The position numbers were made by a program, and so were the translations under genes. From assembly GCA_951799425.1 (NCBI GenBank), contig OX637401.1, positions 22,172,001 through 22,236,000 on the forward strand: a stretch of 64,000 nucleotides of DNA, written 5' to 3'. Below are positions 1-64,000 of the stretch, piece by piece. The notes beneath the pieces are model-generated. The model did not search any database and was not told where the DNA came from. It was given only the letters and a program-made list of their open reading frames with translations. Positions within the stretch are counted from its first letter, which is position 1. Every line of letters starts with the position of its first letter. The stretch is from Ilex aquifolium (taxonomy: Eukaryota > Streptophyta > Magnoliopsida > Aquifoliales > Aquifoliaceae).

Positions 1-2340
1 TAAAGAACATGGTATTATTCATCAAACTTTTGCGCCTTATACACCTCAGCAAAATGGAGTTGCTAAACGTAAAAATAGAACATTGAAAGAGATGATGAAT
101 GTCATGTTGATTAGTTCGGGATTACCTCAGAACTTGTGGGGGGAAGCATTGCTTTCAGCAAATTATATTTTAAATAGACTACCCCATAAGAAGTTAGACA
201 AAACCCCTTATGAATTATGGAAAGATCGAAGTCCTTCCTACAAATATTTAAAAGTGTGGGGGTGTTTGGCTAAGGTGATGGTTCTTATTCCCAAAATGAT
301 TAAAATAGGATCTAAGACTATTGATTGTATATTTATTGGTTATGCAATAAATAGCAGTGCATATCGTTTTCTGGTGCATATTATGATATTCCTGATACAT
401 GCCAATACAATTATTGAGTCAAGAAATGCATCATTCTTTGAAAATGTCTTTCCTAGTAAAAATGCATATGATGGAAGTTCTCTTAAAAGAACTCATGATA
501 CTACGAGTAGTAATATAGACCATGAGTCTATAAATGAAGAAAGTGAAGAGGCACTTAGACTCAGTAAGAGGGCAAGGACTTCCAAATCCTATGGTCCAGA
601 TTTTCTAACATATTTGTTAGAAAATGAGTCTCAAAGCTTCAATGAAGCGATGTTCACTCCTAAAGCACTTATGTGGAAAGAAGTTGTAAATAGTGAAATT
701 GAATCCATCATGCAAAATCACACCTAAGAGTTGGTGGAATTTTCTCTAGGGAGTAAACCATTGGGGTGTAAATGGATTTTCAAGAGGAAAATAAAAATTG
801 ATAGTTCAATTGATAAGTATAAGGCTAGACTTGTAGCTAAAGGTTACAAATAAAAGGAATGTCTTAATTACTTTGATACATATTCTCCCATTACGAGAAT
901 AACATCTATTCGTATGCTCATAACTATTGCAGCATTGGATAACCTAGAGATACATCAAATGGATATGAAAATAACTTTCCTAAATGGTGACTTAAATGAG
1001 GAAATTTATATGGACCAACCTGAATGGTTCATTTCTCCGGGACAAGAGAAGAAGGTGTGTAAACTTGTTAAATCACTTTATGGTTTAAAACAAGTACCAA
1101 AATAATGGCATGAGAAATTTGATAAGGTAATGATGTCAAATGATTTCACAATTAATGAATGTGATAAATGTGTTTATGTCAAAGACACAAATAATGGATA
1201 TATCATTGTTTGCCTATATGTGGATGATATGCTTATTTTAGGTACTAATAATAATATTATTATAGCTACCAAGAAAATGTTGTCCAGTAAGTTTGACATG
1301 AAGGATTTGGGTGTTACGGATGTTATATTAGGAATTAAAATTTCTAGAACATCTGGTGGACTTATATTATCTCAATCATATTATATTGAAAAGTTCGACA
1401 AAGATGAAAACAATATTGCTAGAACACCAGTTGATATAAATCTTCATTTGTCTAAAAATACTGGCTAAAACATATCACAATTGGAATACTCTCGTATCAT
1501 TGGCAGTCTAATGTATGTCATGAACTGCACTAGACCGGATATAGCTTACTTAGTTAGTAAATTGAGTAAATATACGAGTAATCCGAGAGTAGACCATTGG
1601 AAGGCAATTATCAGGGTTCTTAGATACTTAAGATATACCCTGAATTATGGATTGCACTATATAAGATATCCAGGTGTACTTGAAGAATATAGTGATACAA
1701 ACTAGATATCTGAAATAAAGGATGCAAAATCCACAAGTGGTTATATTTTTACACTTGGTGGTGCAGCTGTATCTTGGAAATCCTCTAAGCAAACGTGTAT
1801 TATCAGATCCATAATGGAATCTGAATTTATTGATTTAGATAAAGTAGGAGAGGAAGCTGAGTGGCTTCACCAATTTCTAGAGGACATTCCAATATGGCCT
1901 AAACCTGTGCCAGCAATTTGTATACATTGCGATAGTCAATCTGCAATTGGTAGGGCACAGAGTGATATGTATAATGGTAAGTCTAGACATATACGTCGTA
2001 GACATAATACCGTTAGACAATTTCTCTCTAATGAGATTATTTCTATTGATTATATAAAGTCAAAGGATAATCTAGTGGATCTGCTTACTAAATGTTTGAC
2101 AAGAGAGCAAATAAATTACACATTGAGGGGAATGGGACACGTTAATGGCAACCCAACCTAGTTGACTGGAGATCCCAAAATCTAGGTGCAAAGGGACTAC
2201 CGAATTATGCGTGATTCAAAAGAAGTACTAAGGAGATAATCTCTCCTACATATTCCTATGATCAACTAGTGCTGCCTGCAGAGTTTATTAGGATAAGCTA
2301 TGCTTTTAATGATTCTTATACCTTGGAAACCCAAGTGGGA
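1..2340 (+). mobile_element. Ty1/copia retrotransposon fossil, 3' part
   Basis: This is a broken copy of a Ty1/copia polyprotein region. In order it holds the C-terminal part of integrase (about 1-720), reverse transcriptase (about 730-1700, with a recognisable YVDD core) and RNase H (about 1700-2160). A short purine tract near 2329-2340 resembles the polypurine primer that precedes a copia 3' LTR. The gag and protease part and the 5' LTR would lie off the left edge of the window. It carries around five reading-frame breaks, so it is an old, inactive copy. Confidence 0.9.
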
Positions 2341-2640
2341 TATTGCAAGATATTCGGTTTTTTGTTTATCACATAGTGTTTTAAGTCATAGCTATGATTA
2401 TGAGTGATATATAAACAAATAAGTATGATTGTAAGTTCTGTACACATGTTTAGATTTTTTTTGATTCCTATTTTTAGAGAAAATTATGTCGAAATTTCTG
2501 AAAAATAGTAGACTAACTTTATTTCAATTTTTTATATTAAAATAAATAAAGTAAAAACTATTTTAAATTGACAATTTGTTTTAGGTTACAAAGTGTCTTT
2601 ATGCAATGTAGTATTATTTGAGTTTTAATTTAATTTTTCA
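2341..2640. other. AT-rich stretch, possibly decayed copia 3' LTR
   Basis: No gene is visible. The position directly after the purine tract suggests the remains of the 3' LTR of the copia fossil, but no second LTR is in the window to confirm it. Confidence 0.3.
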
Positions 2641-2674
2641 TTACACCGTGCCTTTAAACACGGATAATTACTAG
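2641..2674 (+). mobile_element. Helitron-like 3' terminus
   Basis: A short inverted repeat (CCGTG, 8-nt loop, CACGG) is followed eight bases later by CTAG and then T. This is the terminal hairpin plus CTRR end expected of Helitrons, with the host T next to it. The 5' end (TC) was not located, so the size of the element is unknown. Confidence 0.4.
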
Positions 2675-2759
2675 TATATATATAAAATAACAACAATAAA
2701 ATAAAAAATTATATATTTTAAGAGTTAACAAATACCTATTTTTACTTAGTAATACCCGT

Positions 2760-3519
2760 TGTTACACACACAAATCAAGTTGACATTTAATTTACCAAAT
2801 TTATCTTTAATTTCATCAAATTAACACCAAATACCTTCAATTTTATCAAATTAACACAAATGACCTTCAATTTTATCAAATTGCTAATTAATTTTATCAA
2901 TTTCAATTTTATCAAACTAAAACTAATTTCATCAATTTAACACCAAAAGAATATTTAATTTCATCAAATTAACACTAAATTAATATTAAATTTCATCAAT
3001 TTCACATTCAATTTTATCAAATTAACACCAATTTTATCAATTTAATACTAAATTAATATTTTAACTATGTCAATTTAATTCCAAATTAATATTTAAGTGG
3101 TGAAATTTGAATTTTGGTAGGTAGTGGCAAAGACAAAATTTTTCCCTAGCTTAAAAATTGATTAAACATCTTTGTGTGTGTACATGTACCTGTGTTAACA
3201 AGTGTGCCTGTGTGTGATATATGAAGAAGAAGAAGCTAAAGGACATGATGGTTGTTTGATTTTTGGATTAGTTTTGTTTAGTAAAATAATAAAAATGTTT
3301 GGGTACAAAACTTATATATAATTGAAGGGTGGAGTTGTCATTTATGAAAGAATATTAACTGACATCATTATTTTTTGGATGTGTCAATAACATCTCTACC
3401 AGCAAGGGTAGAATGTGAAGTGGACATATAAATTACAGGGGTGACAATGATATTTTAGAAACCATAAGAGTATCCCTATAATTAGGTCATTTTTCAAGCG
3501 TTGTTAGTAACATTTACCC
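2760..3519. mobile_element. Foldback/Mutator-like MITE, partial
   Basis: From 2780 to 3120 the DNA is a degenerate array of short units of the type ATTTCATCAAATTAACACC. From about 3280 to 3519 it matches, in inverted orientation, the left arm of the complete element at 62776-63827, including the GGGGTGACAATGATAT subterminal block. The right terminus reads GTTAGTAACATTTACCC at 3503-3519. I could not find the opposite terminus or a target duplication, so this copy is probably truncated on its left. Confidence 0.65.
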
Positions 3520-3991
3520 ATTAATTAATTCTAAATTAAATTTCTTCATAATTTTCTTTTAATGTGCACAATCACACTTTTGGCAACAAAATAATTCTTC
3601 AATTCATCTTGTTGTGATGCTCAGTTGAGATCCTCCTCCATCTTGTTAAGAAATTGATTCTAAAAAAGAGTAAAAAATACTTTTATTTTATTATATTTTT
3701 TCTTTTTTATCTGATTTTGTATGACTTAGTTATTGGTTACTAACTTATCGAAAAAAAAAATCAAGAGAGCCTATATTTACTCACAAAATCAAAATCTTAA
3801 TAAATAATAAAGAGTGCCTCAATTTGCTACATAAATTAAAATATTAATAAATAACAACAAAATCAAACACAAATGACAGTCAATTCCAACATTCCAGAAA
3901 GCTAGAAATTAGCAAATGCTACTGTACTCATACTCCTTCAATTGTTTCTTTCTCTGCAATTACAATTCACATGGTCTGTTGAACAAAAAGG

Positions 3992-3993
<2 letters not shown>
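3520..3993. other. Gene-free AT-rich spacer
   Basis: There is no ORF, repeat or element boundary that I can support here, only AT-rich sequence with several A and T runs. Confidence 0.5.

Positions 3994-4043
<50 letters not shown>
3994..4043. repeat. (GA)n microsatellite
   Basis: An uninterrupted GA dinucleotide run of about 25 units, followed by a shorter GA run at about 4081-4095. It lies just upstream of the small signal-peptide ORF, where GA/CT-rich tracts are common in plant 5' leaders. Confidence 0.95.
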
Positions 4044-4046
<3 letters not shown>

Positions 4047-4107
4047 GTTTTGGGTGGAGGTTTATGAGGAGCTAGGAGAAGAGAGAGAGAGAGAGTTGGG
4101 CTGTTCG

Positions 4108-4281
4108 ATGGAGGTGGTGGCTGGCGGTGGTGGTGGCACTCTGCCTTTCATCTCACCTGCTCTTCTCTTGCTGTCATGCATCCTCACTCTCTCTTCCCTC
4201 ATCCCAGCCTCTGGTCAGCCCAAGATTTTGAGTGAAGTGTGTGGAAAATCAAAGTTTCTTGGAATGATGTATTACCATTGA
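4108..4281 (+). CDS. Unrecognised short ORF with signal peptide (possible first exon or gene remnant)
   Basis: The ORF encodes 57 residues: MEVVAGGGGG, then a hydrophobic stretch SPALLLLSCILTLSSLIPAS (about residues 16-35) ending in a plausible signal-peptidase site before GQPKILSE. The start is the first ATG after the GA-rich leader; the open frame runs further upstream only through the GA repeat. The higher GC content, leader-like GA tract and signal peptide suggest the first coding exon of a secreted protein. No family is recognisable, and the frame ends 16 codons after SGQPKILSE. No matching downstream exon was identified, and an LTR follows 350 bp later. It may be a 5' gene fragment. Confidence 0.35.
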   Translation: MEVVAGGGGGTLPFISPALLLLSCILTLSSLIPASGQPKILSEVCGKSKFLGMMYYH

Positions 4282-4639
4282 ATCAATTTTGGAATAATCT
4301 CAATTGTCCATTCAGCTTATGGGCATAAAAATTCTAATCTTTTTGTTTTTTTTTCAGAATATAAACTCAAATTGGGAGCGCTTTTATAAGAAAGAAGATT
4401 ACAATTGTAAAGTTACATAAGAGCTGTGATTTGGAACTCTATTCCACGTTCTTAGTGGTTTAGAGAAATCTTATTTATATAACCACATCCATGAGATTAC
4501 ATTAGATTGGAACTTTAGAAGATTCCTTGATTTCCTGCTTTGACAGAATTCTGCACATGGTGAATCAATTCACATGATTTGCTCGTTCACAGTTGGCTCA
4601 TTTGAGATTGTCCTTTATAACAATGACAATGAAAACTGA
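4282..4639. other. Gene-free spacer, possibly intronic
   Basis: AT-rich sequence without a supported ORF. If the ORF at 4108 is a first exon, this could be part of its first intron, into which the LTR at 4640 was inserted. This is inference from position only. Confidence 0.3.
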
Positions 4640-5445
4640 TAATGATGGAGTTTTGGGTATGGGCCACCCTAATCAAGAGCCTAATAAGTTCAGAGGGCCT
4701 CTACTTGCAGAGTGGCCCAAACCGCTCACCTGCAGTCTGTCCACGTCAAGAGTAGAATGGACGGCGCCCAGAGGGCGAAGCCCAACAGTGCCTTCCAGCC
4801 TAGCCCCAATTTAGCTCAGCGGGAGGTTAGCTCGGGATAAAAGAGCTCGGCCCCTTGGTCGATCCTGAAATGCTCCCGTCGTGCCACGTGTCCTGAGGGC
4901 AGAGGGACTACTTTTGACACCCATAACGAACACGTACTCTTTGTCACAGAGAATATTGGTGCGCGTAACCGCTCAAGGGCCGTGAATGCAGTGGCTTCAT
5001 ATGGCAAAGGTCATTACGGACCAAAAGTGGAAGGTCCCACAAAATCAGCAAAAAGAAGGAAGGAGCCACAAAGAACCCTAGATGGATTACTTGTATAAAT
5101 ATGACACTGTTATCCTACGGAACCCACACGACCATCATCTTCCTCACTGTCTACACTATGAACCACCTAAATAAGCTTGTATTCGCTAAGTATTTCCTAT
5201 AAAGGCTCTAAGCAAGTACCATTGTAATAACCTTATTCAAAGCAACATACAACCCCAGAGAGTAAGAAACTCCCTTACAGTGGACATAGCCTTAGTCCTT
5301 CGACTAAGGTGAACCACTTACATAATGTCTTTGTCTTTCTCTCGCAATTTCATCTATTTCTGACTCATATTTCCATTCTATCCCCTCTCTGGGTTATCTG
5401 ACTGTGGTTCTGGACTTGAACTGACATTTCGGAGCACCATAAAAA
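4640..5445 (+). mobile_element. Solo LTR or LTR remnant, Ty3/gypsy-like or non-coding LTR element
   Basis: The block is much richer in GC than its flanks. It has the features of a plant LTR: a TATA-like TATAAATATG near 5096, and a U5-like 3' part containing GTGGACATAGCC, AAGGTGAACCACTTACATAA and a T/C-rich tail, ending near GGAGCACCA at about 5441. No internal region follows, so it is a solo LTR or an isolated fragment. Exact ends and flanking repeats could not be fixed. Old and inactive. Confidence 0.6.
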
Positions 5446-5831
5446 ACATAGTTATTTACAATAGACATTGCAATCAGAATGAAAATTGATGCAGTACATT
5501 AGCTAACTGGAAATTTCCACTTTTTTGGGGACTTTACTGAAAGAGTGGTTCAGATGACTGCACAAGCACAATCTCTACTTTTCCAAGATTTGCAGACTCC
5601 ACTGCAATTAGTTTTTGAGTTCTTTAATGTTGTTTATTCCATAGAAGCTTGTTCTTGCTGTGTTGGCCTTGGCCCTGGCCATTCAGAGTGTGAAGTGAAG
5701 AAGTAAGGGTGAGGCTGGAAAGAGGACAAAGAGAAAATGGGTGAGAAGGGGAGGAGAGAGATGGAACGGGAGGCGTGCTCAACAGCTTGCCTGCAACAAC
5801 TTATCTTTTACTTACCCCCCCAAAAAAAAAA

Positions 5832-6332
5832 AGAAGTAAATTGTATAGAGGCCTCTAAAGAACTGAATTTGTCTCATTTTAATCCCCAATATTTCAGTTA
5901 CATTATTTTGATCCCTGAAGTATTGAATATGTTTTATATGGTCCCTCAAGTAGACAACGTCTAAATTGCTAATGATTTTTTATCATTAACTTGTTATGTA
6001 ATACTTAAATATGAATAAAAAATAATTTGAATAACTTTTATCAAAATTTGGGTAGTTCTTGACAAAAAATGTGTAATATGAGTAGCTTTTGACCAAATAT
6101 TAATTTGGGTAGAGTTTTGGTCAAGAGTTATATAAATTATTTTTTTGTCCATATTTAAATATCACGTGACAAGTTTATGATAAAAAATTATTAGTAATCT
6201 GCACGCTGTTTGTTTGAGGGACCATATAGAAATATATTTAATACTTTGGGGGCTAAAATGACTTAATTGAAATATTAGAGACCAAAATAAAACAAACCTC
6301 ATATTTTAGGGACCTCCATTGCAATTAATCCA
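5832..6332. mobile_element. Foldback MITE (Mutator-like), ~500 bp
   Basis: The two ends are long imperfect inverted repeats. The left arm holds TATGGTCCCTCAAGTAGAC and the right arm holds its mirror TTTGAGGGACCATATAG. The outer parts (ATTTTAATCCCCAATATTTC on the left, GAAATATTAGAGACC on the right) also correspond in inverted order. The centre is AT-rich and partly palindromic too. This matches the common plant long-TIR, non-coding MULE/foldback class. No clear target duplication was found because the left flank is an A run. Confidence 0.7.
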
Positions 6333-7066
6333 AAAATAATTTTACTTTTCTTCCGAACGGACTTGACCCTTGGCTTCCAAGATCCAGTATTTAATGCCTT
6401 GTTTTCACATGCCACACTTCCTGTATTTAATATTGGGCTAATCTCAACTTACACTCTGAAAAATCATTCAAATCTTAATGGGGAAATTGGAAGGGGGTAC
6501 ACCAAATTAGACTTATTTGGCAATAAGTACACAGAAAAAATTGTAGGGTTATTAAGTGCTTAATTTTGATACTTATTTGTACCCAAGTACATAATTTAAA
6601 TTGTTCTGATTTTATTATGACATTTTTGCCCTCCATTGGTGAATGTGTATATTTTATTGGAAAGTGTTTAGTTTTCAAATTATATTTGTGTTTTAAATAC
6701 GTCCTAATTTTAAGGAGAGAGAAATATAACCATTTCCAAAGTATTTCAAATTTCAAATTTAAAATATACACTGGTATATTTCTGCAAGACGATTTTGCTC
6801 CTTCTTCAAGCCTTGAGACAAGTTATGTTTCTTCTTCATCCAGCTGCAAGCCGGAATTGTTATTTGTATGCATGAAGCCGATAAATATACACTGGTATAT
6901 TTGTGCATGAAGCAGAGTTTCTTAAAGACGATTTCCAGAGTTTCTTCATCCTGCAAGGCGATTTTCTTGTTCAAGCTTTTAATCGTCTCTTCTTCTCGTT
7001 CCATCTGCAAGCTTCCAGGCGAAAACTGAAGCATTTAGCCTGACAATATCAGAACATGAATTAGAA

Positions 7067-7183
7067 GGTGCGTTTCATTTAACATATTAACATACTAAAT
7101 GAATAAGTATAAATTTAGTGAGTATTTATTTGTTTGAATATATGTTTTTTATTTGACTTTTTATTGTATCTATTATTTTAATA
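7067..7183 (+). other. Probable 5' leader intron of the MURA gene
   Basis: A GTGCGTTT donor-like site after GAATTAGAAG at about 7067 and a T-rich tract ending TTTTAATAG at 7183 bracket an AT-rich stretch just before the MURA start codons at 7191 and 7203. Upstream, 6770-6980 holds two diverged direct repeats of a segment beginning CTGGTATATTT. This looks like a leader region, but splicing is inferred only. Confidence 0.4.
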
Positions 7184-7190
7184 GTGTTAG

Positions 7191-9550
7191 ATGTTGTTGG
7201 CAATGGAGGAAACGATGTTGCTGTTATGTTCATATGGTAATGCTACTAAAGTATTCAAAGTAGGTGGTAATTCAAATATATCAGAACTTGTTCGCGAAGT
7301 TTGCGAGACGTGGGAGGAGTTGTTTAACTTGTCAGTACATATGTCATATTCTATTCCTGGTCACCCCTCGTGCATGTTACGCACCGATGCGGATTTGAAG
7401 AATTTGGTTGAATTGAAACGTTGTTTCCCAGGGAATTACGTTGAAGTTAAAGTGTTTGTGGAAGATATTGTGGGTGGGTCGGTGGGTGATAATGAATCAT
7501 TGCAGTGTGTGAATATTGGTGACGTTGTTGAATGTGAAGTAGATTTGTTACCCAGTTTTATTGGTCAAAATGAGAAAGTTCTCTTAACAGCTGGGTGGAG
7601 TAATGAAATACGACAGGTAGGACAGAAATTTGAAGGTGGTGTGGTACAGTTTCGGCAAGCACTTTGCAAATACTCGATTGAGTCTGAGTTTGAATTTAAT
7701 TATGTAAAGAATTGTAAAGCAAGGGTTATTGTTGAATGTTCATTTAAGTATTCTTCTGGTTTTGGGTGGCATATAAATGCAACTGTGGAGAGAGCTACTG
7801 GTTTTTTTTATATTAGGAAATTGGACAAGAAACACATATGTGGTGTGGAACAACGAACGACAGATAATAGGCGAATGAGTTCTAAATTGGTTGCAGATTT
7901 GATTGTTGATCATGTTCGTGGGCATAGCACAACACGTCCAACGGAAGTGGTTGCTGATTTTTTTTCTGATTATGGACTCACCATTTCTTATGATAAAGCA
8001 TGGGAAGGAGTTGAGAAAGCAAAAGGAATGCTTTTTGGGGACCATTCAGTATCATATCAACAATTACGATGGTATGTCGATGCAGCAAATCGTACTAATC
8101 CTGGCAGCCACATTGTCTTAGATTGTGATCACGACACTAATCGGTTCAAAAGGCTGTTTGTTTCATTTAATGGTTGTATTCATGGGTTTAATTATTGTCG
8201 TCCACTACTTTTTTTGGATGGCACATTTTTGAAAGGCAGGTTTAGAGGTAATCTTCTATCGGCTACAGGAAAAGATGGCAACCAAGGTATATTTGATCAA
8301 TTTTTAATCTTTTTTTTTAGTGTCTTTGTTACAATCTGTTTGTTATACCCTGTAGCAATTTTTATTGTTACACTTTTCTTTGTTACCCTTTGCTATGAAC
8401 ACATTTTTATACTTTGTACAGTTACACTTTTATATGAATACAACCCAAAACTGTTTTTTATTTTAATTTCTCACGATTATTTTATGTGCTTCATTCTTCA
8501 GGTTTGTTTCCTTTGGCATTTGCTGTGGTTGACTCGGAGAATGAAGCAAACTGGTTTTGGTTTTTAGAACAACTATCTAATATATTGGATAAGTCTTGGG
8601 TTATTACGTTTGTATCTGATCGCAACTTGGGTCTGTTAGAGGCAATGCCGAAAATTTTTCCAAATGCGCATCATGCATTTTGCTTACAGCATCTGAAAGG
8701 TAACTTGCGGGATAAATTGAGTGGTGCTCGTTTTTCCAATGTATTTCGAGAACGCATGGTGAGAATGTTACGTGAATGTGCTTATGCTCCAACACAGTCG
8801 CTTTTTAATGAGAAGATTGAAGCGTTCCGTCGTGAAGGAGGTTCTAATGTGGACAGGTTCCTGTCCAATCTTTCATATGAACACTGGACCAATGCTCATT
8901 TTTCAGGGAAGCGTTACGGTGAGATGTGTTCTAATGCTGCCGAATCGTTTAACTCGTGGATTTTGAAAGCTCGGCATTTACCTATTACTACCATGATTGA
9001 CACAATTAGGGGATAGATAATGGATCAAATTGGCCAAAGGATGAAAATATGTTCGGAGTGGAATGGGAATTTATGCCCTAATATGTCTTCGAGATTAGAA
9101 GCTGCATTTGATGAGGGGAGGTCATGGACTGTGCGGGTTTCGAATAACCGAGTGTATGAAGTGATGTCATATCCTTCTGTCACTGTTGATATTGTGAATG
9201 GCACGTGTTCATGTTGTCAGTGGTAAATAAATGGGTTTTCTTGTTCACATGCGGTGTCTGCAATACGGAAGAGTGGGCGGAATATCAACGAATTTGTTGA
9301 TTATTACTATCATGTCAACACGTACAAGATGTCATATTCTGAACCCATTTACCCAGTGCCGACTATATATCGTGATGAAAGTTCACTTGTGGATGTTAAT
9401 ATTTTGCCACCATATACGAAGAAGCAACCTGGTAGGCCAAAAAATCGTAGAATTCGGTTTAGGGGAGAAGTCATTAGGCGAATTCGTTGTGGCCGGTGTG
9501 GGCGTTTGGGCAGTCACAACAAAAAATCTTGTAACGAGCCGTTGTAGTCT
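7191..9550 (+). pseudogene. MURA-type Mutator transposase, one intron, two in-frame stops
   Basis: Exon 1 runs 7191-8286 and exon 2 from 8502 to the terminator at 9548-9550; the intron 8287-8501 has GT/AG ends (phase 1). ATG choices are 7191 or 7203. Exon 1 holds a MuDR-type DNA-binding region (about residues 140-245). The MULE transposase core spans the intron: LLFLDGTFLKG carries the first Asp, FVSDRNLGLLEA the second, and HHAFCLQHLKGNL and AAESFNSW follow, the latter with a candidate Glu. Near the C terminus are a SWIM-type zinc finger (CSCCQW..., then SCSHAV) and a zinc knuckle with spacing CX2CX5HX4C (about 9490-9534). Two premature stops lie in frame: TAG at 9014-9016 and TAA at 9224-9226. 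Both are one C-to-T change from a Gln codon, and a Gln after CCQW is usual in the family. The rest is open, so inactivation looks recent. Confidence 0.9.
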
Positions 9551-9860
9551 GGTTTAATGCTATCATTTAATGACATTGTTAAATGTTTTAAGTTTTTTTA
9601 CAATGTTTTTTTCCCTCATTTGTTTGGTTTCATTGTTTTAGATAATTTTTCAACATGGTAAGTTAAAAATATATATATATATTTTTAATAATGATTACTC
9701 TATATGCAAAATTCCAGACCAGCAATACACTCAACACAGCAAAATTCCACACCAGCCATTGTCCTAGACACAGGCAGGAAATCAGTAGCACAGCATGCTA
9801 TTTGGACATCAAATCATTAGCACAGACAGAAAATTCAGAACAGCATGCTATTTAGAAAGC
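9551..9860. other. MULE spacer with short direct repeats
   Basis: This non-coding stretch follows the MURA gene. CAGCATGCTATTT occurs twice (about 9793 and 9842), and there is a TA-rich tract near 9670-9690. No ORF is supported. Confidence 0.5.
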
Positions 9861-10094
9861 TTAAGATGCCAATAAATCTGCAAGAGCATTAGCCTGTCCA
9901 CATACATGACAAATCATGGCATTCAGCTTATTGAAACAATCCCAAATCTGATGTAAAATGTACTGACACCTCCTACGAACAGCAACCTTCCCCAAAACCA
10001 TGTGCAATAAAATATGAGATTCAGATTCAATGTAAATCTGATACCTCTTCCCAATATGTCTAAAAATCAGTTTGAACCCCTGCAACAGAATCAT
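9861..10094 (-). pseudogene. RNase H-like (RVT_3-type) C-terminal fragment inside the MULE
   Basis: The 77-residue frame has the pattern of the C-terminal half of plant RNase H-like domains found in LINEs and host RVT_3 proteins. QIYIESESHILLHMV matches the usual ES-D strand-helix region, HQIWDCFNKLNAMICHVC matches the following helix and strand, and QANALADLLAS is the typical closing motif with its last Asp. The second acidic position reads ESES rather than the common ESD. No N-terminal half is present. It lies between the MURA 3' end and the tandem array, on the same strand as the protease gene. It is most simply a captured fragment or an old insertion. Confidence 0.5.
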
Positions 10095-10204
10095 ATATTA
10101 AGATTGCATATTAGTGCCTCTCTCATAAAATGAAGAAGCAGCTATCAGCACATGACCTTTTCGACTATGCATTTGTGTATATGCATTTGTGTATATGTAG
10201 GTGT

Positions 10205-11386
10205 ACACATTTTACACTTTCAATGTTACATGTTACACTTTTCATGTTACACTTTGACAGGGTCTCCGTTAAACGACAATGTATAAACACCTGTTTCCCT
10301 GGACATTCTTCATACAAACCAATCACCAATCACCACAAATAAAACACAAAGCATAACATGTACATCCATGTCTCACCACACATTAATGTGCATTTGTTTT
10401 GATGCAAGTGTGAACATGTAACACTTTCAATGTTACATGTTACACTTTTCATGTTACACTTTGACAGGGTCTCCGTTAAACGAAAATGTATAAACACCTG
10501 TTTCCCTGAACATTCTTCATACAAACCAATCACCAATCACCACAAATAAAACACAAACCATAACATGTACATCCATGTCTCACCACACATTAATGTGCAT
10601 TTGTTTTGATGCAAGTGTGAACATGTAACACTTTCAATGTTACATGTTACACTTTTCATGTTACACTTTGACAGGGTCTCCGTTAAACGACAATGTATAA
10701 ACACCTGTTTCCCTGAACATTCTTCATACAAACCAATCACCAATCACCACAAATAAAACACAAACCATAACATGTACATACATGTCTCACCACACATTAA
10801 TGTGCATTTGTTTTGATGCAAGTGTGAACATGTAACACTTTCAATGTTACATGTTACGCTTTTCATGTTACACTTTGACAGGGTCTCCGTTAAATGACAA
10901 TGTATAAACACCTGTTTCCCTGGACATTCTTCATACAAACCAATCACCAATCACCACAAATAAAACACAAACCATAACATGTACATCCATGTCTCACCAC
11001 ACATTAATGTGCATTTGTTTTGATGCAAGTGTGAACATGTAACACTTTCAATGTTACATGTTACACTTTTCATGTTACACTTTGACAGGGTCTCCGTTAA
11101 ACGACAATGTATAAACACCTGTTTCCCTGGACATTCTTCATACAAACAATCACCAATCACCACAAATAAAACACAAACCATAACATGTACATCCATGTCT
11201 CACCACACATTAATGTGCATTTGTTTTGATGCAAGTGTGAACATGTAACACTTTCAATGTTACATGTTACACTTTTCATGTTACACTTTGACAGGGTCTC
11301 CGTTAAACGACAATGTATAAACACCTGTTTCCCTGGACATTCTTCATACAAACCAATCACCAATCACCACAAATAAAACACAAAGC
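10205..11386. repeat. 207-bp tandem repeat, six copies (first one partial)
   Basis: The unit runs from ACACTTTCAATGTTACATG through GACAGGGTCTCCGTTAAACG to CCAATCACCACAAATAAAAC. Successive copies are spaced 207, 207, 207 and 206 bp, one copy having lost a C in ATACAAACCAATC. Copies differ by only a few substitutions, so the array is young or homogenised. Because 207 is divisible by three, each unit yields the same ~68-codon open frame on the minus strand; these are an effect of the period, not genes. The array sits between the convergent 3' ends of the transposase and protease genes. Confidence 0.95.
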
Positions 11387-11444
11387 AAATGTCTCATCTT
11401 AAAATAATCATCAATTGTACAGTACATACGCAATTAAATATTTG

Positions 11445-14400
11445 TCATTTGTCTGCAAATTTTTTCTTCAATTCCTTACGGACTTTCAGATCATCTTCAT
11501 TCCAAGAATTTGGATGGTTGAGAAACAATGATACCATTTCAGCACGGAACTCCGTCAGTTGTCTTGCCGTTAACCTCTGCTCAATCTCTTCTCCTTTTGT
11601 AAGTTTTTTCATTATGTAACATACATGCAAACCGCATGCAACCCTGCATTAATTCCAATTCTTAATATGTTTCGGTTTTTTTAAAAAATAGCAATTGCAT
11701 TTGCAGAACGAGTACTTACGAGTTTGACTTCTGCTGTGGACATGTCTGACATGCTATTATTGGAAGCTCCTTATCCTGTGTGTCTATGTCGATCCCCTTT
11801 GAATGATTGAACTCGGTAATCTTCTTTTCAACATATTTTTTCTGCAATCACATAAAAATCTTTAAGATGTTGGATATACACCAAACTAATATGGGTTTAA
11901 ACACCACTGTTTTAATATAATCAAACCAATATAACTGCATCCTGTAGGTATATATCCCTGCTGCCTTTCGTCCTTGGCCTTAATGAGTTGTAATGTGTCC
12001 AAAGACCTTCTTCCGTATTCAATACCAGCAAAGTCCAGTGGTCCGGAGCACAATTTTCTTTCCGACCATTTGAATTCATTGGAAAAACAACATATTTTGA
12101 ATCTCCGAATCCAGGTATGTGACTGTCTATTTCTTTTTGACGTGCATACTCTAGATTTGGATCAGTTACAAATGACTACACATTGAAAATATGTAAAAAA
12201 TAATGTGTTAAACAAGTGACAAATAATTTAATTGAAAAACTATTTGTACATCGTGCTATTTATAAATCTTACCCAACAAAGACTGTTAACGAAGTAGCAA
12301 CGTCTTTGAAATGTTGACACCTCATTGTAATCATCCATTCCTTTTAACATGTCAGCCCAACAGTCAATGATCTGTTAAAAAACAAATACCATGTTTCACT
12401 GTCATATTTTTATTCACTGTCAAACAACACTTTCTACATGAAAAATTCAGTTACATGTTACACTTTTAACAAATACGTACGCTGTTGTATATTTCAAATG
12501 GAGGTGACATTATTTTCAAGGCATCTTCCACATATATTACGCTTCCAACTCCAAACCCATTCCATAATTGAGCACTACAACATGATAAAAATTAGAACCA
12601 AACTCATATAGCAAAGTATGTAATAACCATAAATTTTTAATGAATACTTTTTTATTGGACAGTGCCACTTACCAGTAACCCTCTAAATCATATATTGTCT
12701 TCAATTTGTTGAAATCAATGGCATCCAAAACTTCACACTCCCGCCACATTTTCTGAAGGTCTTTGTCTGTCAGCCCTTGAATAGTAGTTATCCTTTCCTT
12801 GCTATCATCATCATCATGAATCTCAATTGGTCTCCCACATTTGTCATCACTGAAATCAGTCTTATGGTGGATCGTACCTGATGCCACAATCTGATTTTTC
12901 CCTTTTTTTTTCCCACTGTACTCAAAATCTGCATCTTTCTTCCGTTTTCTCTCTTTTTTCTTGATGTTTCTAACCATCGATGTTTGTCCTGTTTTTTCCT
13001 TTACACCTTGTTCTTTAGCTGTAATGTTTTCTTCCTGATATTTCTGAGTTATACAATGGACAGATAATTCATTAAGCTGATCAACCAACTCAGCGTTCTC
13101 ATTTTCTTGATTTTTTATTGTTTCCTTGCAGCCTAGTATTTCTGCTTCAAACATTTGTTCCCTCTTCTTCATATTTTCAACAACTTGATTCAACTCCTTT
13201 ATCATTGTTTCTTTTTCTTGCATTTTCAAGGAGTTTGCAGATTGTTCTTTGTCAAACTCACCACCAACAGAACCAGAATGTGAATGATCCAAGTAACATT
13301 TATATGTGCTTATGGTCCTTATAACAATTTTCAATATATCATTTTCCTTCAATATCTCTTCCAACCGTTGTCTGTTTCTATCTTCTTCTTCTCCACCTAG
13401 ATCAATGTCATCTTTTACTGTAACATCAATATTGTGCGTCGCTTCATTCATAACAGCATCAATAAGAGATTCAAATGCCAGATTTGAATCTCCATCACCA
13501 TCAATGACATCCCTATCATCGTCATCGCCAACAAATGTATCATGTCCTCCATCATCATTCCCAACGCCCTCAAATGATTCTTCATGCACCTGGCCACTTG
13601 TTTTTTCAACTTCACCACTTTCAGTCTTTCCCTTACATTCAGACTGGCCCCCTTCTTGTTCTTTGCTTCCCTTATATTTCAGAAAAAATTTCTCCTCTAC
13701 TGATCTAACCAATCTATGTCTCAACACCTTTGCAGCATTTTCAAAAATAGATAATTGTATGCATTAATTAAACAAAGTTTAACATTGAAATGTAACAAAA
13801 GTGTAACATGCCAGTGTTTTATATGCTATTAACATCTAAACAATTTAAAAACTATGTAACACGGACATATTAAATTAAATTTGTTATTTTTAACCAACTT
13901 ACATTTTTGGACTTCAACTTTGTAAGAGTACTTTGTTTGATGGCTCTTTGAAGACTGGGGAGATTCCATTTTAAAATCCTTGGTATTGCATTGGGCCTGT
14001 CAGACTTGACAATTGTTGTATGTTCACAAACCCAATACTGCACATACAGGGAAATTGAATATAACCAAATGAGTTACATTTGGTTTTATTGAACAACAGA
14101 AACTAATTTTAAACATTGAACATGGCTGTTAACATATTACCAGTAACAACATGACGCATCCAGTAACTCCGGATGGGCTTACACTCTTTCTCAGAAGTGA
14201 AGACAGCAGGGATTCATGTATTGCACTCGACCAATCATAATTTTTCATGGCATCTATATCCTCAACGTATGAAACAAATCCCCATCCTATAGATGTACCA
14301 GTATGTGGGAAAAATAGTGTCACCATTAGGAATAGGCACAGCAGTCTAGCAACATCATCAACGTCGTGTTTTCTTGTACCACTTGCTGCTTCCACCAATC

Positions 14401-14835
14401 TTCTCTTTATCAAGGTTGATGTCAACCTGCTATCTTTCTTGAATCTCCTTCTAACGAATTTTGTATTTTCCTTACAATGAGCTGATGAATCCATGAGATC
14501 GCGCCCATCATCAATGCCAAAAATAATTTTCACATCACTCCGTCTCAATTTAATGTACTCACCACCAATGTGAAATTTAGATTTATTAACATCAAAACAC
14601 ATTATTACATCCTGCATGATATTATCACTCTTTCTACACCATGTCCTGTCTAGTTTTTTTTATCAATTATGCATTGAAATAGTAACCAAAATGGTGTTTT
14701 TTGCAAAACAACCTTGTGTGCTTCACTAATCTTAATTTCATCCAGTGCTCTAATTATCGCAATCAGATTTGATCTGTATTTAGCATCTTGCTTCGTCCCC
14801 ATCACAGCTCTGAGTTGTGTAGTAACAAATAACAA
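11445..14835 (-). CDS. Ulp1-like (C48) cysteine protease gene of the KI-MULE, about 8 exons
   Basis: Exons I can place (minus strand, GT/AG borders): about 14835-14141, 14037-13903, about 13728-12673, 12574-12481, 12371-12273, 12175-11936, 11841-11720 and 11643-11445. The N-terminal exons carry the plant-mobile-type region (TPFWLLFQ, IKLRRSDVKIIFGID, then YWVCEHTTIV and PRILKWNLPSLQ). The long third exon is acidic and Lys-rich with a coiled coil (KMQEKETMIKELNQVVENMK). The last exons form the protease domain: CAPDHWTLLVL (catalytic His), THYNSL, CPQQKSNS (oxyanion Gln) and, across the last splice, VACGLHVCYIM (catalytic Cys). The usual Asp of the Y-D-S-L motif is Asn here. The first exon has a one-base deficit in an A8 run near 14656; all other exons are open. 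In KI-MULEs such genes have no proven role; SUMO/ubiquitin-like deconjugation is inferred from the family. Confidence 0.85.
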
Positions 14836-15202
14836 ATTGTATAACGTATACCAAAATGTTCACTGAAAATATAACAGTACCAACCAATAAGTTATCCAAC
14901 AAACAGTGTATAACACATTCAAATAATTGAACCAAATAACACATTCCAGAATGAAGCTAAAACAGTGTATAACACATTCTAATAAGTGAACCACAAAACA
15001 ATATATAACCAAATAAGTGTTACCCTTTTTATGTAACACGTTTTCTACATTACAATGTGATAGTACTACTCATGAAGATTATTGAACGATGATACCATAT
15101 AAACATTAAAGTGTAACATTGAAAGTGTAAAGTGTAACACTGAAAGTGTTAAGGGTAACATGATAAGTGTAAAGTGTTACATCAAATGACTTCCAATCTG
15201 TG
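14836..15202. other. MULE spacer rich in GTGTAAC/GTTACAC words
   Basis: There is no ORF. Short words such as AAAGTGTAACA, AGTGTTAC and CAGTGTATAACACATTC recur, most densely at 15105-15180. The same word family fills the 207-bp array and occurs in introns of both MULE genes. Confidence 0.6.
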
Positions 15203-15385
15203 TTTTTTTTTTTGGTTCAACACCTGGGTATCCACCGCCGATGCAGTGACTAATCCCATCGCTGGTTTGTAGGCACCTCGAAGGGTGGGACAGCTGGCCC
15301 AGGGTTTTAAGGCTGTTCCATGCCCAAGGCAGGGATCGAACCCCTGACACTTGGTTAAGGGAGGAAGAGCCCCTACCGACCATTG
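15203..15385 (-). mobile_element. SINE inserted in the MULE
   Basis: Read on the minus strand, the element starts near CAATGGTCGGTAGGGG, has a perfect pol III B box GGTTCGATCCC, and ends in a poly(A) tail (T run 15203-15213 on the + strand). The flanks CTTCCAATCTGT (before the T run) and CTTCACTCTGT (after the head) look like a diverged target duplication. The insertion is younger than the MULE structure around it. Confidence 0.75.
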
Positions 15386-16400
15386 TTCTTCACTCTGTTT
15401 GTAAAAAAGTATGTTTGTTAAAACATAAAAGTGTTTCAAACCAAATCTAATAACCAAAGTGTAGCAACATTTGTGTTTCAAAATGTTGTATATTATTTCA
15501 TTCACACAAACAAATATATTCATATGTATTCAGATAAACCCACTTCAGACCAATAATCCATCAAACAAAAAAAATAAAATATTAACAAATTTATAATATT
15601 CAACAATTCATTGATTTTTAACAATATGAACACTTTTATGGTATACTAATTACATAACTTGCAGGTTTTTGACCAAAACAAAAAAAAAAAAAAAAAACCA
15701 TTTCCTAACCAGTTTTTCAACCTTCAAACAAACAAATTGAGGTTCCAATATATGATTTTAAACAATAAAAAAAAGTGTTATGACACCCATTATAATAATA
15801 CACAAAAAATAAACAAGGAAAAAAAAAATAATGTGCTGAAATTAGATAATACAATCAACAAATATTACCCACAGATTTCCGAACAAAAAAAAATATCTTT
15901 CAATCTCCAAACAAACAAAATGGTTACCCATGATTATACTGTAACCCAATATGATAAGACCCCAGAAAAAAAAAAAAAAAAAACCATGTATATAAGTATA
16001 TATACATACATACATATATATATACATATATATACTACCTCTGGCGATACCGATCACCGTGGAAGCAACGATCGACAAAGAAACCCTTCAGCTTCAAAAA
16101 CCCACTTCAAATCTTCAACAAAACCCTCTTCAATCGGTGTCAATGTAACCCGAACCCCTTACTCCTTCAATGAACAATGCACATTCAAAACCCTTTTCAT
16201 CAATACACAGCCACTCATACACAGAGGCGGTTTCCTTAGACGAAGAAGAAGATGAACCGGTTTTTTTGTTGGGAACACAATAAACCGCCTTTCGGTTTTT
16301 GAGAAATATGGATAGATTTTGCATTAACTGTGCCTAAATTTTACCGGTCTACATTAGTGCACTGTTACATTTTCAAGGAAATTTTTATTTATCAAAATGG
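15386..16400. other. A-rich right arm of the MULE, no gene
   Basis: Several A runs (15678-15697, 15966-15983) and a TA-rich microsatellite-like patch (16000-16033) dominate. The long open frame at 15659-16255 is Lys/Asn/Thr-rich because of base composition and resembles no protein. Confidence 0.6.
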
Positions 16401-17388
16401 GTATTTAAGTCTTTCTATCCATGTACTTTTTATCATTTTTTAATGTGTACTTTTTGACAAATAAGTCTAATTAGGTGTACCGGCTTCCAAAAACCCCAAT
16501 CTTAATTTATACTTTCAAAATTTAAAAATATTAATTTACGCTCTAAAAGATATAAATTCGTATCAATGTGCACTTGGGGTTAATTCGGTTCATTTTTCCG
16601 TTAAAAAAATTTGGATAAATTATTCCGTCTAAGTTTAAATTTTATGATCCAAAAAGAATTTCATCTATTAATGCTTGTTAAATAAGTCTCAATTGTATCA
16701 TATCATAACATCTTCGTGTCGTATTCGAATCATTAAAAAATATTTTTCAAAATTTTAAAAAAATTTATAAAATACCTATTTTTTGCCTACAGTACTCGTT
16801 AAATAACTATTTGCTTGTTTATAGTTAGTCACAAATCTTTTGATTATCCGATCAAATTAAAGTCAGATATGAATAATACAACTATAGATAAAAAATAGTT
16901 ATTTAACAAGTATTATAGACAAAAAATTAGTATTTTTTAATTTTTAAAAAAATATTAAATAGTATTATATGAATTATCGTAAATGTGAAATTTAAAACAT
17001 AATGCAATTTACTCGATATGAAAATATTTTTAGTTAAAAATATTTTTTTATTGACTCGAACACGACACAAAAATATTATGATACGATACAATTAAGAGCT
17101 ATTTAATGAGCATTAATTGATGAAATTCTTTTTGGATTATAAATGTGAAATATTTAAATTTTGAGAGGTGCAATTTATAATTAACCCAAACTTTTTTAAC
17201 GACAAAATAGATGGCAGTTAGTCTCAGGTGCACATTGATACGTATTTATATGTTTCATGGTGTAAATTAATATTTTTATACTTTAAAGATACGAAATGAG
17301 ATTCAAACGATCTTTTAAGGTGCAAGTTGAGATCAGCCATTTAATATTTGTCTTTTGTCTTTTGTGTTTTCCATTTCTTTATCCTTTA

Positions 17389-18483
17389 TACAACGTTTGG
17401 TAGGAGGAATGGAAAGTAGGAGGAATGGAAAGTAGGAGAGATACACTTTCTATCATTCAATGAATGAAAGTAAGAATAATACACTTTCCTTCCTTTGTAT
17501 TTAGTAGGATGGATGGAAAATAAAAATGATTAATTTTTTTTTTTTTTTGTGCTTGTTAAAATTAGGAGTGACAATCGAGTCGTGTCGAGTTATTTCGGGT
17601 TCGTGTCGATTATTAGTCGAACTTAACTCAACTCATTTAACTAATCGTGTCGTGTTGAGTTGATCTGTCTATTTTTGTGTCGTGTTCGTGTTTGTATACG
17701 TGTTGACCCACATAAATTTAGAATAAAAAATTTAACGCTAATATTCTATTTTCACTTAATTAAATCCATCCTCATACTTTTTCTATAAATTAAAAATTAA
17801 CTTAAATAAGTATAATAATAATAATAAGTAAAAATATTTTTTTATATAATAATTATGTCAGTGATTAATAAATAGTTACAAATAATAAATATTTTATGTC
17901 TATAATACTAGTTAAACATGTTAATTTCGTGTTATCATGCAAACTAGAAAATAAAGAAATTATTTATTCTTAAATAAACGAGTTGATGGTGTCAATTTTG
18001 GATTTAACAGGTTGAACTAAATATGAGCCGTTTATATTTTGTGTTCGTGTCGGGTTATAATCAATTTCGTGTCAAGTTCGAGTCGTGTCATCGTGTTGAG
18101 TCAAAAATTTCCACTCCTAGCTAAGATGGAAATTTTTTTTTTTAATTTTTAATTTTTTTTTAATTTTTTTTAAAAATTTTAATTTTAATTTTTTTAAAAA
18201 AATTTATAAATACATATTTTATCATTGTATTTATATATGAAATTAATGTATACATAATATATGTACATAACAAAAGATATATAGACAAATAAGATACATT
18301 TCAATACAAATAATTAACTTTTCATTCACTTTCCTTTCGATTTTTGAGGGATTAATTTTGGTGTTTTGGAAGAAAAATTCATCTATCCACTTTCCATCAT
18401 TTTTATTTTTCTTTCTTACCAAATATGATGCTTTATTTATTCCTCCAACTTTTTATTTTTTCATCATACCAAACGGAGGAGCG
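17389..18483. mobile_element. Tourist-like (PIF/Harbinger) MITE, ~530 bp net, split by a hAT element
   Basis: Ends are inverted: ACGTTTGGTAGGAGGAATGG on the left against the complement of TACCAAACGGAGG on the right. Candidate 3-bp duplications TTA lie at 17386-17388 and 18484-18486. Internal sequence matches, in inverted orientation, the 499-bp relative at 22644-23142, including the GATGGAAAGTGGATGAATG type words and AT-rich core. A hAT-type MITE at 17563-18119 interrupts the left half. Confidence 0.65.
17563..18119. mobile_element. hAT-type MITE, 557 bp, nested
   Basis: Terminal inverted repeats begin TAGGAGTG and end CCACTCCTA. Subterminal words repeat in both arms (GAGTCGTGTCGAG, GTTCGTGTCG on the left; GTGTTCGTGTCGGG, GAGTCGTGTC on the right). 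The 8-bp flanks GTTAAAAT (17555-17562) and GCTAAGAT (18120-18127) agree at six of eight positions, which fits a hAT target duplication that has aged. A related left end is seen at 45086. Confidence 0.75.
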
Positions 18484-18724
18484 TTAGAGAAGTTGTGGGG
18501 GTCTCTTTTTTGCCAAGGAAGTGTCGTCCGGCCGAGACTCTGTTTGCTAAGAGGTATCTTGTGAAGACTCCTCTCGCTTGTCTTAGACGAGCGTTATTCG
18601 GCTAAGGTTCAACCTAGGACTTAGATTCCTAGTCTAATATCACTTCGAATATTTAGGAGCTGGTGATTAGGCATCAAAGGGTTAGAGTTCAAATAAAATA
18701 CATCTCCAATCAACTAGTAGTTGG

Positions 18725-19636
18725 AGTAAATATTCAATGTAATGGTGATATTATGTCACCATTGATGATATGGTATCACCTATGAAACACGGATACTTCG
18801 TTGAGGTCGGCGTATCCGTATCGGATATTTTGTCGGATACGATACTCTTCCGATACTCGAGGATACGTATCGGATACACCTCCTACGTATCCGATAATAA
18901 TTAAATATTAAGATACTTCACGGATACTTTTGTGTTCAAGTAATATATATAATTTTTGAGTTGAATTTTTAACATTTCCTTTCAAATTCACATACCATAC
19001 AATACATTTACAAAAATTCATATTACTTCAAAGACACATGAGTATTTTTTAAGTATTATCTACAATTACATGTCGAAAGAGTATAAAATAAATCTATTAC
19101 ATTATAGTTTTAGCAAAAATTACTTCTAAATAAACCGACTGGGTAAATGTTAGCTTTGATTCTTTAATTAATCATTTCACATTGTGAATATACCATAATG
19201 ATACGATATATATTTTCTTCAAACTAAAAAGAATTACAAATTTTCCTTATTGTGTTAAAGAACTACCAAAATATATAAATATTATGCTGATTCAAAATAA
19301 TAAATATATTTTATTATAACCGTATCTTGACCGTACCCGTATTCTTTTTTTTTAGATTTTGTCGTATCGCCGTATCCGTATCGTATCATACCCGTATCCC
19401 GTATCCGTATCCGTGCTTCATAGGGTATCACCAACCAATAATAAAACCCCAAGTAGACAAGGTAAACCTCACTTGGGCTTACATAGAAGAAGAGTGGGGA
19501 GTTATTTGCTTACATGACATGTTGATTATTAATTTTTGTGGAATCCATTTACTTATTGGGGATTTTATTGTTAGTTGATAATACCATATCACATTACTAT
19601 GTGGTATCACCGTTGTAATAAATATTTTCTCAGTTG
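18725..19636. mobile_element. Palindromic MITE, copy 1 (host of a nested element)
   Basis: The left arm GTAAATATTCAATGTAATGG is mirrored by GTTGTAATAAATATTTTC at the right. Inner arms ATATGGTATCACC and GTGGTATCACCG also pair. Without the 643-bp nested element it measures roughly 260 bp. A second copy follows directly at 19637-19913. Confidence 0.6.
18781..19423. mobile_element. MULE-like MITE with GTATCCG subterminal repeats, 643 bp
   Basis: The ends TATGAAACACGGATAC and CCGTGCTTCATAG are inverted repeats. The insert is flanked by the perfect 9-bp duplication GGTATCACC (18772-18780 and 19424-19432). The second MITE copy shows the undisturbed site, ATGGTATCACCAACCAATAG at about 19699-19718. 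Both subterminal regions carry clustered GTATCCGTATC/GATACGTATCGGATAC words. Confidence 0.85.
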
Positions 19637-19913
19637 GAGTTGGTGATAAGGGAGTAACTATTGAATGCAACGATGATACTATGTCACCATTGATAATATG
19701 GTATCACCAACCAATAGTAAAACTCCAAGTGTGCAAAGTGAACTCCACTTGAACTTACATGGAGGAAGAGTAGAGAGTTATTTGCTTATATGATAGGTTG
19801 GTTATAAATTTTTGTGGGATCCATTTATTTATGTTTTAATACTATTAGTTGGTGATACCACATCGTATTGCCATGTGGTACCATGGTTGTAATGAATATT
19901 TTCTCGTGATAAG
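19637..19913. mobile_element. Palindromic MITE, copy 2
   Basis: This repeats copy 1 in the same orientation: GGTGATAAGGGAGTAACTATT, then GATGATACTATGTCACCATTG, and near the end TGGTGATACCACATCG with TTGTAATGAATATTTTCTCG. It holds the uninterrupted target site of the element nested in copy 1. The head-to-tail arrangement suggests local duplication or insertion next to a sibling. Confidence 0.6.
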
Positions 19914-20350
19914 GACCTAGGACCAAGAGTCCTACCCTATATTTTTAATCTAGAGTTTAAGTTCCATTTGACACATCTTTCTATTACTATAAATAAAAAT
20001 CTCGGGTTCCATTGGAATATATCTCCTTATTGCTATAAATAAATGCCTCCAGTTATCTGGTAAGAGATTCAATCCTAACTTATTCACTCTATATTCTTTT
20101 TCGACTTGCGATCTGACTTAATAATTTGAGTCTCTTTGACTACCTCCGTTCATCTAAATGTTCTCTTGTCTTATAAGTCATCAATTTACATATATGTATT
20201 CTCTTGTCCGGTAGGTTATCATTATAATATAGGGAGTGGGTCGTACACAAAGTTTGGACTTACGATCTCTTTCGATGTTGTCAAAAAAGAAAAGCCCTTT
20301 ATCTTGATTGTATCCCCCATACCTCAGATTTCACAAATCTTTTTTTAATT

Positions 20351-20884
20351 CTTTCTTTTCTTGCAATTGGGAGTTTCCATCCATTTTGCACATTTGAAGT
20401 GTGTGAGAGAAGGAATAAATCTACTTCAACCTAATTTGTTCATCTAATTTATTGATCTAATTATTTTCAATAATTAAATTGATATTGATTTTCAATACTT
20501 TTTAAGACCCGCTATTCATTTAATAAATAAAACATATTACGTTAATAAATTATATTCAAACAGTATTAGTTGTAAAAGAAAAGGCCAAAAGTGACAAAAG
20601 TCTAAAACGCATACGGCATCACCGCCAACCCCCTTTCCGTTTAGTTGTTCTACAAATGTCAAGCAGGCATTTGACCTTATATTCTATAGACAAACACATT
20701 CTTTCTCTCTCTCTCTCTCTTTGTCATGCTCAAGTGGATAACGTTAATGATTAAGCAAGTGAGTCCAAAATGATCCAAGATGTCCATGGCTTTTAGTGGT
20801 TTACCCTCCAAAAAGAAATAGAGAATGGCGTACCTTCTTATGGAAAATGCAGCTTCTTATCGGGTTCCAAAAAAAGTTCGGAGT
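20351..20884. other. Gene-free spacer with short (TC)n tract
   Basis: No coding sequence is visible. A TC dinucleotide run of about nine units lies at 20704-20721. Otherwise ordinary AT-rich DNA. Confidence 0.5.
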
Positions 20885-21130
20885 TAATCCCAAGTAGTTT
20901 AAATGGTAATAAGAGTAAACTGTAAATTTAGACGTCTTGAATTTGAAATTGGGTAATTCTTTGGAGTCAAGTTATGAGAAATTTATTCATCATAAATTTC
21001 CTAGTCTCGGCTTAGATAGTCTACCTTTGACCGGAACGGATAACAAATTAATCGAGTTGTACGCAAATTAGTTCAAATACCCTTTACCGTTGAACCAAAA
21101 AAAAACTTAGGAACCAAAAAAAAAAAAAAA
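20885..21130 (+). mobile_element. SINE, diverged
   Basis: An A-box-like TAGTTTAAATGG opens the element. A degenerate B box lies in CTTGAATTTGAAATTGGG. The body contains GAGAAATTTATTCATCATAAA and GACCGGAACGGATAACAAATTAATCGAG, and two A runs close it. The body matches the SINE at 61211-61446 and the remnant at about 39640-39860, so the three are one family. Confidence 0.65.
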
Positions 21131-21190
21131 TTAGGACTTAAGATGTCTGTTTTGATGTAGTCAAAAAACTAAAAAAAAGACCCCGACTAG

Positions 21191-22176
21191 GGATATATTT
21201 ATATTACTAATAAAAGTACCTTAAGATGAAAAACTTTTGAATATATATTTTACCCTTATAAAGGATTGCAAAAACCACTCTATCCTTTCACAATTAAATA
21301 TCTAAATTACCATCATATTCTTATGTCTTCAAATCTTTAAATTATCTATAACATCTTTTTTAATTATTTTATTAGTTTTTACAAAAAAAAATTTGATTGA
21401 TTACATTACCCTTAAAAAATGTGTATCATTATATTTTCAATAAAGTGTTCAAAAAACTTTCAAAAACTCCATCAATCTAATATTACTAATCTTATATGCA
21501 AAGATAATATTATGCCTAGATATGTGTATTTTTTTTTTTTATTGAAAAGTTTAATCCTTTTTATTTCTAAGATAAAAAATAATTATATATATAATTTTTT
21601 AAAATTAATTTATGTTACATCAGTATAATTCTTTAGTCACAATAAATTTTCTAAGTTATAATAAGAATTTATGTAGAAATAGATATATTGTATTTTTAAG
21701 CAAAACTTACATTTTTTAAAATTTTAATATGTTTGACAATATATATATTATAAGGTAGTATATTAAATTTTATCTCAATTGACTTAACTAATTCTTAATT
21801 ATAGTAAGGTTCTAATGTGATTAGTATATTGACAATTACTTTTATTTTATTTAAGGAATTATAAGTAGATTCCTAAACAAATAAATTTTAAAAAATTTAA
21901 TGTCTCAAACCTCACTAAAAAAATCAATCTCAATCAAAAAATTCTAAAAAAATAAAAAATTAACCATTTTTTTTTTACTTTTTTTTCTATAGTTAGAACA
22001 AAGAATTTTGGGAACATATAAAATTTTTGTAATAGAATAATAGAATATGAGTAATAAAAAATTAAGTTTGGTAAATTTTATATGATGTTTAATTCAAATA
22101 CACATAAATCTAATATGTTTTACTAAATTTTGTGCACAAAAATTATTCACTTGGAGCATACGTCGTGCGTTGCTAG
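21191..22176 (+). mobile_element. Non-autonomous Helitron, ~985 bp
   Basis: The 3' end reads GCATACGTCGTGCGTTGCTAG followed by T. That is an imperfect hairpin with G-T pairing, a short spacer and CTAG, the usual Helitron terminus. The 5' side begins near TATATTTATATTACTAATAA, which resembles Helitron 5' ends of dicots, although the expected TC start is not clear. The body is AT-rich and non-coding. Confidence 0.55.
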
Positions 22177-22399
22177 TTCAATAAAAAGGCTAAAGTAACC
22201 GACGACAGGAGGGTCAAAGTTTCCTAACCAAGCCTTCAATTAAGTAATGGAAGGAAAAATTATGCTTTGACCCCTTAACTATGCTACTTATCTCATATTT
22301 AAGCATGATCAATAATGTTTTCTATATTAGAGAGTTTTTTTTTAAATAAATAAATAAATAACGTATTTGATTTTAAAATAAATTATTTCAAATTGCAAT

Positions 22400-23590
22400 C
22401 TCAATAAAATTAATTGGTAACAATGTCACCCCAGTCTTAATCTCTGTTGCGATTTTTGTCAAATTGTCAGCCACATGAGATGCACGTGATAACATTTGTT
22501 GGATTATGGCCCTTAATCTTTTCACATGCCTATCAATTAGACAGAAATCGCAACAGAAGTTATGGTTAGAGTCACATTGTTAGCAATTAATTTTATTGAG
22601 TGTGCAAAATTTAAAACAATTGATGTTTGAAGGTACAAATTAATACTTCGTTTGATACGATGGAAAAATGGAAGAATAGAAAGTTGGAGGGATAGATAAA
22701 ACATCATGTTTGGTAAGGAAAAAAAATATGAATGATGGAAAAGTGGATGAATGAGCTTTCCTTCTAACTCACCAAAATTAATCTCTCCAAAATTTGAAGG
22801 AAAGTAGATAGAAAGTTAATTATTTCTGTTAAAATTGATATTATTTGTCTATATATCCTTTGATATATACATATATTATATATACATTAATTTCATATAT
22901 AAATACGATGCTAAAATATGTATTTCTATTTTTTTTTAAATTAAAAATTAAAAAAAAATTAAAAATATAACTGTCATTTTACCAAACATAAAAAAATTAA
23001 TCATTTTTATTTTACATTCATCCTACAAGACACAAAGGAAAGAAAGTGTATCATTCCTACTTTCCTTCCTTGAATGATAGAAAGTGTATTTCTGAAACTT
23101 TCCATCCCTCATTCTTTCCATCATTCTCACCAAACTGAAGCATAACAATTTTATAATCTTTCATGACACGAACTGATATTTGTCCTTAATAGTATCATAT
23201 GTCCAAAGAAACAGTTGATGGATAAAAAAAATCAATTACCATCATAGAAGAATCTTATTGTCATTTGTGGTTTAGTAAATAAAATAAGATGATGCACACA
23301 CTGCCTCATGTCATGGTGCCCAAAGTAGTAGTGCTTTTTTTTTTTGGTTCAAAGTAGTAGTGCTTTGTCCTTTCCGAGATATCCGGTAAAATTAGAATGA
23401 TACAGAGAAATAGTAACTTTTTTTTAATACAATTCTTTTTTGTGCTAGTGGGTTTAGTCGATTATGACACAAAATAACAGTGCAATCAGCAATGAAACTG
23501 TTGGATGAAAGTCAGAATATAAAGCATTAAAGAACTCAAAGCTCAGTATTAGGTCATTGTACTGTGGGTGAGTTGGGGGGTCTGAAGGGT
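22400..23590. repeat. Local duplication, copy 1 (partner at 25145-25820)
   Basis: Shared landmarks in the same order are GGATTATGGCCCT, AGTCACATTGTTA, CAATTAATTTTATT, TTTTATAATCTTTCA, CATAGAAGAATCTTAT, AAATAAGATGATGCACA, CCTCATGTCATGG, AAGTCAGAATATA and CTCAGTATTAGGTCATTGTA. Copy 1 contains the 499-bp Tourist-like insertion that the partner lacks. No gene is seen in either copy. Confidence 0.8.
22644..23142. mobile_element. Tourist-like (PIF/Harbinger) MITE, 499 bp
   Basis: The ends TACTTCGTTTGATACGATGG and CATTCTCACCAAACTGAAGCA are inverted repeats. The 3-bp duplication TAA flanks it (22641-22643 and 23143-23145). The partner copy of the surrounding local duplication reads straight through the site (ATAAATTAAAAATTTTATAA at about 25280), giving an empty-site control. 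The core is an AT-rich palindrome-like stretch. Confidence 0.8.
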
Positions 23591-24073
23591 GAACTCAAAG
23601 CTCAGCTAGAATTTAATGGCTATATCATATTCTTTACCGTGTTTGGATAACACATAAACACTCCTATAGGACCCATGGAGAAGGGTGATGTAATATGATA
23701 TCATTGACTATTTTGTTCCTAACCTATCCAATATAACATCATGTTTAGTTTATAAATTAACCTTTGACTAATTCCAAACAAATATTTCTTACATTTAATT
23801 TTAAAAAATGTTATAATTTCATATATTTTAGACAAGTGTTCATATGTTATGAGAATTGTTGAGAATCAACTCAAGCTCTCATTAATTAGTTATTTTATTA
23901 TTAGTTGTTAATTATTTTTAGTCCAAATAGGATATTGTTTTGTTAGAGTTAGTTTATTGTTTAAATTAGTTATTTTGTTAGAGAAGATGTCTTGATCTTC
24001 TTGAGGTATGTCGGCATAGCCTTACTTTGAAAAAAAAATTAGATCTGTGAAAAAACAAGAGAAAATGAAGAAG

Positions 24074-24076
<3 letters not shown>
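23143..24076. other. Gene-free region
   Basis: The first half belongs to local duplication copy 1. A 20-bp word, AAAGTAGTAGTGCTTT, is repeated around a T run near 23325-23365. No ORF is supported. Confidence 0.5.

Positions 24077-24115
<39 letters not shown>
24077..24115. repeat. (GA)n microsatellite
   Basis: About 19 GA units. It generates a Ser/Leu-repeat open frame on the minus strand that is not a gene. Confidence 0.95.
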
Positions 24116-24117
<2 letters not shown>

Positions 24118-25144
24118 AGGGCAATAGTTATCTTGTTTGTCCAAAAAATCCCAACCCTCCCTTCCTTGGGTTTCATTTAACCCAAGTAGATGGGTAAAAA
24201 TTGACATTTTCAAACTGAGTTGGAATAAAATCTGAATGAAATTTTTGATGCATTTTTTATTTATCAAACGTGGGATATATAGGTCCCACATATTTTTTTA
24301 TCCTATTCTATTAGAGTTATCCCCTTTTAATCTGCGATTTAAACATACCCTATGGTACCAGAAAAAAAATGTGGTAACGTACCGCTAATTACAATTTTTT
24401 ATGATAAAGTTTACACTTCTGAAATAAAAAGTTACAATTGTTCAAGGAAGACCATAATTGATCATAGACCCCATGATCGATTATGGGTTTCTTTTGAATA
24501 GTTGTAAGTTGATTTTTAAAAGTAGTAACTTCAATATTAATCGTAACTTTCCATGATTGATCATATCCTTTAAAAATTATAATTTACACCTCAAAAATGC
24601 TCCCTTAAAGCTAATGGCAAGACACTCTCGAGAAGTCGGAGACAATGATAGATTGATAAGAAATTTGCCCAAATTATAGGAATACGTTATAAAGGTGGTA
24701 AAGAGGAGGAAAATCCAGAGACACTGAGGGCTGAATTGAAGAGTCCGACTGTCTTTATAGGTGTGCCATAGCATAGCTAAAGGAGAAAATCCTAAAAGAT
24801 GGTACATTTATATGGAAAACTATTTAATTTTTAATATATATTAATTATAAGGTTCTAAAATAACAATTATACATTACAAATATTTTGTAGTTTGATATAT
24901 ATCTTTATGTATGAGTCAATATTTTTTAAATAAAAATTTAAGTAAAAATGAATAAGCTAATAAGAGTGCGAATTTAGAAAATAAAAATATGAATTCGTGA
25001 GTTTTATAAAGTGAGAGTGCGAATTCCCAGAGAATTCGCTTTCAAAATGCAAATTCGCACGCAGAGAGTTGGAGTGTTGATTGTTTTGAAGGATTACGTG
25101 ACTAAGGTTGAGATAATTAAAATTTTTAAAATATGATGGCTTTT
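24116..25144. other. Gene-free region
   Basis: AT-rich sequence with no supported coding frame or element ends. Confidence 0.5.
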
Positions 25145-25820
25145 GTTGGGTTATGGCCCTACACCTTGTCAAGTGCATGTCAATCTAACAGTAATTGCAA
25201 CGAAAGTTATGGCTGCAGTCACATTATTACCAATTAATTTTATTTGAGAATACAATTTGAAATAATTAATGTTTGAAAGTATAAATTAAAAATTTTATAA
25301 TCTTTCAAGATGCAAACTGTCATTTGTCCTTAAAAGTATCTGTAAACGTGCCTTTATCAATTCTATAGTTTATCACAAATCTTTGTGATACATCACATAG
25401 TATAAATAAATGAAATGTCTTGGACTCTCGGTGACCATAAGAGCCATCTTCTTTTTATATAAAATGTTATCATGGTATCAGAGATGATGGATAAGAAAAT
25501 GATAATTAGCAACATAGAAGAATCTTATGCTGATTTGTGGATTAATTAATAAAATAAGATGATGCACAACCATCCTCATGTCATGGTTCCGAAAGTAATA
25601 GCCTTTTTTTTTTATTTTTTGCCAGTGACTTTAGTCGATCATGATATAAAATAACAGTCATAGTAAACAATGACATGGTGTGGAGGAAAGTCAGAATATA
25701 GAGCTTTAAAGAACTCAAAGGTCAGTATTAGGTCCTGACCAAAAGAAAAACCAAAATGCTCAGTATTAGGTCATTGTATTATTAGGTCATAGTAATGTGG
25801 GTGGGTGGGGTCTGAAATCA
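25145..25820. repeat. Local duplication, copy 2
   Basis: This is the partner of 22400-23590, in the same orientation about 2.3-2.7 kb away and clearly diverged. It lacks the Tourist-like insertion. AGCTCAGTATTAGGTCATTG-type words occur three times at 25715-25790, so a small further duplication occurred here. Confidence 0.75.
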
Positions 25821-26317
25821 TTGGCTGTCTTGTCAGCTCCTTGGAAGTAAGTATAGTCAGAATCCCTGCGTCCCAGAAAGCCTTCCAATTTTTGGACTTA
25901 GAGTATGATATCGAAGGAAAAATTTTAGTATTGTATTTTTAAATTTTATTATTTTAATAGATATTTTTATAAATTTTATGGGTTATTTTATAATAAAAAA
26001 ATTTATCACTTTCGTGGTCATTTCAAGGACAAAATCAAAATTTTAATTCAAGGGAAACCAACATTGTCTTACAGTTTTTGGTAAATTTCCATAGTAAGTT
26101 GTTGAATATAATCAAGGCATGCAAAATTTAAATGAAATGGCAAAATTCTATCTACATGTATGTGACATGATCTTAATTTCATCTGATTTTCTATACAAAT
26201 TTTTTTTAAAAAAAATTACAAACTTGAACAATTCAAGTTTAAAATTTTGCAAAAAAAAAGTACAAACTTCAGTAATTCAAGTTTAAACACCCCAACCATA
26301 AACTTATACAACTCTTA

Positions 26318-26605
26318 GAGCATCTCCAAGGGGGGAGGCATATGGGGTGGCATACCCCAGATGTCACCCCAAATTCAAAAAAATTTACTCCAAAGGGGGT
26401 GGCATATGGGGTTAGAAAATGGCGTTAAGGTCTTTGGGGTGTCATTTTTGGCAACTCTGGAGAGAGAAAATGAGAGGTTGCAAATGGATTAGTGAATATA
26501 GATCCGTTAGATGAATATAGATCCAACGATTCATATAGATTAATGAATAAAAATATGAAAATGGCACTCCATTTTGGCACCTGTCATTAGAGCAGATTTA
26601 TAATT
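26318..26605. mobile_element. Possible small MITE, GAGCATCTCCAA type
   Basis: The block begins GAGCATCTCCAAGG, a very common start of plant MITEs, and contains two copies of GGGGTGGCATATGGGGT-like words (about 26338 and 26398). A partial mirror GGCACCTGTCATTAGAGCAG lies near 26576. The right end is not convincing. Confidence 0.35.
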
Positions 26606-28154
26606 TAGAGGTGTCAAAACACTGTTCAAGATTACAAAAAACAACCATGTTACTTGGATTTAAAATATTAATTTATTTAATTAATTATTATTAATTTAAT
26701 TATAAGTCTTAATATTTATTAAAACTCATTACTTATTTAAGAATTATGATTGATTAAATCAATAAATCATATCAATATTTTAAATCTAAATAACATTTCT
26801 TGGGACAAATTGTCTCCCACCTTTTCTCTCTCCTCACTTAGAATTGAACCTTTTTAGCACCCTGATGTAGGGGTTATTAAACAAGTCAATTTTGAATATT
26901 TTTTTAAACTCGTTTATGTGTAAACTCGCCATTTTTTGTAGTTGTCTATGATGACTTTGACTGAAGCAGAAGACAAGAAAGTTTCCACCAAATTGTATAT
27001 TCGATGGTGACTTGTCTAGTCATGGAATTTGGCCATATTAATCTTTTGTTTGCTCTCCTAACGGATGTCTCTAAAATTATGCCACTTTTTAGGTGTGTGG
27101 AAAATTGTCCTTTTATTTTTGAGGTGTCTCTAAAGTTATGTCACATTTTAGGTATGTGGAAAATTGTCCCAAAAAAAAAAGGAAAATTGTCCTTTTGTTT
27201 TTTAGGTGAATTATATTCTGGGCATTTGATTATGATCCCGATCTCACTTTCTCTCTTACCTCCGTGAACTATTACATTTGATTTCACTTTGCTCTAAAAC
27301 CTAATGGAAGCTACACTCCCACCTATCAATTTATTTCTTGGTATTGGCTTTGGTATTGTATAAATCTTAAACCCCCACCACTAATAAGGACTAAATAAGG
27401 TATTTTTTTTTAATTTGTTTCATGAATTTAATACCATACTTTCACGGGCTCACTTCCCTATTAAGGATAAGACTATGGTACGGGAAAAAAAAAAAGGGTT
27501 AGTACCATACCACCATTTATAGATTTTATGATTTTTTTTTTTAATAAATTTTGAGAGTTATTTATAATTTTTAGGGTTACTTGGGTTGATCATAAATTTA
27601 CAATAATATTGAGGTTGTAAGTTCTAACCCGAGGACAGCTACTTTGCTACACGACAAGTTTGTATTCTTTTTTTTTTTTTTTAATTTCAGTCAAAATTTG
27701 AGTAAGTGGCTAACATACAAGTATATAGATTTATTGAGCTTAAAAAATTAAAATATAAATAAATAAATTTATTGTGGTAAGAAAATCAAAATACAAATTA
27801 TAAATTAGTTGTTGGATGGAAGCGATTTAGACCGTTACTATATTTTATATTTTGGGAACTTCCTATTTTATTATATGGATTTTGTCATTTATTTTTTATT
27901 TTCAAATTCTTTTGGGAAGTAATGAAATATTTTTTTGAGAGACTGTCATAATAATAGAGTGATTTGTCCATATTGAACTGTGATGTTATTAAACGATGCC
28001 ATGGCCCTCACCTGGTCAGCAATTGTCCAGTGAGTGGTTTGTGGGTCTCATTGTTCAAAAAAAAAAAATTGTGATGTTGCTTTCACAAACAAATATGGCT
28101 AAAGTAACCAGAATTTTGAGTAGATTCTTGATGCCGTAGTACTCATATGAAAAA
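26606..28154. other. Gene-free region
   Basis: No coding frame is supported. The words GTGTGGAAAATTGTCC and ATGTGGAAAATTGTCC are repeated at 27092-27190 around an A run. A stretch at 27995-28065 ending in an A run might be a SINE 3' remnant. Confidence 0.45.
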
Positions 28155-28325
28155 GTAAGTACTATGTAACTCAAATTTGTAACCTAAATTTGCATTTTAA
28201 ATGAACGGGAACCATTGGATGAGTGAATCCCATCAATTTTTTTAAATGAGAACCACTGATCTAATAGTCCTTATTGATTTGTGATGCTATTTGGGATCCC
28301 AAATTTTAGTTGCATAGCATTACTC
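28155..28325. mobile_element. MULE-like MITE, 171 bp
   Basis: Ends GTAAGTACTATGTAACTCAA and CCCAAATTTTAGTTGCATAGC...ATTACTC are inverted repeats, and the middle holds GGGAACCATTGGATGAGTG. It is flanked by the perfect 9-bp repeat TATGAAAAA (28146-28154 and 28326-28334). It belongs to the same family as the 156-bp element at 54203-54358. Confidence 0.85.
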
Positions 28326-28399
28326 TATGAAAAATCGAACTCTAGTAAGGGAGACAAAGACTTCTAAGATCACCTTATCCATTTCTTAATCTTGTATAC

Positions 28400-28640
28400 A
28401 ACTAGGGCTCATAATTGAATCAAACTAAAAAAAATGAGTTTAAACAATTGTTCAAGGTCTACTCTTTTAGAAAACGAGTTAAGTTCGAACCAAACCAAAT
28501 TCGAATTAAAGCCGAGCTTAAAAAATTATTCAAACTTAGCTCAAACGAGCCTTAAACGAACCGAACCCGAGCTGAGCTCCAATAACTCGATTCGATTATC
28601 AACCTTATATATAACTCAACTAAACTAAATCTTGACCATA
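28400..28640. mobile_element. Possible hAT-like MITE remnant
   Basis: TAGGGCTCATAATTGAATC resembles the start of common plant hAT MITEs, and the body carries GAGCTTAAA/GAGCCTTAAACGAACCGAAC-type words. No matching right end was found. Confidence 0.3.
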
Positions 28641-28847
28641 AAATTTTTAGGGTAGTATGTAAATTATGTTTCTTACTCTAATATGTACTCCAGAATTGTT
28701 TTCCTGCTATAAGACACAGAGACAGTCAGCACAAAGTGAAACCAGCTTCTTTGTGCGAGTGGCCATGGGAACTTTAATCAAATAATTAATTCAACCAGTA
28801 ACCTGATTCGACAGATGAAGAAATGCCATTAGCACAGCAGTCCTTAC

Positions 28848-28855
28848 TATAAAAG
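28848..28855 (+). promoter_or_regulatory. TATA box of gene A
   Basis: TATAAAAG lies 163 bp upstream of the gene A start codon, at the same relative place as in B, C and D. Confidence 0.7.
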
Positions 28856-28895
28856 ATGGAAATACGCAGTAATATCATATCAAAGATCAACTCTA

Positions 28896-28994
28896 GCAAG
28901 GAACAGAGTCACTGTTAAGGTCTCCTTCTCCATGTCTTCCTCTGATATGCATTCATATGGTTTCCTACAGTAACAAGTTTTTTGTCTTCTGCAG
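28896..28994 (+). other. Putative 5' leader intron of gene A (GC-AG)
   Basis: The acceptor TTTGTCTTCTGCAG is shared with gene B. At the donor position, genes B and D have CTCTG/GTAAGG and CTCTG/GTAAAG, while A has CTCTA/GCAAGG, a GC donor. Splicing is inferred from these alignments only. Confidence 0.45.
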
Positions 28995-29010
28995 GAAGTG
29001 GTATTTACTG

Positions 29011-29586
29011 ATGGCCAACACAGCAAGAACAACCTTCCTTCATCGTGGATGGACAAGCTTCTCTGGGCAGTTTCATGCAGCCTCCATCGATATGAGATTC
29101 AATCTCACAGGAGAACAACATACTTCCTCTTCACGCCATGCCATTCTCGCCTTTATTGTTCCGGTAGTCATCAACCTCATGCAGTTGAAGTCCCAAGGAA
29201 AGGAAGAAACTCCATTTGAAACCCACCCCAAAACCATGTGTGTTGCCATTGCTAGTTTGCTCCTATATTGCATCTTGGCCGAAGCAAAGTTCAGATTTTC
29301 CTCTCCAACTTATGCTAGTATTGTTCAGCATGGTATGGCGTTGTTTGGTTTCTTGTCATTGGTATCTCTAACATCAACTATGTTCCCAGACTCGGTTATG
29401 CTGGTTCCATATGTGGTGTTCATCACGCTTTCAGCAGCTGGATTGCTACACTTCTTTTGCTGGACAGTAATGGGGAGACCGGTAGAATCACGCCTTCAAG
29501 TTAGGCCCATGTTACGCCGCTTGACCGATTCACATGGGCGCAGGGCACATGCCTTTATGAATGAGAGGGATACACTTCCAGTGTAA
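29011..29586 (+). CDS. Gene A: uncharacterised four-helix membrane protein, 191 aa
   Basis: The protein starts MANTARTTFLHRGW. The conserved N-terminal block RTTFLHRGWTSFSGQF...SIDMRFNL (residues 6-32) is followed by four hydrophobic segments at about 42-60, 75-92, 107-125 and 130-152. A basic tail ends RRAHAFMNERDTLPV. The start is set at ATG 29011 because all four paralogues share it, it follows the putative leader-intron acceptor, and in gene D the frame upstream of the equivalent ATG is closed by a stop. The frame is intact. It differs from gene B at 16 of 191 residues. I recognise no named domain; a membrane location is inferred from hydrophobicity. The TATA box at 28848 supports transcription. 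Confidence 0.85.
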   Translation: MANTARTTFLHRGWTSFSGQFHAASIDMRFNLTGEQHTSSSRHAILAFIVPVVINLMQLKSQGKEETPFETHPKTMCVAIASLLLYCILAEAKFRFSSPTYASIVQHGMALFGFLSLVSLTSTMFPDSVMLVPYVVFITLSAAGLLHFFCWTVMGRPVESRLQVRPMLRRLTDSHGRRAHAFMNERDTLPV

Positions 29587-32503
29587 CCAGAAGAAATTAA
29601 GGCATCCTTGGACAAGCAAACATGGATCTTGACATCAGATAAACCCAAAACCAAAAGACATCTGAAATGCGATAGGGCTTGCCAAAATATAAGTAGTCTT
29701 AAAGTGTGTTATAAAACGTGGCAATAAGGCTATGTTAGAGAACAGCTATGCGTATTTCTCATCGAGTAATATGTATCAAATGTTTGATATAATGATAATA
29801 AGTAATATGTATCAAATGTTTTATGTAATGATAATATGGTAGGGATAATTGCCAAACTATCTCAGATTGCTGAAAAAGACCTACATGCAAACTGATACAT
29901 GAATAAAATCATCACTCCATGAAGTAAAGCGAATGGAAGAAACAGTCTAGGAAATGAAGCAGAAGACAAGTCCAAATTGATGAGTCTGGCCACAAATACT
30001 AAATTTACAGCCTGACTTCTAAAATTGGGCAGGAATGGTCTAAAGACGCATCAAATATTCTCAATTTACCAAGAAACCCTTGTCAGTAAACGTCAGTTAT
30101 TTTAGCCATTTATGCAAACTGAACAAATCACGTGAACCAAGTAGTTCTTATTATCCCTTCCCTTTTAATCTTTCTCCAACATTAAGGAACAAACGAAAGA
30201 AAAAAAATCAATGTAATCAGTCCAAAGGTATCTATATTATGATTTTTACCTCCTTATCTCTGGGGATATTACACAAACCAACACAGAGGTTTGCATTTAT
30301 TGTACATCGCCACCCACAGGCATCCAATAAAATAAAAATTCACTCCATCCAAAGGCTAACAAAACCAACTAAAAGAAGTCCTTTTATTCTACAATATTCG
30401 ATATAATACCAAATCAAAATAGAAAAAAATAGGAATAATCACCCATTTTCTATCTACAATACTAGTAAAACAGTTTTGTCGTGTCAAAGTTCGATTATTT
30501 GTGTTTGAAACTAACTTAATCCATTTATCATTCATGTTAGCAGGTCGTGTTATTTTCAGGTTTGTGTTAGAACCTAATCAACCCTCACTCACTCATTTTA
30601 TGTCAAGTTCTTGCCGTTAACCTATTATGTTAAAATGTCATCCTATTTTGCCCTTCTTGAAATTGAAAACAATAAGCTAGGAACATAAAAAAATCAAACA
30701 TTATGAAGAAAGGCTTCTCCAGACTCCTCTTCCAACTCGTCGGCAGGGGCAGGGGCAGGGCCACCTAATAAAATTGCATCAAATATATCATAATTGATAC
30801 ATAAAAAATCATTACAAAACAGGGTAAAAAACTACTATATGGTTTACACAAACAGAAAAGATACTAATTATAACCCTTCTATAAAAATAAAGGTTAATTA
30901 CGACTTATACAATTGACCTGATAAATTCCTTCAGTTTTTGCACAATTTGTCACGAACCTAACATGATAAAACTACACCATAAAAAGAGAGTAAAATAGAA
31001 GTCAAAACAAAAGGACCAAATCAAGATCAGCGATAGCAAAAAAGAACAAAAAATTAACCTGAAGAATACAAGTAGAGGCAAAGGCATGAATATGATTCTG
31101 TCATGGTCAGTACATTTATTACCAAACAAAAAATAATTGAAGTACCATACAAGGTTGAAGATTTGAAATCGCAATAAGAAAAGCAAAAATTTCATGACAT
31201 AAGACAGCATATTAAAACCAAACCTATTGCACCATCTAGATTCTAGATCCAAATTGTAACATTGGGTTCAATCTTTACTAAATCAGAGACTGAGAGCTTA
31301 AATGTGTATCAACCAAAATGAAATGAGACGGAAGATCTCAGGCTTACCATTTAACCACGTACTTCAGTTCACTGAAGGAGGAACCTTGTGCAATTCATAA
31401 TTCCACCATTTTGCCATGTTTTCTATCGAATATTTAACTACATACCGCTCAACCCACAAGAGATTTTTGGCAGCAAGTACAACTTGACGGTCAATGCTCT
31501 GCTGCTACTTTCCCCTGCAGAGGCTGTAGATCCCAATACTTGTCCCTTGATTATCAAACAAGAAGAAACCAAAAAACAAAAAACAAATATTCAAATAAAT
31601 CAGCAATCTTTATAAGAGAATTGCATAGTAATTACAAGAAAGCATGCCAAGAAGAATGACAATGGCATTCCAAATTCTAAAGGGGTAATAACCTAGCGCG
31701 AGTCCATCCCATATAAATAATGTGGATGCATGTGTTCCAATTTTCATCTAGCAGGGGCTTAACAACAAAGTGTTAAATCAGTCTTCTGAAAACAATTTGT
31801 AAAACTATTTGCCTTAATGTGTCAACTATCAAGAAAATAGAAAAGAAAAGGCCTAATACAAGAATCAGCCTAACATTAGACAGTATTATAAAAATAAATT
31901 CTATATACTCAATCCATCACAATGGAAGAACATTCTCAATCTTAATTGACCGTCCATGTAAAGAAACCAGCATTTACCAAAAAAATGTACTAACTGATGA
32001 ACATTTTACCTCTAAACCTGATTGAACGACTTTTTTTTGTGTAAATAATCACATCATTTCACTTCCAAAAAGAAACTAACTCATATGACTAGATTTTGAG
32101 GGGAATGTCCATCCTTTCACAAACTGCAGCTTAATCGTACAAAAATTTCCACATCAATCCAATCCCGTTAGGGTTTCTTGCTAAGAATCAAAAATTAAAA
32201 AAGGCTAATGGAATACTGCTTGCACTTCAATTTTCATCAGCAGCCCAAAACTGTAGTAGTTCGAACTCTTCAAGTTCATCACGCAATGAATGTTAAGTTG
32301 TGAACAGTCTCTGTACTTCCAATCAGTCAACTTAATCACTAAACACACAACACGAAGTCCGCCTTCTATGAATCTGACTGCATAGTACAGAAAGCCTAGC
32401 TAAATTGAATCAGATCTCAACCCAAAACCAAGGGAAGCACAACGGCAAACAGTTTCTTCTATGTACAGAAGCATACTACCCAATAATGTAGGATGGAAAT
32501 GCT
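29587..32503. other. Downstream block of gene A, shared with B, C and D
   Basis: No intact gene is visible. Homologous sequence follows all four genes, e.g. TCTTTCTCCAACATTA (about 30168, 41650, 47920, 61510) and AGAAAGGCTTCTC (30702, 42260, 62080). A ~40-bp segment ATGATAATAAGTAATATG...is doubled near 29770-29835 relative to gene B. At 31364-31497 a minus-strand stretch CTTGCTGCCAAAAATCTCTT is conserved in A, B and D and might be part of an old exon, but the frames disagree between copies. Confidence 0.6.
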
Positions 32504-34014
32504 TCACAATCCCATCAAAACTCTCAGACCAAAACCAAATTTCATGCTACGTCTAGCAGTCACAACTTTTTTCGTTGTTCTTTCCACCAATTCATCTTCT
32601 TCTCTAAGAACAAAAAGCTTGAAAGCATCTGAATCTCTTGCTAAATGTGCCAAGTAACTTCCAGTCCAGTTAGCTAAAGGAAGATCGCTCATCACAAATA
32701 TATATGAACTGGAAGCGAGCCCATTTATTTCAAAGGTTCTAACTTTTGTCTTAACCCCAGAAACATAGCCTTCCAGTGTGCTTGCAAAAAATTCAATACC
32801 CCATCTTCATTATTTTGGTATGTCTAAACTGTTGTTCAGCAATCTTCATCTAAAGAATTCAAACACTTCCTGGCACAAATTGTAGTGATCCACATTGCCT
32901 TACACTCTCAAAGAAAGATTGTTCTACTTCTGAGTCTTTGGAGCAAGCAAAGTCTATCTCTATACCACACCACATTAATACAAAGACTCTAAAATCTATC
33001 GACCTTAACCGCTGATACAGACACCAATGCTGAAAGATCAATTATGTCAGCCATAGATACATACCTCCAACCACATATGGAAAATAATTGAAAACCAACC
33101 TAAATCAAGTTTTTTCTTTTATATATTTTAAGTTCAAAACCACCTCACTAAATCACCTTCCTTATAATGTAAAAATTTAAATTTTGATGCTACATTTTGA
33201 TAAATAAACCAAACCAAAACAACCCAATATCGAAAATTGTTAAAAAAAATGAACAGCTCTCGCAGCAATTGAGAAGGGAAGACAAAGCTAATTGATGCTA
33301 TGAGCAATAAAATTATTGCAAGCACAGACAAATTGAGAAGCTAATCGCGTCAGAATAAACATTGTTTCCCAGAATTTTCACGCACATGCAATATAAAACA
33401 CACGCAAACACGAATGCATATGAAAATAAATTGTGTTGAGGGCACAGACACTAAAAGGACCCAATTAGAAACAAAAATCAAACATTGAGAGTTCAATAGT
33501 TAAAAAATGTCTTGTAAAATGATTTGCACACAAGTTTAAATCTTGAGAAACTTATTGCCCAATAAAATAAAAGCATATATACCCACAAATTCACTTGCCT
33601 ACTAGCTACTCAAAATGAGCTCAATTACATGAATCCAAACCGAAAGTCCTAGCTTTTTGGGACTCAAACCTAAATTTCGGGAAACAACCGAGAGAAACCG
33701 CATGGTGATACAGAACAGAAGGGCAATTAGAGTTCGATTCAGTATGGAAGCCATTAATATAGCGTTATTGAACTCGGACAACAGGTTGCTGAACCCACTA
33801 TGTGATGCATACCAGAGCAATTTTTCTCCTTTTCTCCTAGAGCTTCTATTTGAGAGCTGTATTGTAGGGTTAGTGAAATTCTGGAAATTTGGACAGAATC
33901 GGAAACAAGGTGTTTGTAGGAGATGAAGAAGAGGAGAGAGAATAGGAGGACTGAAAAATGGTGACTCGGTCTCTTATTCCATATGTTGGTTCTGTTCAAG
34001 TTCGCAGCTTCCAT
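32504..34014 (-). pseudogene. O-fucosyltransferase-like gene remnant (copy in unit 1)
   Basis: Read on the minus strand from ATG 34014: an N-terminal membrane anchor (FSVLLFSLLFFISYKH), then LWYASHSGFSNLLSEFNNAI and ILMASILNRTL, the hallmark of plant GDP-fucose protein O-fucosyltransferase family members. Later exons read IDFRVFVLMWCGIEIDFACS (about 32990) and ANWTGSYLAHLARDSDAFKL (about 32640). Frame shifts occur after GEKEK near 33822, after LNRTLIA near 33728 and in the middle exon near 33000. About 245 bp that unit 2 still has are deleted near 32780. The anchor/core shift is shared with unit 2, so the gene was already broken before the segment duplicated. Confidence 0.75.
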
Positions 34015-34038
34015 TCCTTCTTGTCTGAGAAGTATGAA

Positions 34039-34799
34039 GGGATCGTTTGGTAACGTTTTTGTTTTCGCGTCTATAAAAAAATTAAAAATAGAGATAATTT
34101 TTGTTTCTGTTTTGTAATAAACACTAAAACAGAAAACATGTTTGGAAGTCATTTTTGTCTATCAAATTATGATAATAAAAACAAAAAATATGTTTGGTAA
34201 CTATTTCAAATTTTATCCTAAATATGTTTGGTATCAATTTAGCAATTAAATCCCAAATCAACACAACACACACACATGCACAGACTCAACACAGCACAGA
34301 TCCTGTGTATATATGCACAGATCTGTGCATATATATGCACAGCTTCTAGGTTTCACAGAGAAGAGGGAGAGAGGAGAGAGAGGCAGCGCTGGGGAGGAGA
34401 GAGGCAGCAATGGGAAGGAGAGAGGCCGCGATGGGTTTCTCTGTATCGTCTGGTGGTCTGATACAGAGAAAGGAGATAGGAGGGAGAGAGAAGCGATGGG
34501 GAGGAGCGAGGGATGAAATGGGTTTTTATACTTCAACAAAAAAAAAGCCTTGTTTTGCTGTTAAGAAGAGTTGAAGTCCGAATCTCATTAATTCCTAAGC
34601 CTTTTTGCGCGTGTTGTCTTTGTTTTTGGTGTTTCTTGGAACATCTTTTTTTTGTTCCCATTTTTTTGTCTTTGTTACCAAACTACTAATATAAAACAAA
34701 AACAAAAACAGTACCCAAACATATTTTTGTTTTCATTTTTGACAAAAATTAAAAACAAAAATACAAAACACAAGACAAAGACAGTTACCAAACAGCCTC
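34039..34799. mobile_element. Tourist-like MITE, 761 bp, only in unit 1
   Basis: Ends GGGATCGTTTGGTAAC and GTTACCAAACAGCCTC are inverted repeats. Flanks are GAA on both sides (34036-34038, 34800-34802). Unit 2 has the empty site AAGTATGAAATTTTT at about 51806-51820. The interior holds ACACAC and GA-rich tracts and TATATGCACAG palindromes (34258-34530), which generate spurious frames. Confidence 0.85.
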
Positions 34800-34834
34800 G
34801 AAATTTTTTTAAAAAAAAAAGTTCGGAGAAAAAA

Positions 34835-34920
34835 TTTCAGTTTTTTATTCTATTTTTTGCACAAAACAGTTTTTGTTTTTTATTCTATTTTTGCACAAAA
34901 CAGTTTTTGTTCAATAAATC
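34835..34920. repeat. Short tandem duplication, unit 1
   Basis: A ~35-bp segment containing TTTTTTATTCTATTTTTTGC and ACAAAACAG is present twice. Unit 2 has it once, preceded by about 140 bp (51850-51990) that unit 1 has lost. Confidence 0.7.
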
Positions 34921-35079
34921 ATTTAAAGAATTATCATTATTGTTAAATTTTAATTATATATAATTTATTAAAATAAATTTTCACACGATAAATTGTATAG
35001 GTCAAACTTGTTGAATTTGTTAGATGTCAAATAGTTTCAAATGAGTTCAAATAACTCAATTTCATTGCATAGTCACTCT

Positions 35080-36758
35080 CGGGCGGATCTATGTGTGGGC
35101 CAGTGGGCACTAGCCCACCCTCAAATTGTTTTTCTTAATTTTATATATATGTTATTTAATTATTTGCTTTGATATTATTTGTTGTGTCAACCTTTGAATT
35201 GGCCTTAATTTATATATTTGTGAGTTTTTTTTGTTCTAAATTCGTATTTTGAAGGTAAAATTGTTTGCATTGCAATTGACCTACAACAAATTTCTTTTTG
35301 TCTAAAATTGATGATCGACTTGTTCAACTAGATTCTAGTGGTATTATTACCCTTGCTTGTTAAGTTTTTATTTGATAGCTTTGCAAATATAAAAAAACAT
35401 CATGGTCAATTATAAATAGATGTAATAAGCAAGCCTTTCATTTTGGTAAGAGTTGTAATTAATTTATTTTTATAGTTTTTTCTTCATATAAGATATATGT
35501 ATCAACTTTTAGCCCTTTTCGACTTAACGAGCTTTTATTTATGAGATATGATGTATTATCTTACCTTTATCTTATATATCTCTATATACGTGTGAATCGA
35601 GTGTAATTGACAGTTGATTCTAATATGACTATTTGGTAAACAGTAGTATTGTTTGGTAATAAGCTTTTTTGTTTGCATTAAAAAAAATTGACACTAGACT
35701 TTTATATGATTTTTTTGTGGGCGGTTTAGATTTTTATAGAGTTTAGATTTGTGATCTACAATATTTTATTAACATATATAAAATATAGGGTCATCTTTGT
35801 GAAAACCTAAAGTCATTAATCTCTTTATGCTAGAGCCAACCCTAGTTAAAGTGTTCACCCCATAGTTATCAAAATCGTACGATTCGGTTCAATACAGGCA
35901 CAAAACGATTCACATTTTATATGAGAATCGTTTTTAAAGTCGAATCGCATCTGAATCGTACGATTCAATTCGTATCGCACAAATCGCACAATTCAGTCAC
36001 TTTTTTTAAAACCTAATTTTTTTGGAAAACGATGTCGTTTTGTCCACTAAACAGTAAAACGACGTCGTTTTGTTTGCAGAGGAACCCACACCCTAATAAA
36101 AATTCAGTCTCTTTGCTCGTTCTGTCTCTCTTGTGTCGTTTAAAGCTTGTCTCATGTTGTTTGAAGCTAAAGGTCACGGCTAAAACTCTTGCTCTTCTTC
36201 TTCTTAATAGTAAGCAAGCCCTAGCATGCTTTTTTTTTTTCTTTTTTTTTTAATATTAATTTTTTTTATCTCTTGTCACCGTATTTTAGAATAGACTTTG
36301 ATTTTTGTTCTCAATTCTTTCATGGATAATTTGTTAGGTAATAATTTTTTGTTTCAAATGGTAGTCTGCATGTTTTCTCCCAATCAATTTTCTTATTTGT
36401 TATTTTTCCATTCATATTTGTAACCTAATATGTACTGAGTGTTACTGTTTTGGTTCTTCAATAATTATGGTTCTTTAATGAATTTTTTTTTCTTCAAGTT
36501 GTTAAATTTGAAAATGGTTAAATAAAAGATGAAAATGAAGCAAAAGACTAGTGTCTTTCCATTTAGACGACGTGATTATGTCAATTGATTATTTTTAGAA
36601 TGCATTAATGTTCAATATTCAATATTTTGCCTATTTGAAATATGTAAATATTATTTTTTATTTTTGTTTAAATTTTGTGTCGAATTTTAAGATTCACGAT
36701 ATAAATCGCGATTTGACAACTATGGTCCACCCTTGAGCCATTTCTGGCTCCACCCCTG
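35080..36758. mobile_element. hAT-type non-autonomous element, 1,679 bp (unit 1 copy)
   Basis: The left end CGGGCGGATCTATGTGTGGG and the complement of the right end CTGGCTCCACCCCTG are diverged inverted repeats. Eight-bp flanks GTCACTCT (35072-35079) and ATCACTCT (36759-36766) fit a hAT target duplication. The same element at the same site is in unit 2, so it inserted before the segmental duplication. It contains a nested element at 35862-36724. Confidence 0.8.
35862..36724. mobile_element. Nested MULE-like element, 863 bp (unit 1 copy)
   Basis: The ends ATAGTTATCAAAATCGTACG and ATAAATCGCGATTTGACAAC...TATG are inverted repeats. The 9-bp flanks GTTCACCCC and GTCCACCCT agree at seven of nine positions. 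AAACGATGTCGTTTTG and AAACGACGTCGTTTTG occur near 36028-36072. It is shared with unit 2 (52985-53806). Confidence 0.65.
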
Positions 36759-36915
36759 ATCACTCTAGTCACTGGCAGAGTCAGGTGCCTCAAATGATTT
36801 CCCCTTTAAAAGCCTATATGCAAACATTTCTTAAGCATAACACCTTTTCCCCTATAAAAGCCTACAAGCCATTCCGTCTTACTGCCAAATAAGCATTTCA
36901 ACAAGAAATTAAATA

Positions 36916-37852
36916 ACTCATATGGATGTTTATTTTAACAATTTTCTCAATAAGCATTAGTGTGTGATCTCAATACTGATGAAAAAATCGTACCTAGTAC
37001 ACAAGAGTTTTACTTAAGAACATAGACTGAAAAATGGAATTAAGATCTTTACTTAAGAACATAGAACATAGAAATTATTAAGATGGAATTAAGATTTTTA
37101 CTTAAGAACATAGAAGCAAACTAAATATTACAAGCTAAACTTCAAGATTCAGAGAGCAATAAGCAATCCTCTTTAACTACACACTTCAAGATTCAGAGGA
37201 ATTCACAAACCTCCCATCCTGGATGGTCCTCTACTCACTTCAACAGCAACAACTTCAGCCAAGTGCCAACTACAAGCAAACATCAAATTCAATATCTCTG
37301 AAATTCAAACAAAAATACAGCTTTGAAGTTCAAATTCAAACAAAAATACATTTTCGGAATTGGGGATTTAGGGTTCAAATATCAAAATTAAAAGATCTCT
37401 GGGGTTTTAAGGTTCAAAGATCAAATTCAAGTTACTGGGGATTTAGGGTTCAAAGAACTCTGAAATTTGAGGATTTAGGGTCAAAAGCTGGAAACATAGA
37501 CTTGGGGATTTAGGGTTCCAAATTTCGACTAAGAGAAGAGAAGAGATGAGAGTAGAGAGAAGAGTCCGCTGTTTAGGATCTTTCGGTTCGACAGTCGTGT
37601 TCCAGAAGAGAAGGACTGCTACCCTCCCCACCTTCGACCGTCGACGAGTCAGAGAGAGAGAGAGAGAATGGGCTTACGAGGATAGTTCCCCATCGGCTAA
37701 GGCAGAGGGGGCTGGCTGTTCTGTTCCACGTTCGACGTCGAAGCCTCCCCTACAGGCAGCAAAAACATGTTGCCCACCCCAAAACTCTCCGTTCTGCCAT
37801 TAAACTATAAAATATAGGAACTTTAGAAGTCGGTATTTTTTTTTAAGGGTTA
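36916..37852. other. Segment present only in unit 1, with telo-box-like repeats
   Basis: Unit 2 lacks this stretch (its junction is AACAAGAATTTAAGG at about 53989). It has a direct repeat ATGGAATTAAGAT...TTTACTTAAGAACATAG (37034, 37084). The word GGGGATTTAGGGTTC or a close variant recurs at about 37363, 37436 and 37503. A GC-rich part at 37540-37800 looks like a CT-rich gene leader read on the minus strand. No protein is recognised. Confidence 0.5.
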
Positions 37853-38150
37853 ATCTCAAGTTGTATCTTGAAATATCGTTTGAATTTTAATTTGTATTTT
37901 TAAAGATCAAATATTTTAATTTACACCCTCAAAGATAGAAATTTGTATCAATGCGCACCTCAAGCTATCAGCTGTCAATTTACCGTCTAAAACTAAATGG
38001 ACATAATATTCTTTATATTCAATGTAATACATCACTTAAACAGAATTATTTGAATGCCCAATTAAAAGAACATTTTTAGTTATATTTAGATTTTCAAATG
38101 ATGTAGGTGTAATATTTCAAATATAAGGTGTTTAAGTGATTAAGTGACAA
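37853..38150. mobile_element. Foldback MITE, left part only (unit 1 copy)
   Basis: GGGTTAATCTCAAGTTGTAT and GTATCAATGCGCACCTCAAG match the family of the element at 6435-17338. Its right half and about 2.5 kb present in unit 2 (about 54467-56943) are missing, consistent with a deletion in unit 1. It preserves the empty site ATTATTTGAATGCCC for the MITE nested in the unit 2 copy. Confidence 0.8.
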
Positions 38151-38262
38151 GTATAACCAAGATGCCCTTTAATACTTCGTTTTCCCTAATATTCTTTTTT
38201 AACAAAAAAAGCTTATCATTAATGAATGAGTAAGATACCCATTTGAATTCACGCTTTAGTAC

Positions 38263-38876
38263 TGATGATGCACAAATCGGTTTCCGTGCAAGTTCAACAG
38301 TCAAGAAGGTGAATAGGTATAATCAATGTGCAGTAAACAAACAATCAATAATCAAAATAGCAGATAAAAGATCAACACAGAGGTTTATAGTGGTTCGGCC
38401 GTGGCCTACGTCCACTTTGAATGGCAGCGATGGCCTTTGTGTTCTTTATTAATGAATAATCGTCACCGGAGAGTTTACACCGGAAAGCTACAGTACTTTG
38501 AGGGAGAGAAGAACAATAATGTTGTGCAAGGGTAGGAGAGGAGTTTCTTGGGAGGCGTGCCTTAGATGATGAGAGGGCTTACATTTATAGAGTTAAGGTT
38601 TGGAGGTGAGGCAGTGACGTGAGGGAGGGGTTTCCTACTTTGTTTTGGTAATTACAAATTTGGTAGAGTTTCTCCGTGCGCCGCATTTCCCTCCCTCGTA
38701 TTCCAATTCCTTTGGAGGAGGGTCCCAGCTGGATTGGACATGAACTTGAACTTGATAGGTCTTTGCATGGTTGGGCTCTTTGGGCTTCATTGGGCCTGCT
38801 GGATCTTTATAAATTCAAATATTTAATTGTAATTGGGCTTGAGCCTGGATTTGAGCCTTTTGAGCCTGGACCATCA
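38263..38876. mobile_element. Solo LTR, 614 bp, only in unit 1
   Basis: The block starts TGATGATGCACAAATCGG and ends GACCATCA, with TG...CA termini and flanking AGTAC / AGTAG (four of five bases alike). It holds the GGTTCGGCCGTGGCCTACGT region typical of plant LTRs. The corresponding place in unit 2 (about 57105, TTTAGTGGTATTTTC) is uninterrupted. It is a solo LTR of an LTR retrotransposon, inserted after the segmental duplication. Confidence 0.75.
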
Positions 38877-38881
38877 AGTAG

Positions 38882-39639
38882 AATTGTCTAACATTAGTGG
38901 GTGTGTAGGTTGAGTCATTTTACATTAGGAATCTTGTAGATAAATCTAGAAAAATTTGGGATGAATTTTATATTATTGGATCAAAGTAGATAAATGTATA
39001 CATAAAATCAGGAGAAAGTCAAGTTTTTTTCCTTTAGGGTGGACACTTTAATTATATACTCTAATTTTTTTTTCTTTAACCAATCACAATAAAATAATAT
39101 CATTTGTATTTATCATATCATATTTGATACATGAATTCTGTTCAAAATAAAAGGGCTAAAAATAAATGTATTATTGTGTCTATAAAGATGACTAATCATC
39201 TCCATTGTAAAAATGTGAGGTTAATTAATAAGCTATCTCAATTATCCACCGACCATCCATTGAATTTAATCGATAAACTATCTTCCAAACATTATCACTG
39301 AGATATTAGAATTGTGAATAGTAAAGACGCTTCAACAAGACTCTAAAAACTAAACATAATAAAAAATTTAAACATCGTTGACACATGAAAAACATTACAA
39401 TTAATTGTCAAACAAAAATAGAGACAAGTTCTCACAGAAAAATAAAAGTCAATTGAAGGTTAATTGCAAGCATTTTTGACTTTCGAAATTAAAAAAAATA
39501 AATTAAAATTCATAATTATAAATATCAAGGTCACTTGGAGAAAGCTTTAATATAACAAAAAAAAAATTACTAAACAATTAAAGTAATAAGAAAATTATAG
39601 GATGGCACAAGTAAAAAATATTTAATTAAAGACACTGTC
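38882..39639. other. Gene-free block shared with unit 2
   Basis: AT-rich DNA matching 57130-57545 in patches (GACTAATCATC, AAAAATGTGAGGTTAATT, AATTTAATCGATAAACTATC). No ORF. Confidence 0.6.
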
Positions 39640-39860
39640 CAAGGCATGTGGTCACTTTTGTTTTTTTATTTTAAGGTTTTTGGCACACCTCGACTAATTT
39701 TCTCTTTAGTCTGTTAAAAAACAGGTCATTCATCACGCTGTGATTAAGATATTTTATGAGGGACAAATCTCCCATGACCTGACTAAAGAAATTATCAAGA
39801 TTCAAACTTAAAATATTTAGGTTAATAACTCGTCCCTACTATTATTTAGACTATCCTTTA
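39640..39860 (-). mobile_element. Diverged SINE
   Basis: It matches the SINE family of 61211-61446 in the same orientation: CCTCGACTAATTTTCTC, TTTATGAGGGACAAATCTCC, AAGATTCAAACTTAAAATAT, CTCGTCCCTACTATTATTTA. The T-rich stretch near 39655 would be the tail. The ends are not sharp. Confidence 0.55.
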
Positions 39861-40290
39861 AGATTAATTTGGTGTCATTTCTCATATGCAATGATCTAAA
39901 AAGCCCAGTTAGTGTCACTTTCATATCCAATGGTCCTTTCATATGCAATGGTTGATCTAATAGATAGGTGGTGTTGCTTTCACTTTGAAAGTTCATATGC
40001 AATGCATGGTCTAATAGCCCATGTGAGAACATTCCGTATGACAGCGTCACGACCTCCGTCACTAGACCAATAATTAGCAGAAGCTTATCACCCAATAGCG
40101 TGTTAAACTCGTGTGATATGGAGATTCGATCAAGCTCTGATCTGATTCAATTATGAATAATTCAACCTCGGCGCAAATGATTCAAAACTCTACTCTGTAA
40201 GTAATCAGCGGAATTGACAGATGATGCCAAGTTCAGCAAACAGAGACCATTCATACACCATCCATATGTAGTCATGTACTTTTGTACTCC

Positions 40291-40298
40291 TATATAAG
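40291..40298 (+). promoter_or_regulatory. TATA box of gene C
   Basis: TATATAAG in the context TTTGTACTCCTATATAAGGG, which is nearly identical in gene D, 163 bp upstream of the start codon. Confidence 0.7.
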
Positions 40299-40453
40299 GG
40301 GAGGCATAAAATTACAACCACCTTATCAAGGATCAACTCTGATAAAGGGGACAGCTGCTTTCTCCATTTTCTTAGTCTGATATGTATTCGGTGATTTGTT
40401 TTCCTATTGTAACTCGAATTTTTTGTGTCTTCCACAGGAAGTGGTATTTATTA

Positions 40454-41032
40454 ATGGCCGAAACAACAAGAACAACCTTCTTTCACCGAGGGTGGACAAA
40501 CTTCTCAGGACAGTTTAATGCTGTCTCCATTGATATGAGATTCAATTTCTCGGAAGAACAACGTATTACTTCCCCTTCACACCATGTAATTCTCGCCTTT
40601 ATTGTTCCGGTGATCATCAACCTCCAACAGTTGAAGTTTCAAGGAAAAAACCAAACTCCATTCGAAACCCACCCCATAACCATGGGGGTTGCCATTACTA
40701 GTTTGCTCCTATATTACATCTTGTACGAAGCAAAGCTTAGATTTTCTTCTCCAACCTATGCCAATATTGCTCACCATGGTATGACGTTGTTTGGTTTTTT
40801 GTCATTGGCATCTCTAGCATCAACTCTATTCCCAGACTCTGTCATGCCGGTTCTCTATGCAACGTTCATCATGCTTTCAGCAGGTGAATTGCTACGATGG
40901 TTTTATTGGACAGTAATAGGGGAACATGGAGAATCAGGCTTTCATGGTAGACCCATTGCACGCCACTTCATTGATTCACATAGGCGCAGGGCACATGCTT
41001 TTACAAGCGAGAGGAACATACTCCCAGTGTAA
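40454..41032 (+). CDS. Gene C: uncharacterised four-helix membrane protein, 192 aa
   Basis: Starts MAETTRTTFFHRGW and ends RRRAHAFTSERNILPV. It shows the same plan as gene A: conserved N-terminal block (SIDMRFNF), four hydrophobic segments (about 43-61, 76-93, 108-126, 131-153) and a basic tail. It is closest to gene D; both have FHRGWTNFSGQF and a GELL motif in the last segment. One extra residue (EEQRITSPSHH) makes it 192 aa. The frame is intact. At the place of the putative leader-intron donor it reads CTCTGATAAAG, so that splice site appears lost here. Confidence 0.83.
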   Translation: MAETTRTTFFHRGWTNFSGQFNAVSIDMRFNFSEEQRITSPSHHVILAFIVPVIINLQQLKFQGKNQTPFETHPITMGVAITSLLLYYILYEAKLRFSSPTYANIAHHGMTLFGFLSLASLASTLFPDSVMPVLYATFIMLSAGELLRWFYWTVIGEHGESGFHGRPIARHFIDSHRRRAHAFTSERNILPV

Positions 41033-43159
41033 CTGGAAGCAAATTAAGGCCTATATGGTGAAATTAAGGCAACTTTGGACAAGGAAAGATGAATCTTGAC
41101 ATTAGATAAGCCCAAAGCCAAAAGACATCTGAAAAGTCATAAAAGGCCTACCAAAATATTAGTATGCTAGAGTGTGTGTAAGATGTAGGAATAAGGCTAC
41201 TTTAGAGAGAAGCTATCCGTATTTTTGATCAAATTATGTATCGAATGTTTAATATAAAGATAATATGGTATGGATAATTGTACAAGAACTATCTCAGATT
41301 GCTGAAAAACACATACATGCAAACAGATACATGAAGAAAATCATTAGTCCATCAATTAAAGAGCATGGAAGAAAACAGTCTCGGAGTGAAGCCAAAGACA
41401 ATTCCAAATTGATGAGTCTAACCACTATTACCAAAATTACAGCGTAACTCTCAAAATTGGGCAGGGAGGGACCATGTACACATCAAATGTTCTCAATTTT
41501 TCAAGTAATCTTTGTCAGTAAATGTAAGCTATTTTAGCCATTTATGAAAACTGAACAGATCATTTGAACTAAGTAAGTCTATTTAGCCACTGATATAAAC
41601 AGACCAAATCACTTGAATCAAGTAGTGCTTATTCTCCCTTTCCTTTTTAATCTTTCTCCAACATTACGGAACAAGCCAAAGGAAAAAGATCACTGTAATC
41701 TTTCACACCTTTGGACTCATCTGATTTGTCTGTGTACAAGCATTACTTGTTTGCTGTATAAGAAAACATAAGGTTGCGATGTGACTTTGCCGAAAAATAA
41801 AGCTTGCGAAGTGTTTTTCAATAACACAAACCAACCTAAGGTTTGCAATTATTGCACTTTGCTACCCACAAGGATCTAATAAAATAAAAATTCACTCCTT
41901 TTAAGCGGTAACAAAACCAACTAAAAGAAGTCCTCTTATTCTACGAGATTTCATAGAATACCACATCAAAATAGTAAAAAAAAAAAAAAAAAAGAATAGT
42001 GACAAATATTCTTTCTGCAATGCTACTTAAAGGGATGCGTTGTGTCAAAATCGAATTTATTTTATTGACACTAACTCGACCCATTTACTATTCATATTAG
42101 CGGGACATGTTACTTATAGAAACTAATCAACCCTAGCACACTCATTTTATGTCGACTCCTTATCGCCAACCTGTTATGTCATAAATTATCATTTCTATTT
42201 TGCCCTTTCTTGAGATTAAAAATAATAAGCTATGAACATAAAAAGTCAAACATTGTGAAGAAAGGCTTCTCTAGATTCCTTTTCCAACCCGTAGGCAGGG
42301 GCAGAAATTTTTTTTCGGCTTGCATTTTAACTACAAGTTTAATCCATAGGAAAAAAAAAACTTCAAGTTTAATCTTTCTTTGCAATCAATTACTTTAAAA
42401 TAGTATAGTTACATTAAATATATCATATTTGATACATAAAAATTCATCACAAGAAAAAGATCAAAAACTGCTAGAGATACGAATTGAATTCTTAAATTTC
42501 AAATTCGTCATTGTGATAAGTATAAGACCAATCACCTCTCTATTGTAATCTTATATATAGTGTATACATATCAAGTAATGAAAGTGTGGAAATATTTTTA
42601 TCTGAGTGTTAACTCTTGTACGGAAACAATAGATAGTATAATTGTATATTAATTATAATCTTTTAAGAAAAAATAAATTTTTATTTTTGATTTTATTTCA
42701 ATAAATGACATAATAGAACACAAATTTTGATTGTAAAATTCATGTTCTATTATGAATGACTTAGATTCCTTATTTGATTTTTTAGTTTTATTCCAATAGA
42801 TAATATAATTGTATACTAATTACGATTTTTTAAGAAAAAAATTAGATTTTTAATTTTAATTTTATTTCAATAAATGATACAATAAAACATGAATTTTGGT
42901 TATAAAATTTAAAATATTTGATATTCTATCTTTGATTTGAGTATTTTTTGGTTTAAGTATAACATTTTAAATTTAAGGGGTCTAAGTATATATACCTACA
43001 AACTTCAAGGGGTCTGAGTGTAATTTACTAACGGATATACTAACCAACATTGACGACAAGGGTTTAAGTGTTACGCGTGAATAAACCTCAGGAGATATGT
43101 ATGTAATATTTCTAATGTTAAGGAGTCTGAATGATTAAATGACAAATCTCATGGGGTCT
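41033..43159. other. Downstream of gene C; includes a ~110-bp direct repeat
   Basis: The first 1.4 kb match the downstream blocks of A, B and D. At 42628-42745 and 42785-42905 two diverged direct repeats share ATAATTGTATA, TTTTATTTCAATAAATGA and CATGTTC/CATGAATTTT-type words. No gene is seen. Confidence 0.6.
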
Positions 43160-44165
43160 TGGTGTAATTCTCCCAAAAAATAGTGTTTGAAACAACTTAT
43201 TTTAATTACTTTCAAATAAGTCAAAAGTAATTTTATCACTTAAATAAGTAAGTAAAAATAATAACTTCAATTCTTTTTAAAATTATTTCTCTACAAAACA
43301 CTTCACCACTATCACCTTCGTCATCACCCCACCATTACCACCACCACCCCCACCACTGTCGCTACCACAACTGATGTCGCCACCCTACCATCACCACCCC
43401 CACCACTGTCGCTACCATAACCATTGTCGCCATCCTATCATCACCACCACCCCTCACCACCTCTATCACAACTACTACCATCGTCGTTATCCACCACCAA
43501 TCGCTACTACTGTCGCCTACCGCCACCACCCACTACCACCACCACCTCTCCACAACCACTACCATCGTTGCCACCCACCACTAATTGCTACTATTGTTGC
43601 CTACATTCACCACCACCATCATCATTTCATTCTTATATTTATTATCACTATCACCATCATCCCACCACCATCGTCGCCCAAGACCACCACACCATCATTG
43701 CCCATTGCCACCACTACCCACTACCACAACCCACCACCACTCGTTGTCGTCCACCATCGCCGCCACCCAATGTCACCCACCGCCCACTACACCAATCACC
43801 ACCAACCACCACCACCACTAACACCCAACACCACCATCGTCATCGCCCATCACCACAACCCTTCACCGCCACAATAATTGTCGTCACCCCACCGCTAACA
43901 TTGTCAATCACCATCACCGTCGCCCACCACCACCATCAACGTTGCCACCCACGACTGCCACCACTGTCGTCACCCACCACAATCATCACCGTTTCCTATT
44001 ACTACCACCGTCGTCCACCACCACTCATCCTCGTTACAACAAGTGTTTAAATTCATTTTTCTCTCTTTTATGTTTTGTGATTTAATTTTGAGTGTGAATA
44101 CAAATATATTTATGATTGACAATTTTTTTTATTACTCTATGCCTCCAAGTATGAGCAATAACTAG
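43160..44165 (+). mobile_element. Probable Helitron with CAC-rich minisatellite
   Basis: From about 43310 to 44040 the DNA is an irregular array of CAC/CCA/CGC triplets. After it come TTTTGTGATTTAATTTTGAG and a terminal region ATTACTCTATGCCTCCAAGT...GAGCAATAACTAG followed by T. The sequence at 58207-58430, on the other strand, has the same order with a perfect terminal hairpin, which supports a Helitron family. The 5' end is not defined. His/Pro-rich frames in the triplet array are artefacts. Confidence 0.5.
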
Positions 44166-44184
44166 TTTATATATATAAGTTCAA

Positions 44185-44356
44185 TTTCAAATTGGACGAG
44201 AATTGGGAGATTAAGTCATGTGAAGAAAGTTTGTCTAATTGTTTCATCTAAAAAAATAGAAAATATATGAATCTAATTCCAAATTGGACGAGAATTGAGA
44301 GATTAAATCATGTGAAGAAAGTTTAAATCTGATTACTTCATCTAAAAAATTAGCCT
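44185..44356. repeat. Direct repeat of ~85 bp
   Basis: AAATTGGACGAGAATTG, GAGATTAA and CATGTGAAGAAAGTTT occur in order in two adjacent copies (44192-44262 and 44281-44350), next to the Helitron end. Confidence 0.8.
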
Positions 44357-44639
44357 ACTTATTTTTTAAAATAAATTTATTCCTATATATATATATATAT
44401 ATTTTTGCAAACTTTTCAATGGGGGTTAGTTCTAAAAATTTTTAATTTCTCAAAATTTCATACATATCCTAAAACTTTCTAAGATTGGATGAATGTCCAC
44501 TCACCTCTCGTATATACAGTTGATTAGAAAAAAAAAAAAAGATTCACAGATTTAATTTTCTTTACTAATGATAAAAAATATATATAACTAATCTCTTCTC
44601 CTAGGACGGAGGGAACTGTCCTGTTCCCCGAAAAAGCAA

Positions 44640-45010
44640 ATAAAAAAGAATGATAAGGTTGAGAAGATGGAGGTAGTTGTTAATAATTCTTTTGACTATC
44701 TGTTTGAAAAGGGTCTCTCTTCTAAAGATAAAAATAAGAGGAAGTTTCGTGGTGGAAGGATTCAAAGTTTTAAAGTTATAAGATTAAATATTAATACTTT
44801 AAGTATTAAGTCTGAGAGGTTAAAGGCCCTCAGTATTTGGATGGTTATGGTTTGGCTTGTCCTGTCCTTTCGGGTTGTGCGAGGGACTTGTCCGTAGTGT
44901 AGCTTGGGTCTTTTCCTTTTACGTTTGGTTGTACGCTCTAAGTGTGTTTGAATTTTGTTGTATATCTAATTTTTTATATATATAAAACTTACCCTTTATT
45001 TATAATAAAA
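44640..45010 (+). mobile_element. Possible LINE 3' fragment
   Basis: A short open frame (44667-44897) is followed by GTTTGGTTGTACGCTCTAAG and an A/T-rich tail (TATATATAAAAC, then A run), reminiscent of plant L1 3' ends. No reverse transcriptase motif is present, so the assignment is weak. Confidence 0.3.
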
Positions 45011-45085
45011 AAATCATATCAAATTGAAATGAAAAATCAGGCTCTTAAATTCATTTTGTAATTAATTCATCTAATATGTATAAAG

Positions 45086-45350
45086 AGACTAATTAGGGGT
45101 GGCAATCGTCTCGGCTAAGGTCCTATTCATGTCGTGTCATTTCGAATTCGTGTTGACTAGTTAACTCTAACTCAACTTGTTTAGCTATTCATGTCGTGTT
45201 GACAGCAATCAGGTTTAAAAACCCATTTTGTGACACATGCCAAAAACTCATCCTACCGTATAAAACTCAGATTTAACTAACTTGACAAGTATATTACATA
45301 TTAAACTAGAGTTAACTCGTGTCTGAAAGTATGATACAGTGTAAATAATT
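45086..45350 (+). mobile_element. hAT-like MITE, left end only
   Basis: TAGGGGTGGCAATCG followed by ATGTCGTGTCATTTCG and TCAACTTGTTTAGC matches the left half of the hAT element at 17563. No right end was found. Confidence 0.5.
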
Positions 45351-45550
45351 TTGAGAGGGATGTTGGTTGTTATTGAATAAATCTATTTGAGACCGTTGAA
45401 TGAACTTATTGAATCCCGCCTTATTTTATATTATAGAAGATTCGCATTGTAATCGCAATAAATTCATTTCTAGGAAACCATCCTAAGGAAACCCCCTAAC
45501 AACAGCAGTAGGAGAAGTTTTTATTTTTTATTTTGGTGGCAATCACACGA

Positions 45551-46062
45551 GTGGCGGAGCCATGTTATGCTCCATGCAGCCCATGACCCCTAAACCTTTT
45601 GAAATTATATATTATATCCTTAAAATTAGGTTTTGATCATATTTTATATAGCATTCAAAATTTTAAAATTATCATTTATACATTATATTATAATCTTGAT
45701 TTTATTTTATCCTCTCCACTATTGATTAGACCATGTTTAACCATTAACTATTAAAATTGTGATATTTTGTATAAATCGTTAAATTTTGGGATTGTAAATT
45801 TATAAATTTTAGATTATTTTAAATTATTCATGGTGCAATTAATTTGACTTTTACATCTAACTAGTTTCGATTAACTTTATTTATTTTATTAAAAATAATA
45901 ATTCTACTATACTGCGTGAGATTGGTTCTTATATGTTCTATGTATAAAAATGTCATAACATTAATAATCTAATTAAATAATCCACATTGAGTAAAAACTA
46001 TATTGTTATACCACTATTTGTTCCCCCTCGAGAAGAAATTCTGATTCAACCCCTAATCATAC
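45551..46062. mobile_element. Possible hAT-like element
   Basis: GAGTGGCGGAGCCATGTTATG is typical of one end of plant hAT elements. GATTCAACCCCTAATCAT at about 46043 could be the other, but the match is partial and no 8-bp repeat was secured. Confidence 0.35.
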
Positions 46063-46325
46063 CAATAATGTTGATGTGGTGTAACCGTTACACCCACTAT
46101 AGAGGTGTAACGGTTACACCACGTCCGTCAAATATTAAATAAATAAACAAATAGACGAGATGACCCAACTACTTTTACATGTAATGGTTACTATCTCACT
46201 TGGAAAAGTGGTTGTTTGAATTAATGGAATCTACTTTTTTTATTTTGAGAATTGTCATTAGACAGTTTACCACGTGACAAATCTGATGTGGTGTAACCAT
46301 CGCAACGAATATTTACTCCAACTCT
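46063..46325. mobile_element. MITE-like block with a perfect 19-bp hairpin
   Basis: At 46076-46094 GTGGTGTAACCGTTACACC is repeated as an exact reverse complement at 46104-46122 with a 9-bp spacer. A third, degenerate copy GTGGTGTAACCATCGCAACG is at about 46290, followed by AATATTTACTCCAACTC, which is the complement of the edge of the MITE at 18725 (GTTGGAGTAAATATT). The block is probably a member of that palindromic family. Confidence 0.6.
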
Positions 46326-46646
46326 GATGTCTTGGAGTTGTAGATTATGAAAGACTATCATGGATCACCAACAAACCGTGCCTGACTGAATTCAACATCC
46401 CGAGTTCTTATTGTAGCTCTTTCTGATGACTTTTCTGATGATGCAGATATTTTAAATTCAACATGATGTAATAGAAAGGGTCAGGGTATAAGCAGAATTT
46501 CGACTATAAACAATAAGGAGACAGTCGGCACAAAGTGGGACTTGCTTCTTTGTGCGAGTGGCCATGGGAACTTTAATCAAATAATTAATTCAATCAGTAA
46601 CTTGATTTGAAAGATGAATAAGAGCCATTAGCACAGCAGTCCTTAC

Positions 46647-46654
46647 TATAAAAG
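46647..46654 (+). promoter_or_regulatory. TATA box of gene B
   Basis: TATAAAAG, 166 bp upstream of the start codon, in sequence nearly identical to gene A. Confidence 0.7.
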
Positions 46655-46694
46655 ATGGAAATACGCAGTAATATCATATCAAAGATCAACTCTG

Positions 46695-46796
46695 GTAAGG
46701 AACAGAGTTATTGTTAAGGTCTCCTTCTTCATGTTCTCCTCTGATATGCATTCATATGTTTTCCTACAGTAACTCTAAGTTTTTTGTCTTCTGCAG
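46695..46796 (+). other. Putative 5' leader intron of gene B
   Basis: A donor CTCTG/GTAAGG and an acceptor TTTGTCTTCTGCAG/GAAG bracket 102 bp. The same architecture, 92 bp long, is in gene D. Confidence 0.5.
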
Positions 46797-46812
46797 GAAG
46801 TGGAATTTACTG

Positions 46813-47388
46813 ATGGCCAACACAACAAGAACAACCTTCCTTCATCGCGGATGGACAAGCTTCTCTGGGCAGTTTCACGCTGCCTCTATCGATATGAGAT
46901 TCAATCTCACAGAAGAACAGCATACTTCCTCTTCACGCCATGCCATTCTCGCCTTTATTGTTCTGGTAGTCATCAACCTCATGCAGTTGAAGTCCCAAGC
47001 AAAGGACGAAACTCCATTTGAAACCCACCCCAAAATCATGTGTGTTGCCATTGCTAGTTTGCTCCTATATTGCATCTTGTCCGAAGCAAAGCTGAGATTT
47101 TCCTCTCCAACTTATGCTAGTATTGTTCGGCATGGTATGGCGTCGTTTGGTTTCTTGTCATTGGCATCTCTAACATCTACTCTGTTCCCAAACTCAGTTA
47201 TGCCGGTTCCATATGTGGTATTCATCACACTTTCAGCAGCTGGATTGCTACACTTCTTTTGCTGGACAGTAATGGGGAGACCGGTAGAATCACGCCTTCC
47301 TGTTAGGCCCATGTTACGCCGCTTGACCAACTCACATGGGCGAAGGGCACATGCCTTTATGAATGAGAGGGATACACTTCCAGTGTAA
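46813..47388 (+). CDS. Gene B: uncharacterised four-helix membrane protein, 191 aa
   Basis: It starts MANTTRTTFLHRGW and ends RRAHAFMNERDTLPV. It is the duplicate of gene A with 16 of 191 residues changed, several of them in membrane segments (e.g. P to L in AFIVLVVINL). The reading frame also extends 34 codons upstream, but that part crosses the conserved splice acceptor and is not kept as protein in the other copies, so the ATG at 46813 is preferred. The frame is intact and promoter elements are conserved. Confidence 0.85.
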   Translation: MANTTRTTFLHRGWTSFSGQFHAASIDMRFNLTEEQHTSSSRHAILAFIVLVVINLMQLKSQAKDETPFETHPKIMCVAIASLLLYCILSEAKLRFSSPTYASIVRHGMASFGFLSLASLTSTLFPNSVMPVPYVVFITLSAAGLLHFFCWTVMGRPVESRLPVRPMLRRLTNSHGRRAHAFMNERDTLPV

Positions 47389-50031
47389 CCAGAAGAAATT
47401 AAGGCATCCCTGGACAAGCAAAGATGGATCTTGACATCAGATAAGCCCAAAACCAAAAGACATCTGAAAAGTGATAGGGCCTGCCAAAATATAAGTAGTC
47501 CTAAAGTGTGTTATAAAACGTGGCAATAAGGCTATGTTAGAGAACAGCTATGCGTATTTCTCATCAAGTAATATGTATCAAATGTTTGATATAATGATAA
47601 TATGGTAGGGATAATTGCCAAGAACTATCTCAGATTGCTGAAAAAGACCTACATGCAAACTGATACATGAATAAAATCATCACTCCATGAAGTAAAGCGA
47701 ATGGAAGAAACAGTCTAGGAAATGATGAGTCTGGCCACAAATACTAAAATTACAGCTTGAATTCGAAAATTGGGCTGGAATAGTCCATAGACACATCAAA
47801 TATTCTCAATTTACCAAGTAACCTTTGTGAGTAAACGTCAGTTATTTTAGCCATTTATACAAACTGAACAGATCACCCGAACCAAGTAGTTCTTATTCTC
47901 CCTTTCCTTTTTAATCTTTCTCCAACATTAAGGAACAAACGAAAGGAAAAAAGATCAATATAATCTTTCGCATTCCCTAACAGTCAAAACTCTAAAATAA
48001 ACAACACTACACGAGCTTTATTCTTCGGCAACTCACTTTGCAATTCACAACCTTATAGGAGCCTTATTCTCTTATGCAGCTAACAAGTAATGCTTGTACA
48101 CAGACGAATCAGAATCAGTCCAAAGGTATCTAAATTATGATTTTTACCTCCTTATCTCTGGGGATATTACACAAACCAATACAGAGGTTTGCATTTATTG
48201 CACATCGCCAACCAGGGATCCAATAAACTAAAAATTCACTCCATCCAAATACTAACAAAACCAACTAAAAGAAGTCCTCCCATTCTACAAGATTTGATAT
48301 AATACCAGGTCAAATTGTGTCAGAGCGGATTATTTGTGTTTGACAGTAACTTACTAGATTTATCATTCTTGTTAGCAGGTCATGTTATTTTCTAGTTCAT
48401 GTTAGAAACTAATCAACCCTCACTCACTCATTTTATGTCGAGTTCTTGCCATTAACCTTGCCCTTCTTGAAATTGAAAACAATAAGCAATGAACATAAAA
48501 ACTCAAACATTATAGAGCCCCCGTATATATAGCCAAACAATAAAAATCATAATAACGATAAAAAGGTAAAAAGAAGGCAAAAATGATAAAATCCTAATAA
48601 CCTAGGCTATAACTCCAACAGTAACATTGGGTTCAGTCTTACTAAATCAGAGATCGAGAGCTTGACTCCGCTGCTCAAATGCATATCAACCGACATGAAA
48701 TGAGACGGAAGATCTCAGGCTTACCATTTAACCACGTATTTCAGTTCATTGAAGGGGGAACCTTGTGCAATTCCCAATTCCAACATTTTGCCATGTTTTC
48801 TGTCCAATATTTAACTACATACCGCTGAAACTGCAAGAGATTTTTGGCAGCAAGTGCAACTTGACCATCAATGATAAATAGAATTGTATTAAGGGTGGGT
48901 TAATCCATTTGGCACAGGTTCCCAGTGATTCCTTAACAGAAGAAATAACATATATGACCACATGTAGTTGCAAAAAGAAACTCTTGCCACTTTCCACTGC
49001 AGAAACTGTAGATCCCAATACTTGTCCCTTCATTATCAAACAAGAAGAAACCAAAAAAAAAAAAAAACAAATATTCAAATAAATCAGCAGTCTTTATAAG
49101 AGAATCCCATAGTAATCACAAGAAAGCATGCAAAGAAGAATGACAATGGCATTCCAAATTCCAAAGGGGTAATAACCTAGCGCGAGTCCATCCCATATAA
49201 ATAATGTGGATGCATGTGTTCCAATTTTCATCTAGCAGGAGCTTAACACCAAAGTATCAAATCAGTCTTATGAAAACAATTTGTAAAACTATTTGCCGTA
49301 ATGTGTCAACTATCAAGAAAATAGAAAAGAAAAAGCCGAATACACGAATCAACCTAACATTAGACAGTATTATAAAAATAAATTCCATATACTCAATCCA
49401 TCACAATGGAAGAACATGTTCAATCTTAATTGACCGTCCATGAAAAGAAACCAGCATTTACCAAAAGAATGTACTACCTGATGAACATTCTATCTCTAAA
49501 CCTGATTGAACGACTTTTTTTTATGTGTAAATAATCACATCATTTCACTTCCAACTAGAAACTAACTCATATGACTAGATTTTGAGGAAGGGAATGTCCA
49601 TCCTTTCACAAACTGCAGCTTAATCGCACAAAAATTTCCACATCAATCCAATCCTGTTAGGGTTGTTTCTTGCTAAGAATCAAGAATTAAAAAAGGTTAA
49701 TGGAATACTGCTTGCACTTCATTTTTCATCAGCAGCCCAAAACTGTAGTAGTTTGAACTCTTCAAGCTCGTCACACAATGAATGTGAAGTTGTGAGCGGT
49801 CTTTGAACTTCCAATCAGTCAACTTAATCACTAGATTTGACTGTATAGCACTGAAAGCCTAGCTAAAATTGAATCAGATCTCAACCCAAACATACACCAT
49901 TTTCCTCATCAGTTCTATACTATCTGCAATGGTTGGCCCAGCAGTCCCTACAAAACCAAGGGAAGCACAACTGGAAACAGTTTCTTCTATGTACAGAAGC
50001 ATACTACCTAATAATGTAGGATGGAAATGCT
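47389..50031. other. Downstream block of gene B
   Basis: This matches 29587-32503 of unit 1, with an extra ~110 bp near 47975-48120. The conserved minus-strand stretch CTTGCTGCCAAAAATCTCTT lies at about 48850. No intact gene. Confidence 0.6.
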
Positions 50032-51790
50032 TCACAATCCCATCAAAACTCTTAGAGCAAAACCAAATTTCATGCTATGTCTAGCAGCCACAACTTTCTT
50101 CGTTGTTCTTTCCACCAATTCATCTTCTTCTCTAAGAACAAAAAGCTTGAAAGCATCTGAACCTCTTGCTAAATGTGCCAAGTAACTTCCAGTCCAGTTA
50201 GCTACACGAAGATTGGTCATCACAAATATATGAACTAGAAGTGGGCCAATTTGTTTAAAAGGTTCTAACTTTTGTCTTAACCCCAGAAACATAGCCTTCC
50301 AGTGTTCTTGAACTGCCCATCTAACAGTCTAAGCTCCACACAAAGAAAAGGGGTTTTAATTGTCTCAAGAGCAAACTCCTTCCCAGCACTCATGATCTCA
50401 GTTCAGGGCCTTCAGGGATGAATGGGAGGAATTCAATCTTCTTGGATAAAGATTCTGTCTTTTGGTCTCTTGGAGCTTCATGGATATCTCGATGTCTTCC
50501 TAATAGATGAAAATTTCTTCTTCTTGAGTTGTTCATCAAGTTGCAATAAATTCAATACCCCATCTTCATTATTTTGGTATGTCTAAACTGTTGTTCAGCA
50601 ATCTTCATCTAAAAAATTCAAACACTTCCTGGCACAAATAGTAGTGATCCACATTGCCTTACACTCTCAAAGAAAGATTGTTCTACTTCTGAGTCTTTGG
50701 AGCAAGCAAAGTCTATCTCTATGCCACACCACATTAATACAAAGACTCTAAAATCTATCGACCCTAACCGCTGAAACAGACACCAATGTTGAAAGATCAA
50801 TTATGTCAGCCATAGATACATACCTGCAACCACATACGGAAAATAATTGAAAACCAACCTAAATCAAGTTTTTTTCTTTTATATATTTTAAGTTCAAAAC
50901 CACCTCACTAAATCACCTTCCTTATAACGTAAAAATTTAAATTTTGATGCTACATTTTGATAAATAAAACAAACCAAAACAACCCAATATCGAAATTTTT
51001 TTAAAAAAATGAACAGCCCTCGCAGCAATTGAGAAGGGAAGACGAAGCTAATTGATGCTATGAGCAAGAAAATTATTGCAAGCACAAACAAACTGAGAAG
51101 CTAATCGCGTCAGATTAAACATTGTTTCCCAGAATTTTCAGGCACATGCAATATAAAACACACGCAAACACGAATGCATATGAAAATAAATTGTGTTGAG
51201 GGCACAGAGTCACAGACACTAAAAGGACCCAATTAGAAACAAAAATCAAACATTGAGAGTTCAATAGTTAAACAATGTCTTGTAAAATGATTTGCACACA
51301 AGTTTAAATCTTGACAAACTTAACAGTCTGCCCAATAAAATAAATGCATATATACCCACAAATTCACTTGCCTGCTAGCTACTCAAAATGAGCTCAATTA
51401 CATGAATCCAAACCGAAAGTCTTAACTCTTTGGGACTCAAAAACCTAAATTTCGGGCAACAAGTGAGAGAAACCGCATGGTGATCCAGAACAGAAGGGAC
51501 AATTAGAGTTCGATTCAGTATGAAAGCCATTAATATAGCGTTATTGAACTCGGACAACAGGTTGCTGAACCCACTGTGTGATGCATACCAGAGCATTTTT
51601 TCTCCTTTTCTCCTAGAGCTTCTATTTGAGAGCTGCATTGCAGGGTTGGTGAAATTCTGGAAATTTGGACAGAATAGGAAACAGGGTGTTTGTAGGAGAT
51701 GAAGAAGAGGAGAGAGAATAGCAGGACTGAAAAACGGTGACTCGGTCTCTTCTTCCATCTGTTGGTTCTGTTCAAGTTTGCAGCTTCCAT
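50032..51790 (-). pseudogene. O-fucosyltransferase-like gene remnant (copy in unit 2)
   Basis: From ATG 51790: MEAANLNRTN, then an anchor segment SVLLFSLLFFISYKH. After a frame shift at GEKEK (about 51598) come LWYASHSGFSNLLSEFNNAI, FILNRTLIVPSVLDHHAVSL and PKFRFLSPKELRLSVW, which are the conserved core of the family. Downstream pieces are IDFRVFVLMWCGIEIDFACS (about 50750) and ANWTGSYLAHLARGSDAFKL (about 50200). It is better preserved than the unit 1 copy: LNRTLIVPSVLDHHAV is in frame and the ~245-bp segment at 50300-50545 is kept. Family members are Golgi type II membrane enzymes; this copy cannot encode one as it stands. Confidence 0.8.
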
Positions 51791-52205
51791 TCCTTCTTGT
51801 CTGAAAAGTATGAAATTTTTAAAAAAAAAAAGTTTGAAGAAAAAATTTCAGTTTACAATTTCAAAACTATAGAAGTTACATGGAATTTTTAATTACCTCA
51901 ATTTAGGAGAATCAAGATTTCAAAATTTTTTTTGTCAGACCAAGAATTCAAATTGAAGGGGGTGGGGGAGGGAAATACTAGTGAAACAAACAGTTTTTGT
52001 TTTTTTATTCTATTTTTTGCACAAAACAGTTTTTGTTCAATAAATCATTTCAAGAATTATCATTATTGTTAAATTTTAATTATATATAATTTATTAAAAT
52101 AAATTTTCACACGATAAATTGTATAGGTCAAACTTGTTGAATTTGTTAGATGTCAAATAGTTTCAAATGAGTTCAAATAACTCAATTTCATTGCATAGTC
52201 ACTCT

Positions 52206-53840
52206 CGGGCGGATTTATGTGTGGGCCAGTGGGCACTAGCCCACCCTCAAATTGTTTTTCTTAATTTTATATGTTATTTAATTATTTGCTTTGATATTAT
52301 TTAATGTGTCCACCTTTGAATTGGCCTTAGTTTATATATTTGTGAGTTTTTTTGGTTCTAAATTCGTATTTTGAAGGTAAAATTGTTTGCATTGCAATAG
52401 ACCTACAATAGATCTCTTTTTGTCTAAAATTGATGATTGACTTGTTCTACTAGATTCTAGTGGTATTATTACCCTTGCTTGTTAAGTTTTTATTTGATAG
52501 CTTTGCAAATATAAAAAGACATCATGGTCAATTATAAATAGATGTAATAAGCAAGCTTTTCATTTTGATAAGAGTTGTAATTAATTTATTTTTATAGTTT
52601 TTTCTTCATATAAGATATATGTATCAACTTTTAGCCCTTTTCAACTTAACGAGCTTTTATTTATGAGATATAATATATGATCTTACCTTTATCTTATATA
52701 TCTCTATATACGTGTGAATCGAGTGTAATTGACAGTTGATTCTAATATAACTATTTGGTAAACAATAATATTGTTTGGTAATGAGCTTTTTTGTTTGCAT
52801 TAAAAAAAAATTGACACTAGACTTTTATATGATTTTTTTGTGGGCAATTTAGATTTTAATAGAGTTTAGATTTGCGATCTACAATATTTTATTAACATAT
52901 ATAAAATATAGGGTCATCTTTGTGAAAACCTAAAGTCATTAATCTCTTTATGCTAGAGCCAACCCTAGTTAAAGTGTCCACTCCTATAGTTATTAAAATC
53001 GTAGAATTCGCAATTCGATTCGTACGATTCGATTTGTATGGCACGAATCGCACGATTCAGTCACTTTTTTTAAAACCTAAATTTTTGGCAAAACAGTGTC
53101 CTTTTGTCCACTAAATAGTAAAATAACGTCGTTTTGTTTGTAGAGGAACTCACGCCCTAATAAAAACTCAGTCTCTTTGCTCGTTCTGTCTCTCTCGTGT
53201 CGTTTAGAGCTTGTCTCATGTTGTCTGAAGCTAAAGGTCATGACTAAAGCTCCTACTCTTCTTCTTCTTAATAGTAAGCAAGCCCTAGCATGCTTTTTTT
53301 TTTTTTAATATTAAATTTTTTTATCTCTTGTCACCATATTTTAGAATAGACCTTGATTTTTGCTCTCAATTCTTTCATGGATAATTTGTTAGGTACTAAT
53401 TTTTTGTTTCAAAATGTTGGACTACATGTTTTCTTCCAATCAATTTTCTATTTGTTATTTTTCCATTCATATTTGTAACCTAATATATACTAAGTGTTAC
53501 TGTTTTGGTTCTTCAATAATTATGGTTCTTTAATGAATTTCTTTTTCTTCAAGTTGTTAAATTTGAAATCGTTAAGTAAAAGATGAAAATGAAGCAAAAG
53601 ACTAGTGTATTTCCATTTAGACGATGTGATTATGTCAATTGATTATTTTTAAAATGCATTAATGTTTAATATTCAATATTTTGCCTATTTGAAATATGTA
53701 AATATTATTTTTTATTTTTGTTCAAATTTTGTGTCGAATTTTACGATTCATGATTCTCAAATTTAAGATTTCGATTTACGATACGAATTACAATTTGACA
53801 CCTATGGTCCACCCTTGAGCCATTTCTGGCTCCGCCCCTG
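52206..53840. mobile_element. hAT-type non-autonomous element, 1,635 bp (unit 2 copy)
   Basis: Same ends and the same insertion site as 35080-36758. Flanks GTCACTCT (52198-52205) and ATCACTCT (53841-53848). The size difference from unit 1 comes from small indels. Confidence 0.8.
52985..53806. mobile_element. Nested MULE-like element, 822 bp (unit 2 copy)
   Basis: TATAGTTATTAAAATCGTAG and GAATTACAATTTGACACC...TATG are the ends. Flanks GTCCACTCC and GTCCACCCT agree at seven of nine bases. It corresponds to 35862-36724. Confidence 0.65.
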
Positions 53841-53998
53841 ATCACTCTAGTCACTGGCAGAGTCAGGTGCCTCAAATGATTTCCCCGTTAAAAGCCTATA
53901 TGCAAATATTTCTTAAGCATAACACCTTTTCCCCTATAAAAGCCTACAAGCCATTCCATCTTGCCGCCAAATAAGCATTTCAACAAGAATTTAAGGAT

Positions 53999-54645
53999 TA
54001 ATCTCAAATTGTACTTTGAAAGATTGTTTGAATTTCAATTTATATTTTTAAAGACCAAAAATTTTAATTTATACCCTCAAAGATAGAAATTTGTATCAAT
54101 GTGCACCTCAAGTTAACAACTGTCAATTTGCCGTCTAAAATTAAATGGACATAATATTTTTTATATCCAAGGCAATACATCACTTAAACAAAATTATTTG
54201 AAGAGTAATGCTATGTAACCCAAATTTGTATCACAAATGAAGGGGACCATTGGATCAGTAGGTCCCATTTAAAAAGTTGATGGAACCCACTCATCCAATA
54301 GTCCCCATTCATTTGAGATGCAGATTCGGGTGCAAATTTGAGTTATATAGTATTTTCCTTATTTGAATGCCCAATTAAGAGAACATTTTTAGTTTTATTT
54401 GAATTCTCAAAAGATATAGGTGTAATATTTCAAATATGAGGGATTTAAGTGATTAAGTGACAAGTATGAGGGGATTTAGGTGTGATTTTATTCATTTAGT
54501 TTTAGACGATAAACTGACGGTTGTTAGCTTGAGGTGCGCATTGATACAAATTTCTATATTTGAAGGTATAAATTGAGATTTTTTATCTTTGAATGTACTA
54601 ATTGAGATTCAAACGATCTTTTAGAATACAATTTGAAATAAGTAG
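53999..54645. mobile_element. Foldback MITE with both ends (unit 2 copy)
   Basis: The left arm GATTAATCTCAAATTGTAC and GTATCAATGTGCACCTCAAG are mirrored by CTTGAGGTGCGCATTGATAC (about 54519) and GAGATTCAAACGATCTTTTA (about 54605). It belongs to the family of the element at 6435-17338. It hosts the 156-bp MITE. Confidence 0.8.
54203..54358. mobile_element. MULE-like MITE, 156 bp, nested, with empty site in unit 1
   Basis: Ends GAGTAATGCTATGTAACCCA and GAGTTATATAGTATTTTCC are inverted repeats. It is flanked by the perfect 9-bp duplication TTATTTGAA (54194-54202 and 54359-54367). The unit 1 copy of the host MITE reads AATTATTTGAATGCCC without the insertion (about 38045-38060). Same family as 28155-28325. 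Confidence 0.92.
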
Positions 54646-55477
54646 TATAGTTTGAAGTTCATATTGGTAATTTACTCTAAAAAACTAGCAGTCTAATAAC
54701 ATAGTTTACTTCCCATATTGTAATCTTTATAGTCTACGGTTTGGAATTCTGCATAAACAAGAATATAAAGGCTTAGTATTAAAAAATAAAAATAAAAAAT
54801 TGATTATTTCCCAAAAGAATAAAAGAAATAAACACATACAGAAAAAATGAAAAAATTAAATATAGGAAGCGAGGCCTGTGGACAGGAAGTGAATACTTGG
54901 AACAAATACAAAAAGAAAAGTTAGAGTAGTCCCAATAATGGAGGTTTAGTAAGGAGAGATTAGGTATATACTTAACATTGACCATTATTTGTACGAAATA
55001 GTTGTGTCCTCGTGTTCAAACTTATAACCTGAAGGCTAGTGGGTCGAATTTTAACAAATGAAAATGGAGGATTTTTATGTCACCACAAACAGAAATTAAA
55101 ACAAGTGTTCGATTCAAAGATGGTTTTAAAGAGTGTAAATTGACTTATAGTACTCCACCAAAGATACTGATAAGTAACTCCTCAACCTGGAGTTCCACAG
55201 ACCAAAACCAAATGCAAGTATTTGCTAGGCTAAAGCAGAATGTCTACTTTCTCACTCATTTAAAATTCTATTAATACTAATTCCCAAGGTTGAAGGAAAA
55301 TGTGTGCTTTCCCACTAATTTAAAATGCTACTTTGACCTTTGTAATCTCTTGTGAAATATAAAAGGGAACTTTAGTCTGTTTTTTTTTACTACAAATTGT
55401 TTAGACTTGTATCAACTATTTTCTCCAATTCAGCGACTGACCATCATGATTTAAGTTGAGTTAGAGTATGTCCCTAA
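54646..55477. other. Gene-free spacer
   Basis: AT-rich sequence with no supported ORF or element ends. Confidence 0.5.
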
Positions 55478-55935
55478 GGGCTTGTTTGGATGGATTTTTG
55501 GGGAGGGTTTGAATTGGCTTCTCCAAACTCTTCCAAACCCAAACCTTTTTTTACAAAGATGAGATTCAACATTGAATCCGATTTATACCCATGTTTGATA
55601 TGTAACACATACACATATAGGACTCATGAATATATCATAATTATTAATAACTATTTGTCTTATAAATGACTATTTTACCCTTGATTAATCCAATTCATAC
55701 ATATGTTAAGGGGTACAATTATCTTTTGCATCCTTAACCCCTTAACCTATCTTTCCAAACCCACATCCCTCCTAGATTTGACGAAACACATGATCATGAG
55801 TTTACTATCCATGCCAACTACAGGCCAGGTTTGGGAACCCGAGATTGAATTTTCAATCCAAACATGGGATTTGGGGATCCTTTGGACTGTTTTCTCCAAA
55901 CCCATCCCCCCAGTACCCCCTTACCAAACAGCCCC
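55478..55935. mobile_element. Tourist-like (PIF/Harbinger) MITE, 458 bp
   Basis: Ends GGGCTTGTTTGGATGG and CCAAACAGCCCC are inverted repeats and TAA flanks both sides (55475-55477 and 55936-55938), the classic PIF/Harbinger target. The arms carry TCCAAACTCTTCCAAACCC and GTTTTCTCCAAACCCATCCC words. Confidence 0.88.
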
Positions 55936-55989
55936 TAAAAAGACAAGGGTGGTTAGCCTTCAGGGGGTGTAGGATGAATTTGAACTTGA

Positions 55990-56140
55990 GACCTCTAGGT
56001 TATAAAAGATCATGCTCAACTAGAGAACCACCACTAAAAATTGAGTAGGGGTGCAACTTGGTTGGGACCTCTAGGTTATCAAAGATCATGTTTAACTAGT
56101 AAACCAACACTAAAAATTGAGTATGGGTGCAACTTGGGCA
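55990..56140. repeat. Direct repeat of ~78 bp
   Basis: GACCTCTAGGTTAT, AAAGATCATG, AACTAG, CACTAAAAATTGAGTA and GGGTGCAACTTGG occur in order in two adjacent copies. The second copy contains the left end of the hAT-like element, so that end may have been duplicated with its flank. Confidence 0.8.
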
Positions 56141-56850
56141 GGTTGGTGCGAGTTGAGAGATTAACCTTAGTCCAATCCTAAATATAAAATCTTCAAGTCT
56201 AACCATAATCTTAACCCTACCTCAACTTGAGTATTGCTTGACTTGATTTCAAGCAAGCTCTAGTTGAAATCGAGTTACTCAATTTGAGCTTAACAAACAA
56301 TAATCCTAAATTAAGTGTGAGTTTTTGTATAATGTTGGACTATTACATAGACCTACATGACCCACTAAGATGAAAGACATCAAGACAACTTATTAAGGGT
56401 GCAAGAGCGAGCCTTCTTTATATAGGAGAGAAGGGAGAGGTCATTTGAATTGTCTTTTTGATGTGGGATGACAACTCCTTGTCTCTTTTTTTTTTTGGCC
56501 TTTTTTACTTATCTCACATTAGTTGTGTAGACTTCTTTTACTATCTATAGTCCTTATAAATCATATTTCACTTTCCCTTTAAATAATAATAATTACAAAA
56601 TATGTATTTATATTTTATTTTTATATTGTTTATATAAATATAATACATTAATTCAAGTTGAGCCCGATTTAATCAAATTAGGTTGAGTTTGGGTTAAATT
56701 TGTGAATCCGAACTCTTAACTCAAGTCTTGTCCAAATTTAATTCGAGTTGAAACTTTTCAACCCTAACCCTAAAAACCTCAACCTGAACATTGTTATTTT
56801 TTGATTTAGTTTGGGTTGAATTCGGGTTGGCGACCCAAGTTGCACCCCTA
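56127..56850. mobile_element. hAT-like MITE, ~724 bp
   Basis: TATGGGTGCAACTTGGGCAG at the left and CGACCCAAGTTGCACCCCTA at the right are inverted repeats. Flanks AAATTGAG and GAGTTGAG agree at six of eight positions. The body has CAACTTGAG/CAAGTTGAG words typical of this family. Confidence 0.7.
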
Positions 56851-57555
56851 GAGTTGAGGAAACTTTAGTCTAATGGCCCATGTCCTCCCAGCTTCTTTTG
56901 CACTCACTGGAAAGTTTCCATGATTGTCGGAGCCAATAACAAACCAAGATGCCCTTTAATACTTTCTGACTTTTTGTCTTCTCTATTTTCCTTTTTGTCA
57001 AAAAATGCTTATCATTAATGAATGAGTAAGGTATCACTTTAAATACAATAAATTTCACTTGAATCCACGGTTTAGCATAACCAAAAAAAAATAAAATTCC
57101 ACAGTTTAGTGGTATTTTCTAACATTAGGGAGTATGTTCTCAATTTATAGGTGCAAATTGGCGGTATTGTCTAACATTGAGGAATATGTTGGTTGAGTTA
57201 TCTCACACTAAGAGTCGTGTAGAAAATATGATATTTTTGAGTGGAAAAAAATTTGGAATAAATTTTATACCATTGAATCAAAATAGATAAAAAAAAATAG
57301 ATTAATCTTAATCGTTATAATGATTTTATAAATTAAAAATTTAACTTAATAGCTGTAATATTAAATAAATGTATATTATGTGTGTATATATAAACATGAC
57401 TAATCATCACCATTATAAAAATGTGAGGTTAATTGTTATTGTGCAATCAAAAAGCTATCTCAATTATCCACAAACCATCCATTTAATTTAATCGATAAAC
57501 TATCCTTCAAATATTATTACTAAGATATTAACAAAAATCTAAAAACTAAATAGTC

Positions 57556-57731
57556 TCTTTTTTTTTTTTTTGTAAGGCTTTACCCCGTAGGGAGCCCTTC
57601 TAGAAATTCTCTTACACGTAGGCTGAACCCAGGCCCAAGAGGGGGTTTGGAAAAAGTTTTCAACCAGCAATTGACGCACCTCGGTTAGAAACTCACTAAC
57701 TGCGTCATTGCCCCAAGCGCAAAGATCACTC
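57556..57731 (-). mobile_element. SINE
   Basis: On the minus strand the body starts near GATCTTTGCGCTTGGGGC, contains TAACCGAGGTGCGTCAATTG and CTTGGGCCTGGGTTCAGCC, and ends in a poly(A) tail (T run 57557-57571 on the + strand). AATAGTC lies on both sides (57549-57555 and 57732-57738). Confidence 0.7.
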
Positions 57732-57738
57732 AATAGTC

Positions 57739-57845
57739 AACCTTATTGCTCAAGATGAAAATACCGCTGTGGCTTCCTCGGGAGGGAACGCGAAATCGGA
57801 CTCAATAGTCAATATTGCTCAAGATGAAGTATGGTACCGCAGGTC
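57739..57845. repeat. Short direct repeat beside the SINE
   Basis: ACTCAATAGTCAA and ATTGCTCAAGATGAA occur together at about 57728-57762 and again at 57799-57827. The local sequence is richer in GC than its surroundings. Confidence 0.7.
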
Positions 57846-57849
57846 GTGT

Positions 57850-57935
57850 GAAAGCGACACCAAGACCATGGTGGCACTTTCACTTCAGCATGAAAGTGAA
57901 AGTGAAAGTGCCACAGTGGTCTTGGTGCCACTTTC
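57850..57935. other. Hairpin with 36-bp arms
   Basis: The left arm (57850-57885, containing CACCAAGACC and GTGGCACTTTCACTT) and the complement of the right arm (57900-57935) agree at 32 of 36 positions, with a 14-nt loop. Short GTGAAA repeats lie in the loop side of the right arm. It could be a tiny foldback element or a small-RNA precursor; nothing else supports either. Confidence 0.75.
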
Positions 57936-58206
57936 AAAATTTTTTTATGGTCATTTTAATCTGCTCTTTTGGGTAAGCCGACTTAAGCTGGTCCCAAGAA
58001 AACGCAAAAGCTTAACGCAAAAATAGATATACGAATAATATATTCTATTTGTATAATTATCTTTGTTACCCCAAAATTTTCAATTACTTCAATATAAGGT
58101 AGAGTAAACAAATTAATATCCACAAGTGTTCTTGTATTAAATAGCTAGTCAACATAAACTAGTGATTAATATTAGTTAAACAACATGTTACTAATATATA
58201 CATACA

Positions 58207-58490
58207 CTAGTTATTGCCTGTGCCTGAAGGCACAGAGTAATAAAAAATAAAAAATAATAAACATATTTGTATTAATATCCAAAATTAAATCACAAATATA
58301 GAGGAGAGATAAAAAATTTAAGCATCGGTTGAAGTAGTGGTGGTGGTGGCGGTGGTGGCGGCGGCGGCGATGGTGGTGGTGGCGGCGGCGGCGGTGGTGG
58401 GACAGTTTCAAACACTATTATTTTTTTTAATGTACTTATGAGAAATAATTTTTAAAAGTACTTTTAAAAAATCACTCCAAACACACCCTT
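58207..58490 (-). mobile_element. Probable Helitron 3' part with (GGT/GGC)n tract
   Basis: On the minus strand the end is CTGTGCCTTCAGGCACAG (perfect 7-bp stem, 4-nt loop), then GCAATAA, CTAG and the host T. Upstream on that strand lie TTTGTGATTTAATTTTGGAT and a CCACC/CGCC triplet tract (58337-58398). It is the sister of the element ending at 44165. The 5' end is not defined. Confidence 0.65.
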
Positions 58491-59630
58491 AGGGGCCTAT
58501 TTTTACTATTAAATTTAGAGTATTAATATTAGCCGTTAGATTAACTTTAAAGTAAAATTTAAAGTGATCTCAACCGCGAATAGCAAAAGTCATTTTGTTT
58601 ATCTTTTAAGATTTGAATTGTAAGCTACTTTATTATATAGATGTATTATCAAAATACTAAAAATGTAGTTCAAAATGACGTACGTGCACAATAGTTAGTA
58701 ACTTGAAAAGAAAAAAAATACATAATGAGATTATGAAGTTTTTGGAACAAATTATTAAAAATACAACTTTATTGTATTTATAGATGTTTGGAAGGATTAA
58801 AACGATTATTTAAGAAAATATATGATTAATTTAGTAACTTTCCAAAGGAAATCACATTAGTAAAGTTAGTTATTAGTGTCACTCTCTCCCAAAAAGGTTT
58901 TTTGCGTTGCGTTATGTGTCCAATCATGCAATATGAAGAATCGATTATGAATAATTCAGACTCAATTTGACTATGAATAATTCAAATTCGACACAAATAA
59001 TAAAGCTATATTAGTCCTAATTCAACCTGAACTCAAACTTCAATCTGAAGCCTTCAACTCTAGTAGTGCACATCCTTATATTTTAGAATTTCGGTTGAAT
59101 AATTTGGATTTAAATTCTTTTTAGTTCAATTTTCGGATTGTCCAAAATATAAATAGTTTTTCCGGTTGAACCCAAATAACTAAATTTAATTCGGGTTAGG
59201 CCCCGAACACCCATGACTTCAACACAAGTAACATCCATATTTAAATTGTTGACTTTTTTTTTTTAACTGAGCTCAACTCAATATCGAAAATTGCTATTGA
59301 AATATTAAAAATCTCTTTAGATTGGGCTCAAGTTGTGTTGGGGGAAATCCGACGAAGTTGCGTTGCGCCTCTAACAATGGGCTATAAGAAGAGCCGACTG
59401 TGTGAGCTAGCTATGCTTATGCTATCAGCTCCCTTGGCCTGGGCAAGTTGACCAGTCTTACCCACCAAAACTTGTGACATGTTCCCGTATGCTATCAGCT
59501 TCCTTGTCCTGGGCAAGTTAAACCGACCAAAATTAATAAACGGAATTGACAAATGGTGTCAAGTTCAATACGCGCAAAACAAGGCGTGGAGTTCACCGCC
59601 CATAAACTGGTTCCTGTACTTCTGTACTCC
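58491..59630. other. Upstream region of gene D, gene-free
   Basis: The word GATTATGAATAATTCA is doubled at 58932-58988. TGCTATCAGCT(C/T)CCTTG...CCTGGGCAAGTT is doubled at about 59430 and 59490. No ORF. Confidence 0.55.
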
Positions 59631-59637
59631 TATATAA
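59631..59637 (+). promoter_or_regulatory. TATA box of gene D
   Basis: TATATAA in the context TGTACTCCTATATAATG, as in gene C, 156 bp upstream of the start codon. Confidence 0.7.
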
Positions 59638-59678
59638 TGAGGGGCATAAAACCGCAACCTTATCAAAGATCTACTCTG

Positions 59679-59770
59679 GTAAAGGATACAGCTGCTTTCT
59701 CCATTTCTTAGTTTCATTTGTACTCGGTGATTTGTTTTCCTGTTGTAATTCAAATCTGTGTCTTTTGCAG
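59679..59770 (+). other. Putative 5' leader intron of gene D
   Basis: Donor CTCTG/GTAAAG and acceptor TGTCTTTTGCAG/GAATTG bracket 92 bp. It is comparable to gene B. Confidence 0.5.
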
Positions 59771-59786
59771 GAATTGATATTTACTG

Positions 59787-60362
59787 ATGGCTGAATCAAC
59801 AAGAACAACCTTCTTTCATCGCGGGTGGACAAACTTCTCTGGACAGTTTAATGCTGCCTCCATCGATATGAGATTCAATTTCTCAAAAGAACATCATACT
59901 TCCCCTTCACACCATGCAATTCTCGCCTTTATTGTTGCAGTGATCATCAACCTCCAGCAATTGAAGTACCAAGGAAAGGACGAAACTCCATTTGAAACCC
60001 ATCCCAAAACCATGGGAGTTGCCCTTACTAGTTTGCTCCTATATTACATCCTGTCTAAAGCAAAGTTGAGATTTTCCTCTCCAACTTGTGCTAGTATTCT
60101 TTGCTATGTTATGGAGTCGTTTGGGTTTTTGTCATTGACATCTCTAGCATCAACTTTGTTTCCAGACTCTATCATGCCGGTTTTCTATGTAGCATTCATT
60201 ATGCTCTCAGTAGGTGAATTGCTACAATGGTTTTGCTGGACAGTGATGGGGGAACGTGGAGAATTAGACTTTCATGGTAGACTCATTGCACGCCATTTCA
60301 TTGATTCACAGAGACACAGGGCACATGCTTTTATGAGCGAGAGGAACATACTTCCAGTGTAA
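59787..60362 (+). CDS. Gene D: uncharacterised four-helix membrane protein, 191 aa
   Basis: Starts MAESTRTTFFHRGW and ends RHRAHAFMSERNILPV. It has the same plan as A, B and C and is closest to C. Its third hydrophobic segment has diverged most (CASILCYVMESFGF). The in-frame TGA just upstream of the ATG (GGAATTGATATT) fixes the start codon and, by alignment, those of the other three. The frame is intact. Confidence 0.85.
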   Translation: MAESTRTTFFHRGWTNFSGQFNAASIDMRFNFSKEHHTSPSHHAILAFIVAVIINLQQLKYQGKDETPFETHPKTMGVALTSLLLYYILSKAKLRFSSPTCASILCYVMESFGFLSLTSLASTLFPDSIMPVFYVAFIMLSVGELLQWFCWTVMGERGELDFHGRLIARHFIDSQRHRAHAFMSERNILPV

Positions 60363-60851
60363 CTGGAAGCAAATTAAGACATCTCTGGTAAAATTAAGGC
60401 AACCTTGAACAAGCAAAGGTGGATCTTGACATCAGATAAGCCCAAAACCAAAAGACATCTGAAAAGTCATAGGGTCTGCCAAAATATAAGTAGTGCCAAA
60501 GTGTGTATAAAATATGGCAATAAGGCTACTTTAGAGACAAACTATGTGCATTTTTCTTCAAATTATATGTATCGAATGTTTGATATAAAGATAATATTAT
60601 AGGTATAATTGCACAAGAACTATCTCAGATTTCCGAAAAATACATACATGTAAACAAATACATGAAGAAAATCATCGGTCCATCAATTAAAGAGCATGAA
60701 AGAAAAAGTATCAGAATGAAGCCTTTCAACAATTCCAAATTGATACCTTCCGTAACAATTCCAAATTGATGAGTTTAACCGCAAGTACTAAAATTACAGC
60801 ATAACTCCCAAATTTGGAAAGGAATGGAGAATTGACACATCAAATATTCTC

Positions 60852-61097
60852 CCCACTGAGTAGGGTGGTCCAGTGGGGTATCGGTATAATTTTTCACCCT
60901 AAGGTTGAAAGTTTGAGTCTTGGAGTCCACATTGGCGTTCGGTGGTTAACCGCTATGCTAGCTTAGCTAAGTTTGTTCCCGAAAGGTGTAACGGGCACGG
61001 TCAGGACCTCATGATCCCACCATTGAGGGCCTATCAAGTTGGTCTCTGGGCGTTCTCCTTTACTTCTACCCTTTTACCACAAGCAAAAAAAAAAAAA
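60852..61097 (+). mobile_element. SINE, 246 bp, with 13-bp target duplication
   Basis: An A-box-like region GGTGGTCCAGTGGGG and a B-box-like region GAAAGTTTGAGTCTTGG lie within the first 75 bp. The element ends in an A14 tail. It is flanked by ATCAAATATTCTC (60839-60851) and ATCAGATATTCTC (61098-61110). Genes A, B and C have the uninterrupted site (CATCAAATATTCTCAATTTA at about 30048 in A). Confidence 0.93.
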
Positions 61098-61210
61098 ATC
61101 AGATATTCTCAAGTTTCCAAGTAACCTTTGTCAATAAAGGTTAGTTATTTTAGTCGTTTATGCTAAATGAACACATCATTTAAAACAATTAGGTCTATTT
61201 AGCTACTTAT

Positions 61211-61446
61211 TTATTTATTTATTTATTAGTTTAACAGTCATGGGTGTCCGGACTAACTTATGCGTATCTCGATTAATCTCCTCATCAGTCCAGTCAAGGG
61301 CAGAACATTCACGCCGGGAATAGGGTATTCATGAAGGATAAATTTCTTATAACCTAACCTTAAGGGATTATTATAATTCAAACTCAAAACATCTACGTTT
61401 ATGACTTGTCCTTATTATTATTTAATCTATCCCTTTAAAATTCTAA
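61211..61446 (-). mobile_element. SINE, 236 bp, with 12-bp target duplication
   Basis: On the minus strand it contains GATGTTTTGAGTTTGAAT (B-box region), AAGAAATTTATCCTTCATGA and TAGTCCGGACACCCATGAC, and ends in (AAAT)n, seen as TTTATTTATTTATT at 61211 on the + strand. Flanks TTAGCTACTTAT are identical at 61199-61210 and 61447-61458. Behind gene C the site is present once (TTTAGCCACTGAT). Confidence 0.9.
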
Positions 61447-61458
61447 TTAGCTACTTAT

Positions 61459-62766
61459 GTGAACGGAACATATCACCTGAATCAAGTAGTTCTTATTCTC
61501 CTTTTCCTTTTTAATCTTTCTCCAACGTTACGGAACAAAACAAAGAAAAAAATGACGGTAATTAATCTGTCACATTTCTTCACATTCAAAACTCAGTCTC
61601 CACCAATGTCAACTCTTCATTAGAAAACACTTTACTGGCAAAGAAACATCGCAATCTTACAGGAGCCTTGTTCTCTTATGCAGCTAACAAGTAATAGTTG
61701 TACACAGAAAAATCAGAATTAGTCCAAAGGTATCTATAGAGAGTTTTACTTCAATCTCCTCTGGGGAAATAACACAAACCCACCCTGAGGTTTGCCATTA
61801 TTGCACTTCGCCACCCACCAGGATCTAATAAAATAAAAATTCACTCCTTTTAAATGGTAACAAAACTACAAGATTTTATATAATACCATATCAAAATAGA
61901 AAAAAAAAAGGAATAATCACATTTTCTTTCTACAATACTACTTAAACAAATTAGTTATTTTAATACTTACTCGACCCATTTACTATTCATATTAGTAGGT
62001 CATATTATTTGTAGAAACTAATCAACCCTTAGTTGAAAAACAATAAGCTATGAACATAAAAAAAATCAAACATTATGAAGAAAGGCTTCTCTAGACTCCT
62101 CTTCCAACCTGTTGGCCGGAGCAGGGGGCATAAATTTTCTTCTGGGCGTGCACTTTAATTACAAGTTTATCTTTCTTTTCAATCAATTACGTTAAAATAG
62201 TATAGTTACATTAAATATCTTTCAAGTGAAGTTTCTCAGTTACTTTACATTCCAGTTGTTTTTCAATGTTCCAGTCATTTATGTTACGAGTTTAGAAATT
62301 GTTTAAGTTATTGATCCCCAAGACATAGAAAAGAGATTAGATGTAAACGTATGCCTAGTTACAATTACCTGAATGGTTACGATTTTAGAACTTCATACCG
62401 GTTCGAATAAGTAAGGTCATATGAGTTTAGATCTTAAATTCATTCGAACTTTGACACGCCTGCAATTCAAAAATATATCAAATAGTACCATACAAAATTG
62501 TCAAGTTCAAATCACAATAGGAAAAACAACAATTACATAACATTGGACAGTAAATTAAAACCAAACTTATTATTGCACCATCTAGATTGTAGATCCAATT
62601 GGTAACATCCGGTTTATTCTTACTAAATCAGAGACCAAAAAGCTTGTATCCGTGGCTCAGATGTATCTCACTCTTGAGGTTAACCCATGTACTTCAGTTC
62701 ATTGCCTTCAATTCCACCATTGTGCAACTGATTCACAATTCCACCATTTTGCCAAGTTTTCTGTCG
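61459..62766. other. Downstream block of gene D
   Basis: This matches the downstream blocks of A and B (e.g. TTGCACCATCTAGATT near 62573 and 31227) up to the MULE insertion. No gene. Confidence 0.6.
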
Positions 62767-62775
62767 ATTATTTAA

Positions 62776-63827
62776 GGGTAAATTTCACAAACACTCCCCG
62801 GAAAATAGCCTAATTAGAGGGACACTCTTTGTGGTTTTTAAAATATCATTGTCACCCCCTATAATTCATTTGTTTGTTTCAATTACTACCCCTACCGTCA
62901 ATGATTTTACCGACAAAGCCAAAAAGTGATGATGTTAGCTAATCTTCTCTCTTAAATGATAAATTTATCTTTTAAAGGTAAAATTATAAAATATTATTCC
63001 TATACCCAAACATTTTTTATTCTCTTTTTGAATAATACTAATCTTAGACCCAAACAAGTCTCATGTCCAATGTAATCAAATTAATTATAATAATGATCAT
63101 CAAATTTTTAAAATTAACATTGAATCTTGCCAAATTGACATACAATTTCATAAAATTAACATTACATTCAGCCAATCATCATTCAATTTTATCCAATTAA
63201 TACCAAATTATATTCAATTTTATCAAATTAACACAAAATTTACCTCAAATTTATCAAATAAATATTCAAATTTTCTCAAATCAACCCTTAATTTCACCCA
63301 AGAGGTTAATTGGTATTAAATTATAAAATAGGTGTTAATTGGATTAAATTGAATTTTAATTTGATAAAATTGAAGTTCAATTTGATGAAACTAAATTCTA
63401 AATTAAACAAATTGAATATTAATTTGATGAAATTAAAGTTTAAAATATTAATTTGATTAAACTGAATATGAATTTGATAAAATTAGATATTAATTTGGTG
63501 TTAAATTGATAAAATTAGTGATAATGTGATGAAATTAATATTTCAATTAATGAAAGTAAATGTTAATTGATAAAATTAACTGATAAAATTGATAAATTTG
63601 ATGAAACTGATGAAGTTGAAAATTGATTTTTAAATTAATGAAATTTAATGTTCTATTAAGAGTAAATGAGTAAAAAGAGTTTTTTGTTAAGAGTAATTAT
63701 GTAAAAGTTGAATTTCCGTCTATTCCATTAAAAATAAAATCTGATGGGTGACAATGATATTTCATAAACTATAGGGAGTGTCTCTACAATTAGGCTATTT
63801 TCTGCAGAGTGTTAGTGAAATTTATCC
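62776..63827. mobile_element. Foldback Mutator-like element, 1,052 bp, with 9-bp target duplication
   Basis: Ends GGGTAAATTTCAC and GTGAAATTTATCC begin inverted repeats of at least 80 bp, including AAAATAGCCTAATT and ATATCATTGTCACC in both arms. The inner arms continue as degenerate AATTTTATCAAATTAAC units on the left and their complements on the right, so almost the whole element can fold on itself. It is flanked by ATTATTTAA on both sides (62767-62775 and 63828-63836). The copies behind genes A and B show the empty site (ATATTTAACTACATACCG at about 31429 and 48808). Confidence 0.95.
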
Positions 63828-63836
63828 ATTATTTAA

Positions 63837-64000
63837 CTACATACCGGTCAACACGCAAGAGGTTCTTGGCAGCAAAGGCTCATACTTGACCATCAATGAC
63901 AGAAACAATTGTATTAAGGGTGGGTTAATCCATTTGGAATTAGGCGTGTCAACGGATCGGATATGGACTGGATTGACCTATATTTGAATTTAAATCTGAT
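63837..64000. other. Continuation of the gene D downstream block
   Basis: CTACATACCGGTCAACACGC continues the sequence interrupted by the MULE and matches 31439 and 48817. The last ~60 bp (GGCGTGTCAACGGATCGG) look like the start of another repeat cut by the window edge. Confidence 0.6.

Follow-up and report, generated by a model that had tools for sequence, protein, structure and literature searches.

Why should a plant transposon carry, next to its transposase, a gene for an Ulp1-like protease, and does the satellite lying between the two genes belong to the same system? The locus that raises this question is a Mutator-like element (MULE), and everything reported on it comes from one copy within the window, i.e., the whole 64-kb stretch of Ilex aquifolium DNA that was analysed. 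We consider it fairly probable that the element is an anti-silencing MULE of the VANC/KIU kind with a motif of its own. In VANC/KIU systems, a transposon-encoded DUF1985 protein, sometimes fused to Ulp1, is directed to motif arrays lying in non-coding sequence of its family members and erases DNA methylation.

The element measures 10,018 bp (6480-16497), begins with GGGG at 6480, ends with CCCC at 16497 and lies between identical 9-bp target-site duplications (TSDs), AATCTTAAT, at 6471-6479 and 16498-16506. The complete-ended MULE of about 10 kb that an earlier note had placed here proved right to the base. The terminal inverted repeats (TIRs; left, 6480-6543, + strand; right, 16434-16497, - strand, from comparison of this end with the left TIR) match ungapped at 46 of 54 positions when the first 54 nt are set against the reverse complement of the last 54, and the match extends to about 64 nt with one gap. 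None of 200,000 random inverted 54-mer pairs drawn from the window reached this score (highest 36). The characters of a MULE are present, i.e., MULE and SWIM domains above the Pfam cut-off and the 9-bp TSD. Within the window, no second copy of either gene was found (tblastn, E up to 1), nor element DNA elsewhere (BLAST, E 1e-3). Protein searches returned no relatives of MURA in viral_contigs or genome_contigs and none of the KIU domain in viral_contigs, and megablast of 6480-16489 against the plasmid collection gave no match.

The transposase gene, MURA, is on the + strand and the multi-exon Ulp1/C48 gene (hereafter the KIU-type gene) on the - strand, a convergent layout that bears out the first description of the locus. 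MURA exon 1 (7191-8286, the 5' end being approximate) encodes DBD_Tnp_Mut and the first part of the MULE domain, and exon 2 (8502-9547) the rest of the MULE domain, SWIM and a Cys-rich end; removal of the GT-AG intron between them (8287-8501) rejoins the MULE domain in frame. The MURA motifs previously reported on this strand were recovered from the spliced frame, its two stops read as X, at E 5.6e-20 (MULE), 1.7e-10 (DBD_Tnp_Mut) and 3.3e-5 (SWIM). Both in-frame stops (9014-9016 and 9224-9226) are in exon 2, and this copy is therefore probably not autonomous. These nonsense codons go beyond the earlier note, as do the out-of-frame junction of exons A and B in the KIU-type gene and the dispersed motif described below. 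With its two stops and this frame break, the copy is probably an ageing member.

The KIU-type gene runs from a candidate start ATG in exon A (14653-14802) through exons B (14141-14653), C (13903-14037), D (12673-13727), E (12481-12574), F (12273-12371), G (11927-12175) and H (11720-11841) to the stop in exon I (11445-11643). Between exons A and B, at an A8 run, the reading frame is lost; splicing of the eight exons B to I across seven GT-AG introns yields an uninterrupted frame of 821 aa. Exon B and the end of the same region in exon C resemble the plant mobile domain (PMD) and DUF1985, at scores under the Pfam cut-offs (PMD, E 2.9e-6 and 27.1 bits against 34.9; DUF1985, E 0.057 and 13.8 bits against 35.1). 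The structure predicted for exon B from the single sequence was too poor to use (mean pLDDT 38.5). Exon D encodes a charged, acidic linker with no credible Pfam match; its 351 residues carry a net charge of -24. The C48 protease domain claimed for this strand is present at E 4.3e-11 on the spliced C-terminal 259 aa and 9.6e-10 on the 821 aa (on the frame of exon G alone it scores 0.0011, below the cut-off). The canonical C48 site has a His-Asp-Cys triad and a Gln, usually with Asp before the Cys. Here, the putative catalytic His (DHWTLLV, exon G), active-site Gln (CPQQ, exon H) and catalytic Cys (VACGLHVCY, exon I) are in place by position, Asn (YNSL, exon G) stands where SENP8 has Asp, and Ala precedes the Cys. 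Sequence searches of the PDB gave no significant match, and the SENP8 alignment (2bkq, E 1.5) serves only to locate the His and the Asp/Asn. The gene thus appears to pair a weakly PMD/DUF1985-like N-terminus with an acidic middle and a C48 C-terminus.

The introns of the two genes share a short motif. The internal satellite mentioned in the earlier note is there, between the convergent genes (10166-11400, no strand assigned; array proper 10182-11384, 5.8 copies of a 207-bp unit), and is probably part of the proposed anti-silencing system rather than incidental. Allowing one mismatch, the motif is matched there in six sets, with spacings of 21 and 14 bp. All 22 matches to AAGTGTWACA in the window fall inside the element and none touches a coding exon; 16 are in the satellite. 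The other six occupy four separate places, namely the MURA intron, two introns of the KIU-type gene and the DNA upstream of the latter, and none is in the ~4.76 kb of coding DNA (a total that takes in 2 bp past the stop). With near-matches included, the sites are at 8366, 8381 and 8420 in the MURA intron (two with one mismatch), at 13775, 13788 and 13799 in intron C/D (13728-13902, - strand; two with one mismatch), at 12456 in intron E/F (12372-12480, - strand) and upstream of the KIU-type gene (15018-15181, no strand assigned), where they include a 21-bp-period array (15109, 15130, 15151 and 15172, the last two with one mismatch). The 21-bp spacing, about two helical turns, recurs in two separate arrays. 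Relative to the surrounding 54 kb, and in this one copy, the motif is present at high density in non-coding element DNA and in tandem repeats.

Such a pattern could be a functionless by-product, left behind as one satellite seed was multiplied by local slippage and by duplication to dispersed positions, a reading that we judge unlikely. The first four in-register units are 94-99% alike, and part of the spread does come from local duplication, since stretches of 18-45 bp at some dispersed sites are also found in the satellite. Yet of the 198 distinct 10-mers of the satellite unit, only the motif words (AAAGTGTAAC, 6 times; AAGTGTAACA, 5; AAAAGTGTAA, 4; AGTGTAACAT, 3) recur at least three times elsewhere in the element, 171 of them recurring not at all, and the six sites outside the satellite avoid coding DNA. 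These six lie in 4,019 bp of non-coding element DNA, where shuffling gave a mean of 0.081 and none of 1,000 shuffles reached six (right end taken as 16489, 8 bp short of 16497). Counted by the four clusters instead of the six sites, the chance of all being non-coding is only 0.044, a point in favour of the by-product reading. Further results count against the motif reading. Among nine overlapping control segments of the same size, two had a 10-mer in four separate places, with four copies each (one of these words also occurs four times outside its segment), compared with five places and 16-17 copies in the element. Shorter cores are less confined: TGTAACA is found twice in coding exons and four times outside the element, AGTGTWAC seven times and GTGTAACA once outside it (right end again taken as 16489), and 6 of the 38 matches to AAGTGTAACA with one mismatch allowed are outside. 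A scan of viral_contigs for motif pairs returned at least 120 stretches, which we attribute to chance, given how large this collection is.

The motif arrays might instead be transposase-binding or ordinary enhancer repeats serving transposition or transcription, with the Ulp1 gene as unrelated cargo. Short subterminal motif arrays bound by the transposon's own proteins are found in plant DNA transposons, En/Spm among them, and a near-match at 16363 lies 125-134 bp from the right end of the element. This gives the idea a foothold, but the motifs are interior (introns, satellite, upstream of the KIU-type gene) instead of in both subterminal regions, and none of the 14 non-satellite matches with up to one mismatch is left of 8366; we give it a low probability. 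A third possibility, very improbable in our view, makes the protease gene pack-MULE cargo, transduplicated from the host, or else an independent later insertion that chance alone has preserved: MULEs often capture gene fragments, perhaps ULP repeatedly (PMC2528002), and the exon A/B break would fit, but the long B-I frame with its introns, the retained His, Gln and Cys and the motif shared with the MURA intron point the other way, and no sign was found of the separate insertion that the earlier note had envisaged.

In the anti-silencing reading, the protein from the minus strand, once expressed, would be drawn to AAGTGTAACA-type sites in introns, intergenic satellite and upstream region, and silencing marks would be stripped from these clusters across copies of the same family. 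Loss of the marks would make the genes of the family expressible, and copies could become mobile if an intact transposase is supplied. Motif binding, demethylation and mobilisation are expected here by analogy with published relatives. The Ulp1 domain would be the probable effector, taking a SUMO- or ubiquitin-like tag off some silencing or chromatin protein located at the sites, or alternatively a binding module; any role of the protease in anti-silencing is speculative. A fuller version, in which a TIR-retaining MULE lineage has its own anti-silencing specificity (AAGTGTAACA, two-turn spacing) and a motif-delivered His-Asn-Cys C48 protease strips such tags off the silencing machinery, seems to us doubtful. 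A nomenclature review considers KI/KIU proteins unlikely to act on SUMO (PMC6117577), an opinion at odds with deSUMOylation as the protease step. The sub-threshold PMD/DUF1985 scores, the broken MURA and the out-of-frame exon A count against the anti-silencing reading as such, as do two differences from VANDALs taken up below, namely the clear TIRs and the absence of motifs upstream of MURA.

With this reading, what had been a transposon with a curious protease yields a prediction that can be tested, in which both the protein and its 10-bp target are specified. Should binding of the motif be confirmed, its anti-silencing specificity would be distinct from the VANC21 and VANC6 motifs, which would help sequence-directed epigenome editing as well as studies of the Ulp1 domain, its job being given as unknown in a 2026 review (PMC13317346). 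If the fuller version above were true, the Ulp1 domain would gain a role, and TIR loss would prove unnecessary for the anti-silencing strategy.

How does the element compare with known systems? The same review treats KIU genes as Ulp1-carrying VANC anti-silencing genes that target motifs of the KIU-carrying VANDALs, so that the earlier statement of an unproven function is partly out of date and still holds for the Ulp1 domain. As in Arabidopsis KI-MULEs and Ulp1-carrying VANDALs, the Ulp1/C48 gene is reverse to mudrA and, as the review describes for the latter, the motifs are in non-coding DNA. The KI-MULE name given earlier stands for a MURA with a reverse-orientation Ulp1-like gene; the strict label does not, since published descriptions of Arabidopsis Kaonashi elements have them lacking TIRs (PMC2528002; PMC13317346), with KIU as one of three genes, whereas this element has clear TIRs and two recognised genes (no VANB-like gene was recognised in it).

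VANDAL21 Hiun/VANC21 and VANDAL6/VANC6 are likewise MULEs whose introns and intergenic DNA hold dense arrays of a short motif, growing by tandem repeats, and they encode a DUF1985-type protein, to which the KIU-type protein shows the sub-threshold likeness given above. The 9-bp motif of VANC21, a DUF1985 family protein, is found in introns, intergenic and terminal non-coding DNA, in dense same-orientation arrays that grow via tandem repeats (PMC5735166). The VANC21 and VANC6 motifs, YAGTATTAY and AGTTGTMC, each occur 0 times in the element (6480-16489). A pattern noticed afterwards, AGTNNNAC, fits all three motifs (C- or AC-type form), a likeness that is only suggestive because the pattern is contained in 1.2% of the 10-mers in the element, its motif copies among them, and in 0.4% of those in the right flank. 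VANDAL21 carries motifs upstream of VANA21 (PMC5735166), whereas the 711 bp upstream of MURA hold none, even with one mismatch; that paper does not mention Ulp1 (0 occurrences), and this element has an Ulp1/C48 gene. Also comparable are TIR-MULEs with ULP genes in grapevine, in both orientations, and in melon (PMC2528002): the grapevine Mutavine families are of similar length (about 10 kb), TIRs and 9-bp TSDs are present in some of them, and their ULP region lies downstream of the transposase and may point either way (here reverse), although the sections consulted describe no anti-silencing motif array for them or for the melon elements, unlike the putative one here. VANDALs typically have degenerate TIRs, and a link between VANC-related genes and TIR decay has been proposed (PMC10398659); with its TIRs retained, the element is an informative exception to that link.

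The element, a Mutator-like transposon (MULE), spans 10,018 bp at positions 6480-16497, exactly where an earlier note had placed it: both flanks carry an identical target-site duplication, AATCTTAAT (6471-6479 and 16498-16506). The outermost 54 nt at its two ends make up a terminal inverted repeat (TIR) with 46 matches; among 200,000 inverted pairs drawn at random from the window, none scored as high. Both MULE tests were positive, i.e., the 9-bp duplication and the domains of a MURA-type transposase. This gene, MURA, lies on the plus strand in two exons (7191-8286, with a provisional 5' end, and 8502-9547) separated by a GT-AG intron (8287-8501). After splicing, its MULE domain is continuous (Pfam, E = 5.6e-20), accompanied by DBD_Tnp_Mut (1.7e-10) and SWIM (3.3e-5). 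The frame is broken by two in-frame stops (9014-9016 and 9224-9226), and a full transposase is therefore unlikely from this copy.

The minus strand carries a Ulp1/C48 protease gene, whose exon borders are our reading of splice-like sites from the sequence alone. Exons B-I, running from 14653 to 11446 with the stop ending at 11445, are interrupted by seven GT-AG introns and together encode 821 aa without a stop. Upstream, exon A (open frame, ATG at 14802) is not continuous in frame with exon B, the junction falling at a run of eight A; possibly the start lies within exon B, a splice was unrecognised, or the frame is broken. The C48 domain matches at 9.6e-10 over the 821 aa and at 4.3e-11 over the C-terminal 259 aa (Pfam). 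Two weaker matches, both under curated cut-offs, come from exons B and C: plant mobile domain at 2.9e-6 and DUF1985 at 0.057. The 351 residues of exon D carry a net charge of -24. By the canonical C48 pattern, the putative active-site order is DHW ... YNSL ... PQQ ... ACG, with Asn for the usual Asp of SENP8 (in an alignment that is itself non-significant). Papain uses Asn as its third active-site residue, so that activity of such a protease is possible by analogy.

The window holds other features. Within the element, 15203-15393 is richer in G+C (53-58% in 100-bp steps, vs roughly 18-30% on either side) and has on its minus strand a B-box-like word, GGTTCGATCCC, and an A-rich tail; assuming a tRNA-type B box and SINE anatomy, it looks like a nested SINE, and no flanking duplication of at least 9 bp was found around it. 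Copia-type fragments occupy 1-2158: frame 2-724 matches the retroviral polymerase SH3-like domain (Pfam, 3e-16), with an integrase core under cut-off, and 1706-2158 looks by eye like Copia RNase H, with no Pfam match at 0.01. Four related plus-strand open frames (28897-29583, 40376-41029, 46699-47385 and 59778-60359) have words such as RGWTSFSGQF / RGWTNFSGQF in common and look like a local gene family; the first three had no Pfam match above cut-off. A U4 spliceosomal RNA gene or pseudogene lies at 57576-57726 (minus strand, full model length, 85.7 bits), and 43281-44047 holds a long run of CCACCA-type repeats (50- and 84-bp units) with overlapping His- and Pro-rich open frames.

The non-coding DNA of the element repeats a 10-bp motif. 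Word counting found many AAAGTGTAA-type 9- and 10-mers in the element and none in the rest of the window. Exact AGTGTAACA occurs 16 times in the window as a whole (0.74 expected; 0/100 shuffles reached 16). All 22 matches to AAGTGTWACA fall within the element, 16 of them in the satellite (a 207-bp-unit tandem array between the two convergent genes), with none in coding exons or in the 54 kb of flanks. Tested separately in the 4,019 bp of non-satellite, non-coding element DNA, so that the satellite's own duplication was not counted, the motif occurs six times (0.081 expected; 0/1,000 shuffles). Allowing one mismatch to AAGTGTAACA gives 32 sites in the element and six elsewhere in the window. 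Fourteen of the 32 lie outside the satellite: three in the MURA intron, one and three in two introns of the protease gene, six upstream of it and a single one close to the right end. Spacing is exactly 21 bp among four sites upstream of the protease gene, and 21 and 14 bp, repeated across six sets, in the satellite. Since these spacings recur and, among 198 satellite 10-mers, only motif words are found at least three times elsewhere in the element, the satellite most plausibly represents a motif array that has been amplified. Some controls weaken this case: two of nine overlapping control segments of equal size also had a 10-mer in four separate places (four copies each, vs five places and 16-17 copies in the element), and shorter or looser motif forms are found outside the element. 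Sasaki et al. in 2022 reportedly found specificity to be determined by motif sequence, density and helical periodicity.

We consider the element to be, with fair probability, a KIU-type anti-silencing MULE with its own motif. VANC proteins have DUF1985 in common, and Arabidopsis VANC21 binds a 9-bp motif in its own family's introns, intergenic and terminal DNA, in dense, same-orientation arrays enlarged by tandem repeats, with loss of DNA methylation (PMC5735166). A 2026 review describes KIUs as VANC genes carrying Ulp1, a domain whose function there it calls unknown, and KIU-carrying VANDALs as recognising motifs in each other's non-coding DNA (PMC13317346, citing Sasaki et al. 2022). By analogy, the KIU-type protein would bind motif sites in its family's non-coding DNA, methylation would be lost as with VANC21, and the Ulp1-type domain might add a protease step there. 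A TIR-retaining lineage with its own anti-silencing specificity, whose C48 protease removes SUMO- or ubiquitin-like tags, seems doubtful. KI elements are phylogenetically further from ULPs than DEN1 is, and were judged unlikely to act on SUMO, in a paper that also proposes the name KIU (PMC6117577); this statement and the looser motif matches weigh against both readings. That the protease gene is captured cargo kept by chance, or a later separate insertion, is very improbable.

The kind of system is already known; the motif was compared with those of VANC21 and VANC6, neither of which occurs in the element. The KIU-type reading makes the element similar to VANC/KIU systems in gene content and site placing, and presumably in its working, but it differs in having no motif site upstream of MURA. 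Of the KI-MULE proposed earlier, the MULE with MURA and a C48 gene stands, whereas the strict Arabidopsis label fails because the element has TIRs. VANDALs are noted in PMC10398659 for degenerate TIRs, which makes its clear ones a mild exception; the element resembles the TIR-MULEs with ULP genes described from grapevine (PMC2528002).
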